Below are positions 1 to 64,000 of a DNA stretch of 64,000 bases, piece by piece; the first letter of the stretch is position 1, and each line of letters opens with the position of its first letter. Origin of the DNA: Bacillus niameyensis (lineage in GTDB: Bacteria > Bacillota > Bacilli > Bacillales > Bacillaceae_C); the NCBI RefSeq assembly GCF_001375535.1, contig NZ_LN831197.1, positions 2,410,805-2,474,804 of the forward strand, in the 5' to 3' direction. The notes below the pieces were generated by a model, which saw nothing but the letters and a program-made list of their open reading frames with translations, had not been told where the DNA came from and searched no databases. Position numbers and translations under genes: made by a program.

Positions 1-323
1 TTGATGTGAAACAAGTGATTGGGCTTACCAATGAGGATCCTATTTCAACTGAATACAGACCGCTAAAACAAATCATCGAGAGATTGAATCGTACTTTCAA
101 GGGGAACTATCGTTCCACGCATGGCTTTGGTTCAGAACATGGTTCTGTTTCCTATGTCACTTTGTTTGTCGCTTATTTTAATTTTCTGCGGCCACATGCC
201 TCTTTAGAAGGAAAGGTACCTGTTGTGAACACAGCGTTATCGGGTCTTCCTACCATGCCAGCACGGTGGACAAAATTGATCGATTTAGCTCAGCATTGGA
301 TTGTTCAACAGCGGTTAGCCTAA
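1..323 (+). pseudogene. DDE transposase, C-terminal fragment (runs off left edge)
   Basis: The frame is open to the first base of the window, so the 5' part of the gene lies outside it; the GTG at position 6 is an internal codon, not a start. The roughly 106 visible residues resemble the end of an integrase-core (rve/DDE) transposase. The segment IIERLNRTFKG would carry the last catalytic Glu, and YFNFLRPHASLEGKVP is the usual C-terminal 'N-x-x-RPH' type motif of such enzymes. Whether the element is intact cannot be judged from here. The stop at 321-323 is followed by a structured non-coding stretch, and the next gene points the opposite way. The IS family cannot be named with certainty. Confidence 0.75.
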
Positions 324-377
324 CTTTTTGTTTAGCTGAGCCCTTGTGTTTTTGGATCTGTTCAGCAATCGGCGTAG

Positions 378-509
378 CGAACTCTTGACAAACCGAACTT
401 GCCAATGGTTTAAAATTGGAAAAACCAAGGGCTTATTTGGCCTGCCTTCTTTTGTCCCCTTCGCCCTTGATACTCTGAATTCAAACCATTGGCGTGTTTG
501 TCAAGAGCG
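378..509. repeat. Long imperfect palindrome beside transposase fragment
   Basis: The arms at 378-411 and 482-509 share CTCTTGACAAAC and GCCAATGGTTT in inverted orientation, separated by small insertions. Inside them a second inverted pair, CAAGGGC (about 428) and GCCCTTG (about 469), extends the foldback. Nothing coding is convincing in 324-552. It may be the end of the insertion sequence whose transposase ends at 323, or a miniature element remnant. This is inference from position and symmetry. Confidence 0.5.
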
Positions 510-552
510 ATTGCGACGGGTTTCCACTCCGTTTCGGGATGAATCACTAACA

Positions 553-1305
553 TTAGGCTTTAGTTTTCATAGAACTTTTTACAATACCAATAATATTGCC
601 TATCAATGCTGGAATCAAGTTGTGAATCGCTCCACCAATCGTTATGACTTCTGGATGGGGAACGACTAATGCAAGTGCAAATATGGCAAGATTCGCAATG
701 ACGTGTTCAAAGCTTGAAACAAAAAAGACAGAAACTAGTAGCATCATCGCGAAAATTTGGGCAAATTCATTTTTTAATGTTTTCGGTAAAAAGATTGCCA
801 TACAAACCATCCAATTACATAGGATCGCTCTAAAAAAGATTTCGATCGTACTATGACTCATCTTCCCCCCTACTAGCGTAAATAACCAGTTATCCATTCC
901 TAACTCTTGAATAATCCCTGTCGGAGCCATAATCAAGGCGAAAAGCAAACCGCCAAAGGCATTTCCCAATAAACATAGAGTCCAAATTTGCAACGTATTT
1001 TTCCAACTTGTCTCTCTTCTCATAGTGGCAATAACAAAATACATTGTGTTTCCTGTAAACAATTCCGCTCCTCCATATACGATCATGAGAAGCGCTACCC
1101 CAAATAAAAGAGCTGCTATAAGACTTGCAAGAGGACTTTGAATCATATACAGTCCATTAACTGCTTTTAAGCAAAATACAGAAGCAAAACCAATATAAGC
1201 TCCCGCCATCATCGCTCTGACAAAATATTCAATTGGACGATTTTCAACGATATGAACAGAAGTTTTTGCCTTTTTTGTTAAGGCATCGAGAGCAGTATTT
1301 TCCAT
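553..1305 (-). CDS. Formate/nitrite transporter (FNT) family channel
   Basis: A 250-residue pentameric-channel family protein that moves formate, nitrite or related small anions across the inner membrane. Six hydrophobic segments are visible, with family features YGGAELFTGNTM (about residues 79-90), NWMVCMAIFLP and FEHVIANL. An in-frame GTG lies three codons upstream, but the AAAGGA site sits 11 bases before the ATG used here and only two bases before that GTG. The gene stands alone, with its stop abutting the palindromic remnant. A TGTGA-N6-TCACA site upstream suggests oxygen control by Fnr, which favours nitrite or formate traffic during anaerobic growth. Substrate cannot be settled from sequence; B. 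subtilis has both a nitrite-type (YwcJ) and a formate-type (YrhG) member. Confidence 0.9.
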   Translation of the reverse strand: MENTALDALTKKAKTSVHIVENRPIEYFVRAMMAGAYIGFASVFCLKAVNGLYMIQSPLASLIAALLFGVALLMIVYGGAELFTGNTMYFVIATMRRETSWKNTLQIWTLCLLGNAFGGLLFALIMAPTGIIQELGMDNWLFTLVGGKMSHSTIEIFFRAILCNWMVCMAIFLPKTLKNEFAQIFAMMLLVSVFFVSSFEHVIANLAIFALALVVPHPEVITIGGAIHNLIPALIGNIIGIVKSSMKTKA

Positions 1306-1410
1306 TTTGTGCACATTCCTTTCCCGACTAATTATTCGTCGTTCCCCTTGCTCACATCTTCACATTTATAGTTATATTTAAAATTCACATTTTCCCGTCT
1401 ATGTTTTATT

Positions 1411-1426
1411 TGTGAATAATTTCACA
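1411..1426 (-). promoter_or_regulatory. FNR/CRP-type operator upstream of the FNT gene
   Basis: TGTGAATAATTTCACA has six-base inverted arms TGTGAA/TTCACA around TAAT and fits the Bacillus Fnr consensus TGTGA-N6-TCACA exactly. It lies about 105 bp before the start codon of the FNT gene. An AT-rich -10-like stretch lies downstream (1371-1389), compatible with a site around -41 to -54. No other gene is close enough to be the target. Confidence 0.7.
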
Positions 1427-1505
1427 TGTAAGGTAAAACAACTAGAAACAATTATTTATTTCTACACCCCTATTTTACCACAATAACGGTTTTTAGCCTA
1501 TATAA

Positions 1506-1541
1506 ATTTTAAAAAGACCACCCTCTAATAGGATGGCCTTT
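1506..1541 (-). terminator. Intrinsic terminator after tldE
   Basis: On the minus strand AGGCCATCC and GGGTGGTCT form a nine-pair stem (with G-U pairs) around TATTAGA, followed by TTTTT. It lies immediately after the stop codon at 1548. Confidence 0.85.
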
Positions 1542-1547
1542 ATCCGA

Positions 1548-2891
1548 TCAATCAACTGTAACCGATAATTCTTTCAATAAAAGTGACGGTGAACCAATCC
1601 CCCCTGCACTCACATATAAATCTGATCCAACTTCCTGAATCTCTTTTAAAAGATTGAAAAAGTTGCCAGCAATCGTCATTTGTTTAACAGGCGCATCGAT
1701 TTTACCATCTTTTACGTAAAAACCGCTTGCCGCTACAGAAAAATCTCCTGACACCGTATCAGTTCCCGAATGAAGGCCGGATAACTTCGTAATGAAAACA
1801 GCTTCAGCTTGGGAAGCAATTAATTCTTCCTGTGTTTTCTCACCAGCAACTACATAAAAATTAGACGGTGCTACGATCAATGTTCCTTTATACGATGATT
1901 TATAGGCATGACCTGTCGTTTCGACACCTGCTTTACGTGCCGTTTTACGGTTATGAAGCAAAGTTTTCAATTCACCCTTTTCGATAACCGTACATTTTTG
2001 GGAAGCAACTCCTTCACCATCAAAGTTGCGGCTTGAGAGTCCTTCTTCATAAAACGGATCATCTACGATCGTAACATTTTGAGCCGCAATAGCTTCCCCA
2101 ACTTTATCTTCTAACAGAGACTGGCCTTTTTGAGCGACTTCCGCGGAAAAGGCAGACACAAAAGTATCTAATAGCTGAACAGCGGCATCCTTGCGAAGGA
2201 TAATCGGATATTTTTTACTGGCGATCGATTGCTCTCCTAAATAGAAAAGCGCCTCTTCAGCTGCTTCTTTTGCCATTTCATCTGCATTCAAGGTTGAAAA
2301 GTCCTTCGTAATTTTGAGTGTAAATCCACTTTTCGTTTCATCATTCTCTTTTACAATAACGGATAGTTGAAGTGCTAAGTAATTTTTCCGGTCATGTAAT
2401 ACTAGTCCTTTACTGTTGGCAAGGAGACGTTCATTCGAATTTTCGATTAGGCGACAAGCATTCAGAGACTTGATACGCGGATCGTAATTCACGATCTTTT
2501 GTTCAACTTCTTTTAAGAAGGCAATCTTATCTTCTGTTACAACCTTGTCTAGTTCTTCCGAATAGAAGTCTCGTTCCTCATATTCTTCACTGCCTTCGAA
2601 AATATCGTCCTGTTCCTCTTCTTCAATTAGTTCCGCGTTAGCTTTTGCCTTCGTAAGTAAATAAGGAATCGAGTCTTCGACAATTTTCTCCGTATAGGCA
2701 TAGCCCATTTTTCCATTAAAAATGCCTCGGAAGGAGATGCCCCCATCAACAGCAGTTTCATATTGATCTACTTCGCCTTGATAAACCTGGCAGGAAAAGC
2801 GTTCGGAATGAACATAATAAATTTCCATATCTTCAAATCCAGACATTAATCCGCTCGCCATTAGTTTTTCTTGGAACTTTTCAATTTTCAT
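1548..2891 (-). CDS. TldE/PmbA-family metalloprotease subunit
   Basis: A 447-residue protein of the TldD/PmbA (U62) family. In characterised pairs TldD carries the zinc site and TldE is the partner without it; together they cleave unfolded or modified peptides in the cytoplasm. No HExxxH motif is present here, consistent with the non-catalytic role. The C-terminal part has conserved family stretches such as HSGTDTVSGDFSVAASGFYV. I place the start at the ATG of MKIEKFQEKL, because GGGGAG lies seven bases before it. A nine-codon upstream extension would overlap the tldD stop. The gene follows tldD after four bases and is clearly co-transcribed. Confidence 0.88.
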   Translation of the reverse strand: MKIEKFQEKLMASGLMSGFEDMEIYYVHSERFSCQVYQGEVDQYETAVDGGISFRGIFNGKMGYAYTEKIVEDSIPYLLTKAKANAELIEEEEQDDIFEGSEEYEERDFYSEELDKVVTEDKIAFLKEVEQKIVNYDPRIKSLNACRLIENSNERLLANSKGLVLHDRKNYLALQLSVIVKENDETKSGFTLKITKDFSTLNADEMAKEAAEEALFYLGEQSIASKKYPIILRKDAAVQLLDTFVSAFSAEVAQKGQSLLEDKVGEAIAAQNVTIVDDPFYEEGLSSRNFDGEGVASQKCTVIEKGELKTLLHNRKTARKAGVETTGHAYKSSYKGTLIVAPSNFYVVAGEKTQEELIASQAEAVFITKLSGLHSGTDTVSGDFSVAASGFYVKDGKIDAPVKQMTIAGNFFNLLKEIQEVGSDLYVSAGGIGSPSLLLKELSVTVD

Positions 2892-2895
2892 CGCC

Positions 2896-4284
2896 CTACT
2901 CCCCTTTCGTCCCGCCAACGGTTATTTCACTAACGCGAATCATTGGCTGACCTACATTAACAGGCAAGCTGCCACTAATCGATCCACACATCCCTTGCCC
3001 ATGAGCGAGATTATTCCCAACCATATCAACCTTTTGCAATGTCTTCAGACCATTCCCAATGAGAGTGGCACCTTTTACTGGTTGTTGAATTTTCCCATCT
3101 TTCACGATATACGCTTCACGGATTGCAAAGTTATAATCACCAGTGGCTGTATTAACTTGACCGCCACCCATGTACTTGGCATAAATCCCATATTCAGTCG
3201 CAGCAATAATTTCCTCAGGGGTTGATTTTCCAGGTGCGATATATGTGTTTGTCATCCGTGATGTTGGTGAGTAACGGTACGATTCTCTACGGCTCGAACC
3301 TGTTGACTCCATTCCCATTCTACGGCCATTTAATTTATCAATTAAATATCCTTTTAAAATTCCATTTTCAATGAGGACGTTTTTCCGCGTCTTTTCTCCC
3401 TCATCATCAATGTTTAGTGAACCCCACTCATTCGGAATGGTACCATCATCAATATAAGTAACAATATCTGGCGCAACCTTTTCCCCAATCCGGTTCGCAA
3501 ATACGGAATTGTTTTTGGCGACAGCTGTTGCCTCTAATCCATGCCCACATGCTTCATGAAAAATAACACCGCCAAACTCATTATCGATAATGACTGGAAA
3601 TTTTCCGCTCGGACATTCTTCCGCATTTAACATCGTCACCGCAATTCGGGCAGCTTCTCCGGCGTAATGTTCAAGGTCGAGATTTTCGAAAAACTCAAAC
3701 CCCTGAAGAGCACCTGGCCCATAAAAGCCTGTCTGCATCTGGTTTCCATCAGAGGCGATTGCTTGGATGGCAAGTCGTCCCCGTACTCGCTTATCTTCAA
3801 CGAATTTCCCTTCACTATTGGCAACCAAAATATTTTGCTCATGATCTATGTAATGGACGGTTGCCTGTTGAATACTGGAATGATAGTTTTTCGCAATTTC
3901 GTAAGCCTTTTTCATGACGGCCGTTTTTCGCTGACCTTTCACAGAATCAGGCATTTGAATAATTTTATGAAGAGGAGAATACAGCTCATTTTGCAAAGCC
4001 TCTAGATGCTTTTCATCATTCCCTTTAATAGCCTGAGCCGCACTTTTGGCTGCCTTCAGCAAACCTGCTTTTGAAAAATCAGTCGTATACGTATGCACAC
4101 TATGGAAGCCATTGAAAACCCGGATCCCTACACCTGCATCTCTACCTGATAGACTTCGTTCAATTTTCCCATTATGAAGGGTAATATTATTGGAGAATCG
4201 ATCCTCCGCAAAAACTTCAGCGAAATCCCCACCGGTTGACAGAGCTGCTGCTAACACATCTTCTATAATTGATTGATTGATCAT
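2896..4284 (-). CDS. tldD: TldD-family zinc metalloprotease subunit
   Basis: A 462-residue catalytic partner of the TldD/TldE protease. The zinc motif HEACGH (HExxxH) lies around residue 244 within FHEACGHGLEATAVAKNN, and the downstream conserved segment YGIYAKYMGGGQVN is also present. In other bacteria TldD/E matures microcins, degrades the CcdA antitoxin or trims modified peptides; no RiPP precursor or modification gene is visible next to this pair, so the substrate is unknown. The ATG has GGAGGGA about 9 bases upstream. First gene of a two-gene operon with tldE. The 172 bp before it is shared with a divergently transcribed membrane protein gene. Confidence 0.92.
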   Translation of the reverse strand: MINQSIIEDVLAAALSTGGDFAEVFAEDRFSNNITLHNGKIERSLSGRDAGVGIRVFNGFHSVHTYTTDFSKAGLLKAAKSAAQAIKGNDEKHLEALQNELYSPLHKIIQMPDSVKGQRKTAVMKKAYEIAKNYHSSIQQATVHYIDHEQNILVANSEGKFVEDKRVRGRLAIQAIASDGNQMQTGFYGPGALQGFEFFENLDLEHYAGEAARIAVTMLNAEECPSGKFPVIIDNEFGGVIFHEACGHGLEATAVAKNNSVFANRIGEKVAPDIVTYIDDGTIPNEWGSLNIDDEGEKTRKNVLIENGILKGYLIDKLNGRRMGMESTGSSRRESYRYSPTSRMTNTYIAPGKSTPEEIIAATEYGIYAKYMGGGQVNTATGDYNFAIREAYIVKDGKIQQPVKGATLIGNGLKTLQKVDMVGNNLAHGQGMCGSISGSLPVNVGQPMIRVSEITVGGTKGE

Positions 4285-4456
4285 ACTGGGCTTTCCCTCC
4301 TTATTTTTCCTTTGTTGACAGAATGTTCATAAATCCTTCTTTCTAGTGTACTACCAATGTAAACGTGATACTACTTATTTGCTAAATTCACTTGTAAAAG
4401 TTCGTTCATCTGTTGTTCATATTCGTAGAATACGATGTTCTTAAGGAGGAGATAGA

Positions 4457-4918
4457 ATGTTTAAATTTTGGTTGTTCTTACATTTTACTGGGTTGTCTAT
4501 TTGGGTAGGATCCCTTATTGCCATAGCCTTAATCTTAGTCATGATGAAAAAGCATCTTGGATCAAAGGAGTTATCGACTATTGTCAAAAAGGTCACGAAG
4601 GTTAGTAATCTTCTCGTGCATCCTAGCGCCTTCTTCGTATTAATTAGTGGAGTATTCATGATTATTTCCATGAATTTCGGTGATGCAACTAAGCCCTTTT
4701 ATTTAGCATTTATGGAACGTATCGGCGGTGTTACAGTTTTATTCTCGATCATTGCGATCAGCCTCTTTGGACGTCGACTCGTTAAGAAATTAAATAATCT
4801 TGAGATGGAAGGCGGCATTTTGAAACATACAGGAAGTTTAAATACGTATGTCGCCGTGATGTTCGCTTCCTTGTTATTGATTTTATCCGTTATTTTCGTA
4901 GTAAGTTTTAGGTTCTAA
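4457..4918 (+). CDS. Small integral membrane protein (DUF2269/CopD-like)
   Basis: A 153-residue protein with four predicted membrane segments (about residues 5-28, 52-72, 86-106 and 127-151). The first helix contains LHFTGLSIWVGS, and VHPSAFFVLISGVFM opens the second; a His in a helix followed by W-x-G is reminiscent of the CopD/DUF2269 group of four-helix membrane proteins. No function is established. The ribosome site AAGGAGGAG seven bases before the ATG is nearly perfect. The gene is monocistronic and ends in a bidirectional terminator. Confidence 0.8.
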   Translation: MFKFWLFLHFTGLSIWVGSLIAIALILVMMKKHLGSKELSTIVKKVTKVSNLLVHPSAFFVLISGVFMIISMNFGDATKPFYLAFMERIGGVTVLFSIIAISLFGRRLVKKLNNLEMEGGILKHTGSLNTYVAVMFASLLLILSVIFVVSFRF

Positions 4919-4928
4919 GAAAACTCAG

Positions 4929-4962
4929 AAAAGCGAAAGGCTACATATGCCTTTCGCTTTAA
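4929..4962. terminator. Bidirectional terminator between convergent genes
   Basis: AAAGCGAAAGGC and GCCTTTCGCTTT form a perfect 12-pair stem around a seven-base loop. It serves the membrane protein gene on the plus strand and the sensor kinase gene on the minus strand. Confidence 0.85.
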
Positions 4963-4969
4963 GGTGCGT

Positions 4970-4990
4970 TTATTAGCCATTGATCACAAT
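4970..4990 (+). repeat. Single dispersed copy of a 21-bp repeat unit
   Basis: TTATTAGCCATTGATCACAAT matches the units of the five-copy array at 9417-9521 (17 of 21 identical to its first unit). It lies just after the convergent terminator and before the kinase stop codon. Confidence 0.6.
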
Positions 4991-5001
4991 TGCCCCAAAT
5001 T

Positions 5002-6372
5002 TCACAACGGTAATCGTACAATAAATTCTGTTCCTTCCCCAAGCTGACTTCGAGCACTAATTTCGCCGTCATGGAGATCGATAATTTTTTTCACAACCGA
5101 AAGCCCTAACCCGCTTCCAGATTTCGTTCGGTTTCGGGATTTGTCTGCCATATAAAAGCGATCAAAAATGTGGCTTATCTCCGTCTCTGGTATACCGATA
5201 CCTGTATCACGAACCGTTACAATAATTTCTTTATCTACTACTGCTGAGATATAAATCGAACCTGATTCCTCAGTAAATTTGATACTATTTGCCAACAGAT
5301 TCGTCCAGACTTGTTGCAATAACTGATGATCTGCTTCAACTACAATCGTGGGTAAATCAATTGCTAAATTCAAACCCTTTCCACTCCACTCCCATTCCAT
5401 GAGTAAAACGACTTCCCGAATTTGTTCATCAAGGCGAAAGGCTTCTCGATTGATTGCTTTTACTTGTTTATCAAGCGAAGAAAGCATCAACAATTGCTTA
5501 CTTAATGAGGATAGGCGCATACTTTCTTTTTCAATGATTTCTAAATATTGATCAGCCTGTTCCGGAGATACCGACTTCGTACGAATTGCTTTCGTAAAGC
5601 CGCGAATCGATGTTAATGGCGACTGAATTTCGTGCGAAACATTTGCAACGAATTCTTGACGCATGTCATCTAACTTTTTTAATGACTTAGCCATTAACCC
5701 GAAATCTCTTGCTAAATCTCCAATTTCATCCGCACGATTACTCTCAAGTTGAATATCATAGTTTCCACCTGCTATTTTCCTTGTAGCCCTCGTCAACTTT
5801 TTAATTGGCCGAACAAGAAATGTCGCAAACAAAGTTATTAATGCTAAGCTAATAAAAAAGGTAAATCCTAATAATAAACTGAAGACAATTCGCATTTCAC
5901 CAAACTGTTTTTCAACATTAGGCCGGACAAACAATGCTTGGGTTTCACCATCAACGATAATAGGCACACCGATACTATTTTTTATATCATCTTTAAAAAA
6001 ACCTGTAACAAAGAGACTGCTTTGAAACTCAGATATACCGTGATAAGTATGACCATTTAAGATCGAATGAATGATATCTTCATCCATTTCATAGTGGCGG
6101 AATTCATCACCAAATTTGCTCCCTTTCATGTTTTGATCGACTAAATATAATTGGAAATTCATATTGGCCACATTCATCAAAAAATCATCAATCGGCTGAT
6201 CTGAATGCTTATATAGAGTAGTAATTTCGTTCGCGATTTCTAATATTTTCCCCTCATTGTAATCTTTCAATTTTATTTGATAATAAAGGTTGGAGATGAA
6301 GAAGGCGATCACACCACTAACTAAAGCAATCAACGCAAAAGTTGCTACAATTCGTACGTAAAGTGTTTTCAT
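5002..6372 (-). CDS. Membrane sensor histidine kinase (HAMP/HisKA/HATPase)
   Basis: A 456-residue kinase. Membrane segments at about 7-27 and 161-187 flank a roughly 130-residue extracytoplasmic sensor domain. A HAMP linker (about 187-240) follows, then the HisKA box VSHEIQSPLTSIRGF with His247, and an ATPase domain with N box NLLANSIKF and G boxes DTGIGIP and GSGLGLSVVKK. It would phosphorylate the response regulator encoded immediately upstream, whose stop overlaps this ATG by four bases. Length and H-box resemble B. subtilis YkoH, but the signal is unknown. The adjacent MMPL exporter gene is a plausible target. Confidence 0.93.
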   Translation of the reverse strand: MKTLYVRIVATFALIALVSGVIAFFISNLYYQIKLKDYNEGKILEIANEITTLYKHSDQPIDDFLMNVANMNFQLYLVDQNMKGSKFGDEFRHYEMDEDIIHSILNGHTYHGISEFQSSLFVTGFFKDDIKNSIGVPIIVDGETQALFVRPNVEKQFGEMRIVFSLLLGFTFFISLALITLFATFLVRPIKKLTRATRKIAGGNYDIQLESNRADEIGDLARDFGLMAKSLKKLDDMRQEFVANVSHEIQSPLTSIRGFTKAIRTKSVSPEQADQYLEIIEKESMRLSSLSKQLLMLSSLDKQVKAINREAFRLDEQIREVVLLMEWEWSGKGLNLAIDLPTIVVEADHQLLQQVWTNLLANSIKFTEESGSIYISAVVDKEIIVTVRDTGIGIPETEISHIFDRFYMADKSRNRTKSGSGLGLSVVKKIIDLHDGEISARSQLGEGTEFIVRLPL

Positions 6373-7049
6373 TCTTTCTCAACCTCTAATTTATAGCCGA
6401 GACCACGGATCGTTACAATTTTAAAATCATCGGTCAGATTACGAAAGCGCTCCCGCAATCTTTTAATATGAACATCGATCGTTCGGCTATCACCTTCAAA
6501 GTCATTTCCCCATACTAAGTTAAGAAGCTGTTCGCGTGTATACGTTCGATTTGGCTGGCTAGCCAGTTGCGCTAATAGTTGGAATTCCTTTAATGGCAGT
6601 TCGTAGCGTGTTTCTCCCACTTTGATTTCATAATTATTCCTGTCTATAACGGTATTTTTTATATGAATAATGTTGTCGGAAACCATTTGATATCTTCTAA
6701 GTAAAGCTCTCACTCGAAATAGTAGTTCCTCTGGTTCAAACGGCTTGACAACATAATCATCAGTCCCCGATAAAAATCCTTTCGCCTTATCCTCCATTTC
6801 CCCTCTAGCCGTTAAAAGAATGACAGGAATATCAAAATACTTCCGAATCTCTTCACACAATTCCCAACCATTTTTCCCTGGCATCATCACATCAACAATG
6901 GCCAAGTGAACTTGTTCCTGTTCAAGTAGAGCAGAAGCTTGATTACCATCTTCTGCTTCAATGACAACAAATCGTTCTCTTTGTAAATAAAAGCGTAAAA
7001 GCTCGCGAATATGAGGATCATCATCCACTACTAGGATCCGTGTTTGCAT
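6369..7049 (-). CDS. OmpR/PhoB-family response regulator
   Basis: A 226-residue DNA-binding regulator. The receiver domain has the acidic pair DDD near residue 10, phospho-acceptor Asp in VDVMMPGKNG (about 53) and Lys in VVKPFEP (about 102). The C-terminal winged helix ends with TIDVHIKRLRERF and the wing IRGLGYKLE. Two ATGs lie two codons apart. AGAGGT abuts the first, so the second, seven bases away, is the likelier start. It forms an operon with the downstream kinase through a four-base overlap. Confidence 0.93.
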   Translation of the reverse strand: MQTRILVVDDDPHIRELLRFYLQRERFVVIEAEDGNQASALLEQEQVHLAIVDVMMPGKNGWELCEEIRKYFDIPVILLTARGEMEDKAKGFLSGTDDYVVKPFEPEELLFRVRALLRRYQMVSDNIIHIKNTVIDRNNYEIKVGETRYELPLKEFQLLAQLASQPNRTYTREQLLNLVWGNDFEGDSRTIDVHIKRLRERFRNLTDDFKIVTIRGLGYKLEVEKE

Positions 7050-7085
7050 TGTCATACCTCTTTTTTCTTCTACTTTATCATATAA

Positions 7086-7115
7086 GAGGAGCGCCTTAAT
7101 AAAAAGGCGCTCTCT
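7086..7115 (-). terminator. Hairpin between MMPL exporter and response-regulator genes
   Basis: On the minus strand GAGCGCCTT and AAGGCGCTC form a nine-pair stem with a short loop. The following bases (CTCTTATAT) are only weakly U-rich, so it may terminate partially, giving less RR-kinase than exporter transcript. It sits between the exporter stop (7121) and the regulator start. Confidence 0.55.
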
Positions 7116-7120
7116 ATCAA

Positions 7121-9292
7121 TTACTTCTTCCTTATCAACATCAAGATTGACGGCAAGAAAATTCCCCGAATTAAAAACGTATCAAGTAAAATTCCTAAAG
7201 CCATCGTAAAGCCGAATAAAAATAGTTCTTGCAGAGGTTGGGTCATTAAAACAGCAAACGTTGCCGCTAAGATTAATCCTGCTGAGGAAATAACTCCACC
7301 TGTCAAGGCTACCCCTTTTCCTACAGCTTCTTTCCACGGTAACTTCTGCGCCTCCTCACGTATACGGGAGACGAGCATAATATTGTAATCAATACCAAGG
7401 GCGACCATGAAAACAAACGTGTATACCGGCAAGCGATAGCTAATCGCATCATAGCCCATTCCATGTTTAAAGATCCACCAACTGAACCCTAGTGACGCAA
7501 AATAAGATAATAGAATCGTTGACATCATCAAAATCGGCATCCATACGGAATGAGTTTGAAAACCTAGAATGACGGTTAAAAGAATCGTCACTAATGAAAA
7601 CAACACAATCATATCGCGATTATTCATCCCTCGAACATCCACTTGCTGTGCTGTTTGACCAGCATAATGAAGTTCTGTATCACTCGTTGAAAATCCGCTC
7701 TTCTCTAGCATTTCCGAGCTTGCTTCCCGTAAAACTTGAACCGTATCTAACGCCTCTACATTATAAGGATTGTCCTCTAAAACGACTTGAAGACGAATGG
7801 CCTTTTGTGATTCCGCCATGAAATTTCGCGGCAATCCTTCTGAAAGCATTTCTTCCGTGACCGCCGGCGAAACGGAACTCACACCAGCATGACTAGATAA
7901 TTGTTCGTTTAAGCTGTTCATCTTTTCGATAAACTCTTCATCCATTTGAAATTCATTTTCAGATTGCAAAATCACGGTCACTGGAGCCAATTGACCTGCC
8001 GGATAATGGGCTTCTAATAATTCAAAGCCTTGCCGTGACGGCATATCTTCTGGAAATGATTTTAATAGATTAAAAGAAAAATTCATCGTCGTGAAATTGA
8101 GTGCTCCAGCAAGCAAGATGACAAACAGCACACTAGCTAATACAACGGGCTGCTTTTTCACTAAGTGACTTATTTTCTCCCAAATTCCATGTTTCTCACG
8201 CTTTTCTTTCTCGACTTTCGGCACAAATGGCCAGAATGCTTTTCTCCCCATTAACGCGAATATACTAGGAATAAGCGTCAATCCTGCAATTAAAATAACA
8301 ACAACCGCAACAGAGAAGACAGGGGCAAAGTGGTTATACGGCTGAAAAACGGTCGTAAACAACGTCAACATTGCTAAAAAGACGGTTCCGCCACTAAACA
8401 CGATCGGTTCGGAAACATGGTGGATCGCTTCTCCCATTGCTCCATACTTCGATTCTTGTTTTCGCAATTCCTCACGATATCTTGAAAAAACAAACAAACT
8501 GTAATCGGTCAGCACTGCAAACAGTAAGACAAGCATGATTGAAATTGCCGAGCTATCGACTGCAAACCAACCGTTTTTCCCCGCAAGCCCGAGAATGCGA
8601 TCAACGACTCCATACACAATTCCGGCAATAAGGAGTGGAGTCAACGCTAAAAGCGGTGAACGATAGATGATGATTAATATAATAAAAATCAAAACAACCG
8701 TTGCAAGCATTAAAACAAAGTCAGCATTTCTAAATAAGGATATCGTATCTGCTGATATTCCAGCAGGACCCGTAATCTCAAACTGTAAATCCGTCATCCC
8801 AATTTCTTTCACCTTATCGCGAATTAGATCCAATGTTTCTAATGTCACATCTGAATCTAAACCAGGCGATAATGTTACATTAAATAAAAGTGTCGAACGA
8901 TCTTCAGACATCATTTGATCTTGAACGTTTTTAGGAAAAAAGTGAAAAGGCAGAGCGTTCATCACATGTTCCGGACGATCATCTGATGCTAACCACTCAC
9001 TTAATTCCGTCAACTTCTCACGGTCATGATCTGTCAACTGACCATCCCGATGAAACACTAACAAAGCAGGTAAACCATCATCCGAAGGAAATTCCTCCTT
9101 CATGATTTGCTCGGATATTTCTGATGGTCTGTCTCCTTTCACACTTCCCTCATGACTATTTCCAGCAAATTCTTTCGCACCTGGTGCCACTAAGCTGAGA
9201 ATCGCAACTACTAATAACCACGCAATTAATGTTATTTTTGCTCCTTTAGCACTACTTGTAAATTGGACTAGTTTTCGAAACGGACGTAGCAT
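7121..9292 (-). CDS. MMPL/RND-family membrane transporter (YdfJ-like)
   Basis: About 723 residues, with the RND arrangement of two homologous halves: a membrane helix, a large extracytoplasmic loop, then a cluster of helices. Conserved MMPL features include the helix-4 type segment VLTDYSLFVFSRYREE in the first half and its counterpart ALGIDYNIMLVSRIREE in the second. Such proteins export lipids, antibiotics or siderophores using the proton gradient. Length is close to B. subtilis YdfJ, which is also controlled by a neighbouring two-component system, though of a different class. ATG chosen 10 bases after AGGAG; a GTG two codons upstream is possible. Substrate unknown. Confidence 0.9.
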   Translation of the reverse strand: MLRPFRKLVQFTSSAKGAKITLIAWLLVVAILSLVAPGAKEFAGNSHEGSVKGDRPSEISEQIMKEEFPSDDGLPALLVFHRDGQLTDHDREKLTELSEWLASDDRPEHVMNALPFHFFPKNVQDQMMSEDRSTLLFNVTLSPGLDSDVTLETLDLIRDKVKEIGMTDLQFEITGPAGISADTISLFRNADFVLMLATVVLIFIILIIIYRSPLLALTPLLIAGIVYGVVDRILGLAGKNGWFAVDSSAISIMLVLLFAVLTDYSLFVFSRYREELRKQESKYGAMGEAIHHVSEPIVFSGGTVFLAMLTLFTTVFQPYNHFAPVFSVAVVVILIAGLTLIPSIFALMGRKAFWPFVPKVEKEKREKHGIWEKISHLVKKQPVVLASVLFVILLAGALNFTTMNFSFNLLKSFPEDMPSRQGFELLEAHYPAGQLAPVTVILQSENEFQMDEEFIEKMNSLNEQLSSHAGVSSVSPAVTEEMLSEGLPRNFMAESQKAIRLQVVLEDNPYNVEALDTVQVLREASSEMLEKSGFSTSDTELHYAGQTAQQVDVRGMNNRDMIVLFSLVTILLTVILGFQTHSVWMPILMMSTILLSYFASLGFSWWIFKHGMGYDAISYRLPVYTFVFMVALGIDYNIMLVSRIREEAQKLPWKEAVGKGVALTGGVISSAGLILAATFAVLMTQPLQELFLFGFTMALGILLDTFLIRGIFLPSILMLIRKK

Positions 9293-9416
9293 ACTCACTC
9301 ATCTCCTACATAAATTCTAGTTTTATTGTAGAAATCGAATATGAACGGAGTATGAATGGCTGTTTACATTGATAAGTTCTGTCGCGCACGAACTTTTATT
9401 TGCCTTTAGATACTAG

Positions 9417-9521
9417 TTATTAGCCGTTAGTCACAGTTTATTAGCTGTTGAACACTGATTATTAGCTGTTGCACATGTTTTATTAGCTGTTAAACACCCT
9501 TTATTAGCCGTTGCACTCATT
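9417..9521 (+). repeat. Tandem array, five units of exactly 21 bp
   Basis: Units starting at 9417, 9438, 9459, 9480 and 9501 each begin TTATTAGC(C/T)GTT and then diverge slightly. No indel disturbs the phase. The array sits between the divergent MMPL and GntR genes, upstream of both promoters. A single further copy is at 4970. No obvious open frame or strong hairpin. Confidence 0.85.
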
Positions 9522-9555
9522 TTAAAATAAATTCACCTATTTTTTTAAAACTCTG

Positions 9556-9584
9556 TTGACATGATTCTTCACATGTTATATGGT
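9556..9584 (+). promoter_or_regulatory. SigA promoter of the GntR-ABC operon
   Basis: TTGACA at 9556-9561 and TATGGT at 9579-9584 are separated by 17 bases, about 40 bases before the start codon. Confidence 0.75.
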
Positions 9585-9605
9585 TAATTACACAAGTAAC
9601 TAACC
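9582..9605 (+). promoter_or_regulatory. Palindromic operator, probably for the GntR-type regulator
   Basis: GGTTAATTAC, four bases, then GTAACTAACC: inverted arms with one mismatch, overlapping the end of the -10 element and the transcription start region. YtrA-type GntR repressors bind such dyads at their own promoters, so autorepression is likely. Confidence 0.7.
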
Positions 9606-9622
9606 AATATGGTGGTGAAGAA

Positions 9623-9994
9623 TTGAAACCATTAATCGACGATGGCCGCCCAATTTTCGTACAGATTGCTGAACATATTGAAGATGATATACTCCAAGGC
9701 GGCTTACCAGAAGAAACGCAAGTCCCTTCAACAACTCAATTTGCAGCCTTTTATAAGATTAACCCTGCTACTGCAGCTAAAGGGGTTAATCTGCTAGTAG
9801 ATGAAGGGATCTTGTATAAAAGGCGTGGAATCGGCATGTTTGTTGCGAAGGGGGCGCGAACGAAAGTGATTGAAAAGCGAAGAGAGCTATTTTACGAACA
9901 GTATGTAGTTACGATGATCGAAGAGGCAAAAAAATTAGGAATGACCACCGAGCAGCTTACGGAGATGATTCGGAGAGGGGAGGAGAAAGCATGA
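9623..9994 (+). CDS. GntR-family (YtrA subfamily) transcriptional regulator
   Basis: A 123-residue short GntR protein: an N-terminal winged helix (about residues 8-76, with PSTTQFAAFYKINPATAAKG as recognition region) and only a brief helical tail, the hallmark of the YtrA subfamily. These repress adjacent ABC transporter operons, often induced by cell-wall antibiotics. The start is TTG, supported by GGTGGTG six bases upstream; no ATG is available in frame before the HTH. The stop overlaps the ATG of the ATPase gene, so the three genes are translationally coupled. Confidence 0.9.
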   Translation: MKPLIDDGRPIFVQIAEHIEDDILQGGLPEETQVPSTTQFAAFYKINPATAAKGVNLLVDEGILYKRRGIGMFVAKGARTKVIEKRRELFYEQYVVTMIEEAKKLGMTTEQLTEMIRRGEEKA

Positions 9995-10881
9995 CTAATA
10001 TTATTGAAATCAAGCAACTTTCAAAAATATATGAGGGTACTAAGGTAATAGATGACGTCAATCTAACAATAGAAAAAGATAAAATTTACGGACTTCTTGG
10101 GAGAAACGGGGCAGGTAAAACAACTTTAATGAAGCAGATTACAGCCCAAGTTTTCCCAACAAGTGGCGAAATTAAAGTGTTTGGGGAAGAACCATACGAA
10201 AATCAACAAGTCTTAGGAAATATCTGTTTTATTAAAGAGAGCCAGAAGTATCCTGATAATTATCGTGTTCAAGATGCTTTAAATGTTTCCGCAGCTCTTT
10301 TTAAAAATTGGGATAAAGAATATGCAGCCGAACTGATTACAGAATTCAATTTGCCTGTAAAAAGGAAGATTAAAAAGTTATCCCGAGGGATGCATTCTGC
10401 CGTAGGGATTATCATCGGACTTGCAAGCCGTGCTCCACTTACAATTTTTGACGAACCTTACCTCGGATTGGATGCAGTTGCTCGGAAAACTTTTTACGAT
10501 AAATTAATTGAGGATTATGGCAACCATCCTCGAACAGTTATTTTATCTACCCATTTAATTGATGAGGTAAGTAATTTACTGGAACATGTGATTGTCATTG
10601 ATAATGGAAAAATTATCATCGACCAAGATTCTGAAGACTTACGTGGCGTGGCCTACAATGTATCTGGACTTGCAGCACAGGTTGAAGGTTTCATAAAGGG
10701 GAAAGAAGTCATCCAGCGGGAAGCGATTGGCGGATTATTAACAGCAACCATAATGGGGAGTGGACATTCCAATGACCAATCAGTCGCCAAAAACTGCGGA
10801 CTCGATGTCTCTCCTGTCTCCTTACAACAACTAATCGTCCACTTAACTAAGGCTGGAACGAAGGGAGTGCAATCACTATGA
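9991..10881 (+). CDS. ABC transporter ATP-binding protein (YtrB-like)
   Basis: A 296-residue ATPase of the YtrB/multidrug type. Walker A is GRNGAGKTT (about 37-45), the signature is the variant LSRGM (about 130) rather than LSGGQ, and Walker B is LTIFDEPYLGLD (about 150). H-loop His is in LSTHLIDEV. It would energise the membrane protein encoded next, with which it overlaps by four bases. Downstream of the ATPase core is an additional roughly 80-residue domain. Likely export or antibiotic sensing; substrate unknown. Confidence 0.92.
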   Translation: MTNIIEIKQLSKIYEGTKVIDDVNLTIEKDKIYGLLGRNGAGKTTLMKQITAQVFPTSGEIKVFGEEPYENQQVLGNICFIKESQKYPDNYRVQDALNVSAALFKNWDKEYAAELITEFNLPVKRKIKKLSRGMHSAVGIIIGLASRAPLTIFDEPYLGLDAVARKTFYDKLIEDYGNHPRTVILSTHLIDEVSNLLEHVIVIDNGKIIIDQDSEDLRGVAYNVSGLAAQVEGFIKGKEVIQREAIGGLLTATIMGSGHSNDQSVAKNCGLDVSPVSLQQLIVHLTKAGTKGVQSL

Positions 10882-11561
10882 ATATTCAAGGTGCGATAAA
10901 AATTCATAATATTGATAAATGGTCATGGGTTTATATCCCTTTGATTATATTGATATCCAGTTTTCTATTTGGAATGATTCTTAGTTTCATCATTCCCGTT
11001 GAAGAAAAAATATTGGTAACCGGATTTAGCTATGTTTTCATCTACATGTTGATCATGGGAATTTTAAGCTTTAACCAAACTTTTTCTTTTGCAATGGGGA
11101 TGTCGCTAAGAAGAACGGATTATTTTATCGGACTTAGTTTAATCGGGCTTGGATCAAGTTTGCTATTTGGCATTGCCTTTGTTCTTTTGGCTTCTCTTGA
11201 AAACTATACTAACGGTTGGGGAGGGAGACTATCCTTTTTCCATCTTCCTTATCTTAATGATGGAAATATCATTGATCAATTTGCTGTTTACTTTATCGTT
11301 ATGGTCAATTTGTTTTTCCTAGGTCTGCTATTCTCTGTTTTTACGAAGCGTTTCGGCCTTAAAGGTTTATTAACACTAGGATTATCTATCTTTTTTGCGA
11401 TAAGTCTGTCCGTGTTATTACTATCCTACTTCGAAGTATGGGGCGATATTTTTCATTGGATTGTGGAGCACACTGCCGTGCAGTTGGCATTTTGGCTTAT
11501 ACCCTTTACACTTTTTCATGCAATATGTTCCTATTGGATGCTTCGGAGAACCCAACTTTAG
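10878..11561 (+). CDS. ABC transporter membrane protein
   Basis: A 227-residue protein with six hydrophobic segments and no recognised soluble domain. By position it is the permease of the GntR-regulated ABC system: the ATG overlaps the ATPase stop by four bases. The segment AMGMSLRRTDYFIG after the second helix resembles the coupling region of YtrC/YtrD-type permeases. Last gene of the operon. Confidence 0.85.
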   Translation: MNIQGAIKIHNIDKWSWVYIPLIILISSFLFGMILSFIIPVEEKILVTGFSYVFIYMLIMGILSFNQTFSFAMGMSLRRTDYFIGLSLIGLGSSLLFGIAFVLLASLENYTNGWGGRLSFFHLPYLNDGNIIDQFAVYFIVMVNLFFLGLLFSVFTKRFGLKGLLTLGLSIFFAISLSVLLLSYFEVWGDIFHWIVEHTAVQLAFWLIPFTLFHAICSYWMLRRTQL

Positions 11562-11598
11562 CCAAAAAGAAGGAGCATGATTTCAAACCATGCTCCTC
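11562..11598. terminator. Bidirectional terminator between convergent operons
   Basis: AGGAGCATG and CATGCTCCT form a perfect nine-pair stem. The minus-strand side has the better U tract (TCTTTTTG), so it mainly serves the DUF4825 gene. Confidence 0.8.
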
Positions 11599-11605
11599 TT
11601 GCCTG

Positions 11606-12076
11606 TTATTTCATAAATTGCTTTACCTTTTCTTCGTCATCTAGATGTTTCTGAATCAGTTTTTGCAGGTCCTCCTCATTCTCGTATTTATATAACTCAG
11701 CCCTGTACCACTCTTCTAATTTTCCCTTCGTTACTGTCATACTTTTTTCACCAAAACGAAATTCTATCCAATCCGCATTTCGAAAAAGTGTAAAAATATA
11801 ACTAGCATTATATAAAGCAGTCTCTTTCATAGAATCCTCATTCATATTAGTATCTTTGTAGTTTAATATCATGCCATATGGTTTATCCGTCGTTTTAAGC
11901 TCCATTCCTTCAAAGAGCTCACTTTTCGGCAAATACCCGACGATCTTGCCTACAGCACTTGCATCTCCTATATAGGAGCCTTTTAATTCGAAAATACTTT
12001 CATTATCATGATTTCTAACGCTACAGCCCATTAAAATAACAGCCATTAGCACTGAATAAAGCACGCCTCTTACCAT
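11606..12076 (-). CDS. DUF4825 lipoprotein
   Basis: A 156-residue predicted lipoprotein. A hydrophobic signal ends in the lipobox LMGC (Cys18), and the mature part opens with GSYIGDASAVGKIVGYLP, typical of the DUF4825 family, whose function is unknown. It is the third gene of an operon with an ECF-like sigma factor and a DUF4179 membrane protein, 14 bases downstream of the latter, so it probably works at the cell surface in the same stress response. Confidence 0.85.
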   Translation of the reverse strand: MVRGVLYSVLMAVILMGCSVRNHDNESIFELKGSYIGDASAVGKIVGYLPKSELFEGMELKTTDKPYGMILNYKDTNMNEDSMKETALYNASYIFTLFRNADWIEFRFGEKSMTVTKGKLEEWYRAELYKYENEEDLQKLIQKHLDDEEKVKQFMK

Positions 12077-12090
12077 TATCTATCGCCTCA

Positions 12091-13371
12091 CTATCGTGTA
12101 GGTATATCAAATTCTTGATCATACACTTTCATATAATGCATCCCTTCAATCAAAAGAGCATCTGGTTCTACTTCTGTGGCAAATAACAATGTCCGCTCTT
12201 TTAGTATTCTTCCTGAGCCATGCTCTATATATGTTTGATTGAGCGTCGTTTTTAGAGGTGTGTTGCCGGCTTTACCGTCAATCGACACACCATCTAGCAT
12301 GACATCTTCATCTGTTGCTATCGTGATCGTAACGCCTTCCGTTGTTTTCGAAACTTCTTTAATAAAAAGTTCTTTCTCTCCAACGGTAAATGGTTCGTCT
12401 CCAACCTCATCTAATGAAATCTGCTCATCTACCGTCTTATAGCCGACAAACTTTTTCATAACAAGTTTTAAGGAATCAAGCTGCTTAGGCAGAGTATCAA
12501 ACTTGATATCAAACTTGGTGCCAGTGAGTCCAGTTTGCCTGCCACTGCCAATTTGGTTGATTGACTGCCCGTTCGCAATTAATTCAATACCATCCAATGG
12601 AGACGGAACACGATCATAGTTTTCAACATTCAGCGTTCCCTCAATTACGGTCATCGTTGGAGTAGCTGTAATCGATTTAATCGATATCGTACCTTTATCG
12701 ACTTTAAACGTTTTCTTTAGTGACTGTTTCATGACCGTTTTAAAGGCTTCATTTGGATTATATGAAAAAGTAATGGATCCATCTGACATTTGACCATCTT
12801 CATAATCTTCCCTATAGTGCATAGTCAGTTTCTTTGCAAAAGGACTAACCGGTTCAAATGAATACACGCCCTTTAGTTCGGTCCCATCTTCACTCAAACT
12901 CATCGTTCCGCCACCGATAGATTTGGATAAAAATCCAGTGATCTCGATTGGATACAACAAATATTCAGGATCAATTCCATCCGAGTTTTTAACCGTATAA
13001 TAAACAATTAATTGATTCTCATCGGCCATCACGCCATCAACCATTAAACGATTTCCACCCTTTAAAACTTTTTCCTGATCCACTACTTGCCCCATCCCTT
13101 GTTCATTCAATTCCTTCAGTGTCCCAGACATCACTTCATCAAATCCAAAAATTTTCTTTCCATAAAAGGCAACTGCATTATAATGATAGCCGATAAAAAA
13201 CGAGAAAAATATAACGACAGCTGTTGTAATCCACATGGGGGCTCGATGCTTTTTCCTCTTGACCGTAGCACGATCTAAAGCCTTTTTTAACCTGAGCTCC
13301 ATACTTTCTGGCGCCTTAATAGAGTCCATTAGTTCTTTTCCGTTCCCTAATCGTTTCTCGACTTTATTCAT
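12091..13371 (-). CDS. DUF4179 membrane protein, probable anti-sigma factor
   Basis: About 426 residues: a short cytoplasmic N-terminal region, one membrane helix (about residues 46-64) and a large extracytoplasmic part with the DUF4179 domain (LYPIEITGF and neighbours) followed by an Ig-like DUF5643-type region. This layout is standard for membrane anti-sigma factors encoded after ECF sigma genes in Bacillus. Three consecutive ATG codons precede NKVEKRLGNG; GGGGGG lies directly before the first, so the third has the best spacing. It overlaps the end of the sigma gene. Binding and inhibition of the sigma factor are inferred from context. Confidence 0.85.
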   Translation of the reverse strand: MNKVEKRLGNGKELMDSIKAPESMELRLKKALDRATVKRKKHRAPMWITTAVVIFFSFFIGYHYNAVAFYGKKIFGFDEVMSGTLKELNEQGMGQVVDQEKVLKGGNRLMVDGVMADENQLIVYYTVKNSDGIDPEYLLYPIEITGFLSKSIGGGTMSLSEDGTELKGVYSFEPVSPFAKKLTMHYREDYEDGQMSDGSITFSYNPNEAFKTVMKQSLKKTFKVDKGTISIKSITATPTMTVIEGTLNVENYDRVPSPLDGIELIANGQSINQIGSGRQTGLTGTKFDIKFDTLPKQLDSLKLVMKKFVGYKTVDEQISLDEVGDEPFTVGEKELFIKEVSKTTEGVTITIATDEDVMLDGVSIDGKAGNTPLKTTLNQTYIEHGSGRILKERTLLFATEVEPDALLIEGMHYMKVYDQEFDIPTR

Positions 13372-13900
13372 CATCATCCCCCCTATAGTGAAGCCGTAAT
13401 TTTTTCAGCCCTTGAAAAACTCGTGATTTTACCGTACCAACCGATACATCCGTCATTTCGGAGATTGTTTGATAATCTAAATCGTGAAAATATTTTAATT
13501 GGATTGCTTCTCTCTGATATTCATTCACATGGGATAACAACTCTTCCATCACAATCGCTTGTTCACTGCTGTGATAAGGATCTTTTGTTAACGTTGACTC
13601 CCCATTGACAGTCGCCATATCATCAAGGTAAATGACCTTTTTCCGATTTCGGAGCAATGTTTTACACGAATTAACTAAGATCGTTTTACTCCAACTGTAA
13701 AAAGCTTCATTTTTCTTCAGGCTGCTTATTTTTTCGTATACCGTCACAATCATTTCATCCATTGCCTCTAGCGCATCATGTTCATTCCTCATATATGTGA
13801 AAGCAAGCCGATAATAGGCGTCTTTTTCGATCATAATTAGCTGAAGTAATGCATCCTTGTTTCCCTTTTTAGCCTTTTTCACTAGACGTGCGATATTCAT
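13364..13900 (-). CDS. ECF-type RNA polymerase sigma factor
   Basis: A 178-residue sigma-70 family protein with only regions 2 and 4. Region 2 (about 20-90) includes HDALEAMDEMIVTVYEKI and YSWSKTILVNSCKTLLR. Region 4 (about 125-172) has the recognition helix TISEMTDVSVGTVKSRVF. Resembles SigV/SigX-type factors of Bacillus but no specific orthologue can be assigned. GAGGTGA precedes the ATG at good spacing. First gene of the sigma/DUF4179/DUF4825 operon. Confidence 0.92.
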   Translation of the reverse strand: MNIARLVKKAKKGNKDALLQLIMIEKDAYYRLAFTYMRNEHDALEAMDEMIVTVYEKISSLKKNEAFYSWSKTILVNSCKTLLRNRKKVIYLDDMATVNGESTLTKDPYHSSEQAIVMEELLSHVNEYQREAIQLKYFHDLDYQTISEMTDVSVGTVKSRVFQGLKKLRLHYRGDDDE

Positions 13901-13917
13901 GGCCTCACCTCTCTTCT

Positions 13918-13923
13918 ATTATA
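13918..13923 (-). promoter_or_regulatory. -10 element of the sigma-factor operon
   Basis: TATAAT on the minus strand, about 18 bases before the sigma-gene start. No good TTGACA lies 17 bases upstream, so whether it is a SigA promoter or coincidental is open. No convincing ECF-type AAC...CGT promoter was seen. Confidence 0.35.
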
Positions 13924-14015
13924 AGAGTATTAAGGAGGTGGAAAAGTTCATTTCCATTTTAACTTACTGTCCAACGGCTATTTCATCGATATGTTCATGA
14001 ATGGTAATTTCTTTT

Positions 14016-14023
14016 CATACTAT
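14016..14023 (+). promoter_or_regulatory. SigE-like -10 element of cwlJ
   Basis: CATACTAT closely matches the SigE -10 consensus CATACAMT. The -35 region 14 bases upstream is only a fair match. B. subtilis cwlJ is transcribed by SigE in the mother cell, which supports this reading. Confidence 0.55.
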
Positions 14024-14040
14024 AATTAGGAGGTGAAAGA

Positions 14041-14481
14041 ATGGCCAGAATCGCATACCGAAGCGCTGATGTGGATTTGATGGCAAGGATGATGAGAGCA
14101 GAAGCCGAGGGTGAAGGAAATCAAGGCATGTTATATGTCGGAAATGTCATTGTTAACCGCGTTGTTGCAAATTGTACAGATTTTAATAATTTGAGGACAG
14201 TTAGAGATGTCATTTTTCAAGTACAAGGAGGAAACTTTTCCTTTGAAGCTGTACAAAAAGGGAATCTTTTTTATCAAAGGGCAAGAGATTCAGAAAGGAG
14301 ATTAGCAAGAAGGAATTTGGAGTATTGGAGAGACCACCCTGCTAAGTATGCCCTTTGGTACTTTAATCCGTTTGGTCCGTGCCCTCCAACATGGTACGGC
14401 CAACCTTTCACTGGCCAATTTAAACTACATTGTTTTTATGAACCAGCTGCCGGAACATGTGATAGTGTTTATTCCGGATAA
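14041..14481 (+). CDS. cwlJ: Spore cortex-lytic cell wall hydrolase CwlJ
   Basis: A 146-residue Hydrolase_2/SleB-domain protein, close in length to B. subtilis CwlJ (142). It has no signal peptide, as expected for a protein made in the mother cell and placed in the spore coat, where it degrades cortex during germination. The catalytic region is MARMMRAEAEGEGNQGM, with the active-site Glu in RAEAEGE. FNPFGPCPPTW and the Cys-containing C-terminus are also typical. AGGAGGTGA gives a near-perfect ribosome site. In B. subtilis it acts with GerQ; that gene is not adjacent here. Confidence 0.93.
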   Translation: MARIAYRSADVDLMARMMRAEAEGEGNQGMLYVGNVIVNRVVANCTDFNNLRTVRDVIFQVQGGNFSFEAVQKGNLFYQRARDSERRLARRNLEYWRDHPAKYALWYFNPFGPCPPTWYGQPFTGQFKLHCFYEPAAGTCDSVYSG

Positions 14482-14517
14482 TCTTCCTCTTGAAAGATTC
14501 ATTTCCTTTTTGATTAT

Positions 14518-14568
14518 GAAGGTGCCAGATGCTAAAAGGAGTTTTAGCATCTAGCACCTTCAACCTTT
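14518..14568 (+). terminator. Intrinsic terminator after cwlJ
   Basis: GAAGGTGC-CA-GATGCTAAAA pairs with TTTTAGCATC-TA-GCACCTTC, giving an 18-pair stem with one symmetric internal mismatch, followed by AACCTTTTC. Confidence 0.85.
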
Positions 14569-14620
14569 TCGATCCCTTTTAAATTTCAAATTCTCCTTTT
14601 TATATAAGTATTACATAGTT

Positions 14621-15433
14621 CTACACGTTTGTATGTTGCTCATTTTCACCCAACCGCTCCAGAATCCTTCTCTTTCGATAAAACATCATCCCAGCCTCCG
14701 CTAAATCTTTAACTGCTGCTCGATTCGTAAATGCTCCAAAAACAAATCCAGCAATCGGGATCATCTGGAAGAGCTTTTTCCAACCAATTTGATCGCGGTA
14801 AGTCATAACAACTTCTCTCCAGCCTTGTAGTTCGGAAATCACTTCTCTTTTCGCATCTTCATCTGGAGAATCGATTAGCGATAACTGTTTCAATATCGCC
14901 TGTTTTCCAACAATATCAGAAGAAACAAACTGCAAAACTTTCACAATATACATTCTTTCTTTTTTATCATTCGGATCGTATCCGTAACAAATCGCGATAT
15001 CCTGGAGGGTTTTTAACTGAATTCCTAGTAGCAATGGAATATCGATTGATAATGTGATAATTCCCCCAAAACCTGTGCTAGCACCTTGTATAGTAGCTAA
15101 GCGCTTTCTACTAACTTTGAGCTTACCTACAGTATCGTCCATTTCTTTAAGTGAAATAGACCGCAAATCATCTAAAGTTTGAACTGCCTTATTAGGATAA
15201 TAAGCTTTTAATGATTTGACTGAACTTAAATAGCTTCCTCCTGATTGTATGTACTGGCCTAATTCATCAATAATCACGCCAATCTTCTTTTGCAAAAACA
15301 CCGGTGTCAGTTTATCAAGAAGCTTGAATGGAAGACGGCCAATCCTTTCCCAAAACCATAATCCGTTCTGATCTTTTTCCCATTTCTCACACTTTTTCAA
15401 TTCAACAAGAAGCTGATCGGTCGTTTCTATCAT
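14621..15433 (-). CDS. EcsC-family protein
   Basis: A 270-residue protein of the EcsC family, recognisable from WFWERIGRLPFKLLDKLTP near the N-terminus and IPIAGFVFGAFTNRAAVKDL near the C-terminus. It has weakly hydrophobic helices (about 120-150 and 220-240) that suggest peripheral or partial membrane association. In B. subtilis EcsC is encoded beside the EcsAB transporter, but here the gene stands alone and the role is unknown. ATG chosen with GAGGAAGGG upstream. Confidence 0.85.
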   Translation of the reverse strand: MIETTDQLLVELKKCEKWEKDQNGLWFWERIGRLPFKLLDKLTPVFLQKKIGVIIDELGQYIQSGGSYLSSVKSLKAYYPNKAVQTLDDLRSISLKEMDDTVGKLKVSRKRLATIQGASTGFGGIITLSIDIPLLLGIQLKTLQDIAICYGYDPNDKKERMYIVKVLQFVSSDIVGKQAILKQLSLIDSPDEDAKREVISELQGWREVVMTYRDQIGWKKLFQMIPIAGFVFGAFTNRAAVKDLAEAGMMFYRKRRILERLGENEQHTNV

Positions 15434-15552
15434 AGATTATAAACCCTTCCTCGTTATATAAGATTCTTTCCACTTTTCAAAAATTAGTTATTACAAGGGT
15501 AGTATTAACCATGGTTAGATGTCAATATTTGGGGGTTAAAACTTTCCCGAAA

Positions 15553-15630
15553 GTTCTAGATCGTTACCGATCTGCAATGACACCACCAGATACGAGAACG
15601 ATTGAATACGAATCGTCACCGACATGCAAT
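15553..15630. repeat. Two degenerate units of the 52-bp hairpin repeat
   Basis: ATCGTTACCGATCTGC (from 15560) and AATCGTCACCGACATGC (from 15611) lie exactly 52 bases apart. The second is preceded by the inverted arm AACGATT (15597-15603). Sequence, order and period match the array at 57.2-57.8 kb. The 285 bp between the EcsC and thermonuclease genes otherwise holds only the terminator at 15675. Confidence 0.65.
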
Positions 15631-15671
15631 TGTTCTACCATTAAAAAATTTTCTAAAAGGATATATCAGTC

Positions 15672-15716
15672 TTTAAAAAAATGTCCCTGAGAGACTTATT
15701 CAGGGACATTTTTTCA
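15672..15716. terminator. Intrinsic terminator after the thermonuclease gene
   Basis: AAAAAATGTCCCTG and CAGGGACATTTTTT form a perfect stem around an 11-base loop, symmetric enough to work in both directions. Confidence 0.88.
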
Positions 15717-15752
15717 TTTTATCTACGCGAGAGATAAATTCCTTCGTGTAAC

Positions 15753-16646
15753 TTAGTACTTAGGTGCTCGAAACCCAGCTTCTTTCGCTTCCTCTTCCGT
15801 ACAAAACATTTCTTCAGGCTTTGTCTTTTCATACCATGGCGAATCAGGAGTATGATAGATTTTGCCGGATGAACCGATATTTCCTTTAATATTACAGTCC
15901 TGAGATGGATTAACCTTTGCATCGGATTCCTTTTTTTCTGGATGAAACCCATCTTCTTGTGCATAGTTTTCAATTGACCAAATACCAACGGCTTTGTTTT
16001 GAGCAATTTGTTGAAGCGCTTGAAGTTGATCAAGATAGCGTGTGTTTGGCGGGTAAACATAAGCAACTCTCGCAAGCCCTTCTTCCAGCAGTGTCTCTTG
16101 TACCATTTTACCGTCCACATACACATAAGCTAAAAGGCGGCCATATTTGTCTACTCGCTCCCCGACATCAAATTCAATCGATAATTTTCCACTATTGATT
16201 AACTCACTATTTCTTGCCTTTGCCTCATCGCCATAAGGTTGTTTACCTAAACGTGGATGGTTTGTTTCCGGCGTATCCACTAGCAAGTAACGAAGGTTTT
16301 GTTCTTGACCATCATAGACAATTTTAATCGTATCACCATCAACAACCCGAACGAGTTCAACTGGAATCTGATCGGTTGTGCCGGAAGTATCCGTTGACTT
16401 TTTAGCTTCCTTATCAGAAAATTCATTTGCTTTATTATTCGTCTCTTGTTGTTCATTACTTGTTTGACCATTATGTTTCCCTGTTTCAATATTGTCTCCG
16501 ACTTGTTGAAAACCTTCACTACAAGCAGTCATAAAAATAGCTGCGAAAACAATGATGAAGGAAAGTATAAGGTTTGTACGTCTTTTTTGAAAAATAATCC
16601 TTCCTCCGAGCAACGCTACTAAACATCCAATTATTATTAAACTCAA
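15753..16646 (-). CDS. Membrane-anchored thermonuclease (SNase family)
   Basis: A 297-residue nuclease. It starts with a hydrophobic helix (about 2-19), then a second hydrophobic stretch ending in a possible lipobox MTAC (about 40-43), then a Ser/Thr/Lys/Gln-rich linker. The SNase domain (about 95-225) has VRVVDGDTIKI, RYLLVDTPET with catalytic Arg and Glu, and YGRLLAYVYVDG with the second catalytic Arg. The tail has a two-Cys, Excalibur-like segment (CNIKGNIG ... EEMFCTEEEA) thought to bind calcium. It would degrade extracellular DNA/RNA at the cell surface. Start is TTG with AGGAGG seven bases upstream. Confidence 0.9.
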   Translation of the reverse strand: MSLIIIGCLVALLGGRIIFQKRRTNLILSFIIVFAAIFMTACSEGFQQVGDNIETGKHNGQTSNEQQETNNKANEFSDKEAKKSTDTSGTTDQIPVELVRVVDGDTIKIVYDGQEQNLRYLLVDTPETNHPRLGKQPYGDEAKARNSELINSGKLSIEFDVGERVDKYGRLLAYVYVDGKMVQETLLEEGLARVAYVYPPNTRYLDQLQALQQIAQNKAVGIWSIENYAQEDGFHPEKKESDAKVNPSQDCNIKGNIGSSGKIYHTPDSPWYEKTKPEEMFCTEEEAKEAGFRAPKY

Positions 16647-16881
16647 GATGCAGCCTCCTGTTGAAAAATGAATCTAGTAAATATTCTACTTTTTTATTGA
16701 TATTGTAGCAAGGGAGGAAAGATACAGTGTGAAGGGAATGGAATCATCCGACTTTCACAGATATTCTTTCGAATGTAGCATAGAATCTTTTAACTTCAGA
16801 ATTAATCTTTTAAGTGACCACCATTATTTTTCGACTTTACAAAGGAATTTCCCGACTTCTGCTAATATTCTTTTAAATAGC

Positions 16882-16919
16882 AAAAAAAACGACTCACCAA
16901 GTTATTAGGTAAGTCGTTT
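16882..16919 (-). terminator. Terminator of the ilv-leu operon
   Basis: On the minus strand AACGACTTACC and GGTGAGTCGTT form an 11-pair stem (one mismatch) followed by eight T. It lies ten bases after leuD. The remaining 16647-16881 shows nothing recognisable. Confidence 0.88.
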
Positions 16920-16928
16920 CCCATTCTA

Positions 16929-17513
16929 TTAAACTTGCGCTTTTTCATACTCCGCTATTCTTTCTTCCAACTGCAAAGTTAAAGCAATTTCGTCCCAACC
17001 GTTCAAAAGCATTTCGCGACGATAAGGGTCTGTCGTGAAGGAATAGGTTACGCCGTCTGATGTTTCAATCGTTTCTGTTTCCAAGTTAACGGTCACGTTC
17101 AACGGCTTTTCTTTTCCAGCAGCAAGCAATTCTTCAATTTGCTCTTCTGATAATTGCACGGCCAAAATTCCATTTTTCAAACAGTTGTTGTAAAAGATGT
17201 CGGCAAAGCTTGTAGCGATGACAACACGGAATCCGTAATCTCCTAGTGCCCATGGTGCGTGTTCACGGGAGGAACCGCAGCCGAAGTTTTCGCGGGCAAC
17301 GAGGATTTCGGTTCCTTTATATTCCGACTTATTTAAAATGAAGTCAGCCTTTTCACTACCATCATCATTAAAACGCCAATGGTAAAAAAGATATTTTCCG
17401 AACCCAGTCCGCTCAATTCGTTTCAAAAATTGCTTTGGAATGATTTGGTCTGTATCAACATTCGAACGTTCAAGTGGTGCCAGGACACTTGTTACTTCTT
17501 TAATCGGCTTCAT
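16929..17513 (-). CDS. leuD: 3-isopropylmalate dehydratase small subunit
   Basis: A 194-residue swivel-domain subunit of isopropylmalate isomerase, which with LeuC converts 2- to 3-isopropylmalate in leucine synthesis. The family motifs are [16 protein letters not shown] near the N-terminus, [16 protein letters not shown] (about 75-90) and [13 protein letters not shown]. The ATG overlaps the leuC stop as ATGA. Last gene of the operon. Confidence 0.97.
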
Positions 17514-18925
17514 GCTGTCGCCTCCTCTTTCGTGAAGTTACGAACATCAACAAATCGACCTTCAATCGCTGCAGCTGCTGCCATTGCTGGGCTAACCAAG
17601 TGTGTTCGAGAACCGTTTCCTTGACGGCCTTCAAAGTTACGGTTTGATGTGGAAGCACAACGTTTTCCAGCAGGAACTTGGTCCGCGTTCATCGCTAGGC
17701 ACATACTGCAACCTGATTCGCGCCATTCAAAGCCGGCATCTAAGAAAATTTTATCCAAACCTTCTTGTTCTGCTTGAAGCTTTACAGTTCGGGATCCAGG
17801 TACAACAATCGCATTGACGCTTTCTTTTACCTTTTTCCCCACGATGACTTTAGAAGCGGCTCGTAAATCTTCAATCCGTGAGTTTGTGCAAGAACCGATA
17901 AAGACATACTGGATTTCAATATCGGTAATTTTAGTTCCGCCCTCTAATCCCATATAGGCAAGTGCCTGTTCGATTTCAGCTTTTGCTGAATCATTTTTGG
18001 CATCTTCTGGCTTCGGAACGCGACTGGAAACACCAACGCCCATGGAAGGATTCGTTCCCCAAGTTACAAAAGGTTCGATTTCGGAAGCGTCAATTTCAAT
18101 GTATGCATCATACACAGCATCATCATCTGTTGCCAACATCCGCCATTCTTCCTTCAATTTTTCAAAGGCTTCACCAGAAGGAACGTGTTCACGGCCTTCT
18201 AGGTAATCAAATGTTATTTCATCAGGGCTGATCAAGCCAGCTTTCGCACCTGCTTCAATCGACATATTGCAGACAGTCATCCGCTGTTCCATCGTAAGAC
18301 CACGAATCGCTTCACCTGTATATTCAAAAATATGACCTGTTCCGATATTGACACCATATTTTGCAATAATCGCCAAAATTAAGTCCTTAGAAGTAACACC
18401 TGTACCAAGCTTGCCGTGAACTTTAACTTCCATTGTTTTTGGTTTTTGCTGCCACAAAGTTTGCGTAGAAAGAACATGCTCGACTTCACTCGTTCCGATT
18501 CCAAAGGCTAGTGCCCCAAATGCTCCGTGAGTGGAAGTATGACTGTCTCCACAAACAATCGTTTTACCAGGTTGAGTTAAACCAAGCTGTGGTCCGATGA
18601 CATGAACGATCCCTTGATCAGGATGGCCCATTCCAGCAAGAGGTACTCCAAAATCTTCACAGTTACGCTCAAGTGTGGTCATTTGCTTTTTTGAAATTGG
18701 ATCAGAAACAGCCTCATTTAAGCGAGTTGGCACATTATGATCCATTGTCGCAAAAGTCAAATCCGGCCTTCTTACTTTACGCCCATTTAGTCGTAGACCT
18801 TCAAAGGCTTGCGGAGATGTAACTTCATGCACGAGATGAAGGTCAATATACAGTAAATCAGGCTTCCCCTCTTCTCGATGCACAACATGTTTTTCCCAAA
18901 TTTTTTCAATTATGGTCTTGCCCAA
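17510..18925 (-). CDS. leuC: 3-isopropylmalate dehydratase large subunit
   Basis: A 471-residue aconitase-superfamily subunit carrying the 4Fe-4S cluster. Ligand cysteines are visible in [13 protein letters not shown] (about 350) and the pair GCSMCLAMN (about 410). Substrate-region motifs [19 protein letters not shown] and [10 protein letters not shown] are intact. Start is TTG, six bases after GAGGTGA; the sequence then reads [14 protein letters not shown] as in other LeuC. It follows leuB after 11 bases. Confidence 0.97.
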
Positions 18926-18936
18926 TTCTCTTCACC

Positions 18937-20001
18937 TCACCCTTCTAATTCGCTAATGATTTTTTCTGTCATTTCCGTTGTTGATAAAACTTCCCTGCCA
19001 ATATTTTTGAACTCACTTGTACAATAGCCTAACTCTAACACTTTTTGAACAGCTGTTTCTACTGCATTAGCTTCATCTAATAATCCAAATGAGCTCCGCA
19101 ACATCATGGCGGCTGATAAAATAGCTCCTACTGGGTTCGCAATATTTTGGCCAGTAATGTCAGGTGCAGATCCATGAACAGGTTCATAAAGTCCAAATCC
19201 ATCTACTCGTAGACTTGCAGATGGCAACATTCCAAGAGATCCAGTAATGACAGAAGCTTCATCACTTAGAATATCGCCAAACATGTTCTCGGTAACAATG
19301 ACATCAAATGTCGATGGATATGTTATAAGTTTCATTGCTGCAGCATCCACAATCGTATGTTCATACTCAACTTCAGGATATCTCTTTGCTACTTCTTCTA
19401 CGACTTTTCTCCATAGCTTACTAGATTCGAGTACATTCGCTTTGTCTACAGAATTGAGTTTATTCCTACGCTGTTTAGCTAGTTCAAATGCGTGGACAAC
19501 AACACGCTCAATTTCTTCGCGACTATATAACAATGTATCAACTGCTTTTTCATCATCATGATGACTAGGTTCTCCAAAATACAGTCCGCCTGTGAGTTCC
19601 CTTACGATTACCATATCCACATCTTTTGCAACATCTTCCTTAAGAGGGGAAACGGCAAGGAGACTTTGGTAAGCTTTAACAGGTCTTAGATTGACACTTA
19701 ATTCAAAGTGTTTACGAATTTGGAGTAATCCTTTTTCTGGACGTAAATGAGATGGATTATTATCCCACTTCGGGCCACCAACAGCACCTAATAAAATGGC
19801 ATCACTTTGTTCGCAAATTTCAATTGTTTCTTTCGGTAACGGTTCCCCCGCTTGATCAATCGCGTCGCCGCCAATCAGGCCGTATTCCCATTCAAATTCA
19901 TGTTGAAAGCGACGTCCGATCGTTTCTAATACTGCGATTGCCGCATCAGTTACCTCTTTTCCAATTCCATCGCCTCTTAATACCGCTACTCGCTTCTTCA
20001 C
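18937..20001 (-). CDS. leuB: 3-isopropylmalate dehydrogenase
   Basis: A 354-residue NAD-dependent oxidative decarboxylase of the leucine pathway. Motifs present are RELTGGLYFGEP, the metal/substrate region VTENMFGDILSDEAS, and the NAD region EPVHGSAPDITGQ. The start is taken as GTG before KKRVAVLRGDGIGKEV, because the 15 upstream in-frame codons are encoded by a dispersed repeat, not by conserved LeuB sequence. The N-terminal motif is unusual: LRGDGIGKEV where most LeuB have LPGDGIGPEV. Confidence 0.95.
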   Translation of the reverse strand: MKKRVAVLRGDGIGKEVTDAAIAVLETIGRRFQHEFEWEYGLIGGDAIDQAGEPLPKETIEICEQSDAILLGAVGGPKWDNNPSHLRPEKGLLQIRKHFELSVNLRPVKAYQSLLAVSPLKEDVAKDVDMVIVRELTGGLYFGEPSHHDDEKAVDTLLYSREEIERVVVHAFELAKQRRNKLNSVDKANVLESSKLWRKVVEEVAKRYPEVEYEHTIVDAAAMKLITYPSTFDVIVTENMFGDILSDEASVITGSLGMLPSASLRVDGFGLYEPVHGSAPDITGQNIANPVGAILSAAMMLRSSFGLLDEANAVETAVQKVLELGYCTSEFKNIGREVLSTTEMTEKIISELEG

Positions 20002-20013
20002 TCTCCAAAACCC

Positions 20014-20048
20014 CTTTTTCGACAAATTTCGGGGCGTGCCAGGCACCC
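20014..20048 (-). repeat. Half copy of a dispersed hairpin repeat, inside the leu operon
   Basis: Read on the minus strand it contains GTGCCTGGCACGCCCC followed by GAAATTTGTCGAA, almost identical over 28 bases to one arm and loop of the element at 59458-59510. The second arm is missing, so the element does not form the terminator-like stem seen there. It fills the whole leuA-leuB gap. Confidence 0.7.
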
Positions 20049-20050
20049 CC

Positions 20051-22622
<2,572 letters not shown>

Positions 22623-22634
22623 TCATCTCCTAGT

Positions 22635-23162
22635 TTATAATTGTAGAATTGATAATTGTGGTGAATCTGGTTTCTGATATTCGCGAACAAATGCTGTAAC
22701 CCCTGTTCTGGATATATCCTTAATGCCATATGGCTTCAGCAATTCAACGAAAGCGTCCACCTTGCTTGGTTCTCCTGTGACTTGAACGGTAATATTGTTT
22801 TTCCCCATATCGATTACAGTAGCTCGAAAAGGCTCAATAATACTGTAAACTTCACTGCGAACCGGTGGTGGACATTGGACTTTTATAAGTGCCAATTCAC
22901 GGGTTACAATTGATTTATCGGTAATATCAGAAACTTTTAAAACATCAATTTGCTTTTGCAGCTGTTTTAAAAGTTGTTCCATTTTTGCCTGATCCTCTAC
23001 TAAAACAATAAATGTCATTTTAGAGATGGCAGGGTTATCGGATGGACCCACTGTAATGCTTTCTATATTGAATTGCCTTTTGGCAAATAAGCCCGTAATT
23101 CGGTTCAAAACACCACTGTTATTATTAACGGTTACGGTTAAAACCCGTTTCATCTGTTTCAC
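22635..23162 (-). CDS. ilvH: Acetolactate synthase small (regulatory) subunit
   Basis: A 175-residue regulatory subunit. The N-terminal ACT domain reads [20 protein letters not shown] (about 11-30), the valine-binding region, with a second ACT-like domain after about residue 80. It raises activity of IlvB and confers valine inhibition. ATG overlaps the ilvB stop by four bases. Often named ilvN. Confidence 0.96.
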
Positions 23163-24898
23163 TCTCCCACCCCAATCATTTCATGCAGCCCTTTGCCTGG
23201 AGCAACCATTGGAAAGACACTTTCTTCTTGAACAACCCGGAAATCAATTAACACGGGTTCTGGTAGTTTAAATGCTTCTTCCATAACCACTTTCGCTTCT
23301 GCTTCATTTGAAGCTTTAAAGCCTTTGATTCCATAGGCTTCTGCTAATTTAACAAAATCTGGTTGTTCTGGTATTAGGGAATGAGAATAGCGTTTATCAT
23401 AAAATTTCTCTTGCCATTGCCGAACCATTCCCAAACAGGAGTTGTTAATAATGACAACTTTTACTGGCAAATTTAGTTCTTTAATGACAGACAACTCTTG
23501 TAAAGTCATTTGGAATCCACCATCACCTGTCACAGCAACTACTGTTTTTTCCGGAGCTGCCAATTGTGCCCCTATAGCAGATGGGAAACCAAATCCCATA
23601 GTTCCAAGTCCTCCAGAGGTAACCCAATTGTTTGGACCATTAAATCCGTAATATTGGGCAGCCCACATTTGATGCTGACCTACATCCGTTGTAACGATCG
23701 CTTCTCCACCAGTTAATTCGTGAATCATTTTAATAACATGTGGCGAGGACAATGAATTCCCTTCAGACTGTGGCTCTTTATACGGATATTTTTCTTTATT
23801 ATCCTGTATATGGCTTACCCATTCTGAAATATCAGGAATTTTTAGATCGAATTTTAAAAGTTCTTCTAATACGATCTTGGCATCTCCGACAATCGGTACA
23901 ACCGTATGAACGTTTTTCCCAATTTCAGCAGGATCGATATCAATATGAGCAACAGTTGCGTTTGGAGCAAAATGTTTTAGATTACCCGTAAGACGGTCAT
24001 CAAAACGAGCACCAATGTTAATAAGCAAGTCACACTCCGTTATCGCCATATTCGATGTATAAGTACCGTGCATTCCTGCCATACCTAAAAACTGCTTATG
24101 ATCACCAGGAATAGTCCCTAATCCGAGCAATGTATTCGTTATTGGATAGCCCGTTTTTTCAACAAATTCTTTTAAATAGTCGGACGCTTTAGCAAATAAT
24201 ACACCAGCTCCAGCAAGAATTAATGGTTTCTTCGCATTGGCCATCAAGCTAACTAGCTTTTGCAACTGCAAGTAGTTTGGCTTTGTCGTTGGTTGGTAGC
24301 CTGGAAGATTAATCGAAGCTTCAGGGAATACCTCTGTTACCTCTTGTTGGGCAATATCTTTTGGAATATCGATTAAGACCGGTCCCGGGCGTCCAGTTGA
24401 AGCAATAAAAAATGCTTCTTTAATGATTCTTCCAAGGTCTTCTACTTTTTTCACTTGATAATTATGTTTTGTAATTGGCATTGTGATTCCTATAATGTCA
24501 GATTCTTGGAATGCATCTGTTCCTAATGCCGAGCTAGCAACCTGACCAGTAAATACTACGAGGGGCAATGAATCCATCATCGCATCAGCAATACCTGTCA
24601 CTAAGTTAGTTGCTCCTGGCCCAGAGGTTGCAATAACGACTCCAGGTTTTCCCGTAACTCTTGCATAGCCTTCCGCAGCATGTATAGCACCTTGTTCATG
24701 TCTCGTCAATACATGCTTAATTGGATTTTTGTACAATGCATCATAAATTGGCAGGGCCGCTCCTCCTGGATAACCGAACATAATATCAACGTTCTCTTTT
24801 TGGAGTGCCTCGATGAAAATGTCTGCCCCAGTTTTCACTTTTACCATCGTCGCATCAGTCTTTTGATCACTCGCTCCCATTGGGATACCCATACTCAC
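23159..24898 (-). CDS. ilvB: Acetolactate synthase large (catalytic) subunit
   Basis: A ThDP- and FAD-dependent enzyme joining two pyruvates, or pyruvate and 2-oxobutyrate. The catalytic Glu is in [17 protein letters not shown], the FAD region includes [10 protein letters not shown], and the ThDP motif runs [15 protein letters not shown] to [12 protein letters not shown]. Start is ambiguous. An ATG at 24925 has no ribosome site. AGGAAGG lies eight bases before the GTG at 24898 (used here), and GAGGTG lies three bases before an ATG at 24892. First gene after the T-box. Confidence 0.95.
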
Positions 24899-24985
24899 CT
24901 CTAGCGCCTTCCTTTCAATTATCATTTTTTAAAAACATATCGAAATCCAATCGATTAATGCATTAAATCTATAAAATACTAATTT

Positions 24986-25006
24986 TCATTGTCTAGCTGC
25001 AGCGCC
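24986..25006 (+). repeat. Fragment of a dispersed Bacillus-type repeat
   Basis: TGTCTAGCTGCAGCGCCTA resembles the end of the larger element at 59512-59738 (TGTCTAGCTCTAGCGC on its minus strand). It lies between the T-box terminator and ilvB. Confidence 0.4.
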
Positions 25007-25016
25007 TATCTTATAA

Positions 25017-25300
25017 AAAACAAAAAAGTCCTTTCAGCCCACACAAAAGGAGAACCTTTTATGCAGGGATGAAAAAACTTTCATGGTACCACCCTACTTC
25101 TCAGTTGAGTCAACTGACTTAGGAGCGCTCAAGGCACTCACTGATAACGAGGAAGCTTAAGCATCCCCGTGAACCCATAGTCGCATCTGCTTTCAGGGTT
25201 CCCGCTCCGAGGCGATGTCACAAATGGCTGTAATGTCGGTTTCCAGCAGTTCCGACTCTCTGGTAATACAGTAGTTCCATTCATTTTTACCTCTTCATTG
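25017..25300 (-). promoter_or_regulatory. T-box riboswitch of ilvBHC-leuABCD (probable Ile specifier)
   Basis: On the minus strand the T-box sequence AGGGTGGTACCATG lies at 25082-25095. It is followed by a hairpin (TCCTTT...AAAGGA) and TTTTTT ending near 25020. Stem I is recognisable: AGAGAG, then apical stem GTCGG/CCGAC with loop AACTGCTGGAAA, then pairings CTGTA/TACAG, AATGG/CCATT and GAGG/CCTC. The internal loop below CCATT contains GTGACATCG. The codon there reads AUC (complement at 25214-25216), so isoleucine is the likely effector, whereas the B. subtilis ilv-leu leader uses a Leu codon. Uncharged tRNA would stabilise the antiterminator and allow read-through into the operon. Confidence 0.9.
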
Positions 25301-25321
25301 CATTTTCATATGAAGATTTCA

Positions 25322-25327
25322 ATTATA
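25322..25327 (-). promoter_or_regulatory. -10 element before the ilvB T-box leader
   Basis: TATAAT on the minus strand about 22 bases before the T-box stem I. The -35 at 17-base spacing is weak (GATTCA). It would make ilvBHC-leuABCD independent of ilvED. Confidence 0.45.
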
Positions 25328-25363
25328 AATAAGTTTTACTCACTTGAATCATTTTTATTACTA

Positions 25364-27028
25364 TTATATTTTCATGACTCCACCTGTGCTGGCCGAAGTA
25401 ACCAATTTTGAATATCTGGCTAAGTAGCCTGTTTTGATCTTCGGTTCAAAAGGCTTTAGCTGCAATTGACGTTCTGTCAATACTTTCTCATCGACGTTTA
25501 GTTGAATTGTACGATTCGTTAAGTCGATGACAATTTCGTCTCCATTTTCAACGAGAGCAATTGGACCGCCTTCTGCTGCTTCTGGTGATATATGACCGAT
25601 GGAAATTCCTCTCGACGCACCAGAAAATCTTCCATCAGTGATGAGAGCAACATCTTTATCAAGACCTCTACCTGCTATCGCTGATGTAGGTGCCAACATT
25701 TCTGGCATTCCTGGACCACCTTTTGGACCTTCATAACGGATTACAACAACATCCCCAGCTTTTACAGTCCCATTATTAATTCCTTCTTGCGCATCTTCTT
25801 GGGATTCATATACAACTGCTTTACCCGTAAAAGTTTTGATAGATGGGTCAACAGCTCCCACTTTTATAACTCCGCCATTAGGTGCCAGATTACCGTATAA
25901 AATTGAAAGACCACCTACTGGACTATATGGATTATCCTTTGTTCTAATGACTGATGTATTTTTAATTTCATTATCTTTTACATTTTCATAGACAGTTTTA
26001 CCAGTAACCGTAATTCTATCCCTTTCAATTGCCCCAATTTCACATAGTTCCCGAATAATAGCACTTATTCCACCCGCATCATGAACATCTTGCATAGTAT
26101 AATGGGATGCTGGAGCAATCTTTGCTAAGTAAGGCACTCGCTCAGCTACTTGATTAATTCTTGAAAGGTCATACTCAAGTCCTGCTTCGTGAGCGACAGC
26201 TAATGTATGAAGAACTGTATTGGTAGATCCCCCCATCGCCATATCTAGCGCGAAACAATCGTCTATCGTCCTGTTTGTTACTAGATCACGAGGCTTTACA
26301 TCTTCCTTAACCATTCTAATCAAATTTTTGGCAGCTTCTTTTATTAATCTGTGACGCTCATTTGAAGTAGCGACGATTGTTCCATTTCCAGGAATTGTAA
26401 CACCGAGCATTTCCATAAGCGAGTTCATGGAATTAGCAGTGAACATTCCTGAACAGGAGCCACATGTCGGACATGCATTTTGCTCGATGTCAAGCAGCTT
26501 TTCTGCGGACATTTTCCCTGCATGATAAGCTCCGACCCCTTCAAAAACAGATGTTAATGTAAGAGGCTCTCCTTCAGAAGACATTCCGCCTTCCATTGGA
26601 CCACCTGAAACGAAAACTGAAGGTACATTCGTTCTAAAAGCCGCCATCAACATACCTGGTGTGATTTTATCACAGTTAGGAATGTAGAATACTCCATCAA
26701 ACCAATGGGCATTAATGACTGTTTCAGCAGCATCGGCAATAATTTCGCGACTTGGGAGCGAGTAACGCATTCCAATATGTCCCATTGCAATCCCATCATC
26801 GACCCCGATCGTATTAAATTCGAACGGAACACCGCCAGCTTCCCAAATAGCTTCCTTCACTACTTCCGCGAAAGTATTTAAATGTTTATGTCCTGGGATT
26901 ATATCAATATATGAATTACATACACCGATAAAAGGTTTCTCTAAATCTTTTGTTTTAATGCCTGTTGCATATAATAGACTTCGATGCGGGGCACGATCAA
27001 TCCCCTTTTTAATCATATCACTTCTCAT
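25364..27028 (-). CDS. ilvD: Dihydroxy-acid dehydratase
   Basis: A 554-residue Fe-S dehydratase, the third step of valine/isoleucine synthesis. Iron-sulfur Cys residues lie in NCDKITPGM (about 122), and the [14 protein letters not shown] segment (about 190-203). Mg-binding and C-terminal motifs include [20 protein letters not shown]. It follows ilvE by 45 bases; AGGAGATG lies upstream of the ATG. It lies before the T-box, so its transcription starts at the ilvE promoter. Confidence 0.97.
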
Positions 27029-27073
27029 TTATTACATCTCCTGTATGATCCATTTCTACTGTAGCTATATATT

Positions 27074-27973
27074 TCAGCCTACATTCAATGTTTCATCATA
27101 GATTTTTACGCCATCCGTTACAGTTAATTCGCGGAAACCTTCTGACAATTCATTCGTCACTTCTCCTGGCTTTCCGTCTCCTATGACGCGGCCATCTACT
27201 TTACTTACTGGAATGACTTCTGCAGCTGTTCCTGTTAAAAACACCTCGTCCGCTGTGTAAACTTCATGTCGTGTAAAGACACCTTCTGTGACTTCATACC
27301 CTTTCGATCGGGCTAGGTCCATGATTGCATCCCTAGTAATTCCTACGAGCGCTCCTACATAGCCTGGCGGTGTTTTCAGCTTTTTATCTTTTACTATGAA
27401 AATATTATCAGCTGATCCCTCAGCAACATACCCTTGATCATTTAACATTAACGCTTCAGATACCCCAGCAAGAGTTGCTTCTATTTTTACTAATACATTA
27501 TTTAAATAGTTTAATGATTTTACCATTGGGCTTAAAGCATCAGAACGGTTCCGGCGTGTAGGCACCGTAATGATTTCAAGTCCTGTTTCATACAATTCCT
27601 TTGGATAAATGCGTAATGGCTCTGCTATGACAATCACTGTTGCTTTCTCGCAAGTATAAGGACTTAAACCCAAATCTCCTACACCACGAGAGACAACGAG
27701 GCGAATATAGCCATCTTTCAGCTTGTTTTGGCGGAGAGTTTCAACAATGACGTTTGTCATCTCCTCTTTCGTATACGGAATGGTTAACATAATGGATTTC
27801 GCCGAATCATATAAACGAGTTAAATGTTCATCCAAACGGAAAATATTTCCCGAGTATGCTCGAATTCCTTCGAAGATTCCATCTCCGTAGAGGAATCCAT
27901 GATCATACACAGACACAACGGCATTTTCTTTCTTAACGAATTCTCCGTTGAGGAAAATCAATTGTTCACTCAT
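27074..27973 (-). CDS. ilvE: Branched-chain amino-acid aminotransferase
   Basis: A 299-residue class IV PLP aminotransferase catalysing the last step of Val, Leu and Ile synthesis. The pyridoxal Lys is in MVKSLNYLNNVLVKIEA (about 157), with EGSADNIFIV and TRDAIMDLA also conserved. First gene of the ilvE-ilvD unit, with a strong SigA promoter and a CodY-like box upstream. Paralogues of D-amino-acid transferase type are excluded by the IRAYSGNIFRLDEHL region. Confidence 0.95.
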   Translation of the reverse strand: MSEQLIFLNGEFVKKENAVVSVYDHGFLYGDGIFEGIRAYSGNIFRLDEHLTRLYDSAKSIMLTIPYTKEEMTNVIVETLRQNKLKDGYIRLVVSRGVGDLGLSPYTCEKATVIVIAEPLRIYPKELYETGLEIITVPTRRNRSDALSPMVKSLNYLNNVLVKIEATLAGVSEALMLNDQGYVAEGSADNIFIVKDKKLKTPPGYVGALVGITRDAIMDLARSKGYEVTEGVFTRHEVYTADEVFLTGTAAEVIPVSKVDGRVIGDGKPGEVTNELSEGFRELTVTDGVKIYDETLNVG

Positions 27974-28036
27974 CGCTTTCGCCCCTCTCGTTGGTTATTT
28001 CGTTTTCAGTCATTTTTGATTTATTAAATTGTTCCT

Positions 28037-28065
28037 ATAATACCGCGGTATTAGCGAAAGGTCAA
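28037..28065 (-). promoter_or_regulatory. SigA promoter of ilvE-ilvD
   Basis: On the minus strand TTGACC (28060-28065), a 17-base spacer and TATTAT (28037-28042). It is about 65 bases upstream of the ilvE start. Confidence 0.8.
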
Positions 28066-28067
28066 GG

Positions 28068-28082
28068 GATTTTCAGAATGTT
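28068..28082 (-). promoter_or_regulatory. CodY-like box next to the ilvE promoter
   Basis: GATTTTCAGAATGTT (plus strand) matches 12 of 15 positions of the CodY consensus AATTTTCWGAAAATT and lies directly upstream of the -35 element. CodY represses ilv genes in B. subtilis when branched-chain amino acids and GTP are plentiful. Confidence 0.55.
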
Positions 28083-28201
28083 TTACCATTTGGGAAACGG
28101 GTTTTCCCACTGTATACGCTTCCATTATAGTGATATCAAGGTTGTGTCGAAAATAAAAAAATGTCGAATTTTTTAACGTGTTTTATATTTTTCTACCTAT
28201 G

Positions 28202-28239
28202 AAAAAAGCTGCAAGTCATTGGGAAAATAACATGCAGCT
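28202..28239 (-). terminator. Intrinsic terminator after the coiled-coil gene
   Basis: On the minus strand AGCTGCA and TGCAGCT pair, followed by TTTTTTC. Loop of 18 bases. Confidence 0.7.
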
Positions 28240-28308
28240 GAAAGTTAGAAATCTATTCATTTTTCGGGGTTTTAGTTTGAGGAATGAATGTGGATTATTC
28301 AAGATGAG

Positions 28309-28680
28309 TTAAGCAATCCCTATTGTTTTTTGGATTCTGCGGATGTCTTTCTTATTTCCCCAAGTTTCTTCTTTTAATAATTCTAGGCTTAGTTCAGCAT
28401 CTGTAGTTCGCTTTTTTGTTTCTTCAATATCTTTCGCATTTTGAAGCCTTAGCTCACTGATCTCCGCTTTCAACCCTTCTTGACCATACCGCAATGCATC
28501 CAATATTTGCTTCGATTCTGCAAATTTCTGATCATGCTCCTTAAGTTTTTGAGTATGTTCGTTCAATATTTGAGAATGTTCGTTCAATATTCGGGTATGT
28601 TCATTCAATTTTGCGCTGTGCTCCGTTAGGATCCCTTTTATATCGTATAGCATGTCCAAAATCTGATCTTCTTTTTCCAC
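28309..28680 (-). CDS. Coiled-coil protein with LNEH heptad repeats
   Basis: A 123-residue, strongly charged protein without membrane segments. Residues about 17-50 are near-perfect heptads of the form L-x-E-H-(S/T)-x-x (LNEHTRI, LNEHSQI, LNEHTQK, LKEHDQK), followed by more coiled coil to the end. Short Bacillus proteins of this type are annotated only as hypothetical. Start is GTG, five bases after GGTGGTGA; a start four codons upstream would overlap the ribosome site. It has its own terminator. Function unknown. Confidence 0.75.
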   Translation of the reverse strand: MEKEDQILDMLYDIKGILTEHSAKLNEHTRILNEHSQILNEHTQKLKEHDQKFAESKQILDALRYGQEGLKAEISELRLQNAKDIEETKKRTTDAELSLELLKEETWGNKKDIRRIQKTIGIA

Positions 28681-28739
28681 TAAAATCACCACCTTTCGAT
28701 ATTAAAATTATTGTACTCTATTGCCTGGATAAAGGCTAT

Positions 28740-28778
28740 ACAAAAATGGCTGTCAACATTAGACAGCCATTTTTTTCC
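28740..28778. terminator. Terminator after potD
   Basis: AAAAATGGCTGTC and GACAGCCATTTTT form a perfect stem with a seven-base loop. It lies directly after the potD stop and just upstream of the coiled-coil gene. Confidence 0.88.
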
Positions 28779-28784
28779 GCCTTC

Positions 28785-29858
28785 TTATTTCGTTCTCATC
28801 TTAAATTCCAAATACAAATCATTATAATAAGCAAGCATTCGTTTACCAAGGTTGTCGTAAACTTCCAGTCTCTCCGTTAATTCTGGTTCAGGATAAAAGC
28901 GTTCGTCATTAACAACTTCTTCATCTAAGTAATCCAATGCTTCTTTATTTGGTGTTGAATAACCAACATAATCAGCGTTTTGCGCTGCATTTTCGGGATC
29001 GAGCATAAAGTTAATAAACTGATGGGCCCCTTCGACGTTCCGCGCTGATTTCGGGATGACCATGTTATCAAACCATAGATTCGATCCCTCTTCAGGCACT
29101 ACATAATCAATGTCTTCATTTTCCCACATCATATCAGCAGCTTCACCAGACCATGTAACACCTATTGCAGCTTCTTCATTTGCCATTAACAATTTTATTT
29201 CATCACCAATAATCGCCTTTACATTTGGCATCAGCTCATCCAGCTTTTTCTTCGCTTCTTTGAGATGATCTTTATTCGTGTCATTTAAGGAGTAATGGAG
29301 AGAGTTCAATCCCATCCCAATAACTTCTCTCGCTCCATCAACAAGAAATATTTGGTTTTTCAATTCCGGATCCCATAAATCATTCCACTGCTCAAAAGTC
29401 CTCCCATCGAGCATCTTCGGATTGTACACAATACCAAAGGTACCCCAAAAATAGGGAATCGAATATTCATTATCTGGGTCAAAAGATAGATCCATAAATC
29501 GTGGATCGATATATTTTAAATTTGGAATTTTAGAATGATCAAGTGGTAAAAGTAAGTCTTCCTCTTTCATTTTACTAATCGCATATTCTGATGGAACCGT
29601 AATATCATACGCCGTACCACCTTGTGCTATTTTCGTCATCATCGCCTCATTCGAATCGAACGTTTGATAAATGACTTTCATGCCCGTTTCCTCTTCGAAC
29701 TTCTTAATTAAATCAGGATCGATATAATCGCCCCAATTGTAAACATTCAACGTATTTCCACTTGAATAACCCGAGGAAGCATTTAAGTGTGAAACAAGAT
29801 ACATTAAGGCAAAAGATATAATAAAGATGAGTGAAAAAATTTGAACTAATTTCCTCAT
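28785..29858 (-). CDS. potD: Spermidine/putrescine-binding protein
   Basis: A 357-residue solute-binding protein of the polyamine ABC importer. It has an N-terminal hydrophobic segment (about 7-26) followed by LNVYNWGDYIDPDLIKKFEE, the PotD/PotF opening. TFGIVYNPK and GVTWSGEAADMMWE are further family motifs. No lipobox Cys follows the hydrophobic segment, so it may be anchored by an uncleaved signal rather than by lipid. ATG overlaps the potC stop (ATGA). Confidence 0.93.
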   Translation of the reverse strand: MRKLVQIFSLIFIISFALMYLVSHLNASSGYSSGNTLNVYNWGDYIDPDLIKKFEEETGMKVIYQTFDSNEAMMTKIAQGGTAYDITVPSEYAISKMKEEDLLLPLDHSKIPNLKYIDPRFMDLSFDPDNEYSIPYFWGTFGIVYNPKMLDGRTFEQWNDLWDPELKNQIFLVDGAREVIGMGLNSLHYSLNDTNKDHLKEAKKKLDELMPNVKAIIGDEIKLLMANEEAAIGVTWSGEAADMMWENEDIDYVVPEEGSNLWFDNMVIPKSARNVEGAHQFINFMLDPENAAQNADYVGYSTPNKEALDYLDEEVVNDERFYPEPELTERLEVYDNLGKRMLAYYNDLYLEFKMRTK

Positions 29859-30661
29859 GATTTTCTCACCCCTTGTGCAGATGATTTTGCATTATGTTGA
29901 TTAATAAAGTAATAACCAATGACTAAGACAATCGTTACAAGGAAGATAAGCGTTGAAAGAGCATTAATCTCCAACGAGATCCCTTGTCGTGCCCGTGAAT
30001 AAATCTCAACAGATAATGTTGAAAATCCATTTCCCGTAACAAAGAATGTCACAGCAAAGTCATCAAGAGAATACGTTAATGCCATGAAAAATCCTGCAAA
30101 AATCCCGGGTGTAATATAAGGCAAAATGACTTTTGATAGCACTTCCCAATTATTTGCACCAAGATCTCGTGCAGCATCAATTAATGAAGAACTCATTTCT
30201 TGAAGTTTCGGAAGTACCATAATAACAACAATCGGGATACTAAAGGCAATATGAGAAAGTAAAACAGATGTAAAGCCTAGTTTGACCCCGATAATCGTGA
30301 ACATAATGAGAAAAGAGGCCCCAATAATGACATCAGGACTAACAATCAACACATTATTCAATGTTTGCAATGTATTCTTTGTTTGCATCTTTTTTACATA
30401 ATAAATCGAAAGCGCCCCGAAAATGCCAATAATGGTGGCAATAGAAGCAGAAAGTAGAGCAATGACTAATGTATTCAACGCAATAATAATTAGCCGTGTA
30501 TCTTCAAATACATTTCCATACCATTCAAAAGTAAAACCTTCAAAATCCTTCATTGAACCGCCACTATTGAACGAGTAATACATCAAATAAAGAATCGGTG
30601 CGTACAAGATCAAGAAAACTACAACTAAATAAACATTGCCAAGTTTACTTTTCCCTCTCAC
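29855..30661 (-). CDS. potC: Spermidine/putrescine ABC permease PotC
   Basis: A 268-residue permease with six helices. The coupling EAA motif reads LIDAARDLGANNWEVLSKVILPYI (split here over about residues 155-178). SLDDFAVTFFVTG is typical of PotC. Start is GTG overlapping the potB stop, with GGGGTGA six bases before. Confidence 0.93.
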   Translation of the reverse strand: MRGKSKLGNVYLVVVFLILYAPILYLMYYSFNSGGSMKDFEGFTFEWYGNVFEDTRLIIIALNTLVIALLSASIATIIGIFGALSIYYVKKMQTKNTLQTLNNVLIVSPDVIIGASFLIMFTIIGVKLGFTSVLLSHIAFSIPIVVIMVLPKLQEMSSSLIDAARDLGANNWEVLSKVILPYITPGIFAGFFMALTYSLDDFAVTFFVTGNGFSTLSVEIYSRARQGISLEINALSTLIFLVTIVLVIGYYFINQHNAKSSAQGVRKS

Positions 30662-31464
30662 ACAAAGTCACCCCGCTTCCGCTGGCCTGTTAAAATCATA
30701 ATGACTGCCATCGCAATAATTAAAAAGACAGCAATTGTTGAACCCATTCCCCAATCTTGCGTAACTAGGAAATGTTGCTCAATCGCGGTGCCTAGTGTTA
30801 TGACTCGATTTCCAGCAATTAATCTTGTGATCATAAATAAGGAGAGAGCAGGAATAAATACAGCTTGGCATCCTGATTTAACGCCACTTAAAGTCAACGG
30901 GAACACGACTCTTCTAAAAGTTGTCCACGCTGAAGCTCCAAGATCATTTGCCGCATATATATAGGATGGATTCATTTTCTCTAGCGCATTATAAATCGGC
31001 AAAATCATAAAAGGAATGAAGATATAAACTGAAACAAAGATAAAGCTAAAATCAGTAAACAATATTTGTTTTTTACCTATGCCCATTAAATCGAGAAAGT
31101 TATTGGCAGGCCCGTATGCGCCAAACAATCCTAAAAAAGCATATGCTTTCAATAATAAGTTAATCCATGATGGCAAAATAATTAGCAGTAACCATAGTTG
31201 CCGATGTTTCGTCTTTGTTAACAAGTAGGCAGTTGGATAAGCAATTAATAAAGAAAAAAGGGTAATCAAAAAGGCATACCAAAATGAACTAAGTGTCATT
31301 TTTAAATAGACTGGTGTAAAGAATTTTTGATAATTGCGAAATGTAAACTGTCCCTCGATGTCAAAAAAGGAATAATATACGACAAGTAAAATAGGTGTTA
31401 CAACAAACAGAACAATCCATAAAACATAAGGTATTAAATAAAAATTCCGGACCTTATTCTGCAT
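30658..31464 (-). CDS. potB: Spermidine/putrescine ABC permease PotB
   Basis: A 268-residue permease with six helices. The EAA loop contains [21 protein letters not shown] start it at the ATG of [16 protein letters not shown], which overlaps the last codons of potA and has GAGGTG four bases upstream; a longer 5' reading lies inside potA. Confidence 0.92.
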
Positions 31465-32557
31465 GGCGCACCTCATCGTACGCTTCAAGTCGTTTATCAA
31501 ATTCTTCTTCTGTCTCACCAAATCTCATAACATGAATAGACTCAGGATCAAAATAAAGACCTATTTCATCTCCTGGTGTCGCCTTTTTAGTTGAATGAAC
31601 GAGCCATTCATTCCCTTCATTGTCATAGCCAACAATTTCATAGTGGACACCGCGGAAAAGTAAAGTATCTACCTTCACATGTAAGTTTCCCCGTACCTTG
31701 CTCGTTATTTCTAAATCTTCCGGGCGAATAACAATTTCTACAGGTTCTTTAGGATTAAACCCCTGATCGACACACTCATATTGTTTTCCGCCAAACTCCA
31801 CAAGAAAGTCCTCTATCATCGTACCTGGTATAATGTTGGATTCTCCAATAAAATCGGCAACAAAACGGTTGATAGGTTCATCATAAATATCGATTGGTGT
31901 GCCACTTTGCTGGATTTTCCCTTTATGCATAACAAAAATTTCATCAGACATAGCCAGCGCTTCTTCCTGGTCATGAGTGACAAAAATAAAAGTAATCCCT
32001 AAACGCTGTTGTAATTCCCTTAGCTCGTACTGCATTTCGGTACGCAACTTCAAATCCAATGCTGATAAAGGCTCGTCCAACAAAATCACTTCTGGCTCAT
32101 TGACGATTGCCCGAGCAATTGCAACACGTTGCCTTTGACCGCCTGACATTTCACTAATTTCACGATTCTCATAACCAGCAAGGTTAACAAACTTAAGCGC
32201 TTCTTTTACCTTTTTATCAATCTCAGCATTTTTCATTTTTTTAATCCGAAGACCGAAAGCAATATTTTCAAATACATTTAAATGAGGGAACAACGCATAA
32301 TCTTGAAAAACAGTATTAACTTGCCTTTTATTAGCTGGGACCTTATTGACGCGCTTTCCATCAAAATAGACCGCCCCTTTAGTCGGCTCAATAAATCCTG
32401 CAATAAGACGTAAAATAGTCGTTTTCCCGCAACCAGATGGGCCAAGTAGTGTGTAAAACTTTCCCCGTTCAATTTCGAAGCTAACATCATCCAAAATAAG
32501 ATCATCATCAAATTGCTTTGATACATTTTCAAAACGGATAATGGTTTGATCTGTCAT
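31454..32557 (-). CDS. potA: Spermidine/putrescine ABC ATPase
   Basis: A 367-residue ATPase. Walker A is GPSGCGKTT (about 38), signature [10 protein letters not shown] (about 138), Walker [13 protein letters not shown], with a TOBE domain at the C-terminus. ATG of [11 protein letters not shown] preceded by GGGAGGG. A 45-codon upstream open stretch has no coding character and overlaps a structured leader. Together with PotBCD it imports polyamines. Confidence 0.94.
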
Positions 32558-32589
32558 ATTATGACCCTCCCATTCATGATAAAAACTAT

Positions 32590-32695
32590 AAGTGCGTGTG
32601 GAGGACAAAAGCTGAGAAGCGCAGATGCAAGCACCGAAACGTATGATTCTAATACGTGTAGAACGGAGCAGCAAGCTAACGCAGAAATTCAATAG
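32590..32695. other. Structured spacer in the polyamine operon
   Basis: The 167-base gap between the regulator gene and potA is unusually long for this operon. It contains ACGTAT-N7-ATACGT (32639-32657) flanked by related GC-richer segments (AGCGCAGATGCAAGCACCG and CGGAGCAGCAAGCTAACGC). It may be a dispersed repeat or an RNA control element. I recognise no known riboswitch. Confidence 0.35.
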
Positions 32696-32724
32696 AAACT
32701 TTTCCCAGACTTTTTAAATATCCT

Positions 32725-33267
32725 CTATAAATATGATTCGGTAACGACCAAAATTAATTCTGAGCGACCGTTATAAACATTGCTGATTTGGTGATCATCT
32801 GAGGCATGGAAGTAAATAGATTCGCCTGCTTTTGCATAGTATGTATGTCTGCCAAGCGTAATCATGATCTTTCCTTCGAGAACATAAGCAAAGGTTTCTG
32901 ATAAAGAAGGCTCAAAACGCTTAAACTCCCCCTTCTCCCAGAGCGTAAGCCAAATCGGCTCCATTTCCATTTCGTTTGATTCTGGAACAAGCCATGTCAT
33001 TTTATAACCTTTTTCCTCATCCTTATACTCTGTCTGAACATCTTCTTCATATACTACTTTTTGTTCTCGTTCTTCCTCATCAAAGAATTGCTTCGGTGTA
33101 CAGCCTAGCACCTCTAATATATTAAAAAAGGTTTCAATCGAAGGTGAACTCAAATCCCGCTCTAATTGCGATATATACCCTTTACTTAAATCTGTCCGTT
33201 CTCCCAATTCCTCTTGAGTCAATCCCTTTTTTAATCGCAACGTTTTAATTTTCTTGCCGATTCGCAT
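32725..33267 (-). CDS. XRE-cupin transcriptional regulator of polyamine uptake
   Basis: A 180-residue regulator: N-terminal HTH (about 6-58, LTQEELGERTDLSKGYISQLE) and C-terminal cupin (about 110-178, with FAYVLEGKIMITLG and GESIYFHASDDH). This architecture matches PuuR-type regulators of polyamine genes, and the gene directly precedes potABCD in the same orientation, so it probably represses the operon when polyamines are plentiful. ATG follows AAAGGA. Confidence 0.9.
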   Translation of the reverse strand: MRIGKKIKTLRLKKGLTQEELGERTDLSKGYISQLERDLSSPSIETFFNILEVLGCTPKQFFDEEEREQKVVYEEDVQTEYKDEEKGYKMTWLVPESNEMEMEPIWLTLWEKGEFKRFEPSLSETFAYVLEGKIMITLGRHTYYAKAGESIYFHASDDHQISNVYNGRSELILVVTESYL

Positions 33268-33297
33268 CCTTTAAAACCTCAAGTCGTGTTTATTATT

Positions 33298-33347
33298 AGT
33301 AAACTAATAGTAAATAAAGTTTAATTATACTTAACTATAAGTTTACT
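33298..33347 (-). promoter_or_regulatory. Probable operator/promoter of the XRE-pot operon
   Basis: AGTAAACT (33298-33305) and AGTTTACT (33340-33347) are exact inverted copies flanking TATAAT (minus strand, 33324-33329). A further AGTTTA-like half-site lies inside. The spacing suits autorepression by the HTH regulator. Confidence 0.55.
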
Positions 33348-33420
33348 TTTACCATCAACTTATTATACATACATTTACCAATTTAGCAATAGAAAAACTA
33401 GATTTTTATCGAAGAAAATA

Positions 33421-34326
33421 TCATTGAAATTCTGCAGTGTCTTTATCTATTCTTTCCTTCCTTACCATGTCAATAAACGTATCTAAAGCTTTTGTTCTAA
33501 AAGGAGAAGTTGTAACGATCGAAAACTCCCGAGTAAAAGGAAGTCCTTGAACGTTAAGAATTTGCAAAACTCCCATAGAAAGTTCTTTACGAATAGCCCA
33601 ATGAGACAGCATACTAATGCCGATCCCCGCTTCAACCGACTCTTTAATCAATTGAATACTTCCAAACTCCATTAAATTCGCTGGGTCTATAGCAAGAAGT
33701 CGAAACATCGCTTCGGAAGCATCCCTCGTGCCTGAACCATCTTCTCTGACAATCCACGTTTCATCCTTCAACTCACTTGGTTTTATTTCCCCTTCAACCT
33801 TGGCTAAAGGATGTTGGCGACCTACAACAACATACATGGTATCTTTCGCAAAAGGTTCTATAATAAGCTTTTTACTTTTAAATTCCCCTTCTACTATTCC
33901 TACATCGAGCTGATTCTGTAAAACAAGCTCTGCAATTTCCTTCGTGTTCCCAATCGAAATATTCGGTTTTACTAGTGGGTACTGATCTAACATTTTGACC
34001 ATAATTCTTGGCAAAACATACTCACCAAATGTATAGCTGGCACCAATCGTCAAGGGACCGCTCGTTTTATTTGTAGTGTCATCAATCAACCGTTGCATTT
34101 TTGAATAAAGGCCAAGTATTTCTTTCGCATGATGGTAAACAATTTCCCCCGCCTTATTTAACCCAACATATTTATTATTTCTTTCTAACAGTCTTGTTCC
34201 AAAGTCTCGTTCCAGCGCTTGAATATATTGACTGACAGCTGGTTGTGTCATATGCAGTTCTTCCGCTGCTCTCGAAAAGTTGCGTTTCTCAGCAACCGTT
34301 ATAAAAACCAATAATGGTTGATCCAT
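33421..34326 (-). CDS. LysR-family regulator (YeiE/CysL-like)
   Basis: A 301-residue LysR protein: N-terminal HTH (about 2-60, NFSRAAEELHMTQPAVSQYI) and a periplasmic-binding-like effector domain (about 88-290, with LTIGASYTFGEYVLPRI). It is divergent from a YeiH-family gene, the same pairing as yeiE-yeiH in enterobacteria. It also resembles CysL of B. subtilis. Likely activates the neighbouring transporter in response to a sulfur or small-anion signal (inference). Confidence 0.9.
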   Translation of the reverse strand: MDQPLLVFITVAEKRNFSRAAEELHMTQPAVSQYIQALERDFGTRLLERNNKYVGLNKAGEIVYHHAKEILGLYSKMQRLIDDTTNKTSGPLTIGASYTFGEYVLPRIMVKMLDQYPLVKPNISIGNTKEIAELVLQNQLDVGIVEGEFKSKKLIIEPFAKDTMYVVVGRQHPLAKVEGEIKPSELKDETWIVREDGSGTRDASEAMFRLLAIDPANLMEFGSIQLIKESVEAGIGISMLSHWAIRKELSMGVLQILNVQGLPFTREFSIVTTSPFRTKALDTFIDMVRKERIDKDTAEFQ

Positions 34327-34341
34327 TTTAAGCCTCCTATG

Positions 34342-34357
34342 ATAAGTAATTACTTAT
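34342..34357. promoter_or_regulatory. Perfect palindrome in the LysR/YeiH intergenic region
   Basis: ATAAGTAATTACTTAT is a perfect 16-bp palindrome 16 bases before the LysR start and about 87 bases before the YeiH start. It is a good candidate for the LysR binding site. Confidence 0.6.
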
Positions 34358-34443
34358 AACAATTATTATAATGATTTATTTTCCTTATATATGAAAGTGC
34401 TTTATGCTAGAGAAAAGAATTTTTTCATATGGAGGGTTCATGT

Positions 34444-35469
34444 ATGGGGCAGCCTGACGTTGCTAAAAAACAAAAACAGACTTCCGCTATCTCTTCAATG
34501 GTTGGCGGAATCCTTTTCACCTTTTTTATTGCTTTACTAGGATTTTTACTCGCAAAGATTCCCGGATTCAGTATGGTAGGGCAACTAGCCTGCGCCATTT
34601 TGATCGCAATCGCATTCAGGCAAATATTTGGTTATCCGGAAATCATTCGCTCCGGCATTGTCTTTTCATCAAAAAAATTACTAAGAGTTGCGATTATCTT
34701 TTATGGACTTAAATTAGACATCGCCATCGTTCTTCAAGATGGACTTGGGCTCCTTATTCGTGATACTGGTGTTATAATCTTCGCTATTTTAGCGACTGTC
34801 TGGCTTGCCAAAAGACTAAAAGCGAACCCAACGATCTCTTTGCTCCTTGGTGTCGGTACTGGTGTTTGCGGAGCTGCAGCAATTGCCGCAGTCGCTCCAA
34901 TTATTAAATCGAAGGATGAAGACACTGCAATTAGCGTTGGGATTATCGCTCTAGTCGGAACCATCTTTGCGATTGGATATACTCTTTTAAGACCGATCCT
35001 TCCTCTTTCAGATATAGAGTATGGCACTTGGGCTGGAATAAGCTTACATGAAATTGCCCAAGTCGTGCTAGCTGCAGCAGCGGGAGGAGAAGATGCCCTT
35101 GCGATTGGACTTTTAGCCAAATTAGGACGTGTATTTTTACTCATTCCTCTTTGTTTTATCTTTATGTTTTGGGTGAAAAAGAGGACAGCAGAAGATCAAG
35201 CATCAGCAAAAGTTGAATTCCCATGGTTTTTATTAGGCTTTATTGTTATGAGTATATTAGGTAGCTATGTACTAGGGGATTCAATACCGTTTTCAGAAAA
35301 TGCGAGAGATATTGTTACAAATGCAACAACGTGGATATTAACTGCTGCAATGGTCGGGCTCGGACTAAATGTTAGCCTTGGGGATGTTCGGCAAAAAGCA
35401 TTGAAGCCACTGATTGCCATGGTGTCTGTATCTGTTGTGCTTTCTGTCATTACTATCTTTATTATTTAA
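34444..35469 (+). CDS. YeiH/UPF0324-family membrane protein (putative sulfate exporter)
   Basis: A 341-residue protein with about ten membrane segments. Family motifs include LLRVAIIFYGLKLDI, GVGTGVCGAAAIAA, GTWAGISLHEIAQVVLAAA and AAMVGLGLNVSLGDVR. The family is annotated as putative sulfate exporters, but direct evidence for substrate is thin. The ATG at 34444 is seven bases after GGAGGG; an ATG five codons upstream overlaps that site. Regulated, by context, by the divergent LysR. Confidence 0.9.
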   Translation: MGQPDVAKKQKQTSAISSMVGGILFTFFIALLGFLLAKIPGFSMVGQLACAILIAIAFRQIFGYPEIIRSGIVFSSKKLLRVAIIFYGLKLDIAIVLQDGLGLLIRDTGVIIFAILATVWLAKRLKANPTISLLLGVGTGVCGAAAIAAVAPIIKSKDEDTAISVGIIALVGTIFAIGYTLLRPILPLSDIEYGTWAGISLHEIAQVVLAAAAGGEDALAIGLLAKLGRVFLLIPLCFIFMFWVKKRTAEDQASAKVEFPWFLLGFIVMSILGSYVLGDSIPFSENARDIVTNATTWILTAAMVGLGLNVSLGDVRQKALKPLIAMVSVSVVLSVITIFII

Positions 35470-35500
35470 TAGAGCTGTGTTGTTTCCATATTTAATTTAA

Positions 35501-35533
35501 AAAGCGCCACGAGAAGTGTTCTCGTGGCGCTTT
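35501..35533 (+). terminator. Terminator after the YeiH gene, first unit of the 52-bp array
   Basis: AAAGCGCCACGAG and CTCGTGGCGCTTT form a perfect 13-pair stem around AAGTGTT. Its 3' arm is in phase with the repeat array that follows. Confidence 0.85.
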
Positions 35534-35800
35534 CTCATGGAGAGTAAGCATCAAAATACAATAAGTAATTGTCTCATGACCCTTTCTCACGGAAAAACAG
35601 TGTCAAAGGTTCATGATAAGTGTTCTCATAGCCCTTTCCTCCAGATTAACTGCATCAAAGGGCCATGATAAGTGCTCTCATAGCCCTTTCCTCCAGAATA
35701 ACCGCATCAAAGGGCTATGATAAGTGCTCTCATAGCCCTTTCCTCCAGATTAACTGCATCAAAGGGCCATGATAGGAGACCTCGCGGCACTTTGAGATGG
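35515..35800. repeat. Tandem array of 52-bp hairpin units (six anchors)
   Basis: The 3' arms begin at 35523, 35575, 35627, 35679, 35731 and 35783, each exactly 52 bases apart. Central units read TCATAGCCCTTT, a 19-base spacer, AAAGGGC(C/T)ATGA and a loop TAAGTG(C/T)TC, so each arm pairs with that of the next unit (12 pairs, perfect for AAAGGGCTATGA/TCATAGCCCTTT). The first and last units carry different stems (GTGGCGC, GCGGCAC) with the same loop. It fills the space between convergent YeiH and bmrD genes. Confidence 0.9.
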
Positions 35801-35876
35801 ATTTTCCAGTCAAATGCACCATATGAAAAGATCAAGTGCAGAATATTCTAGGTTCCATCAAGCTGTAGACCCTTCC

Positions 35877-37898
35877 TTACCCTGCCTGATTCGCACTATT
35901 CCCCGCCTGCAATTGATACATCTGATAATACTTACCTTTTCTTTCCATTAACTGCTCATGATTACCACGCTCGACAATAGAACCACGGTCCAACACTAAT
36001 ATTTGATCTGCATTTTTGATCGTCGACAACCTGTGGGCAATAATAAAAGTCGTTCTTCCTTTTTTCAATACATCCATCGCTTTTTGAATAATCGTTTCTG
36101 TTTCTGTATCGATGCTAGAAGTTGCCTCATCTAAAATAAGAATAGCAGGATCAAACGCAAGTGCTCTTGCAAAGGAGATTAACTGCCTTTGCCCTGAAGA
36201 AAGCGTACTTCCCTTTTCCACTACCGGTTCATCAATACCATTTTCTAAGTTTTTCAAAACCCGATCTGCTCCAACAGCTTTCAACGAAGCCTCGACTTTT
36301 TCACGTGTGATTCGTGGATCATTTAAGCTAACATTCGAAGCAATCGTCCCTGTGAAAAGAAAAGGATCTTGAAGCACGATCGCCATATGGTCACGAAGAG
36401 CCTGTTTCGGGATATCTAAGATGTTTTTCCCATCAATTCGAATTTCTCCCTTATTAGCATCATAAAAGCGAAATAACACATTCATGATTGAACTCTTCCC
36501 AGAGCCCGTATGGCCTACGAGCGCTACCGTTTCCCCTTGTTTTGCTTCAAAGTCGATATTTTTTAAAACATACTCATTTTCCTTGTAGCCGAAGTAAACA
36601 TGGTCAAACGTCACATCACCTTTGTAACGTTCCATTCTTTCACTTGTGACATCTTCTCCCTTTTCATCAAGGAGGCGAAAAACTCTTTCACCTGCAACAA
36701 GTGCTCTCTCCAAGTTCGAAAACTGATTCACAATATTGTTCACTGGGTTAAATAAACGATTAATATAATCGACATACGCATAAAGAACACCAATCGTCAT
36801 AACAGAATGGGCACCAAGCGCATCGCCGCCAAAATACCACATGAACCCGACAAATACTAGGTTCCTTAATACGCCAACGAAGTTATGAGAAGATAAAGAG
36901 TCTAGCGTTAAAAGCTTATTTTGATTACGAAAATGGTTTTCATTTAAATTTTCAAACTCCTCACTAACTTGCTTTTCACGACGGAAAGCTTGAATAATCG
37001 TCATTCCCTGGATCGATTCATTAATCATCGCATTCAATTCGCTCACCTTAGAACGGATCGCATGATTATACTTCGATGCATATTTTCGATAAACAATCAT
37101 CCAACCATATAAAACTGGTAATAGCAGTAAACATAGTAGCGCCAGTTTCACATCAAGGATGAACATTGCAATATAAATTCCGATTATATAAATAAATCCT
37201 GTAAAGAAATTTGATAAAACAGCCACATATAATTCTCTGATCGCTTCTGTATCATTCGTAATTCGCGCAACTACTTTTCCAGCTGGCAAATTATCAAAAT
37301 AGCGAATGGGCAGACGTTGAACATGTGCGAATACATCAGCACGCATCTTTTGAATAATCCGATTTGCTGCTTTTTGTAAAAATAAATATTGTCCATAGAA
37401 AAAGATAGCCGCTAATATAATTAAGCCCATATACGTTATGAGCAACTTTATAATAGAAGGAATCGCTGGTTTATAAAAGATGAGTGTCTCATTGACACTT
37501 AACTTCTTAGCGGGGTATTGACTAACCTCCCCTTGATTGTCTATCCAAATTTGATCACCCTGAAATGAACGGTTCCCTGTGAAGGTCACCTTTTCAGGTA
37601 CTAGGTAAAAATGTCTGCCAATTTGCAAAATCGTTGCGACACTCAAGGCATCATCTTCCGCTTGTTGATCAGCACTGCTCGCTTTCACGTAATGTTTCCC
37701 GTCATACTCCACTGGAGATGAGCTCTCAGTCGTCTCAAACCAATAATCTTCAATCCCTAAAATATGGTCATCAATCACCTTTTTAGCTACAAACGGAACA
37801 AGTACTTCTGCAGCAACCGCCATCGTCAATAGGACAAGGGCCGCAATAATAAACCCTTTAAAATATAACGCATATTTCACTAGTCTTTTTCCAGTCAT
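35877..37898 (-). CDS. bmrD: Heterodimeric multidrug ABC exporter subunit BmrD
   Basis: A 673-residue half-transporter, the same length as B. subtilis BmrD (YheH). After the first helix it carries the roughly 90-residue extracytoplasmic insertion (about 40-135) typical of BmrD. The nucleotide domain has Walker A GHTGSGKSS, signature variant LSSGQRQ, and Walker B ILILDEATSSID with the catalytic Glu, so it holds the functional Walker B of the pair. ATG overlaps the bmrC stop by four bases. The pair exports drugs such as ethidium and Hoechst dyes in B. subtilis. Confidence 0.93.
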   Translation of the reverse strand: MTGKRLVKYALYFKGFIIAALVLLTMAVAAEVLVPFVAKKVIDDHILGIEDYWFETTESSSPVEYDGKHYVKASSADQQAEDDALSVATILQIGRHFYLVPEKVTFTGNRSFQGDQIWIDNQGEVSQYPAKKLSVNETLIFYKPAIPSIIKLLITYMGLIILAAIFFYGQYLFLQKAANRIIQKMRADVFAHVQRLPIRYFDNLPAGKVVARITNDTEAIRELYVAVLSNFFTGFIYIIGIYIAMFILDVKLALLCLLLLPVLYGWMIVYRKYASKYNHAIRSKVSELNAMINESIQGMTIIQAFRREKQVSEEFENLNENHFRNQNKLLTLDSLSSHNFVGVLRNLVFVGFMWYFGGDALGAHSVMTIGVLYAYVDYINRLFNPVNNIVNQFSNLERALVAGERVFRLLDEKGEDVTSERMERYKGDVTFDHVYFGYKENEYVLKNIDFEAKQGETVALVGHTGSGKSSIMNVLFRFYDANKGEIRIDGKNILDIPKQALRDHMAIVLQDPFLFTGTIASNVSLNDPRITREKVEASLKAVGADRVLKNLENGIDEPVVEKGSTLSSGQRQLISFARALAFDPAILILDEATSSIDTETETIIQKAMDVLKKGRTTFIIAHRLSTIKNADQILVLDRGSIVERGNHEQLMERKGKYYQMYQLQAGNSANQAG

Positions 37899-39655
37899 GA
37901 TACATACACCTCCCCACTTATAGAGTCCTCTAACTGTTGTCTGTCATATTGCTCTTTATACCATCCATTCTCCTCTAGTAACTCTTGATGTGTACCTTCT
38001 TCAATGATTTCTCCATCATCTAGGACGATAATCCAATCTGCGTGTTCAATCGCGGATAATCGATGTGTTGTAATGAGAGTTGTCTTTCCATTACGTTCTT
38101 CGCGAATATTTTTTATAATTTGCGCCTCTGTTTTGGCATCGACTGCAGATAGAGAATCATCCAAAATAAGTAATTCTGGATTTTTAACGAGTGCCCTCGC
38201 TATCGAAATTCTTTGTTTCTGACCACCCGATAAGGCGACACCTTGTTCACCAACAAGCGTCTCCACACCATCTGGCAACATTTCTAAATCTTTCTCAAAG
38301 TAAGCAAGGCGAATCGCTTCGAGCAGTTCAGTCTCTGTTGCTGTTTCATTTCCAAAAAGGATATTTTCTCGAATGCTTCTAGAAAATAAAACATGGTCTT
38401 GCGGTACATAACCGATCCAACTCCGAACTTGATCCTTCGTTTGTTCTTTCATGTTGACACCCGAAATGAATATATTCCCTTCACCAAGTGGATATTCACG
38501 TAGAAACTGTTTAATGAGGGTTGTTTTCCCGCTCCCAGTTTTCCCTGTAATCCCGATTGTTGCACCGCGATGAATGTTTAAATGAACACTTGTAAGGTTT
38601 GTTGTCTTCGAAGATGGATAACGAAAGGTTACATCTTTAAATTCTACTTCCTCTGGTTGTTTCACAACATTTGGTTCAGACGGGTCTTTGACATCCTCTT
38701 CATAGTTCAAAGTTTCTTGGACACGATCCAGTGACGCATTCCCGCGTTGCATAACATTGATTAACTCACCAATCGCAAACATTGGCCAAATCAGCATTCC
38801 AAGGTACACGTTAAAAGAGACTAAATGTCCTAAAGAAATTTCCTGATGAAACACTAGATAAGTTCCATAGGACAACCCGATTACATAACTAATACCCGTA
38901 ATGATTTGTGTTGCAGGGTGAAATAAAGCATCAATTCGTACAACATGCATATTTTTTTGATATACTTCTTCTGTCATTTTCTGGAAGTCCGCTTCACTAG
39001 CCTTTTCTTGGACATAGGCACGTGTAACCCGAACACCAGCCACTGATTCAAGGACCCGATCATTCATTTTTCCAAACGCATCTTGGGCGTCAATAAAACG
39101 AGTATGAATCTTCTTTCCTAAAAAAGTGATAATACACGCTAATATCGGCAATGGTAAAATGGCTGCAAAAGTAAGCTTCCATGATACGAGAAATCCCATT
39201 GTTAAAAGGATTGTCACCATATACATAGTAGAATCGAATAAGGTTAAGATGCCAAAACCAGCTGTCATTGACACTGCCCTTAAATCATTCGTTCCCCGTG
39301 CCATTAAGTCACCTGTTCGATTTTTTTCAAAGAACGTCGGTGTCATTTTTAATAAATGATTCAAAAATCTTGAACGGAGCATTTTCTCGATAATAAAGGC
39401 TCCTCCGAATAATTGATATTGCCAAATAAATGTAATTCCGTAATTGAGCAATGCGCCTCCACCTAGGATGGCAACATAGATCAACAACCATTTTAAGGTC
39501 AATGACCCGAGAAAAATATGGTCAATCGCCTCGCCTAGAATAAAGGGAGGAATAACCTCAAAAATATTAGCAAATGTTAATAAAACAATCGCTATTGTAT
39601 ATCGTCTCCAGTGCTGTTTGAAAAACCAGCCTAATTTCTTAAGTACACTAAACAT
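37895..39655 (-). CDS. bmrC: Heterodimeric multidrug ABC exporter subunit BmrC
   Basis: A 586-residue half-transporter matching B. subtilis BmrC (YheI, 585). Six helices (to about 310), then a nucleotide domain with Walker A GKTGSGKTT, signature LSGGQKQRIS and Walker B LLILDDSLSAVD. The Asp in place of the catalytic Glu marks the degenerate ATP site of asymmetric exporters, complementary to BmrD. ATG follows AAGGGGG by seven bases; a TTG two codons upstream is less likely. Expression is probably set by the upstream leader peptide and attenuator. Confidence 0.93.
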   Translation of the reverse strand: MFSVLKKLGWFFKQHWRRYTIAIVLLTFANIFEVIPPFILGEAIDHIFLGSLTLKWLLIYVAILGGGALLNYGITFIWQYQLFGGAFIIEKMLRSRFLNHLLKMTPTFFEKNRTGDLMARGTNDLRAVSMTAGFGILTLFDSTMYMVTILLTMGFLVSWKLTFAAILPLPILACIITFLGKKIHTRFIDAQDAFGKMNDRVLESVAGVRVTRAYVQEKASEADFQKMTEEVYQKNMHVVRIDALFHPATQIITGISYVIGLSYGTYLVFHQEISLGHLVSFNVYLGMLIWPMFAIGELINVMQRGNASLDRVQETLNYEEDVKDPSEPNVVKQPEEVEFKDVTFRYPSSKTTNLTSVHLNIHRGATIGITGKTGSGKTTLIKQFLREYPLGEGNIFISGVNMKEQTKDQVRSWIGYVPQDHVLFSRSIRENILFGNETATETELLEAIRLAYFEKDLEMLPDGVETLVGEQGVALSGGQKQRISIARALVKNPELLILDDSLSAVDAKTEAQIIKNIREERNGKTTLITTHRLSAIEHADWIIVLDDGEIIEEGTHQELLEENGWYKEQYDRQQLEDSISGEVYVS

Positions 39656-39754
39656 ATGCAAACCCCCTTAACCTCTTAGCCTTTTGAATCAGATCCATTA
39701 ATAACTAATATATTTTTAACAAAATCCCCATCTCCCCAACCTTAAAAAACACAC

Positions 39755-39797
39755 AAAAAAAGCATAGTGCGCCCCTCATGTGCGCGAACTATGCTTC
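39755..39797 (-). terminator. Attenuator hairpin upstream of bmrC
   Basis: On the minus strand AAGCATAGTTCGCG and CGCACTATGCTT pair (one bulge) and are followed by seven T. It lies 100 bases before bmrC and 55 after the leader stop, so it would end transcription before the exporter genes unless prevented. Confidence 0.85.
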
Positions 39798-39851
39798 ACA
39801 TAAAATAGACACAGGCCTTCTACAGCCTACATCTAACAATTGATTGATTCC

Positions 39852-39920
39852 TCAATTCAACAGCAGAAGGCAGGCTGATTCCCTATTCAATTGATCTACA
39901 AGAACATTCCACTTTTTCAT
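39852..39920 (-). CDS. Leader peptide of the bmrCD attenuator (BmrB-like)
   Basis: A 22-codon frame, MKKWNVLVDQLNRESACLLL then LN, with AAGGAGG nine bases before the ATG. Its last codons encode GCCTGCCTTCT, which can pair with AGAAGGC about 50 bases downstream, and the neighbouring AGCCT can alternatively pair with AGGCT there. B. subtilis bmrCD is preceded by bmrB, whose translation controls read-through when ribosome-targeting drugs slow translation. This is shorter than B. subtilis BmrB but sits in the same place with the same layout. Confidence 0.75.
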   Translation of the reverse strand: MKKWNVLVDQLNRESACLLLLN

Positions 39921-39964
39921 CTTCATCAGCCTCCTTTTCTAAAATTTAGTTTATGAATGTTCAT

Positions 39965-39994
39965 ATCGTATCATGCATATTTTTCCAATGTCAA
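39965..39994 (-). promoter_or_regulatory. SigA promoter of the bmr leader-bmrCD operon
   Basis: On the minus strand TTGACA (39989-39994), an 18-base spacer, TACGAT (39965-39970). Confidence 0.65.
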
Positions 39995-40058
39995 CGTTTT
40001 CTTTGATTTAATCAAAAATATAAATTTAAATTTTACTACTTTGGTATTATTTAGACAA

Positions 40059-40087
40059 TTTACATACAAGATTTCAAGTGATATTAT
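40059..40087 (+). promoter_or_regulatory. SigA promoter of the peptide transporter gene
   Basis: TTTACA at 40059-40064, 17-base spacer, TATTAT at 40082-40087; about 35 bases before the start codon. Confidence 0.55.
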
Positions 40088-40121
40088 CTTAATATAATTT
40101 TTTGAAAAAGGGGACTGCAAA

Positions 40122-41615
40122 ATGACAACTAAGAATTCACAACAGATCGTTGCGAGTGTCCCACAGAAAGGTTTTTTCGGGCATCCTAAAGGTTTGTTTA
40201 CGTTATTTTTCACTGAATTTTGGGAGCGATTCTCATATTATGGAATGAGGGCTATCCTTATTTATTATATGTATTACGCTGTTTCCAAAGGTGGATTAGG
40301 TTTTGATGAAACAACCGCACGATCGATTATGGCTGTTTACGGTTCACTCGTTTATATGTCGGGGATTATCGGAGGCTGGATTGCTGACCGATTATTCGGA
40401 ACTAGAAAGACCGTCTTTTATGGTGGTATTTTCATCATGGTTGGTCATATCGCTCTTGCATTTCCTGGCGGCGTTACCGCATTATTCTTGTCGATGGGAC
40501 TCATCGTCATCGGGACTGGGCTTTTAAAACCTAACGTTTCCAATATTGTTGGCGATATCTATAGTAAAGACGATAACCGTCGTGATTCTGGATTTAGTAT
40601 CTTTTACATGGGTATTAACCTTGGTGCTTTAATTTCACCTTTTATTGTCGGAACACTCGGTCAAAAGTATAACTTTCACCTTGGCTTTGGTGTTGCTGGA
40701 GTTGGAATGTTGCTTGGGTTAATTATTTTCCTAGCCACTAGAAAGAAGAACTTAGGGCTTGCAGGATCATATGTACCAAATCCACTTTCATCTGAAGAAA
40801 AGAAAAAGGTGTTTCTCACTATTGGTCTTAGTGCATTAGGCATTGTTGTTTTAGGTGCTATTCTCATATCTGCTGGGATTTTAACGATTAATCGTTTTAC
40901 AATGACTGTGAGTATTCTCGGTATCGTCATTCCAATTATTTACTTTACTGTCATGTTTCGTAGTAAAAAGACAACCGCAGATGAACGCTCTAACTTAACA
41001 GCTTATATTCCGTTGTTCATTGCAGCTATGATGTTTTGGGCCATTCAAGAACAAGGGGCGGTTATTCTTGCAGAATATGCGGATAAGCGTACTCAATTAC
41101 AATTGGGTGGATTGAAATTAGAAGCATCCTGGTTCCAATCATTAAACCCATTATTTATCGTTATCCTTGCTCCAATTTTCGCTGGCCTATGGGTTAAACT
41201 AGGAAACCGCCAACCGTCTACACCGAGGAAATTCTCGCTAGGGCTACTCCTTGCAGGGTTGTCTTTTCTCATTATGATTATTCCAGCCTATACTGGAGGA
41301 CCAGACGTACTTGTTAGTCCTATCTGGCTTGTACTCAGCTTTTTGATCGTTGTACTTGGAGAGCTTTGCTTATCTCCAGTTGGTTTATCAGCGACAACAA
41401 AGCTTGCTCCAGCCGCGTTTTCAGCACAAACGATGAGTCTCTGGTTCCTATCGAATTCATCTGCACAGGCGATTAATGCTCAAGTAGTAAAATTGTACAA
41501 ACCTGAAACGGAAATTGTTTATTTTGGTGTGATTGGTGGTATTGCGATCTTGCTAGGTATTCTTCTTTTTGTCGTTTCACCGATGATTCAGAGGTATATG
41601 AGAGGTATAAGGTAA
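40122..41615 (+). CDS. POT-family proton-dependent di/tripeptide transporter
   Basis: A 497-residue PTR2/POT protein with about 14 membrane helices. The ExxERFxYYG motif reads EFWERFSYYGMRAIL (about 30-44). The second family motif occurs as FSIFYMGINLGALISP, and AIQEQGAVILAEYA lies in the helix 7-8 region. It resembles B. subtilis YclF/DtpT-type transporters that import small peptides with protons. AAAAGGGGAC precedes the ATG. Monocistronic with its own terminator. Confidence 0.93.
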   Translation: MTTKNSQQIVASVPQKGFFGHPKGLFTLFFTEFWERFSYYGMRAILIYYMYYAVSKGGLGFDETTARSIMAVYGSLVYMSGIIGGWIADRLFGTRKTVFYGGIFIMVGHIALAFPGGVTALFLSMGLIVIGTGLLKPNVSNIVGDIYSKDDNRRDSGFSIFYMGINLGALISPFIVGTLGQKYNFHLGFGVAGVGMLLGLIIFLATRKKNLGLAGSYVPNPLSSEEKKKVFLTIGLSALGIVVLGAILISAGILTINRFTMTVSILGIVIPIIYFTVMFRSKKTTADERSNLTAYIPLFIAAMMFWAIQEQGAVILAEYADKRTQLQLGGLKLEASWFQSLNPLFIVILAPIFAGLWVKLGNRQPSTPRKFSLGLLLAGLSFLIMIIPAYTGGPDVLVSPIWLVLSFLIVVLGELCLSPVGLSATTKLAPAAFSAQTMSLWFLSNSSAQAINAQVVKLYKPETEIVYFGVIGGIAILLGILLFVVSPMIQRYMRGIR

Positions 41616-41621
41616 TGAACT

Positions 41622-41666
41622 CAAAATGGAGGTACTCACAAATTGGAGTGCCTCCATTTTTTTTAA
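41622..41666. terminator. Terminator between convergent peptide transporter and trpE
   Basis: AAAATGGAGG-T-ACTC pairs with GAGT-G-CCTCCATTTT, followed by TTTT on the plus strand. Confidence 0.88.
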
Positions 41667-41770
41667 TGTTCATTCATTTCCCATAAAATAACTTTAAATG
41701 TACAGACCTAGAAGCTTGATCTAGCAATGAATAGGTAAAAATTTCTTCACTTTGAAGTGCCTAACTTGAA

Positions 41771-43162
41771 TTAATATGGCTTCGGACTAAGCAGAGCCTT
41801 TGCCTTATTAATAGTCTCCTGATATTCATTGGCTGGAATCGAATCCGCCACTATCCCTGCACCAGCTTGTAGATAAGCCTTTTGGTCTTTTATAACGAGT
41901 GAACGGATTGCAATCGCAAAGTCTACGTCTCCATTGACGTTAATATAGCCAAGGGCACCTGCATAAACACCGCGTTTTATTCCTTCCAAATCATTGATGA
42001 TCTGCATCGCCCGAGGCTTTGGATCACCAGACACTGTCCCAGCAGGAAGGCTAGAAATAAGCGCATCAATTCCTGAGATTCCTTCTTTTAAAGTCCCTTC
42101 TACTTCCGAAACAATGTGCATCACATGACGATAATATTCAAGCTTCATATAATTTTTAACCTCAATCGTTTCAGGCGTGCACAATTCCTGAAAATCCCTG
42201 CAACTTAAATCAACGAGCATCCGGTGTTCAGAGAGTTCTTTTTCATCTGCCATTAATTCAGTGGCAAGTAGCCGGTCCTCTTCCTCTGTTTCACCCCTGC
42301 GCCGTGTTCCAGCAATCGGGTTTGTTGCTAATACCCTTCCACTTGTTTTGATGAAACTCTCTGGAGAGGCACCAAGGACAATGTAATCCGTAAAATCCAC
42401 ATAAAACATATAAGGCGATGGATTCGAATTCCGAAGTACACGATAAAAATGGAATGGATCTGTCTCTACTGCACCGACCATTCTTTGTGATACAACAACT
42501 TGCTGTACTTCACCAGCTTTAATATGCGCAATAGCTTTTTCTACCTTGCTCATAAATTCTTCTTTTTCAAGTTTCGGTTGAAATGAAATCGCACAATTTG
42601 ATAGAGTTTCGTCCGTTTCACGCTGTGATATTTGTTTTTCTAGCTCTAGGAGACGTTCCTCTAATTCCTCACTCGAGCGATTTCCTTGCAAATCAATCGC
42701 TAATAAATAAATGGTCTGTGCCAAGTGATCAAAAACAACGACATCCTCATAAACCATAAAATGAATATCCGGCATATTAATTTCATCTTCAGGGATATCA
42801 CCAATATCGACATATTGACGAATGGCATCATAACCGACATAGCCAACAGCCCCGCCATAAAAAGGAAACGGCAACTCTAAATCGAGATGTGGAAGCAATT
42901 TTTGAATATGGTCTAGTGGCCGACCTGTTTCCTCGGCAATTAATGTACCATTAGCCGCTTTTAATTTAGATTGATTGCCTTCACCAATAAATTCAAAAAC
43001 CGGGTTCACTCCAATAAAGGAATAGCGTCCTTGTTCACTATGCTTTAGCGAACTTTCCAGTAAAAACTTTTTCACACCTTCTAATCGCAAAAAAACATTA
43101 ATTGGTGTTAACACATCTCCATTCAGCTTTTTTAATTTGTATTCTGCTTGTTTCGTCTTCAT
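41771..43162 (-). CDS. trpE: Anthranilate synthase component I
   Basis: A 463-residue chorismate-utilising enzyme, first step of tryptophan synthesis. The N-terminal LLESS (about 34-38) is the tryptophan feedback site and argues for TrpE over PabB. The catalytic C-terminal half has GTRRRGETEEEDRLLATELM, HRMLVDLSCRD and LPAGTVSGDPKPRAM. No trpG/D/C follows: the next gene is convergent, so trpE is transcribed alone. Two T-boxes with Trp specifiers precede it. AGGGGAAGG lies before the ATG. Confidence 0.95.
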   Translation of the reverse strand: MKTKQAEYKLKKLNGDVLTPINVFLRLEGVKKFLLESSLKHSEQGRYSFIGVNPVFEFIGEGNQSKLKAANGTLIAEETGRPLDHIQKLLPHLDLELPFPFYGGAVGYVGYDAIRQYVDIGDIPEDEINMPDIHFMVYEDVVVFDHLAQTIYLLAIDLQGNRSSEELEERLLELEKQISQRETDETLSNCAISFQPKLEKEEFMSKVEKAIAHIKAGEVQQVVVSQRMVGAVETDPFHFYRVLRNSNPSPYMFYVDFTDYIVLGASPESFIKTSGRVLATNPIAGTRRRGETEEEDRLLATELMADEKELSEHRMLVDLSCRDFQELCTPETIEVKNYMKLEYYRHVMHIVSEVEGTLKEGISGIDALISSLPAGTVSGDPKPRAMQIINDLEGIKRGVYAGALGYINVNGDVDFAIAIRSLVIKDQKAYLQAGAGIVADSIPANEYQETINKAKALLSPKPY

Positions 43163-43188
43163 ATTCCTTCCCCTTCCATCATTTAAAA

Positions 43189-43460
43189 ATAAAAAAGCCC
43201 TCAGCTAAACACAAAACTGCGCTTAGCTGAGGGCGATCTTGATCGCGGTGCCACCTCAGATTGAAGATTAAATTTCCCCATCTTTTTCGGGTACTACCAT
43301 ACCCTATCCATGTAACGACGGAATATCGTGTTCCCCTACTTAATTGTTCAGGAAACCACTCGCAAGCCCATTCTGCGAAATCTCTCGTACCGGGTTCACA
43401 CCACCGCCGGCTCTCTGAAACGAAAAATCTTTCGCATACTCTTCTTGCTCTACGTTTTAA
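43189..43460 (-). promoter_or_regulatory. Proximal Trp T-box riboswitch of trpE
   Basis: T-box sequence AGGTGGCACCGCG (43244-43256) followed by terminator GCCCTCAGCTAA...TTAGCTGAGGGC and TTTTTT. Stem I has AGAGAG, a CCGG/CCGG apical stem with GGTGTGAA, then GCAGAATGGGC, whose codon is UGG (complement at 43368-43370). The UGGN bulge reads UGGC, which pairs with a G discriminator as in tRNA-Trp. Confidence 0.92.
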
Positions 43461-43577
43461 TGCTATTTAATTTTGATGAAGTCTTGTGCACCCATTTTTT
43501 GGGCAATGACGAGTAAAGCTGCCTCAATTGCTAATAAAACTTTAGCTACAGCTAATCAACAATACACATATAAAAAC

Positions 43578-43830
43578 GCAAAAAGGCCCCTCATCCAAAG
43601 GACGAAGGACCGTGGTACCACCTTAATTAGCTGACTTCAGCTCACTTTTCCACACGAGAATTCCATGTGTTTCCCCCTTGTAACGACGGGTTTTCGCCAA
43701 AGCCTACTTTCTTGAAAACGAGTTCGGTTTGGAAGCTCAGAAGTCCATTCACAATGCATGAGCACACCAGTTTCCACCAACCACTGGCTCTCTTTTGTGC
43801 CATTACTTTGTTACTACTCTTCATCATAGC
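43578..43830 (-). promoter_or_regulatory. Distal Trp T-box riboswitch of trpE
   Basis: T-box sequence AAGGTGGTACCACGG (43611-43625) followed by hairpin GGTCCTTCGTCC/GGATGAGGGGCC and TTTTT. Stem I has AGAGAG, apical CCAGT/ACTGG with GGTGGAAA, and GTGAATGGAC, codon UGG (complement at 43745-43747). The bulge is UGGU rather than UGGC, giving only a G-U match to a G discriminator. A second complete element on the same transcript. Confidence 0.9.
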
Positions 43831-43855
43831 TAATATTTTCAATTTGTTGCTTCTG

Positions 43856-43884
43856 ATCATAGTGGAAATTTTTCCAAATGTCAA
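43856..43884 (-). promoter_or_regulatory. SigA promoter of the trpE leader
   Basis: On the minus strand TTGACA (43879-43884), 17-base spacer, TATGAT (43856-43861). It sits right at the end of natB and drives both T-boxes and trpE. Confidence 0.8.
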
Positions 43885-43887
43885 TAA

Positions 43888-45051
43888 TTATTTTCCGAGC
43901 ATTAAACGGTGGTTATGAAATAACTTGTTCGCGATCGGGAATAAAATTCCTATCAGAACTACATACCCTCCCACTGCAAGCATAAAAGCCTCAACCGATA
44001 ATTGACCATTAAAAGAGTCGCGTACAAATAAAAACAAGTTCATGACAGGAATCACATAGAGTGGAAGATTCAATGATTCTCCGGCAAAAAACATGAATAA
44101 CATCGGCACCATAATAATACCCATTACTGGTGTAATGTAGTATCCCGCTTCTTTCACGGAATTGGCGAGCATGCTTAAGATCATTTCCAATTCAGCGATA
44201 AAGATTGCGTACAATACAATCAGACCAACACTCATTGAAATAAATAGTACCGGATCTTGAATAGCGCTCATACCTTTTTTAAGCTCTGATGTAAAGTTCA
44301 TTAATCCACTTAGAAGACCAACACAGAGAATACCCGTAAAAATACCGAGCAATGAAATTGTCAACCATTTAGCTAATAGTATTTTGATTGGTTTCACCGG
44401 GGTAATCAGCAATGCTTCAATCGTTTTCTTCTCCTTCTCCCCTGCGAATAGTTCAGTTGCAGATGGATACGAACCATTAGCAACTGCAATGGGGATTAAT
44501 AGTGGGAGCAGGAGCGCCAACATAAAGGAAGCTATTGCATCATTCTCATCCTTTGTTGTCTTCGTTTCAACTTGAAAAACTTCCAAAACGCTGGAATCAA
44601 TATTTTGATCTGCAAGGCGTAGTTGAACCGTTTCATTTTGCCAAGCCGAGAACACAGACTGCAATAGACCCCATGCACCGGAAGACTCCTGACTTCCCGG
44701 ATCAAAATAGACATTGACAGGTATACTCTTTTGCTGTTCTAGCAGCTCCTTCCAATCGGCTGCTATTTTGATCCCGATCTGTGTTTTCTTATCCTCAACC
44801 GCTTGTTGAACATCCTCATATGTTTCAATTTTAACATCTGGCAGATAAGATTCTAGCTTTGTCACAAATTCCGAATCCGTTCCTTTGTCTATCGCAATGA
44901 CAAAGGATTGGTCTCGATTCGTTGTTAAAAGTTTATCGTAAAAGAATGTGAGAGCTGCCATCATCACTATAGGAAATAAGATTAGCAAAGTGATACTTCT
45001 TTTATCTCGTAAAACATCTTTCATTTCCTTTAAAAAAATCGTTTTAAACAT
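43888..45051 (-). CDS. natB: ABC-2 type export permease, NatB-like
   Basis: A 387-residue ABC-2 permease: one N-terminal helix, a large extracytoplasmic domain (about 45-170) and five to six helices in the C-terminal half, with GEKEKKTIEALLITPVKP as the conserved cytoplasmic loop. It matches B. subtilis NatB (386 residues) in length and context. ATG overlaps the end of natA, with GGGGGG six bases before. In B. subtilis NatAB exports sodium and responds to uncouplers and alcohols. Confidence 0.85.
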   Translation of the reverse strand: MFKTIFLKEMKDVLRDKRSITLLILFPIVMMAALTFFYDKLLTTNRDQSFVIAIDKGTDSEFVTKLESYLPDVKIETYEDVQQAVEDKKTQIGIKIAADWKELLEQQKSIPVNVYFDPGSQESSGAWGLLQSVFSAWQNETVQLRLADQNIDSSVLEVFQVETKTTKDENDAIASFMLALLLPLLIPIAVANGSYPSATELFAGEKEKKTIEALLITPVKPIKILLAKWLTISLLGIFTGILCVGLLSGLMNFTSELKKGMSAIQDPVLFISMSVGLIVLYAIFIAELEMILSMLANSVKEAGYYITPVMGIIMVPMLFMFFAGESLNLPLYVIPVMNLFLFVRDSFNGQLSVEAFMLAVGGYVVLIGILFPIANKLFHNHRLMLGK

Positions 45052-45790
45052 AGAGATCCCCCCTGACAACTTTAGATGTGAACAAATAATTCAGATCCTG
45101 GCTATTTTCTTGTTCATATAGTTTTTCCAAATTGCCTTCATATACGATTTGCCCCTTGTGCATCATAATGACATCCTCACATAGTTGAGCTATTTCATCC
45201 ATAATGTGGGTAGAAAATATAATTGTCTTTCCTTCACTTTTATACTGATAGATAAACTCTCGAAATATATTAGATGAAGTTATATCAAGGCCTGTTGTTG
45301 GTTCATCAAATAAGATAATGTCAGGATTGTGGATGAGTGTCCGAGCGATTGCTACTTTCTGCTTCATCCCCTTTGAAAAGCCATCTACTTTTCGATCAAG
45401 GTACTTTCGCATCCCAAAGCGTTTCGCTAATATTTCAATCTGATTCTTTATATCATGTTGGGACATTCCATATAAACTTCCGAAGTATTCTAGATTCTCA
45501 CGTGCTGTTAATCTGTTATAAAGGCCAGTTTCCGATCCAAACAACACTCCAAGGCGATGTCGTATCTTTTCCTTATTTTTAAAAATATCCTCGTCGTCAA
45601 AGGTAATCGCTCCTTCATCCGGCTCAATCAATGTGCAGAGCATGCGGAGCAGCGTCGTTTTCCCCGCCCCATTTTCCCCAATTAATCCGACGACATGACC
45701 TTTTTGAACGGTTAGAGAAATATAGTCCACTGCTTTGACTATTTGCTTTTTATCTTTAAATTGCTTCGACACTTGATCGACGACAATCAT
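45044..45790 (-). CDS. natA: ABC export ATPase, NatA-like
   Basis: A 248-residue ATPase. Walker A GENGAGKTT (about 37), signature FSKGMKQKVA (about 134), Walker B IILFDEPTTGLD, H-loop STHIMDE. AAGGAG lies nine bases before the second of two ATGs three codons apart, which I take as start. It forms an operon with natB and is divergent from a LytTR response regulator and kinase, exactly as in the B. subtilis nat locus. Confidence 0.88.
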   Translation of the reverse strand: MIVVDQVSKQFKDKKQIVKAVDYISLTVQKGHVVGLIGENGAGKTTLLRMLCTLIEPDEGAITFDDEDIFKNKEKIRHRLGVLFGSETGLYNRLTARENLEYFGSLYGMSQHDIKNQIEILAKRFGMRKYLDRKVDGFSKGMKQKVAIARTLIHNPDIILFDEPTTGLDITSSNIFREFIYQYKSEGKTIIFSTHIMDEIAQLCEDVIMMHKGQIVYEGNLEKLYEQENSQDLNYLFTSKVVRGDLYV

Positions 45791-45859
45791 TTTGTTCATC
45801 TCCTTTTTCGTTATCTGTTACTCGTATTGTAAGGCGTAAAGCCGTTCCCGTCTCCTATC

Positions 45860-45896
45860 CTGTCGCGAAGGGGGTGTTATCTGTCGTGAATGGGGT
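45860..45896. promoter_or_regulatory. Direct repeat, candidate NatR (LytTR) binding sites
   Basis: CTGTCGCGAAGGGGGT (45860) and CTGTCGTGAATGGGGT (45881) are direct repeats exactly 21 bases apart, between natA and natR. LytTR-domain regulators typically bind two direct repeats spaced about two helical turns. Confidence 0.65.
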
Positions 45897-46004
45897 TAAT
45901 TCTCTCCTTGAAATCTATGTATCTCAAATTTTCATACGACAATCTGAACAGAAACCCAAAAATGCTTTATAATAATACATAGTCTTTTCAAAGGGGTTTT
46001 CTCA

Positions 46005-46703
46005 ATGAAAGTAGGAATTGTTGATGACCGACAAATAGATCTAGACAAATTGACATTTATTCTTAAAGGCGAAGAGGATGTTGAACTTGTTTTTGCAACG
46101 ACCGATCCTGAAATAGCTTATCAAGAGATCCAAAAAAACAAGATTGATTTATTAATAGCCGATATCGAAATGCCTGGAATTTCAGGCTATGAATTAGCGG
46201 ACTTTATCCAGACCTATGGCCTACTGACTACGGTTATTTTCGTGACGGCCAAAAGTGGCTATGCAGTCCATGCCTTTGAACTAAACGTACACGACTATAT
46301 TTTAAAGCCTTATAAAAAGGAACGCCTTTTGCAAGCACTTGCTAAGTATCGGGAAAAACAACATGCTGGGAATCTGACAGGACGGCTTGTCTTAAAGCAA
46401 AAGGGGCATATTGAAATGATTCCGAAGAAAGACATCATTTTTGTTGAACGAACAGGACGTTCCACATCGATCTATACAATCAACGATACATACGAAACGT
46501 ATTTAACGATGAACGAACTGGAGGGCAGTCTTCGTGAAAATAATTTTCTCCGTTCCCATCGCTCTTTTATTATCAATTTACATTACGTAAAAAGCTTTTC
46601 TATTTATACAAAAAAATCATACAGTGTAACTTTTGAAGGTACGAAAAAAATTGCGATGTTGACGAAGGAAAAAATGGACTATCTTCAAAAATATTATTTT
46701 TGA
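46005..46703 (+). CDS. natR: LytTR-family response regulator, NatR-like
   Basis: A 232-residue regulator. Receiver domain with phospho-acceptor Asp in LIADIEMPGISGYE (about 54) and Lys in YILKPYKKERL. C-terminal LytTR DNA-binding domain (about 130-230) with FVERTGRSTSIYT and FLRSHRSFIINLHYV. Length equals B. subtilis NatR (233). AAAGGGG upstream of the ATG. Followed after nine bases by its kinase gene. Confidence 0.88.
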   Translation: MKVGIVDDRQIDLDKLTFILKGEEDVELVFATTDPEIAYQEIQKNKIDLLIADIEMPGISGYELADFIQTYGLLTTVIFVTAKSGYAVHAFELNVHDYILKPYKKERLLQALAKYREKQHAGNLTGRLVLKQKGHIEMIPKKDIIFVERTGRSTSIYTINDTYETYLTMNELEGSLRENNFLRSHRSFIINLHYVKSFSIYTKKSYSVTFEGTKKIAMLTKEKMDYLQKYYF

Positions 46704-46712
46704 GGTGAAAAT

Positions 46713-47636
46713 ATGGAATGGTTTCTCTTATGGATTCCATGGATATTAGCGGTTGGCTGGACCCTTTGGATGAAAAGTATGATCATATCAATCATTGTGC
46801 TTTTGGGAGCGATCTATCAGCTTTTCTTAATAAAAAAGGATAGTTTTCCAGTTGCCTGGAAAAGAATAACGATAATCGTTCAATTATGTTGGCTAGCAGC
46901 TGCTATCTTCACAGGGAATCCCGTTTTAACAATAGGATTAATTATACAAGGAATCACCTTACCCTTTTTCAACTTAGCTCTTCGGAATGAAAAAAGGAAA
47001 ATAGCCGAGCTATCCAAAAACTATGAGCATCAAACTACTCTGCTTTATGAATTAAGAAAACAGCGCCATGATTTACAAAAACATATGGCAGCACTCCTTC
47101 ATGCAGATAATTCGTCCGATCAAACCGCACAATATAGAAACGAGATCCAATCACGTTTTACACAAATTGACCAAGTAGCCCGAAGCGAGTCTAATGTTGT
47201 TGCAGGAGCTTTATATGCTCACTATGTCGAGGCTCTGAAAAGAGGTGTGAAACTCGACTATCACCTTCAACAAACCCTTTCAAGTACACCCCTTAGCGAC
47301 TATGAGTTGATTGCATTTATCGGTAATATATTGGAAAACGCGATAGATGCTGCAGCTGCATTTGGGCAAGGTACGGTTTCATTGATTAGCAGGAAACAGA
47401 GCGGAATATGGATCATTTCATGTCAAAATGACACTCTGCCTTTAGGGAATGATATTATAGACAGGTTGTATACGAGTAAATCGAAATCAACTAAAGGTGA
47501 CCACCATGAAGGATTAGGCACTCAAGAAATCAGGCGCATCGTTAAGCACTATAAAGGAACTCTTGATTTTTCTGTGATTGATCAACAATTTACTTTAAAA
47601 ATTAAAATTCCGGATGTTCGGCAAGACTCAGTTTGA
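46713..47636 (+). CDS. natK: Sensor histidine kinase, NatK-like
   Basis: A 307-residue kinase of the LytS/AgrC-like class. N-terminal hydrophobic helices (about 5-90), a coiled coil, then RKQRHDLQKHMAALLHA with the phospho-acceptor His (RHDLQKH) and a short ATPase domain whose N box is IGNILENAIDAA. G-box is GDHHEGLGTQEIRRIV. Starts after GAGGTGA. Partner of the upstream NatR-like regulator, presumably sensing membrane or ion stress for natAB. Confidence 0.88.
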   Translation: MEWFLLWIPWILAVGWTLWMKSMIISIIVLLGAIYQLFLIKKDSFPVAWKRITIIVQLCWLAAAIFTGNPVLTIGLIIQGITLPFFNLALRNEKRKIAELSKNYEHQTTLLYELRKQRHDLQKHMAALLHADNSSDQTAQYRNEIQSRFTQIDQVARSESNVVAGALYAHYVEALKRGVKLDYHLQQTLSSTPLSDYELIAFIGNILENAIDAAAAFGQGTVSLISRKQSGIWIISCQNDTLPLGNDIIDRLYTSKSKSTKGDHHEGLGTQEIRRIVKHYKGTLDFSVIDQQFTLKIKIPDVRQDSV

Positions 47637-47639
47637 AGA

Positions 47640-48407
47640 ATGGGGGTGGCGGCACTGAAACCGTCTGATGAAATAACACTCGTAGATGCTTGCTTGTTAG
47701 CAGGGAAAATTTTAATGCAAAGTGGAGCGGAAACTTATCGGGTGGAAGATACGATGATGAGAATGGCGGCAGCATATGGCTTTATGGAAAGCCAAAGTTT
47801 CGTCACACCTACTGGAATTATTTTTTCACTTGAAGGATCTGATCCTTCTCAATTTGTAAGGATTAGTGAACGCGGGACAGATTTAGAAAAAATTGCGCGT
47901 GTTAACAGTATATCTCGTAAAATGGTGGAAGGTGAGTTAAGCCCTGTCGATGCCTTTCGCGCTTTAAAAGAGCTGGAAAAAGCGAATCTATCTTTCCCGA
48001 TTTGGGTACAGCTTGCAGCAGCTACACTTTCTAGTGGCAGCTTTTTAATTATGTTTAAAGGTGTATGGGCAGATTATCTTCCTGCCATGATCGTTGGCGG
48101 GCTCGGATTTGCCGTACTTTTATTAGTTCATAATCAAACGAAAGTAAAGTTTTTTGCTGAATTCACAGCATCCTTCGTCATTGGGCTGCTTTCCGTTTAT
48201 TTAGTCAAATATGGTTGGGGCAAGAAGCTTGATTTAATCGTCATTGCTTCCGTCATGCCGCTTGTTCCGGGATTGCTCATTACGAATGCGATTCGTGATC
48301 TAATGGCAGGTCACTTCGTTTCCGGATTGTCAAAGGGAGCCGAAGCTGTTTTGACCGCACTCGCCATCGGTGCCGGGGTCGCGGTTGTTTACTCGATATT
48401 GTTATAA
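47640..48407 (+). CDS. ThrE-type exporter, N-terminal-domain protein (DUF1212, YjjP-like)
   Basis: A 255-residue PF06738-type protein. The soluble N-terminal part has the family motif MQSGAETYRVEDTM (about 25) and SFVTPTGIIFSL, then five helices with PLVPGLLITNAIRDLMAGH. In E. coli the split pair YjjP/YjjB forms a dicarboxylate exporter, and fused homologues export threonine/serine. The ATG at 47640 has a poor ribosome site. GGGGGTGG inside the first codons is well placed for a CTG at 47655, so the true start is uncertain. Partner encoded next. Confidence 0.88.
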   Translation: MGVAALKPSDEITLVDACLLAGKILMQSGAETYRVEDTMMRMAAAYGFMESQSFVTPTGIIFSLEGSDPSQFVRISERGTDLEKIARVNSISRKMVEGELSPVDAFRALKELEKANLSFPIWVQLAAATLSSGSFLIMFKGVWADYLPAMIVGGLGFAVLLLVHNQTKVKFFAEFTASFVIGLLSVYLVKYGWGKKLDLIVIASVMPLVPGLLITNAIRDLMAGHFVSGLSKGAEAVLTALAIGAGVAVVYSILL

Positions 48408-48420
48408 AGGAGACTTAACA

Positions 48421-48873
48421 ATGACTTATTACTTTTCGCATGTCGTCCTAAGTGTCATTTCCTCTGTTGGATTTGGAATTATTTTTAACGCTCCTAGAAA
48501 AGCTCTTATCCATTGCGGGCTTGTTGGTATGGGGGGCTGGATGATTTATCTTGGGATGACCGATTCTGGGATTGATATTATTCAAGCTGCCTTTTTTGGC
48601 GCATTTGTTGTCGGAATTATCGGGCATATGATGGCAAAATATTACAAAACGCCGATCATCGTTTTTATTGTAGCGGGGATTATCCCCCTTGTTCCAGGCG
48701 GTACCGCATATGATGCGATGCGCCATGTTGTCAGCAATGATTACGGCCAAGCAATCCCGCTAGCAACAAAAGCTTTTATTGTAGCCAGTTCAATCGCGCT
48801 AGGACTCGTGTTCGCGGAAGTGTTGGTACAGTTTGTGATAAGAATAACGCGCAGAAAAAAGAAGGAGTTTTGA
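48421..48873 (+). CDS. ThrE-type exporter, C-terminal-domain protein (YjjB-like)
   Basis: A 150-residue, four- to five-helix ThrE_2/DUF3815 protein. Conserved PIIVFIVAGIIPLVPGGTAYDAM (shown here from about residue 78) matches the PLVPG motif of its partner. AAAGGAG sits eight bases before the ATG, 13 bases after the upstream stop. The two proteins would form one exporter; substrate (amino acid or dicarboxylate) cannot be told. Confidence 0.88.
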   Translation: MTYYFSHVVLSVISSVGFGIIFNAPRKALIHCGLVGMGGWMIYLGMTDSGIDIIQAAFFGAFVVGIIGHMMAKYYKTPIIVFIVAGIIPLVPGGTAYDAMRHVVSNDYGQAIPLATKAFIVASSIALGLVFAEVLVQFVIRITRRKKKEF

Positions 48874-48921
48874 GGTTAGAGTAGAAATAGACAATTAAGC
48901 ATTTTACAAGGGGGTGAATAA

Positions 48922-49884
48922 ATGGAATTGAAGAAGAGAAAAGTACCAAAGAAATTACGGATTTTGGAGGCAGCTGAAATAAGAATTTCAAAACATCATC
49001 ACCAGCGCAAGCTGATTGAGGAAGAACTATACAGGGAACGCGCTGGGTATCACGGTGAAAAAACGGTTGATTATCATCTTAGCTTTTTACCAGAAAATGA
49101 GTACTACATCCTCCATGATTTACGCCTTCGTAACCCCCGTGGTTTCTACTTTCAAATTGATACTCTCGTTCTCTCGTCTTACTTCTTTACACTATTAGAT
49201 GCGAAAAATTATCGACAAATGATTACTCTTGACCAGGATTCCAACCAAGCAATTCAAACGATTAATGGAAAAAAGATAGCCATCCAAGACCCCATCTCAC
49301 AAATGAGACGCCACCTTTATCAACTAAAAGAGTTATTGCAAGTACATGACTATGAAATCCCTCCCATCCTTCCATTAATTGTCATGAGTAATCCCGATAC
49401 CGTTATTGAAACGATCGGTGATTCCCCACTTTTTAAAAATGTCATTCAGAGCATTGGAATCATGCCTAAAATCTCAGATTTCCGGATGAAACAAGGGACA
49501 AGGTTATTTGAGAAAGAGAAGCTATTAGAACTTGCAAGATTATTGATCCAATTGCATACACCGGCTGAATTCGACCTCTTCCGAACTTTTAATCTTTCTC
49601 CTGACGAGTTATTAAAAGGAGTCCGTTGCCCTGAATGCTCTAACTTGCCGATGGAAAAGTTATACGGAAGATGGCGTTGCCCAAAATGCGGGGTTGAATC
49701 TAAAGATGCTCACATTACAGCCCTTCGGGAATATTCCCTTTTGTATGGTCAACAAATTACGAACAAACAACTTCGCAATTTTTTAATGCTGCCATCCAGA
49801 CATACTGCCAAACATATCTTCTTATCGATGAATTTACCTTATAAAGGGGTAAATAAAGGGCGAATCTACACACTTCCCTTCTAA
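48922..49884 (+). CDS. NERD-domain protein with C-terminal zinc ribbon
   Basis: A 320-residue protein. The NERD (nuclease-related) domain spans about 40-160: GYHGEKTVDYHLSFLP, FQIDTLVLSSYFFTLLDAKNY and the usual Asp/Lys core of the PD-(D/E)XK-like fold, where the expected E-x-K is D-A-K. A four-Cys zinc ribbon follows (CPECSNLPME then RWRCPKCG, about 234-257). A helical C-terminal region follows. Predicted to act on nucleic acid; role unknown. No methylase or other defence partner is adjacent. GGGGGTGA precedes the ATG. Confidence 0.85.
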   Translation: MELKKRKVPKKLRILEAAEIRISKHHHQRKLIEEELYRERAGYHGEKTVDYHLSFLPENEYYILHDLRLRNPRGFYFQIDTLVLSSYFFTLLDAKNYRQMITLDQDSNQAIQTINGKKIAIQDPISQMRRHLYQLKELLQVHDYEIPPILPLIVMSNPDTVIETIGDSPLFKNVIQSIGIMPKISDFRMKQGTRLFEKEKLLELARLLIQLHTPAEFDLFRTFNLSPDELLKGVRCPECSNLPMEKLYGRWRCPKCGVESKDAHITALREYSLLYGQQITNKQLRNFLMLPSRHTAKHIFLSMNLPYKGVNKGRIYTLPF

Positions 49885-49890
49885 ATAAGT

Positions 49891-49927
49891 AAAGGAGCGG
49901 GATCTTTTTAAGTGATCCCGCTCCTTT
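49891..49927 (+). terminator. Terminator after the NERD gene, origin of the 20-bp array
   Basis: AAAGGAGCGGGATC and GATCCCGCTCCTTT form a perfect 14-pair stem. The 3' arm GATCCCGCTC is also the first unit of the 20-bp array that follows. Confidence 0.85.
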
Positions 49928-50593
49928 AGCTCAGATGTTGCTCATATATCCTAGATCTTGCTCTTATTTCACAGATCTCGCTCATATTTCTCAGATCTTG
50001 CTCTTATATCCTAGATCTCGCTCATATTTCACAGATCTTGCTCATATATCCTAGATCTCGCTCATATTTCCCAGATCCCGCTCATATATCACAGATCTCG
50101 CTCATATTTCACAGATCTCGCTCTTATAACACAGATCCCGCTCATATTTCTCAGATCTCGCTCATATTTCACAGATCCCGCTCTTATAACACAGATCCCG
50201 CTCATATTTCTCAGATCTCGCTCATATATCACAGAACTTGCTCATATATCACAGATCCCGCTCTTATAACACAGATCCCGCTCTTATAACACAGATCTCG
50301 CTCTTATAACACAGATCCCGCTCATATATCACAGATCTCGCTCATATTTCCCAAATCTCGCTCATATTTCCCAGATCCCGCTCATATATCACAGATCCCG
50401 CTCATATATCACAGATCTTGCTCATATATCACAGATCTCGCTCATATATCACAGATCTCGCTCATATATCACAGATCTCGCTCTTATTTCCCAGAACTCG
50501 CTCATATATCACAGATCTCGCTCTTATAACACAGATCCCGCTCTTATAACACAGATCTCGCTCTTATTTCTCAGATCCCGCTCATATAGCCTA
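49914..50593. repeat. Tandem array of about 34 units of exactly 20 bp
   Basis: GATC(C/T)(C/T)GCTC(A/T)TATWWC(A/C)CA-type units start every 20 bases from 49914 to 50574 without a single indel over about 680 bp. Variation is confined to a few positions (CTCATATATC, CTCATATTTC, CTCTTATAAC; GATCTCG, GATCCCG, GATCTTG). Located between convergent NERD and small-membrane-protein genes. No spacers, so not CRISPR. Confidence 0.95.
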
Positions 50594-50618
50594 ACTTCCC
50601 CCTGAATCTAAGAAATCA

Positions 50619-50828
50619 TTATTTCCCCTGCTTACTTTCAACATTCCCTTGCTGTCCCATTTTCCCCTTAAGATTAATCCTATAGTTGAAATAATTAATG
50701 ATTAAACCTACAAGCATACCTACCACAATAACCGCATACCCCATCTTTGTCCGGGTACTCACCCCATACCATAAAACACCAATGTATAAAAAAACGACGA
50801 GAATTCGTATAATAAAATATGTTTTCAC
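50619..50828 (-). CDS. Small two-helix membrane protein
   Basis: 69 residues with two hydrophobic helices (about 4-22 and 29-48) and a charged, Lys/Gly/Gln-rich tail. Start is GTG, nine bases after AAAGGA. Not recognised. It is a plausible short gene because of the ribosome site and compact membrane topology. Lies just before corA, divergent from it. Confidence 0.6.
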   Translation of the reverse strand: MKTYFIIRILVVFLYIGVLWYGVSTRTKMGYAVIVVGMLVGLIINYFNYRINLKGKMGQQGNVESKQGK

Positions 50829-50937
50829 TTAAACTTGTCCTTTCTGTATCGAATGCTTTCATTATAACAAAAACAAATCTTTATTAAAGCAGGTTTTTTC
50901 ACCGCAATGGATGTCACTATAAAGAGGTGTAAATACT

Positions 50938-51894
50938 ATGATCCATTTCATTGGAATTACTCATGAAAATCATTTGGAAAAAGATATTTCTATACATAAA
51001 GCCTATTTATCTAAGTATAAGTGGATTTGGGTTGATTTTAATGAACCTACGGATGAAGAGATCCAACATTTAGCTGATACCTTTCAATTTCATCCGCTTG
51101 CTATTGAAGACTGTGTACAAAGACTTCAACGACCAAAATTAGATTATTATGAGGACCATAGTTTTTATGTTACACATATTGTTCGCGAGGAAGAAAAGGA
51201 AATTATAAAAGATGAGTTAGATTTTTTTGTTGGGGAAAACTTCGTCGTTACGTTCCACCATACACCCGCAAAAGAAATTACTCATGTACGGGAAAGACTG
51301 TTATCCGAAAAGAATATTACAAAATGGGATCCCTTTTACGTGTTTTATGAAATTTTGGACAAGATTGTTGATAATTACTTTCCCCTTATTTATAAAATTG
51401 AAGATGATTTAGATAAAATAGAAGATAACACACAAAATAAATCAATGAACCTCCTAATGACCGAATTATTCGAAATGAGAAATATGTTATTAGCTCTAAG
51501 ACATACGGTAAACCCAATGCGCGATTTACTTTACCGTATGTTAAACTCACATCATTTGGATGGTATAAAAGAGAGGAGAGAATACTTTTCTGACATTTAT
51601 GACCACCTTTTAAAACTATCGGAAATGGTCATGTCCAACAGAGAGGTGACTGCAGACATCCGAGATAGCTACCTCTCACTGAATTCCCACCAAACGAATA
51701 ATGTGATGAAAGTTCTTACAATTATTACTTCAATTTTTGCCCCTTTAACTTTAATTGCGGGGATATATGGGATGAACTTTGAAAATATGCCTGAATTAAA
51801 GTGGAATTACGGTTATTTTCTTATTCTTGGATTAATGGGGTTAATAGGCGTATCCATGTATATTTGGTTTAAGAAGAAGGGCTGGTTTAAATAA
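50938..51894 (+). CDS. corA: CorA-family magnesium/cobalt transporter
   Basis: A 318-residue CorA protein, same size as B. subtilis YfjQ. A large cytoplasmic N-terminal funnel domain precedes two C-terminal helices (about 258-278 and 290-310). The selectivity motif YGMNFENMPE lies between them. It imports divalent cations as a pentamer. AAAGAGGTG precedes the ATG. Monocistronic. No Mg-sensing leader is obvious in the 110-base upstream region. Confidence 0.94.
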   Translation: MIHFIGITHENHLEKDISIHKAYLSKYKWIWVDFNEPTDEEIQHLADTFQFHPLAIEDCVQRLQRPKLDYYEDHSFYVTHIVREEEKEIIKDELDFFVGENFVVTFHHTPAKEITHVRERLLSEKNITKWDPFYVFYEILDKIVDNYFPLIYKIEDDLDKIEDNTQNKSMNLLMTELFEMRNMLLALRHTVNPMRDLLYRMLNSHHLDGIKERREYFSDIYDHLLKLSEMVMSNREVTADIRDSYLSLNSHQTNNVMKVLTIITSIFAPLTLIAGIYGMNFENMPELKWNYGYFLILGLMGLIGVSMYIWFKKKGWFK

Positions 51895-51904
51895 TAAACA
51901 TTAC

Positions 51905-52510
51905 TTATATCCAGCCTTTTTCCACGGCAATATTAACGGCTTGCTGCCTCGACTCCGCTTCTAGTTTCTGAATAGCAGAGGAAAGATAATTGCGCACCGT
52001 CCCTTTCGTCAAAAAAAGGGTCTTACTAATCGTACTCGTTGTCATTCCCTCTTTAGCAAGTCGTAATACCTCTATTTCCCGTTCACTCAATGGATTTTGC
52101 TCTTTCAAAAAAAGAGTTGCGGCCAGATCGGTACTAACAACTCGCTCTCCGTTCATCACTTTGCGGATCGATTCTATCAAATATTCAATTGGTTCATCCT
52201 TCAATAAGTAGCCATCCACTTGAGTATCGATTGATTTTTGCAAATAACCAGGACGGGCAAAAGTCGTTACAATGATTATTTTACAAGACATGTTAGCCAC
52301 TCTTATTTTCTCCGCAACTTCCAAACCACTTAGGAAGGGGATTTCAATATCAAGCAGGCATACGTCAGGCTTAAACATCTGAATCGCTTCCCATGCTTTT
52401 TCGCCATCTGAAACTTCCGCCACTACTTCTATATCCATTTCTAATTTCAATAATGAGGTTAATGCGCCACGCAGCATTTGCTGATCTTCTGCAATGACTA
52501 CTTTAATCAT
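51905..52510 (-). CDS. NarL/FixJ-type response regulator (DesR-like)
   Basis: A 201-residue regulator with a receiver (acidic AEDQQM near residue 7, phospho-acceptor Asp in VCLLDIEIPFLSG about 54, Lys in YLLKDEP) and a LuxR-type HTH (LSEREIEVLRLAKEG, TKGTVRNYLSSAIQKL). It resembles B. subtilis DesR in length and in QQMLRGALTSLL and TTFARPGYLQ. The regulated gene here is not a desaturase but possibly the DUF418 gene. Six bases after the kinase gene. Confidence 0.9.
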   Translation of the reverse strand: MIKVVIAEDQQMLRGALTSLLKLEMDIEVVAEVSDGEKAWEAIQMFKPDVCLLDIEIPFLSGLEVAEKIRVANMSCKIIIVTTFARPGYLQKSIDTQVDGYLLKDEPIEYLIESIRKVMNGERVVSTDLAATLFLKEQNPLSEREIEVLRLAKEGMTTSTISKTLFLTKGTVRNYLSSAIQKLEAESRQQAVNIAVEKGWI

Positions 52511-52516
52511 GTAACT

Positions 52517-53629
52517 TCATTCCCCTTTCCCAGGCCTGAGCGGAAGTTGTAAAATAACTGTCGTGCCTCCGCTAGATGAATTCTCTACGATTGCCTTTCC
52601 TTGCAAAGTCTGCATTCGCTCCTTGATCGACTGTATCCCATTTCCAACATCCTGCTTAAGCAATCCAATTCCGTCGTCCATGATTTTCACAAAATAAACA
52701 TCATTAATCGTTTCTAAAATTACTGTACACTGCTTCGCCTCGCTATGTTTAATAATATTCGTCATCGCCTCTTTCACCGAAAGTGCGATCATCGTCTCCT
52801 CTACACTCGATAAGAGGGGCATTGCTCCTCTCTCGACAACTGCCATCTTCACGCCTGCTGATTGCAACATTTTCTTTGAATGCTCAAGCTCATTTTTAAA
52901 AGAAATAAACTTCATATCAGAAACAAGCTCTCTTACCTGTTTCAAGGCAGTTCTTGATGTTGCAAGAATATCATTTAACTCTGCTTTCGCTTGCACGGGG
53001 TCTCTGTCCATTAATCTTGTTGTCAGTTCACTTTTCATTTTAATCATTGTCAGCGTTTGCCCCAATGTATCATGAAGATCCCTCGCAATACGTTGCCTTT
53101 CCTCTTGTTGGATATACTTTTCGATTTGTTGATTGGCTTCATTCAATTCGCCTTGTAAGCTTTTCGCTTTTTCTTGAATATAGATTAAAATCGGAAATAT
53201 CATTTCAAGAATCATCAATGGCAGAAGATTTGTAAACTCTATATTTAAAAGTCCATAAGTGCTTTTCCATGGGACAAGCATGAACATGAGAGCAATCGAA
53301 GCAATTCCGATACCAATATGCCACTTTGACCTTGCTCTACCAAGCAAATCGGCAAAAATAAAGCCAAATAGGAGAATGGGAGAACCGATCTCCAGGCCAA
53401 GCAAAATAAGTGTTCCAATTCCAGTCAAAACCGCCGCAAGTAAGCGCCAATCTCTGAACCAAAGCCCGCAATAAAACGCCCCCAGAAAGACGAGCAAAAA
53501 CAAAAAATTCCCCAAGAGACCATAAACCGTCTCGGCAGGTATAACGAGATAAAAAAGGAAAACGACCGAAACTACATCGATAATCAAATAATGTTTCATT
53601 TGCTCTCTTGGGTAAATCTTATTTTTCAT
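52517..53629 (-). CDS. Sensor histidine kinase, HisKA_3 (DesK-like)
   Basis: A 370-residue kinase, the same length as DesK. Five membrane helices occupy about 15-150, then a coiled coil and the HisKA_3 box EERQRIARDLHDTLGQT (phospho-acceptor His about 188), and a short ATPase domain with EAMTNIIKHSEA and DDGIGL. DesK senses membrane thickness; a similar role is plausible but not shown. ATG overlaps the DUF418 stop by 11 bases. Confidence 0.9.
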   Translation of the reverse strand: MKNKIYPREQMKHYLIIDVVSVVFLFYLVIPAETVYGLLGNFLFLLVFLGAFYCGLWFRDWRLLAAVLTGIGTLILLGLEIGSPILLFGFIFADLLGRARSKWHIGIGIASIALMFMLVPWKSTYGLLNIEFTNLLPLMILEMIFPILIYIQEKAKSLQGELNEANQQIEKYIQQEERQRIARDLHDTLGQTLTMIKMKSELTTRLMDRDPVQAKAELNDILATSRTALKQVRELVSDMKFISFKNELEHSKKMLQSAGVKMAVVERGAMPLLSSVEETMIALSVKEAMTNIIKHSEAKQCTVILETINDVYFVKIMDDGIGLLKQDVGNGIQSIKERMQTLQGKAIVENSSSGGTTVILQLPLRPGKGE

Positions 53630-54779
53630 AATAGCCTTCCCTTCGACGACTGAATCCGAATAAACCTGTTGCTTGCTTGCGAATGAACTCCATTGGCCCT
53701 AAGTTAAAGATGTTGAGCCATAAGGAGGCAAACATCAGTTGAAATAAGGAAATACAAACCCAGACAGCAATAATGCTTATGGAATTTAACTTCCCTCCTA
53801 GTGCTAAACCCCAGCCATAAAAAATGACCGATGATAGGATATTTTGCAAAACATAGCAGCTTAAAGACATTTTTCCGAGATTTTCTAAACGGACCCACAG
53901 CCCATTCCATTTCTTATATTCTATCATTCTTCCAATCACAGCTATATACCAAAGTGACATGAATGGAGCAAATAAATAGCGGACAGGCAGGTCAAACACA
54001 CCTCCCGGAATAAAGATGAGCAAATTTAATGGTAACCCAATCCACATCCCCATCTTGAAAAGCCTATTCCGCTTCTGTTTTCCATTCTCATCAGGAGAAA
54101 AAACACCTGAACGCATAAAACGGACACCAAGTAAAAATAGAAAAATATTCATTGGGATAACAAAAATCGCTTCACTTCGAAGGAGAAGGAAATTGGCAAG
54201 CCGATACTGGAGTTGCTGGAACCAATTTCCATCTTGATAAAGCACGACAACGTCATGAAAGCTGCCTAATGACATATTCGCACCAAGCAATCCTAATAGT
54301 AAAGCAGCGAAAATAATCGTGGCATGAACGCTTCCAATAATCTTCATCGTTTTGCGGATCGATCGATCGCCGCCTTTTACGATAAAGGCCACAACAATAG
54401 CTGTCACACCGTAACTCATTAAGATGTCATATTCCATCACGAAGATAAAATGAAGCAAGCCTTCCAGAATAAGAAATGCGGAAGTCCAAATATATACACC
54501 AGGCCACGTATTCCCTTTTCGAACAGCCTGTTGGTATTTTAGCTCTAACCCAACCCCAAACATAATCGTCAACAAGCCAAGCAGTTTCCCATTCACTAGA
54601 AATAACACAATCATTCGAATAAAATCATCCAACGTCCACCAGCCAGAATAATCAGCTGTCGTAATATAAGCCAAATCCCCTAAATGGGCAAAAATCCAGA
54701 TATTCGTCCCAAGTGTTCCTAAAATGGCAAAGCCTCGCAAAATATCAAGCAGGCGAATTCTCACTTTACGTTTTTCCAT
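53619..54779 (-). CDS. DUF418 membrane protein
   Basis: About 386 residues with some nine to ten helices. The N-terminal RIRLLDILRGFAILGTLGTNIWIF (about 8-31) and the C-terminal DUF418 domain with WLNIFNLGPMEFIRKQ are typical. Related to acyltransferase-like membrane proteins of unknown function (B. subtilis YxaH/YeiB group). ATG placed nine bases after AGAAGTGA; a GTG three codons earlier is possible. Operon with the DesKR-like genes. Confidence 0.85.
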   Translation of the reverse strand: MEKRKVRIRLLDILRGFAILGTLGTNIWIFAHLGDLAYITTADYSGWWTLDDFIRMIVLFLVNGKLLGLLTIMFGVGLELKYQQAVRKGNTWPGVYIWTSAFLILEGLLHFIFVMEYDILMSYGVTAIVVAFIVKGGDRSIRKTMKIIGSVHATIIFAALLLGLLGANMSLGSFHDVVVLYQDGNWFQQLQYRLANFLLLRSEAIFVIPMNIFLFLLGVRFMRSGVFSPDENGKQKRNRLFKMGMWIGLPLNLLIFIPGGVFDLPVRYLFAPFMSLWYIAVIGRMIEYKKWNGLWVRLENLGKMSLSCYVLQNILSSVIFYGWGLALGGKLNSISIIAVWVCISLFQLMFASLWLNIFNLGPMEFIRKQATGLFGFSRRREGYYEK

Positions 54780-54866
54780 ATTTTTCACTCACTTCTAGTT
54801 ACTTTGATACATTTATTGTATCTGCGAAGAAAGTGAAGCAACATTCATAGCTGTAAGGAAATGTTT

Positions 54867-54880
54867 ATGACAGGTGTCAT
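54867..54880. promoter_or_regulatory. Inverted repeat between DUF418 operon and LysR gene
   Basis: ATGACA-GG-TGTCAT, with a further TGACAT close by at 54890. It is a candidate operator for the LysR regulator or the DesR-like regulator; both are divergent across this region. Confidence 0.4.
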
Positions 54881-54971
54881 AAGTCATTCGTGACATGCAA
54901 GCATATAGAAACGATCAGATAAAACGTGTATAATTCAGAATAGTAAATAACATAAAGTAAAGGATTATAAG

Positions 54972-55889
54972 ATGACACTACAACAATTAAAATACGTGAT
55001 TGAAGTAGCAAGAAGTCGTTCGATTAGTAAAGCTGCGCAAAAATTGTTTATTAGTCAGCCCAGCCTTTCAAACGCTTTAAAGGAGTTAGAGCAAGAAATG
55101 GGGATTACGATATTTTCGCGAACGAACAAAGGGATTGTGATTACTCCTGAAGGATCGGAATTTTTAGGCTATGCCAGGCAAGTGGTTGAACAGGCGGAGT
55201 TGCTTGAAAATCGCTATGCAGATCGCCAATCACCTCAACAGCATTTCGCTGTATCGACCCAGCATTATGCGTTTGCGGTCAGTGCCTTTGTCCGATTGCT
55301 CGAAGATTATGATCGTGATGAGTATGAGTTTGCTTTACGAGAAACGAAGACATACGAAATCATTGATGATGTGAAAAATTTACGCAGTGAAATAGGTATT
55401 TTATATGTAAATGATTTTAATAAAAAAGTGATTCAAAAGTTTCTTAGAGAAGGAGACTTGCTATTCAATGAGCTATTTGAAGCAACACCGCACGTTTTTA
55501 TTAGCTCAAGGAATCCGCTTGCGAAGCAGGACTATGTGACATTATCCGATTTGCACCCTTATCCGTATCTCTCTTTTGAACAAGGAGCTTATAATTCTTT
55601 TTATTTTTCCGAGGAAATTTTAAGTACCCTCTCTAGGCCAAAAAATATTCGAGTCAGTGACCGGGCGACCATATTTAATCTCCTAATTGGGTTAAATGGA
55701 TATACGATTTCGACAGGTGTCATTAGTCATGAATTAAATGATCGAGACATTGTTGCTGTTCCTCTAAAGGTAGATGAACGGATGACGGTTGGATATATTA
55801 CTCATAAAAATATCACAATTAGTCCATTAGCTAAGATTTATATTGAATATTTAAAAGAAACGATCGCAGAGGAACTACTCGTGCTATAG
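54972..55889 (+). CDS. LysR-family transcriptional regulator
   Basis: A 305-residue LysR protein with HTH at about 1-60 (SISKAAQKLFISQPSLSNAL) and an effector domain to about 295. It is encoded 96 bases before a MetE-C-like methyltransferase on the same strand and may control it, as LysR proteins control met genes elsewhere. No SAM riboswitch is present between the two, which fits protein-based control. Specific ligand unknown. Confidence 0.9.
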   Translation: MTLQQLKYVIEVARSRSISKAAQKLFISQPSLSNALKELEQEMGITIFSRTNKGIVITPEGSEFLGYARQVVEQAELLENRYADRQSPQQHFAVSTQHYAFAVSAFVRLLEDYDRDEYEFALRETKTYEIIDDVKNLRSEIGILYVNDFNKKVIQKFLREGDLLFNELFEATPHVFISSRNPLAKQDYVTLSDLHPYPYLSFEQGAYNSFYFSEEILSTLSRPKNIRVSDRATIFNLLIGLNGYTISTGVISHELNDRDIVAVPLKVDERMTVGYITHKNITISPLAKIYIEYLKETIAEELLVL

Positions 55890-55985
55890 CCTAACCCTAT
55901 AGCCGAAGATAGAATTTATGTGTTACGCTATATCTACTTTTCCATGCTAAACTTACGCTAAATGAATGGAAAAGGAGAGATTAAG

Positions 55986-57119
55986 ATGACAGTAGAAATC
56001 AAAGCAGGCAAAAGATCTGTTACACCGTTTCGGTTTGATAATGTCGGAAGTTTCTTACGCCCGGAAAAATTGAAAAAAGCACGTGCAGCTTATGCTGATG
56101 GAAACCTCTCTGAAAATGAACTAACGAAAATTGAAGATGAGTGTATCGTTGAAGTCATTCAAAAGCAAAAAGAAGTCGGCCTTCAAGCCATTACAGACGG
56201 GGAATTCCGCCGGTCTTGGTGGCATTTAGACTTTATGTGGGGTTTGAATGGTGTAGAAAAGAATTCAATTGACCAAGGTTATGTTTTTCAAGGACAAGAA
56301 ACACGAGCGGAAACAGCTAGATTAACTGGAAAAATTAGCGGGGAAAATCATCCATTTGTTAAGCATTTTGCTTTTATTCAGCAATACGCTACTGATGAAG
56401 TTATTGCAAGGCAAACACTTCCCGCCCCTGCGCAATTTTTGTCTGAATTGAACCGTCCGCAAAATATCGAAGGCACAGAAGCAATTTATCCTGATCGTGA
56501 AGAGCTAGTTGCAGACATCGCAAAGGCTTATCAAACAGTAATTGCTGATTTATATAAGGCAGGATGCAGAAGTATTCAGTTGGATGATTGTACTTGGGGA
56601 TCTTTAGTAGACAAGGACCGATGGAATTCACGTACTAAAGGATCATCAGTAGAAGAAATTGGCGAATTGTATGTTCGCCTCAATAATTTAGCTATTAAAA
56701 ATGCTCCAGAAGATTTAATTGTCACAACACATGTTTGTCGCGGAAACTACAATTCTACTTGGTTCTCATCTGGTGGATATGACCCAATCGCGAATACTTT
56801 ATTTGCAAAGGAAAACGTAGCTGGCTTTTATTTAGAGTATGATACAGACCGTTCCGGAGATTTTGCCCCATTACAACATGTAGGAGAAGAAAAACTGGTT
56901 GTCCTAGGTCTTTTCTCATCCAAATTAGGTGAATTAGAAGACAAAGATGCGATTAAAGCCCGTATTGAAGAAGCTGCAAAATACGTGGACATCGAGCGAC
57001 TTTGCATCAGCCCACAATGTGGTTTCGCATCTACAGAAGAAGGTAATATTTTAACAGAAGAACAACAATGGAACAAACTGCGCTTAATTAAAGAAGTGGC
57101 GGAGGAAGTTTGGGGATAA
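55986..57119 (+). CDS. MetE C-terminal-domain methyltransferase (YxjG/YxjH-like)
   Basis: A 377-residue cobalamin-independent methionine synthase C-domain protein, matching B. subtilis YxjG/YxjH (377-378). Zinc ligands are visible as HVC (TTHVCRGNYNS, about 238) and Cys in CISPQCGFAS (about 337). The N-terminal FDNVGSFLRPEKL and ITDGEFRRSWWH are typical. These proteins lack the MetE N-domain and are thought to methylate homocysteine or related thiols from an alternative donor. ATG follows AAAAGGAGAG; an upstream ATG overlaps that site. Confidence 0.9.
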   Translation: MTVEIKAGKRSVTPFRFDNVGSFLRPEKLKKARAAYADGNLSENELTKIEDECIVEVIQKQKEVGLQAITDGEFRRSWWHLDFMWGLNGVEKNSIDQGYVFQGQETRAETARLTGKISGENHPFVKHFAFIQQYATDEVIARQTLPAPAQFLSELNRPQNIEGTEAIYPDREELVADIAKAYQTVIADLYKAGCRSIQLDDCTWGSLVDKDRWNSRTKGSSVEEIGELYVRLNNLAIKNAPEDLIVTTHVCRGNYNSTWFSSGGYDPIANTLFAKENVAGFYLEYDTDRSGDFAPLQHVGEEKLVVLGLFSSKLGELEDKDAIKARIEEAAKYVDIERLCISPQCGFASTEEGNILTEEQQWNKLRLIKEVAEEVWG

Positions 57120-57157
57120 AATTTTAAAGGAATGTTATATATTTCCGACTCTATCAT

Positions 57158-57197
57158 TTTACGGTCATTGATACCCTTATCAATGACCGTTCTTTAA
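57158..57197 (+). terminator. Terminator after the YxjG/H-like gene
   Basis: ACGGTCATTGATA and TATCAATGACCGT form a perfect 13-pair stem with a short loop, followed by TCTTT. The CGGTCA/TGACCG core recurs in the array that follows. Confidence 0.85.
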
Positions 57198-57214
57198 TGA
57201 ATTTCTTTTGGATA

Positions 57215-57832
57215 CATGAAACGGTCACTGTTTGTGCGGAACAACGCCCAAAATGGAATGTTCTTAGGACAAACGGTAACGATTGGCTACGAATCGTTAC
57301 TGTCATGCGACGCTTTCAAGCCTAACGGGCACGATTCACTTCGAATCGTTACCGTCATACGATGCTCCCAAGCTAAACGGGCACGATTCACTTCGAATCG
57401 TTACCGTCATACGATGCTCCCAAGCTAAACGGGCACGATTCACTTCGAATCGTTACCATCATGCGACGCTTTCAAGGCTAATGGGCACGATTCACTTCGA
57501 ATCGTTACCATCATGCGACGCTTTCAAGGCTAACGGGCACGATTCACTTCGAATCGTTACCGCCATGCGACGCTTTCAAGGCTAACGGGCACGATTCACT
57601 TCGAATCGTTACCGTCATACGATGCTCCCAAGCTAAACGGGCACGATTCACTTCGAATCGTTACCGCCATGAGGTGCTTTCAAGGCTAATGGGCACGTAT
57701 CGCTTCGAATCGTTACCATCATACAAGACTTTCAAATCTAGCGGGCACAATTCGCTCTGAATCGTTACCGCCATGAGGTGCTTTCAAGTCAAACGGTCAC
57801 TGTTCGCTTTAGAACAATGACCGTTTTAAAAT
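57215..57832. repeat. Tandem array of 52-bp hairpin units (11 in phase plus terminal unit)
   Basis: 3' arms of type GAATCGTTACCG begin at 57239, 57291, 57343, 57395, 57447, 57499, 57551, 57603, 57655, 57707 and 57759, each exactly 52 apart, and a last unit at 57812. Each unit reads ACGGGCACGATTC, loop ACTTC, GAATCGTTACCGT, then a 21-base spacer (CATGCGACGCTTTCAAGGCTA or CATACGATGCTCCCAAGCTAA type). The last unit is a terminator for the minus-strand gene (AAACGGTCA...TGACCGTTTT). Between convergent genes. Confidence 0.95.
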
Positions 57833-57834
57833 TT
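57790..57834 (-). terminator. Terminator after the DsbA-family gene, last unit of the array
   Basis: On the minus strand AAAACGGTCATTGTTC pairs with GAACAGTGACCGTTT (one mismatch). The stem closes 15-20 bases after the DsbA-family stop. Confidence 0.7.
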
Positions 57835-57849
57835 CTGTATCGCTTCTTA

Positions 57850-58575
57850 TTATTTATTATCCGGAATTACACAATTTCCATCGACACAGCTTGCATCATC
57901 GGCACCACCCGATAAATCTTGCAAAACTGGCGCATCATTCTCTTCTTGCCATACTTTCTCAAGAGCACCACTGAAAGTTTCAACAGGCTGCGCTCCCGAA
58001 ATGGCATATTTTTGATTAATGACAAAAAACGGAACACCGCGCACTCCAATTTGTTGTGCCGTATTTTCATCGTAACGGACATCATCGGCAAAAGCTGTCT
58101 CATTTTTTAACACGCTTACTACTTCCTCACGATCTAAACCAACACTTACAGCAAGTTCAGCAAGTGTATCATGGTCACTCATCTTTTTCCCATCTGTAAA
58201 ATATCCATGGAGTAACGTTTCCGTTAGGGCTTGATCTTTCCCCTTCGTTTTTGCAAAATGAGCAAGTCTATGCGCATCAAATGTATTCGTTGGAACCATC
58301 CTGTCAAAATTAAACTGCAAACCGACGCTTGCGGCTTGTTGGCCGACCCCTTCATTCATTCGCTTAGCTTCCTCAACACTCATCCCGTATTTAGTAGCCA
58401 ATGCCTCGTGAATAGTCCTATCTTGGTCTTGCGGTGAATTCGGATCAAGCTCATAACTCCGGAATACTACATCCACCTTGTCCCGTTGCGGAAATTTTTC
58501 CAAAGCCTGCTCCAAACAGCGCTTTCCTATATAACAAAAAGGACAAACGAAATCTGACCATACTTCAACTTGCAT
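57850..58575 (-). CDS. DsbA-family oxidoreductase (FrnE/YwbO-like)
   Basis: A 241-residue cytoplasmic thioredoxin-fold protein with an inserted helical domain. The active-site motif is CPFC in WSDFVCPFCYIGKRC (about residues 8-22), and the cis-Pro loop reads GVRGVPFFVIN (about 168). Two further Cys occur near the C-terminus (SCVDGNC). No signal peptide, as in FrnE and YwbO. ATG lies eight bases after AGGAG; a GTG three codons upstream lacks spacing. Follows pheA by 15 bases, so likely co-transcribed. Confidence 0.9.
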   Translation of the reverse strand: MQVEVWSDFVCPFCYIGKRCLEQALEKFPQRDKVDVVFRSYELDPNSPQDQDRTIHEALATKYGMSVEEAKRMNEGVGQQAASVGLQFNFDRMVPTNTFDAHRLAHFAKTKGKDQALTETLLHGYFTDGKKMSDHDTLAELAVSVGLDREEVVSVLKNETAFADDVRYDENTAQQIGVRGVPFFVINQKYAISGAQPVETFSGALEKVWQEENDAPVLQDLSGGADDASCVDGNCVIPDNK

Positions 58576-58590
58576 TCTTCCCACTCCTAT

Positions 58591-59415
58591 CTATAACTGT
58601 TTCGTTTTATAACTTCCTAATAGCCGGATATCATATCCATACGTTTCTAAAATGGTGATCGCTTTCTCTAAATTCGCTCTACTCGTTCCTTTCGCTGTCT
58701 CAATGAAGAATCGATAAGTCCCCATTTTTTTCTTCGTCGGACGTGATTCAATCCAAGTAAGGTTAATCCCCAATGAGGAAAAAACGTTTAAAATAATCGC
58801 TAGTAATCCGGGACGATCTTCTGTTGGTGTAATCAACAACATCGATTTATCACCATCATGAAATTCCTGATTTGGCTTTTTTGTTACGATTACAAAGCGG
58901 GTCGAATTACAATCATTGTCATGTATATCCCCTGCACAAATATCAAGGCCGAATGTCTTTGCTGCCCATTCTGATGCTACTGCACCTGCATCAAGTCTTC
59001 CGGAATTCCGCAAAGCTTCAGCCGCCCCTGCAGTACTGCTATGTTGTTTCGTCACAGCCCCTAATTTCTTCGTAAAAATCCGGCACTGGGCAAGAGCGGG
59101 TGGAATCGACCATACTTCCTGAATCTCTTCTAACTTTGCCCCGTGATTCGTCAATAAGTGAAGCTTAACAGGAAGGACGACCTCCCCATCAATCCATAAC
59201 TGATGTTGAAGCAAGCCATCTGTAGTCATCGTAATGGTACCTTCGATCGCATTCTCAATAGGCACAATTCCTTTATCTACCTTTCCTTCATCAACTGCTT
59301 CAAGTACATCAAAAATCGTACTAAACATAATCGGTTCAATATTATCTTCATTAAAATAACGAATAGCTGCTTCTTCTGAAAAAGTCCCTTTAGGCCCTAA
59401 ATATGCTACGTTCAA
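58591..59415 (-). CDS. pheA: Prephenate dehydratase
   Basis: A 274-residue enzyme converting prephenate to phenylpyruvate. The catalytic domain (about 1-180) starts AYLGPKGTFSEEAA and includes STAGAAEAL and CNSTRFVIV (with the conserved Thr-Arg-Phe). The C-terminal ACT domain has the Phe-binding ESRP motif (WIESRPTKKKMGTY). Start is TTG, nine bases after AAGGGG. Upstream is a dispersed repeat region rather than a recognised leader. Confidence 0.95.
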   Translation of the reverse strand: MNVAYLGPKGTFSEEAAIRYFNEDNIEPIMFSTIFDVLEAVDEGKVDKGIVPIENAIEGTITMTTDGLLQHQLWIDGEVVLPVKLHLLTNHGAKLEEIQEVWSIPPALAQCRIFTKKLGAVTKQHSSTAGAAEALRNSGRLDAGAVASEWAAKTFGLDICAGDIHDNDCNSTRFVIVTKKPNQEFHDGDKSMLLITPTEDRPGLLAIILNVFSSLGINLTWIESRPTKKKMGTYRFFIETAKGTSRANLEKAITILETYGYDIRLLGSYKTKQL

Positions 59416-59445
59416 ATGTATATACCCCTTTTTTAAATGTTCAGA

Positions 59446-59510
59446 TATTTAAAAAGAAACCTGGTAGCACCCGAATTAATTTCGACAAAATTCGGGGCGT
59501 GCCAGGCACT
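59446..59510 (-). terminator. Dispersed hairpin element, likely terminator of ppaC
   Basis: On the minus strand GCCTGGCACGCCCCGAATT pairs with AATTCGGGTGCTACCAGG around TTGTCGAAATT, followed by TTTCTTTTT. The same arm-loop sequence recurs, without the second arm, at 20014-20048. A hairpin of this kind is repeated in many Bacillus genomes as far as I know. Confidence 0.65.
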
Positions 59511-59511
59511 A

Positions 59512-59738
59512 AGAAAAGCGGAAGGCGGCGCTTAGCGACGTACGAACTTTAGAAAAGGATGAACGGCTAAAAACGCGCCGTCCTGGCGCAACGCCCTTCT
59601 GACCAACGTCCTGTTGGCCTGAGATAAAGGAAACACGGCGAAGCATAAGCCGATGTTGACTTATCGTAGGAAGAAGCTGAAAGTTCGCTAGTCGCTGCCG
59701 CCTGAAGCTAGACAGAGAAAAGCGCTAGAGCTAGACAC
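59512..59738. repeat. Dispersed Bacillus-type intergenic repeat
   Basis: About 225 bp, GC-richer than its surroundings, non-coding, with stems GCGCC/GGCGC (59575, 59585) and CCAAC/GTTGG (59603, 59613). It ends TGTCTAGCTCTAGCGC (minus strand) directly at the ppaC stop codon. Segments such as GGCGCAACGCCCTTCTGACC are familiar to me from other Bacillus intergenic regions. A fragment recurs at 24986. Confidence 0.6.
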
Positions 59739-60665
59739 CTAGTTGAGTGCTTCTGTTAGTGGTGGAACGATTTGTTTTTTACGGGAGACGACTCCTTTTA
59801 AAACTGCTTTATTCGCGTCCAGTTTAACGTTGAATGCTTGTTCAACAGCTGCAGCAGCTTGTCCCACAGCAATCGCAGTAGAATCGTTTGTTAGAATATC
59901 CGTTACTACGAATAGGAATAGATCTAACCCTTTTTCTTCAATGACTCTATTTAGCACAGTTTCAATTTCCGATTTGCGTGCTAATACATCTTCTACACCA
60001 ACTGCATTCACTTGAGCAATTTCTACTTTTGCATTGCCCATCGTAAATTCTTTGGCGTCTATGGAAATTAGCTCTTCTACCGTTTTGTCGCTAATATCTG
60101 CTCCAGCTTTTAGCATATCTAGTCCATAGCTGTCTGCGTCGACACCAGCAATTTCAGCCAATTCTTTAGCAGCAGCAATATCTTCATCTGTACATGTAGG
60201 TGATTTAAACAAGAGCGAGTCTGAAATAATTGCAGATAGCATGAGCCCAGCCATTTTCGAATCAATTTCTAGACCTTTTTCTTTATAAATTTTATTTAAA
60301 ATGGTTGCCGTACAACCAACAGGCTCAGCACGGAAATATAGTGGATCACTTGTCTCAAAGTTAGCAATTCGGTGATGATCGATCACTTCAACAACTTTTA
60401 CTTGATCAATATCGTTCGCACTTTGTTGACGTTCATTATGGTCAACCAAAATAACTTCTTTTGCCTCAGCAGAAACTGACTCTACCAAGCGGGGAGCTTT
60501 TACTTGAAAGTGTTCCAAAGCAAATTGGGTTTCACCATTCACTTCGCCTAAACGAATTGGCTCAACTTCTATCCCTAATTTTGATTTAATATCCGCATAA
60601 ACAATCGCAGAACAAATCGTATCAGTATCTGGGTTTTTATGTCCAAAAATCAAAATCTTTTCCAT
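59739..60665 (-). CDS. ppaC: Manganese-dependent inorganic pyrophosphatase
   Basis: A 308-residue family II pyrophosphatase (DHH superfamily). Metal-binding motifs are [14 protein letters not shown] (about 6-19), VDHNERQQS (about 74) and EVIDHHRI (DHH, about 96), and the C-terminal DHHA2 domain ends with [12 protein letters not shown] containing the substrate-binding SRKKQ. It hydrolyses pyrophosphate from biosynthetic reactions. No CBS domains. AAGGAG precedes the ATG. Confidence 0.96.
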
Positions 60666-60795
60666 TTTAATTCTCCTTGCTTTATGTAATGTTTTTTTTA
60701 TTTTAACATAAGAGGGAGCATTTGTAAGAATCTTTACTATTTCCCTTAGTATTTGAACTTTTCATGTTAAAATAATGTTGATCAGGAGGTGCGTT

Positions 60796-62793
60796 ATGAA
60801 AAAGTATGGACTTATCTCAATCTTTATCATACTTTTAATATCTTTAGTAGGTTGTAGTGATAAAGTACAAAAACCAGAGGATCAATTTGCGGAATATGTA
60901 AAGTTGTGGAATGATCAAAAGTTTGACAAGATGTATGAATTTTTATCATCTGAAACAAAAGAAACGGTATCAAAAGAAGACTTCGTCGAACGTTACACAA
61001 AAATTTACAAGGATCTAGAAATTGAACCTTCTGTTCAGTTTAAAAAACCAGAAGAAGAAACAGATAAAAAGGCAGAACAAGCAAACTTTCCATTTCACGT
61101 CAAAATGAAAAGTTTAGCTGGCGATATCACCTTTGACCACCAAGCAGAGTGGGTTAAGGAAGAAAAGGATGATACAACAGCATGGCTTATGAACTGGGAT
61201 ACAGCCTTTATTTTCCCAGACTTAGAAGAAGGAGATAAAATCTCTGTTCCAACAACTGCCCCTGTTCGGGGATCGATTGTGGATCGGAATGGTATTGCTC
61301 TTGCAGAAAATGGTGTTGCAAGACAAATAGGGATTAAGCCAAAAGATATGGAGGGACAGGATAAGCAAGTCATTCAACAGGTTGCTGATTTATTGGGAAT
61401 GAGTACCGAACAAATTGAAAAGCTGTTAGGGCAAGATTGGGTAAAACCGGAACATTTTGTCCCAATTAAAACAATTCCTGAGAACGCAATGTCCCTGAGA
61501 GAAAAATTAGGGAAACTTCCTGGCGTTCAAGGAAAAAATGTGAATGCACGAGTCTATCCATTAGGTGAGAGAGCTGCACACCTTACTGGAAATATTGCAC
61601 CGATCACAGCTGAAGATCTTGAAAAATACCCAGATAAAGGCTACTCCAATACAGACATGATTGGAAGACGAGGGTTAGAGTTAGTTCTAGAAGATCGACT
61701 TCGAGGCGAACCTGGTATAAAAATTACGATAAATAAGGCAGATGGAAGCGAAGTCGTGCTTGCTGAAAAGGAAGTCAAAGATGGAGAAGACGTCCAATTA
61801 ACAATTGATAGCGCCCTACAAGTAACGATTTTTGATGAGCTAAAAGGAAAACCAGGTACAGCCGCTGCGATCGATCCTGTTACAGGTGAAACAATTGCGC
61901 TTGTAAGTAGCCCAGCTTACGACCCGAATGTATTGGCGTTAGGTGCAACTAATGATGAGTGGGCTGCTCTGCAGGATCATCCTGACAATCCAATGTTGAA
62001 CCGTTTTAACACGACATTCGCACCAGGTTCCGTATTAAAACCGATCACAGCAGCCGTTGAGTTAAAAGCTGGAGCCATTACTTGGGACAAGGCTTTAACG
62101 ATAGATGGATTAGGTTGGAAAAAGGATGAATCATGGGGAAACTATGAAGTAAAAAGAGTTAGCGACCATGGCGTTCCGGTCGATCTAGAAAAGGCGCTCA
62201 TTTATTCAGACAATATTTACTTTGCCCAGACCTCACTGGAACTTGGTAAAGACAAGTTTGAAGCTGGCTTGAAGGAATTTGGCTTTGAAGAAGAAATGGC
62301 CTATCTTTATCCAATGCACACATCCAGTTTTGGAAAGATTGATTCTGAAATTGCTTTAGCTGACTCAAGCTATGGACAAGGGCAAGTGCAAATGACAGTA
62401 TTACATCTGGCAAGTGCCTATACGCCATTCATCAATCAAGGGAATATGATAAAACCGATCTTAGAAATAAACGAAGAGCAAAAACAAATTTGGAAAGAAA
62501 AACTTCTTTCCGAAGAAGATCTCAATAAAATGGCTGCATCCCTTCGAAAAGTAGTAACCGATCCGCATGGTACAGCTCGTGGCGCTAAAATGGAAGGCTA
62601 TCCGCTTGCAGGAAAAACTGGTACAGCCGAATACGGGAAAGCAGAGCAAGGTAAAAAAGGTAAAGAAAACGGCTGGTTTGTCGCCTATAACCCAGAAAAT
62701 CCGGAACTGCTTATTGCTTTAATGCTGGAGGGTGATAGTTCGGGAGCAGCTGTTAATACTGTGAAAGATATCTTTATTCAAGTTCGTAAGTAA
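60796..62793 (+). CDS. pbpC: Class B penicillin-binding protein (PBP3/PbpC-like)
   Basis: A 665-residue lipoprotein transpeptidase. Signal with lipobox LVGC (about 19-22), an NTF2-like MecA_N domain (about 28-150), dimerisation domain beginning VRGSIVDRNGIALAENG, and a transpeptidase domain with active-site SVLK (in FAPGSVLKPITA), SDN (in IYSDNIYFAQ) and KTGT (in AGKTGTAEYG). Domain layout and length match B. subtilis PBP3 (668) and are shared with MecA-type low-affinity PBPs. AGGAGGTG seven bases before the ATG fixes the start; an earlier ATG lacks a site. Confidence 0.92.
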   Translation: MKKYGLISIFIILLISLVGCSDKVQKPEDQFAEYVKLWNDQKFDKMYEFLSSETKETVSKEDFVERYTKIYKDLEIEPSVQFKKPEEETDKKAEQANFPFHVKMKSLAGDITFDHQAEWVKEEKDDTTAWLMNWDTAFIFPDLEEGDKISVPTTAPVRGSIVDRNGIALAENGVARQIGIKPKDMEGQDKQVIQQVADLLGMSTEQIEKLLGQDWVKPEHFVPIKTIPENAMSLREKLGKLPGVQGKNVNARVYPLGERAAHLTGNIAPITAEDLEKYPDKGYSNTDMIGRRGLELVLEDRLRGEPGIKITINKADGSEVVLAEKEVKDGEDVQLTIDSALQVTIFDELKGKPGTAAAIDPVTGETIALVSSPAYDPNVLALGATNDEWAALQDHPDNPMLNRFNTTFAPGSVLKPITAAVELKAGAITWDKALTIDGLGWKKDESWGNYEVKRVSDHGVPVDLEKALIYSDNIYFAQTSLELGKDKFEAGLKEFGFEEEMAYLYPMHTSSFGKIDSEIALADSSYGQGQVQMTVLHLASAYTPFINQGNMIKPILEINEEQKQIWKEKLLSEEDLNKMAASLRKVVTDPHGTARGAKMEGYPLAGKTGTAEYGKAEQGKKGKENGWFVAYNPENPELLIALMLEGDSSGAAVNTVKDIFIQVRK

Positions 62794-62794
62794 G

Positions 62795-62846
62795 AATGAG
62801 GCAGCAATTAGTCAAGTAAAACTAACTAATGGCTGCCTCATTTTAT
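62795..62846. terminator. Terminator between convergent pbpC and glycerophosphodiesterase genes
   Basis: AATGAGGCAGC-A-ATTAGT pairs with ACTAAT-G-GCTGCCTCATT, followed by TTT. Long and nearly symmetric. Confidence 0.88.
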
Positions 62847-62858
62847 CCAAATCTTTAC

Positions 62859-63578
62859 TTATAAAACCTTTGTTACCTCTTGCTCGATCATTTTTTTAAA
62901 CTCTTCCAATTGATTAGTCGTGCTAAGAACAGAGGGGTAATGTTTGACAATATCAAACTGCCATTGTTTATCAACCGGCCAAGCAACCAATTGTATTCCA
63001 GCTTCTTCACAAGCTCTTACATAATAATCAGTTAGAAATTCAACTTTCACTGATAAATACTTTGCCTCAATTTCTTTCATAAACGGAAATACAGCAGGAG
63101 AAGCTCCGGATTGAATAATCCCTAGCTCTATATCTTTCGATAGCTCTCGCATCCTTACGATTGAATAATGATCAAACGAATTCACATAGACTTGATCTTT
63201 CATTCCTGTTTCTTCGATCACTTCTAGCGACTTTTCCTCCAAACCTGGATACATATTCCCATGCTGTTTCAACTCTACAGCCACTTTCATCTTCCCATTT
63301 GCGAATTGGAGAGCTTCCTCCAGTGTTGGGATCCTTTCTGTGCCACCGACTTTTAATTGCCTTAATTGTTCAAAAGTAAAATCATTGATGAATCCTTTCG
63401 CATCTGTCATCCGATTTACTGTAATATCGTGCATCAAAATCGGAACCCCATCCTTTGACAACTGTACGTCCAATTCCAAATATTCGTAGCCAAGATCATA
63501 AGCAGCTTGATAGGCAGCTAGTGTATTCTCAGGATATTTGACTGGATAACCACGATGGGCCTGTGCTCTAATCGTCAT
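62859..63578 (-). CDS. Glycerophosphodiester phosphodiesterase (YhdW-like)
   Basis: A 239-residue cytoplasmic GDPD enzyme releasing glycerol 3-phosphate from glycerophosphodiesters. The catalytic His-Arg is in AHRGYPVKYPENTLAAY (about 6-22), ELDVQLSKDGVPILMHD supplies metal ligands and the second His, and VAVELKQ a later Glu. No signal peptide, unlike secreted GlpQ. ATG chosen with GTGGGG six bases upstream; a GTG four codons earlier has no site. Confidence 0.92.
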   Translation of the reverse strand: MTIRAQAHRGYPVKYPENTLAAYQAAYDLGYEYLELDVQLSKDGVPILMHDITVNRMTDAKGFINDFTFEQLRQLKVGGTERIPTLEEALQFANGKMKVAVELKQHGNMYPGLEEKSLEVIEETGMKDQVYVNSFDHYSIVRMRELSKDIELGIIQSGASPAVFPFMKEIEAKYLSVKVEFLTDYYVRACEEAGIQLVAWPVDKQWQFDIVKHYPSVLSTTNQLEEFKKMIEQEVTKVL

Positions 63579-63756
63579 CTTTTTCCCCACTTTGTATTAT
63601 AATTTTTAAAATTAATCGTATTAATCTTAACAACCCTATAATAGATTGTCTATTCGGAAAACTATTTGTTTTCAGTCCCGTTGTGGCTCTTTCTTCGTTT
63701 TATATTATATATACAGCATTTTTCTTTCCATTAGTCAGCGTTACTTTGATTTTCGC

Positions 63757-63796
63757 AAAAAAGGGGACTTAGTTCTAATTGTAGAAACCAAGTCCA
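63757..63796 (-). terminator. Terminator of the gene at the right edge
   Basis: On the minus strand GGACTT-G-GTTTCT pairs with AGAAC-T-AAGTCC, followed by CCTTTTTT. The rest of 63591-63882 shows no supported gene. Confidence 0.7.
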
Positions 63797-63882
63797 GTAA
63801 TGTTTATTTTTCCTTAACCAACTATCCAGCCTTTATTTCCTTTACGATATCTCTCTAAATTGATTTCATATAAAGCATTTAC

Positions 63883-64000
63883 TTATCTACTTGTTTCAGC
63901 TAAAAAGATTTTTACAAACTCATCATCATGAAGTTCTGGATACATCCGATACACTCGGTCAATTTCGTCACTCTGTCCTGGAGAAAGTACTTCATGGTCT
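63883..64000 (-). CDS. 3' end of a hypothetical protein (runs off right edge)
   Basis: On the minus strand an open frame enters from the right edge and encodes HEVLSPGQSDEIDRVYRMYP followed by ELHDDEFVKIFLAETSR and a TAA stop. The composition is protein-like, and a terminator follows. It is too short to identify. Confidence 0.65.
   Translation of the reverse strand, partial: DHEVLSPGQSDEIDRVYRMYPELHDDEFVKIFLAETSR

Follow-up and report, generated by a model that had tools for sequence, protein, structure and literature searches.

A 52-bp Repeat Array between Two Convergent Genes

The window, i.e., the whole analyzed stretch of 64,000 nucleotides from Bacillus niameyensis, contains a tandem array on which a yxjG-like gene and a DsbA-family gene converge (Table 1), as a preliminary description of this DNA had stated. 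TRF assigns the array a period of 52, 10.2 copies and a score of 652. The ten dyad centers (57288, 57340, 57392, 57444, 57496, 57548, 57600, 57652, 57704 and 57756) follow each other in steps of exactly 52 bp, and the direct-repeat copies have the same exact spacing; period, direct repeats and dyads are all in step, so the exact spacing described earlier holds. The repeat array itself stands as described, but the reported number of eleven units does not: there are ten full dyads plus one decayed relative on each side, of which the left one is centered about 53 bp from the array dyads and the right one about 52.5 bp away. The perfect stem of the first full unit and the two-pair mismatch common to the later units were both described correctly.

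A terminator scan of positions 57080–57900 gave two terminator-like sites (shuffle mean 1.0), one at the yxjG-like gene and one on the minus strand in the first full dyad. Only one of the ten units is thus terminator-like and a T-rich tract does not follow each stem; the earlier proposal that the array spread from terminator-like ancestors is not supported. The hairpin closing the array, previously read as the terminator of the DsbA-family gene, was not scored as one. RNA folding of the array lies 6.3 sd below that of dinucleotide shuffles. No Rfam family was matched at the array, and no plasmid relatives were matched in the plasmid collection searched. Elsewhere in the window, the Rfam Bacillaceae-1 RNA is found at 59551–59617, about 1.7 kb from the array, and two tandem T-box leaders lie on the minus strand at 43226–43836.

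Table 1. Annotated features of the window, in order of position.
Feature	Position	Strand	Basis or remark
Second 52-bp array, F2 arms GGGCCATGA..TCATAGCCC	35572..35774		3.9 copies, convergent genes
Type II NERD gene, 320 aa	48922..49884	+	Partner type of 20-21-bp arrays
20-bp array, 33.8 copies	49914..50588		30 bp downstream of the type II NERD gene
yxjG/yxjH-like gene (Meth_synt_2), converging on array	55962..57119	+	Gene and domain match
Terminator-like hairpin, yxjG-like gene	57161..57190	+	Terminator scan
Decayed related hairpin CGGTCACTGTT/AACAACGCCC, one register left	57219..57249		Sequence, arm match
F1 array, probable orphan copy	57272..57800		Ten 27-bp dyads of GGGCACGATT-N7-AATCGTTACC type plus 25-bp linkers, period 52
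First full dyad, stem perfect in GTAACGATT/AATCGTTAC	57275..57301		Terminator-like, minus strand 57300-57276; sequence and terminator scan
Related hairpin AAACGGTCACTGTTC/GAACAATGACCGTTT closing array	57791..57826		Inverted repeat; unscored in terminator scan
DsbA-family gene, converging on array	57850..58584	-	Gene and domain match

The Array Belongs to a Published Class of Satellites

Although no described family was previously thought to fit, the window array is a member of a published but unexplained class, the 52-nt tandem repeats of Bacillus (PMC8161180, a source used here in part). In this work, Subirana and Messeguer (2021) report 1886 repeats of 51–53 nt, spread over 176 Bacillus genomes and about 30% of the species. 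They describe a constant size and, by their account, no sequence conservation, set apart a separate class of 20–21-nt repeats and suggest a polymerizing protein or a small RNA. Transcription of 52-nt repeats has been reported for B. coagulans (PMC8625621, likewise used in part). The window array has the length of this class, is intergenic with well over the four repeats of the published definition, and carries within each repeat a short signal together with its reverse (AATCGTKMCC and its complement). Several unrelated families of the same length also coexist in its genome. A sample of 784 kb, made up of the window and a roughly even 720 kb, contains eight noncoding arrays with a period of 51 or 52, whose arms fall by eye into at least three kinds (F1, F2 and F3). 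Multiples aside, a single other noncoding row of period ≥45 occurs there, an 80-bp multiple of a 20/40-bp array.

About ten other sites of the genome carry relatives in the same register; this recurrence, along with the RNA folding far below shuffles, indicates that the array is real beyond chance. The absence of arrays from other intergenic regions of this genome had been named as evidence against the preliminary reading; since they were found, this objection falls away. The longest relatives comprise 77.5 (L018) and 118.9 units (L015). The latter is a 6.2-kb array (L015 4686–10866) with a higher-order repeat of 260 bp (5 × 52), and its flanks are common to arrays at 97 kb, 1866 kb and 2964 kb of the same contig (C6).

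The strict F1 pattern is present in six of 397 genomes of the order, including the genome studied here. A scan of named genomes with gaps of 12 to 42 gave at least 108 stretches, 80 of which were listed. Among the matches listed, a period of 50–53 is seen in Neobacillus, Cytobacillus, Pseudoneobacillus, Cerasibacillus, Scopulibacillus, Salimicrobium, Pseudalkalibacillus, Siminovitchia, Robertmurraya and records named Bacillus, while the Evansella arrays have a period of 55–56; within the listed loci, 293 of 296 matches have a period of 50–53. Linkers differ between most sites (by eye). Adjacent dyads are 51–52 bp apart in all 284 cases in loci of the own genome and 50–54 bp apart in 318 of 323 elsewhere, a tally that keeps some or all of five duplicate rows (L117, L119, L122, L147 and L148, of L044, L059, L040, L021 and L056, respectively). 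These duplicates were left out of most other counts, and L070 was left out as coding. Orthologous F1 arrays lie beside purD in four Neobacillus-type genomes (L103, L110, L144 and L157), and several of them begin and end with a half dyad.

Helical Phase Is Conserved Rather than Stem Pairing

Compensatory stem changes, which had been suggested as a test, are absent across species. In 42 distinct dyads, the three variable stem pairs are unpaired in 36, 31 and 25 rows, and stem pairing (78.1%) is below that of 500 out of 500 shuffles (mean 84.8); as the dyads were chosen for their match to the consensus, these three stem pairs alone could vary. Unique units with up to four mismatches (43 from the own genome and 277 from others) show the same trend at the same stem positions. 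Given stem positions without covariation, the hairpin does not appear to be what is conserved, and support for the cruciform and RNA-hairpin roles considered earlier is lowered.

The linkers, on the other hand, carry A4 or T4 runs in 69 of 93 F1-like arrays, compared to 26.6 in shuffled linkers, and these runs cluster near linker positions 2, 12 and 21. The AT-step spectrum accordingly peaks at five per unit (k = 5), or 10.4 bp, with 3.42 times the value of shuffles in 89 F1 arrays, 2.97 times in 11 other arrays and 3.06 times in 24 published families, some of which are related. The published set comprises 24 of the 27 rows of the first table in PMC8161180, after removal of two 54-nt families and one 50-nt family. 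Lesser peaks occur at k = 7 and k = 9, and at k = 8 with single bases in F1. Control values are 1.28 for intergenic and 1.10 for coding windows. The k = 5 peak amounts to 2.31 if the dyad is kept fixed and the linkers alone are shuffled (n = 86), and to 3.25 with one array per organism, where it exceeds all other peaks in 23 of 29 organisms. A value of 2.65 was obtained for 12 fresh arrays drawn from 40 stretches of five genomes; this set was run without the open-frame filter, which removes long arrays, and leaves out three duplicates and the 257-bp L289. Arrays chosen by their neighboring gene (see below) show a peak of 3.2 times shuffles (z 13.1; n = 35), and L312 has no k = 5 peak.

The A/T phase of the linkers lies half a turn off the dyad, with R values of 0.92 in F1 arrays (67 of 89), 0.955 in other arrays (13 of 19) and 0.668 in published families (13 of 23); units without a dyad score of 6 were omitted (22, 6 and 10, respectively). 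Such a half-turn phase lock is the rule for wrapped DNA. Shuffled units have no preferred linker phase. In the fresh set, the phase is found in three out of three arrays at the preset dyad score of 6 and in six out of six at a score of 5, while the whole-unit test gives different phases for L261, L285 and L297. The phase of gene-chosen arrays is near 180 degrees in 15 of the 16 with a clear dyad, the 19 of 35 without a dyad score of 6 being omitted. The dyad-locked helical A/T phase is therefore a property of the class; taken on its own, the window array shows it weakly (p 0.08). The preliminary description rightly gave weight to the five helical turns of the unit, as a dominant, dyad-locked harmonic of 10.4 bp recurs in many unrelated arrays and this phase would account for the constant length of 52 nt. 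Our literature search found no paper connecting 52-nt repeats with curvature.

A NERD Gene Type Accompanies the Arrays

Clustering of the ORFs near arrays yielded one family that occurs in six loci of different organisms. The nearest array is located 3' of its gene in all six, within 170 bp in five. It proved to be the NERD family (PF08378; five proteins were tested, with E 7e-16 to 7e-19), a partner that went unseen in the preliminary description. We know of no previous link between NERD domain proteins and satellites. NERD genes are present in all 19 genomes tested, with 2–12 each. When the genes were collected blind to arrays in four array-bearing genomes, 12 of 20 had an array of 20–21/40–41 or 51–52 bp at most 200 bp past the stop codon, two own genes already known to bear arrays being left out of this set; the background is 20 of 793 ORFs in array-blind stretches of the same genomes. 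A further 20 NERD genes came from six genomes in which F1 arrays are scarce or absent; those of G003, G002 and G127 follow this pattern, while the eight NERD genes of G060 have no arrays.

The period of the array depends on the C-terminus of the protein. Type I proteins combine a putative PD-(D/E)XK-like domain with a CxxC zinc ribbon and a C-terminal end that resembles a winged helix; their terminus is made up of the zinc ribbon and a segment like LLFPDxKITTxxIxEWC..SKKTIRRIL. Type II proteins end in a segment like ITNxxxRxFL..NLPYxGxxKGRVY. By rule, 24 of 46 NERD-family ORFs are type I, 13 are type II and nine are unclassified. A TRF array of 50–54 bp lies within 164 bp of 22 of the 24 type I genes, none of which has a 20–21-bp array; L135 and L173, the two others, carry F1 dyads 43 bp beyond the gene end. 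All 16 type I genes that had not been fetched because of F1 arrays have a 51–53-bp array just 3'. Type II genes are accompanied by arrays of 20/21/40–42 bp in six of 13 cases and by a 50–54-bp array in none; the unclassified ORFs have 20–21-bp arrays in two of nine. Of 199 genomes of the order searched with a profile built on the type I C-terminus, 81 gave a match. In a fresh test with one high-scoring hit per genome, from 20 genomes whose NERD loci had not been seen before, 18 of 20 type I 3' flanks contain a 51–53-bp array, and the other two (L360 and L363) contain diverged TGTCCTTCA/TGAAGGAC units by eye.

A further arm family, TGTCCTTCA-N..-TGAAGGACA, is found beside type I NERD genes in L350, L356, L364, L370, L371, L360 and L363; its arms are close to those of the published B. 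coagulans family 8_52_18. L314, L319, L343 and L350 contain short open NERD pieces that seem to be broken genes and were not counted as type I; 51–52-bp arrays follow 390–700 bp further on. The motif of the 20-bp array in the window recurs in reverse in L214 (11830–12349, 26 copies).

The own genome has five type I matches. Among the matches listed, and judged by eye, each of the arm families F1, F2 and F3 has one type I gene, intact or broken: an F1 array (4427 kb) belongs to the gene at C6:4431500, the F3 gene lies at about C6:4391076–4391553 and the F2 gene is a short, broken piece at C6:3264089. The arms of the second 52-bp array in the window match, again by eye, those of the array beside this broken gene. 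The F1 array between yxjG and dsbA has no NERD gene beside it, let alone a type I gene directly upstream, and is hence considered an F1 orphan whose family gene is the one at C6:4431500.

Genomic Location

Convergent sites harbor 28 of 67 arrays (one per orthologous site), compared to 42 of 299 control gaps (p 1.4e-6), based on our own ORF calls and after removal of five duplicate rows. Arrays of 51–52 bp are absent from sixteen 20-kb stretches of the own genome between 0.01 and 1.75 Mb, whereas the window and 20 stretches beyond 1.96 Mb together contain eight. The dnaA gene is located at 3.02 Mb and the skew changes near 0.75 and 3.05 Mb; the sampled stretches without 51–52-bp arrays include those around the inferred terminus (G000 C6, 0.2–1.85 Mb). 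In 14 congeners with a dsbA match, neither an F1 array nor yxjG was found within 1.5 kb. Past the dsbA orthologue, G010 has a different 52-bp array (L312 2325–2800) and G006 a 21/41-bp array (L302 2356–2498), and the region 3' of dsbA may repeatedly serve as a niche for arrays.

The arms have a TA half and a GC half, and their polarity agrees with the local GC skew in 57 of 76 arrays, in 45 of 58 at a skew of ≥0.05 and in 42 of 50 with one array per orthologous site (p 2e-6), for which nine rows were removed, including several that disagree. For convergent sites alone, the agreement is 13 of 23 (p 0.64) or 13 of 18 (p 0.12). Arrays with an asymmetry score <1 were omitted from these counts and three of L015 were merged. 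We report this polarity but do not rely on it; it carries no weight in the explanation below.

A Proposed Module of a Nuclease-Like Protein and Its Satellite

The window array is probably an orphan of a module in which a type I NERD protein would read its own 51–53-bp satellite. The gene–array association and its dependence on the C-terminal type, the register, the phase rule and the absent arm covariation are the observations behind this explanation. The type I protein would bind the dyad of its own arm family via its C-terminal domain, which makes protein binding, one of the roles suggested earlier, the favored one. With five-turn spacing and A/T minor grooves on one side, many copies might bind cooperatively and bend or wrap the DNA. 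The nuclease-like domain could raise the copy number and spread units by nicking and repair, and such spread would leave orphan arrays at gene 3' ends, including the one in the window; a benefit to the host may also be involved. With somewhat less confidence, slightly short of an even chance, we propose a new class of Bacilli nuclease–satellite modules, in which the C-terminal domain sets the period and a NERD protein with zinc ribbon and winged helix binds its units cooperatively on a bendable platform in helical phase, multiplies or spreads them and seeds orphans. If true, five turns for type I and two turns for type II would account for both the 52-nt and the 20–21-nt satellites.

That the satellites are instead neutral or parasitic, growing by slippage, recombination or NERD cutting without use to the host, is the less likely view. 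It is consistent with homogenized arrays and higher-order repeats such as that of L015, with the patchy occurrence and with the arrays that still trail broken NERD genes, but it does not explain why length and dyad-locked phase are kept across unrelated sequences and why arrays are retained at orthologous sites in several Neobacillus-type genomes. We hold it to be unlikely that the arrays are architectural DNA for a general wrapping protein (RemA, gyrase or HU), with NERD genes merely at a hot spot of array birth. Both the A/T phase half a turn off the dyad and the excess of convergent sites would suit such a protein, and RemA, which all 19 genomes tested contain, is presumed to wrap DNA and leaves AT-rich footprints at 10-bp spacing (PMC8481266). 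Nonetheless, a ubiquitous RemA is not informative, and neither the own NERD gene of each arm family nor the array length that follows the NERD C-terminal type is explained; the latter lowers the odds of any RemA-style reading.

An RNA element, i.e., transcribed hairpins that serve as a sponge or transcription barrier, has a slim chance: the RNA folding (z -6.3) and the transcription in B. coagulans point in this direction, whereas stem pairing below that of all shuffles, the single terminator-like unit and the lack of an Rfam family at the array point away from it, and an RNA would need no length control to ±1 nt. Least probable is a REP/BIME-like element moved by a Y1 transposase. The arrays do resemble such elements as palindromes in 3' intergenic DNA, some with common flanks of a few hundred bp, but G249 has F1 arrays and 0 Y1 matches, and Y1 is present in F1-negative genomes.

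While the array class was already published, the NERD partner gene, the helical phase and the absence of stem covariation are new here. They bear on a published puzzle, namely a constant length without sequence conservation and the function of the satellites. The linked gene type names a likely reader, so that binding, cutting, copy number and function become testable. If the partnership holds, it represents a new kind of gene-plus-repeat system.

Comparison with Known Systems

Several known systems were considered as candidates and dropped: a terminator array, in view of its one terminator-like unit; a known RNA family, in the absence of an Rfam match at the array; REP/BIME with RAYT, as the Y1 transposase does not track the repeats; AsnC/LrpC as obligate partner, which is found in 17 of 19 genomes and absent from the array-bearing G418 and G419; and RemA as sole candidate, as it is present in every genome. 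RemA/LrpC-wrapped DNA resembles the arrays by spacing alone (A/T at 10 bp for RemA, 10.4 bp in the arrays). A CRISPR-Cas system likewise places a repeat array next to a nuclease gene, but the linkers here are repeated rather than unique, for which reason a CRISPR array was dropped, and arrays occur at many sites without the gene. The array-linked proteins share their namesake domain with the NERD domain proteins, and their N-terminal part has a distant fold match to R2-type or restriction-like endonucleases, from which they differ in lacking a match to any reverse transcriptase or methylase domain. Searches of PADLOC, NCBIfam and solved sequences gave weak partial matches (MkoA, PglW and MADS6 below the cut-off, PvuII at E 0.2).

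The closest known system is that of the 52-nt Bacillus repeats, which are the same as those described here: 51–53 bp, noncoding, with several families per genome and short signals plus their reverse within one unit. The part of PMC8161180 used here gives no partner protein, and the word NERD is absent from that paper, whereas a gene type is linked to the arrays in this study and a 10.4-bp phase is common to them. It also reports no sequence conservation, while the arm families found here recur across genera. The 20–21-nt repeats of the same source have two turns per unit; here they are found beside type II NERD genes, one of them in the window, and their neighbor protein carries another C-terminal domain.
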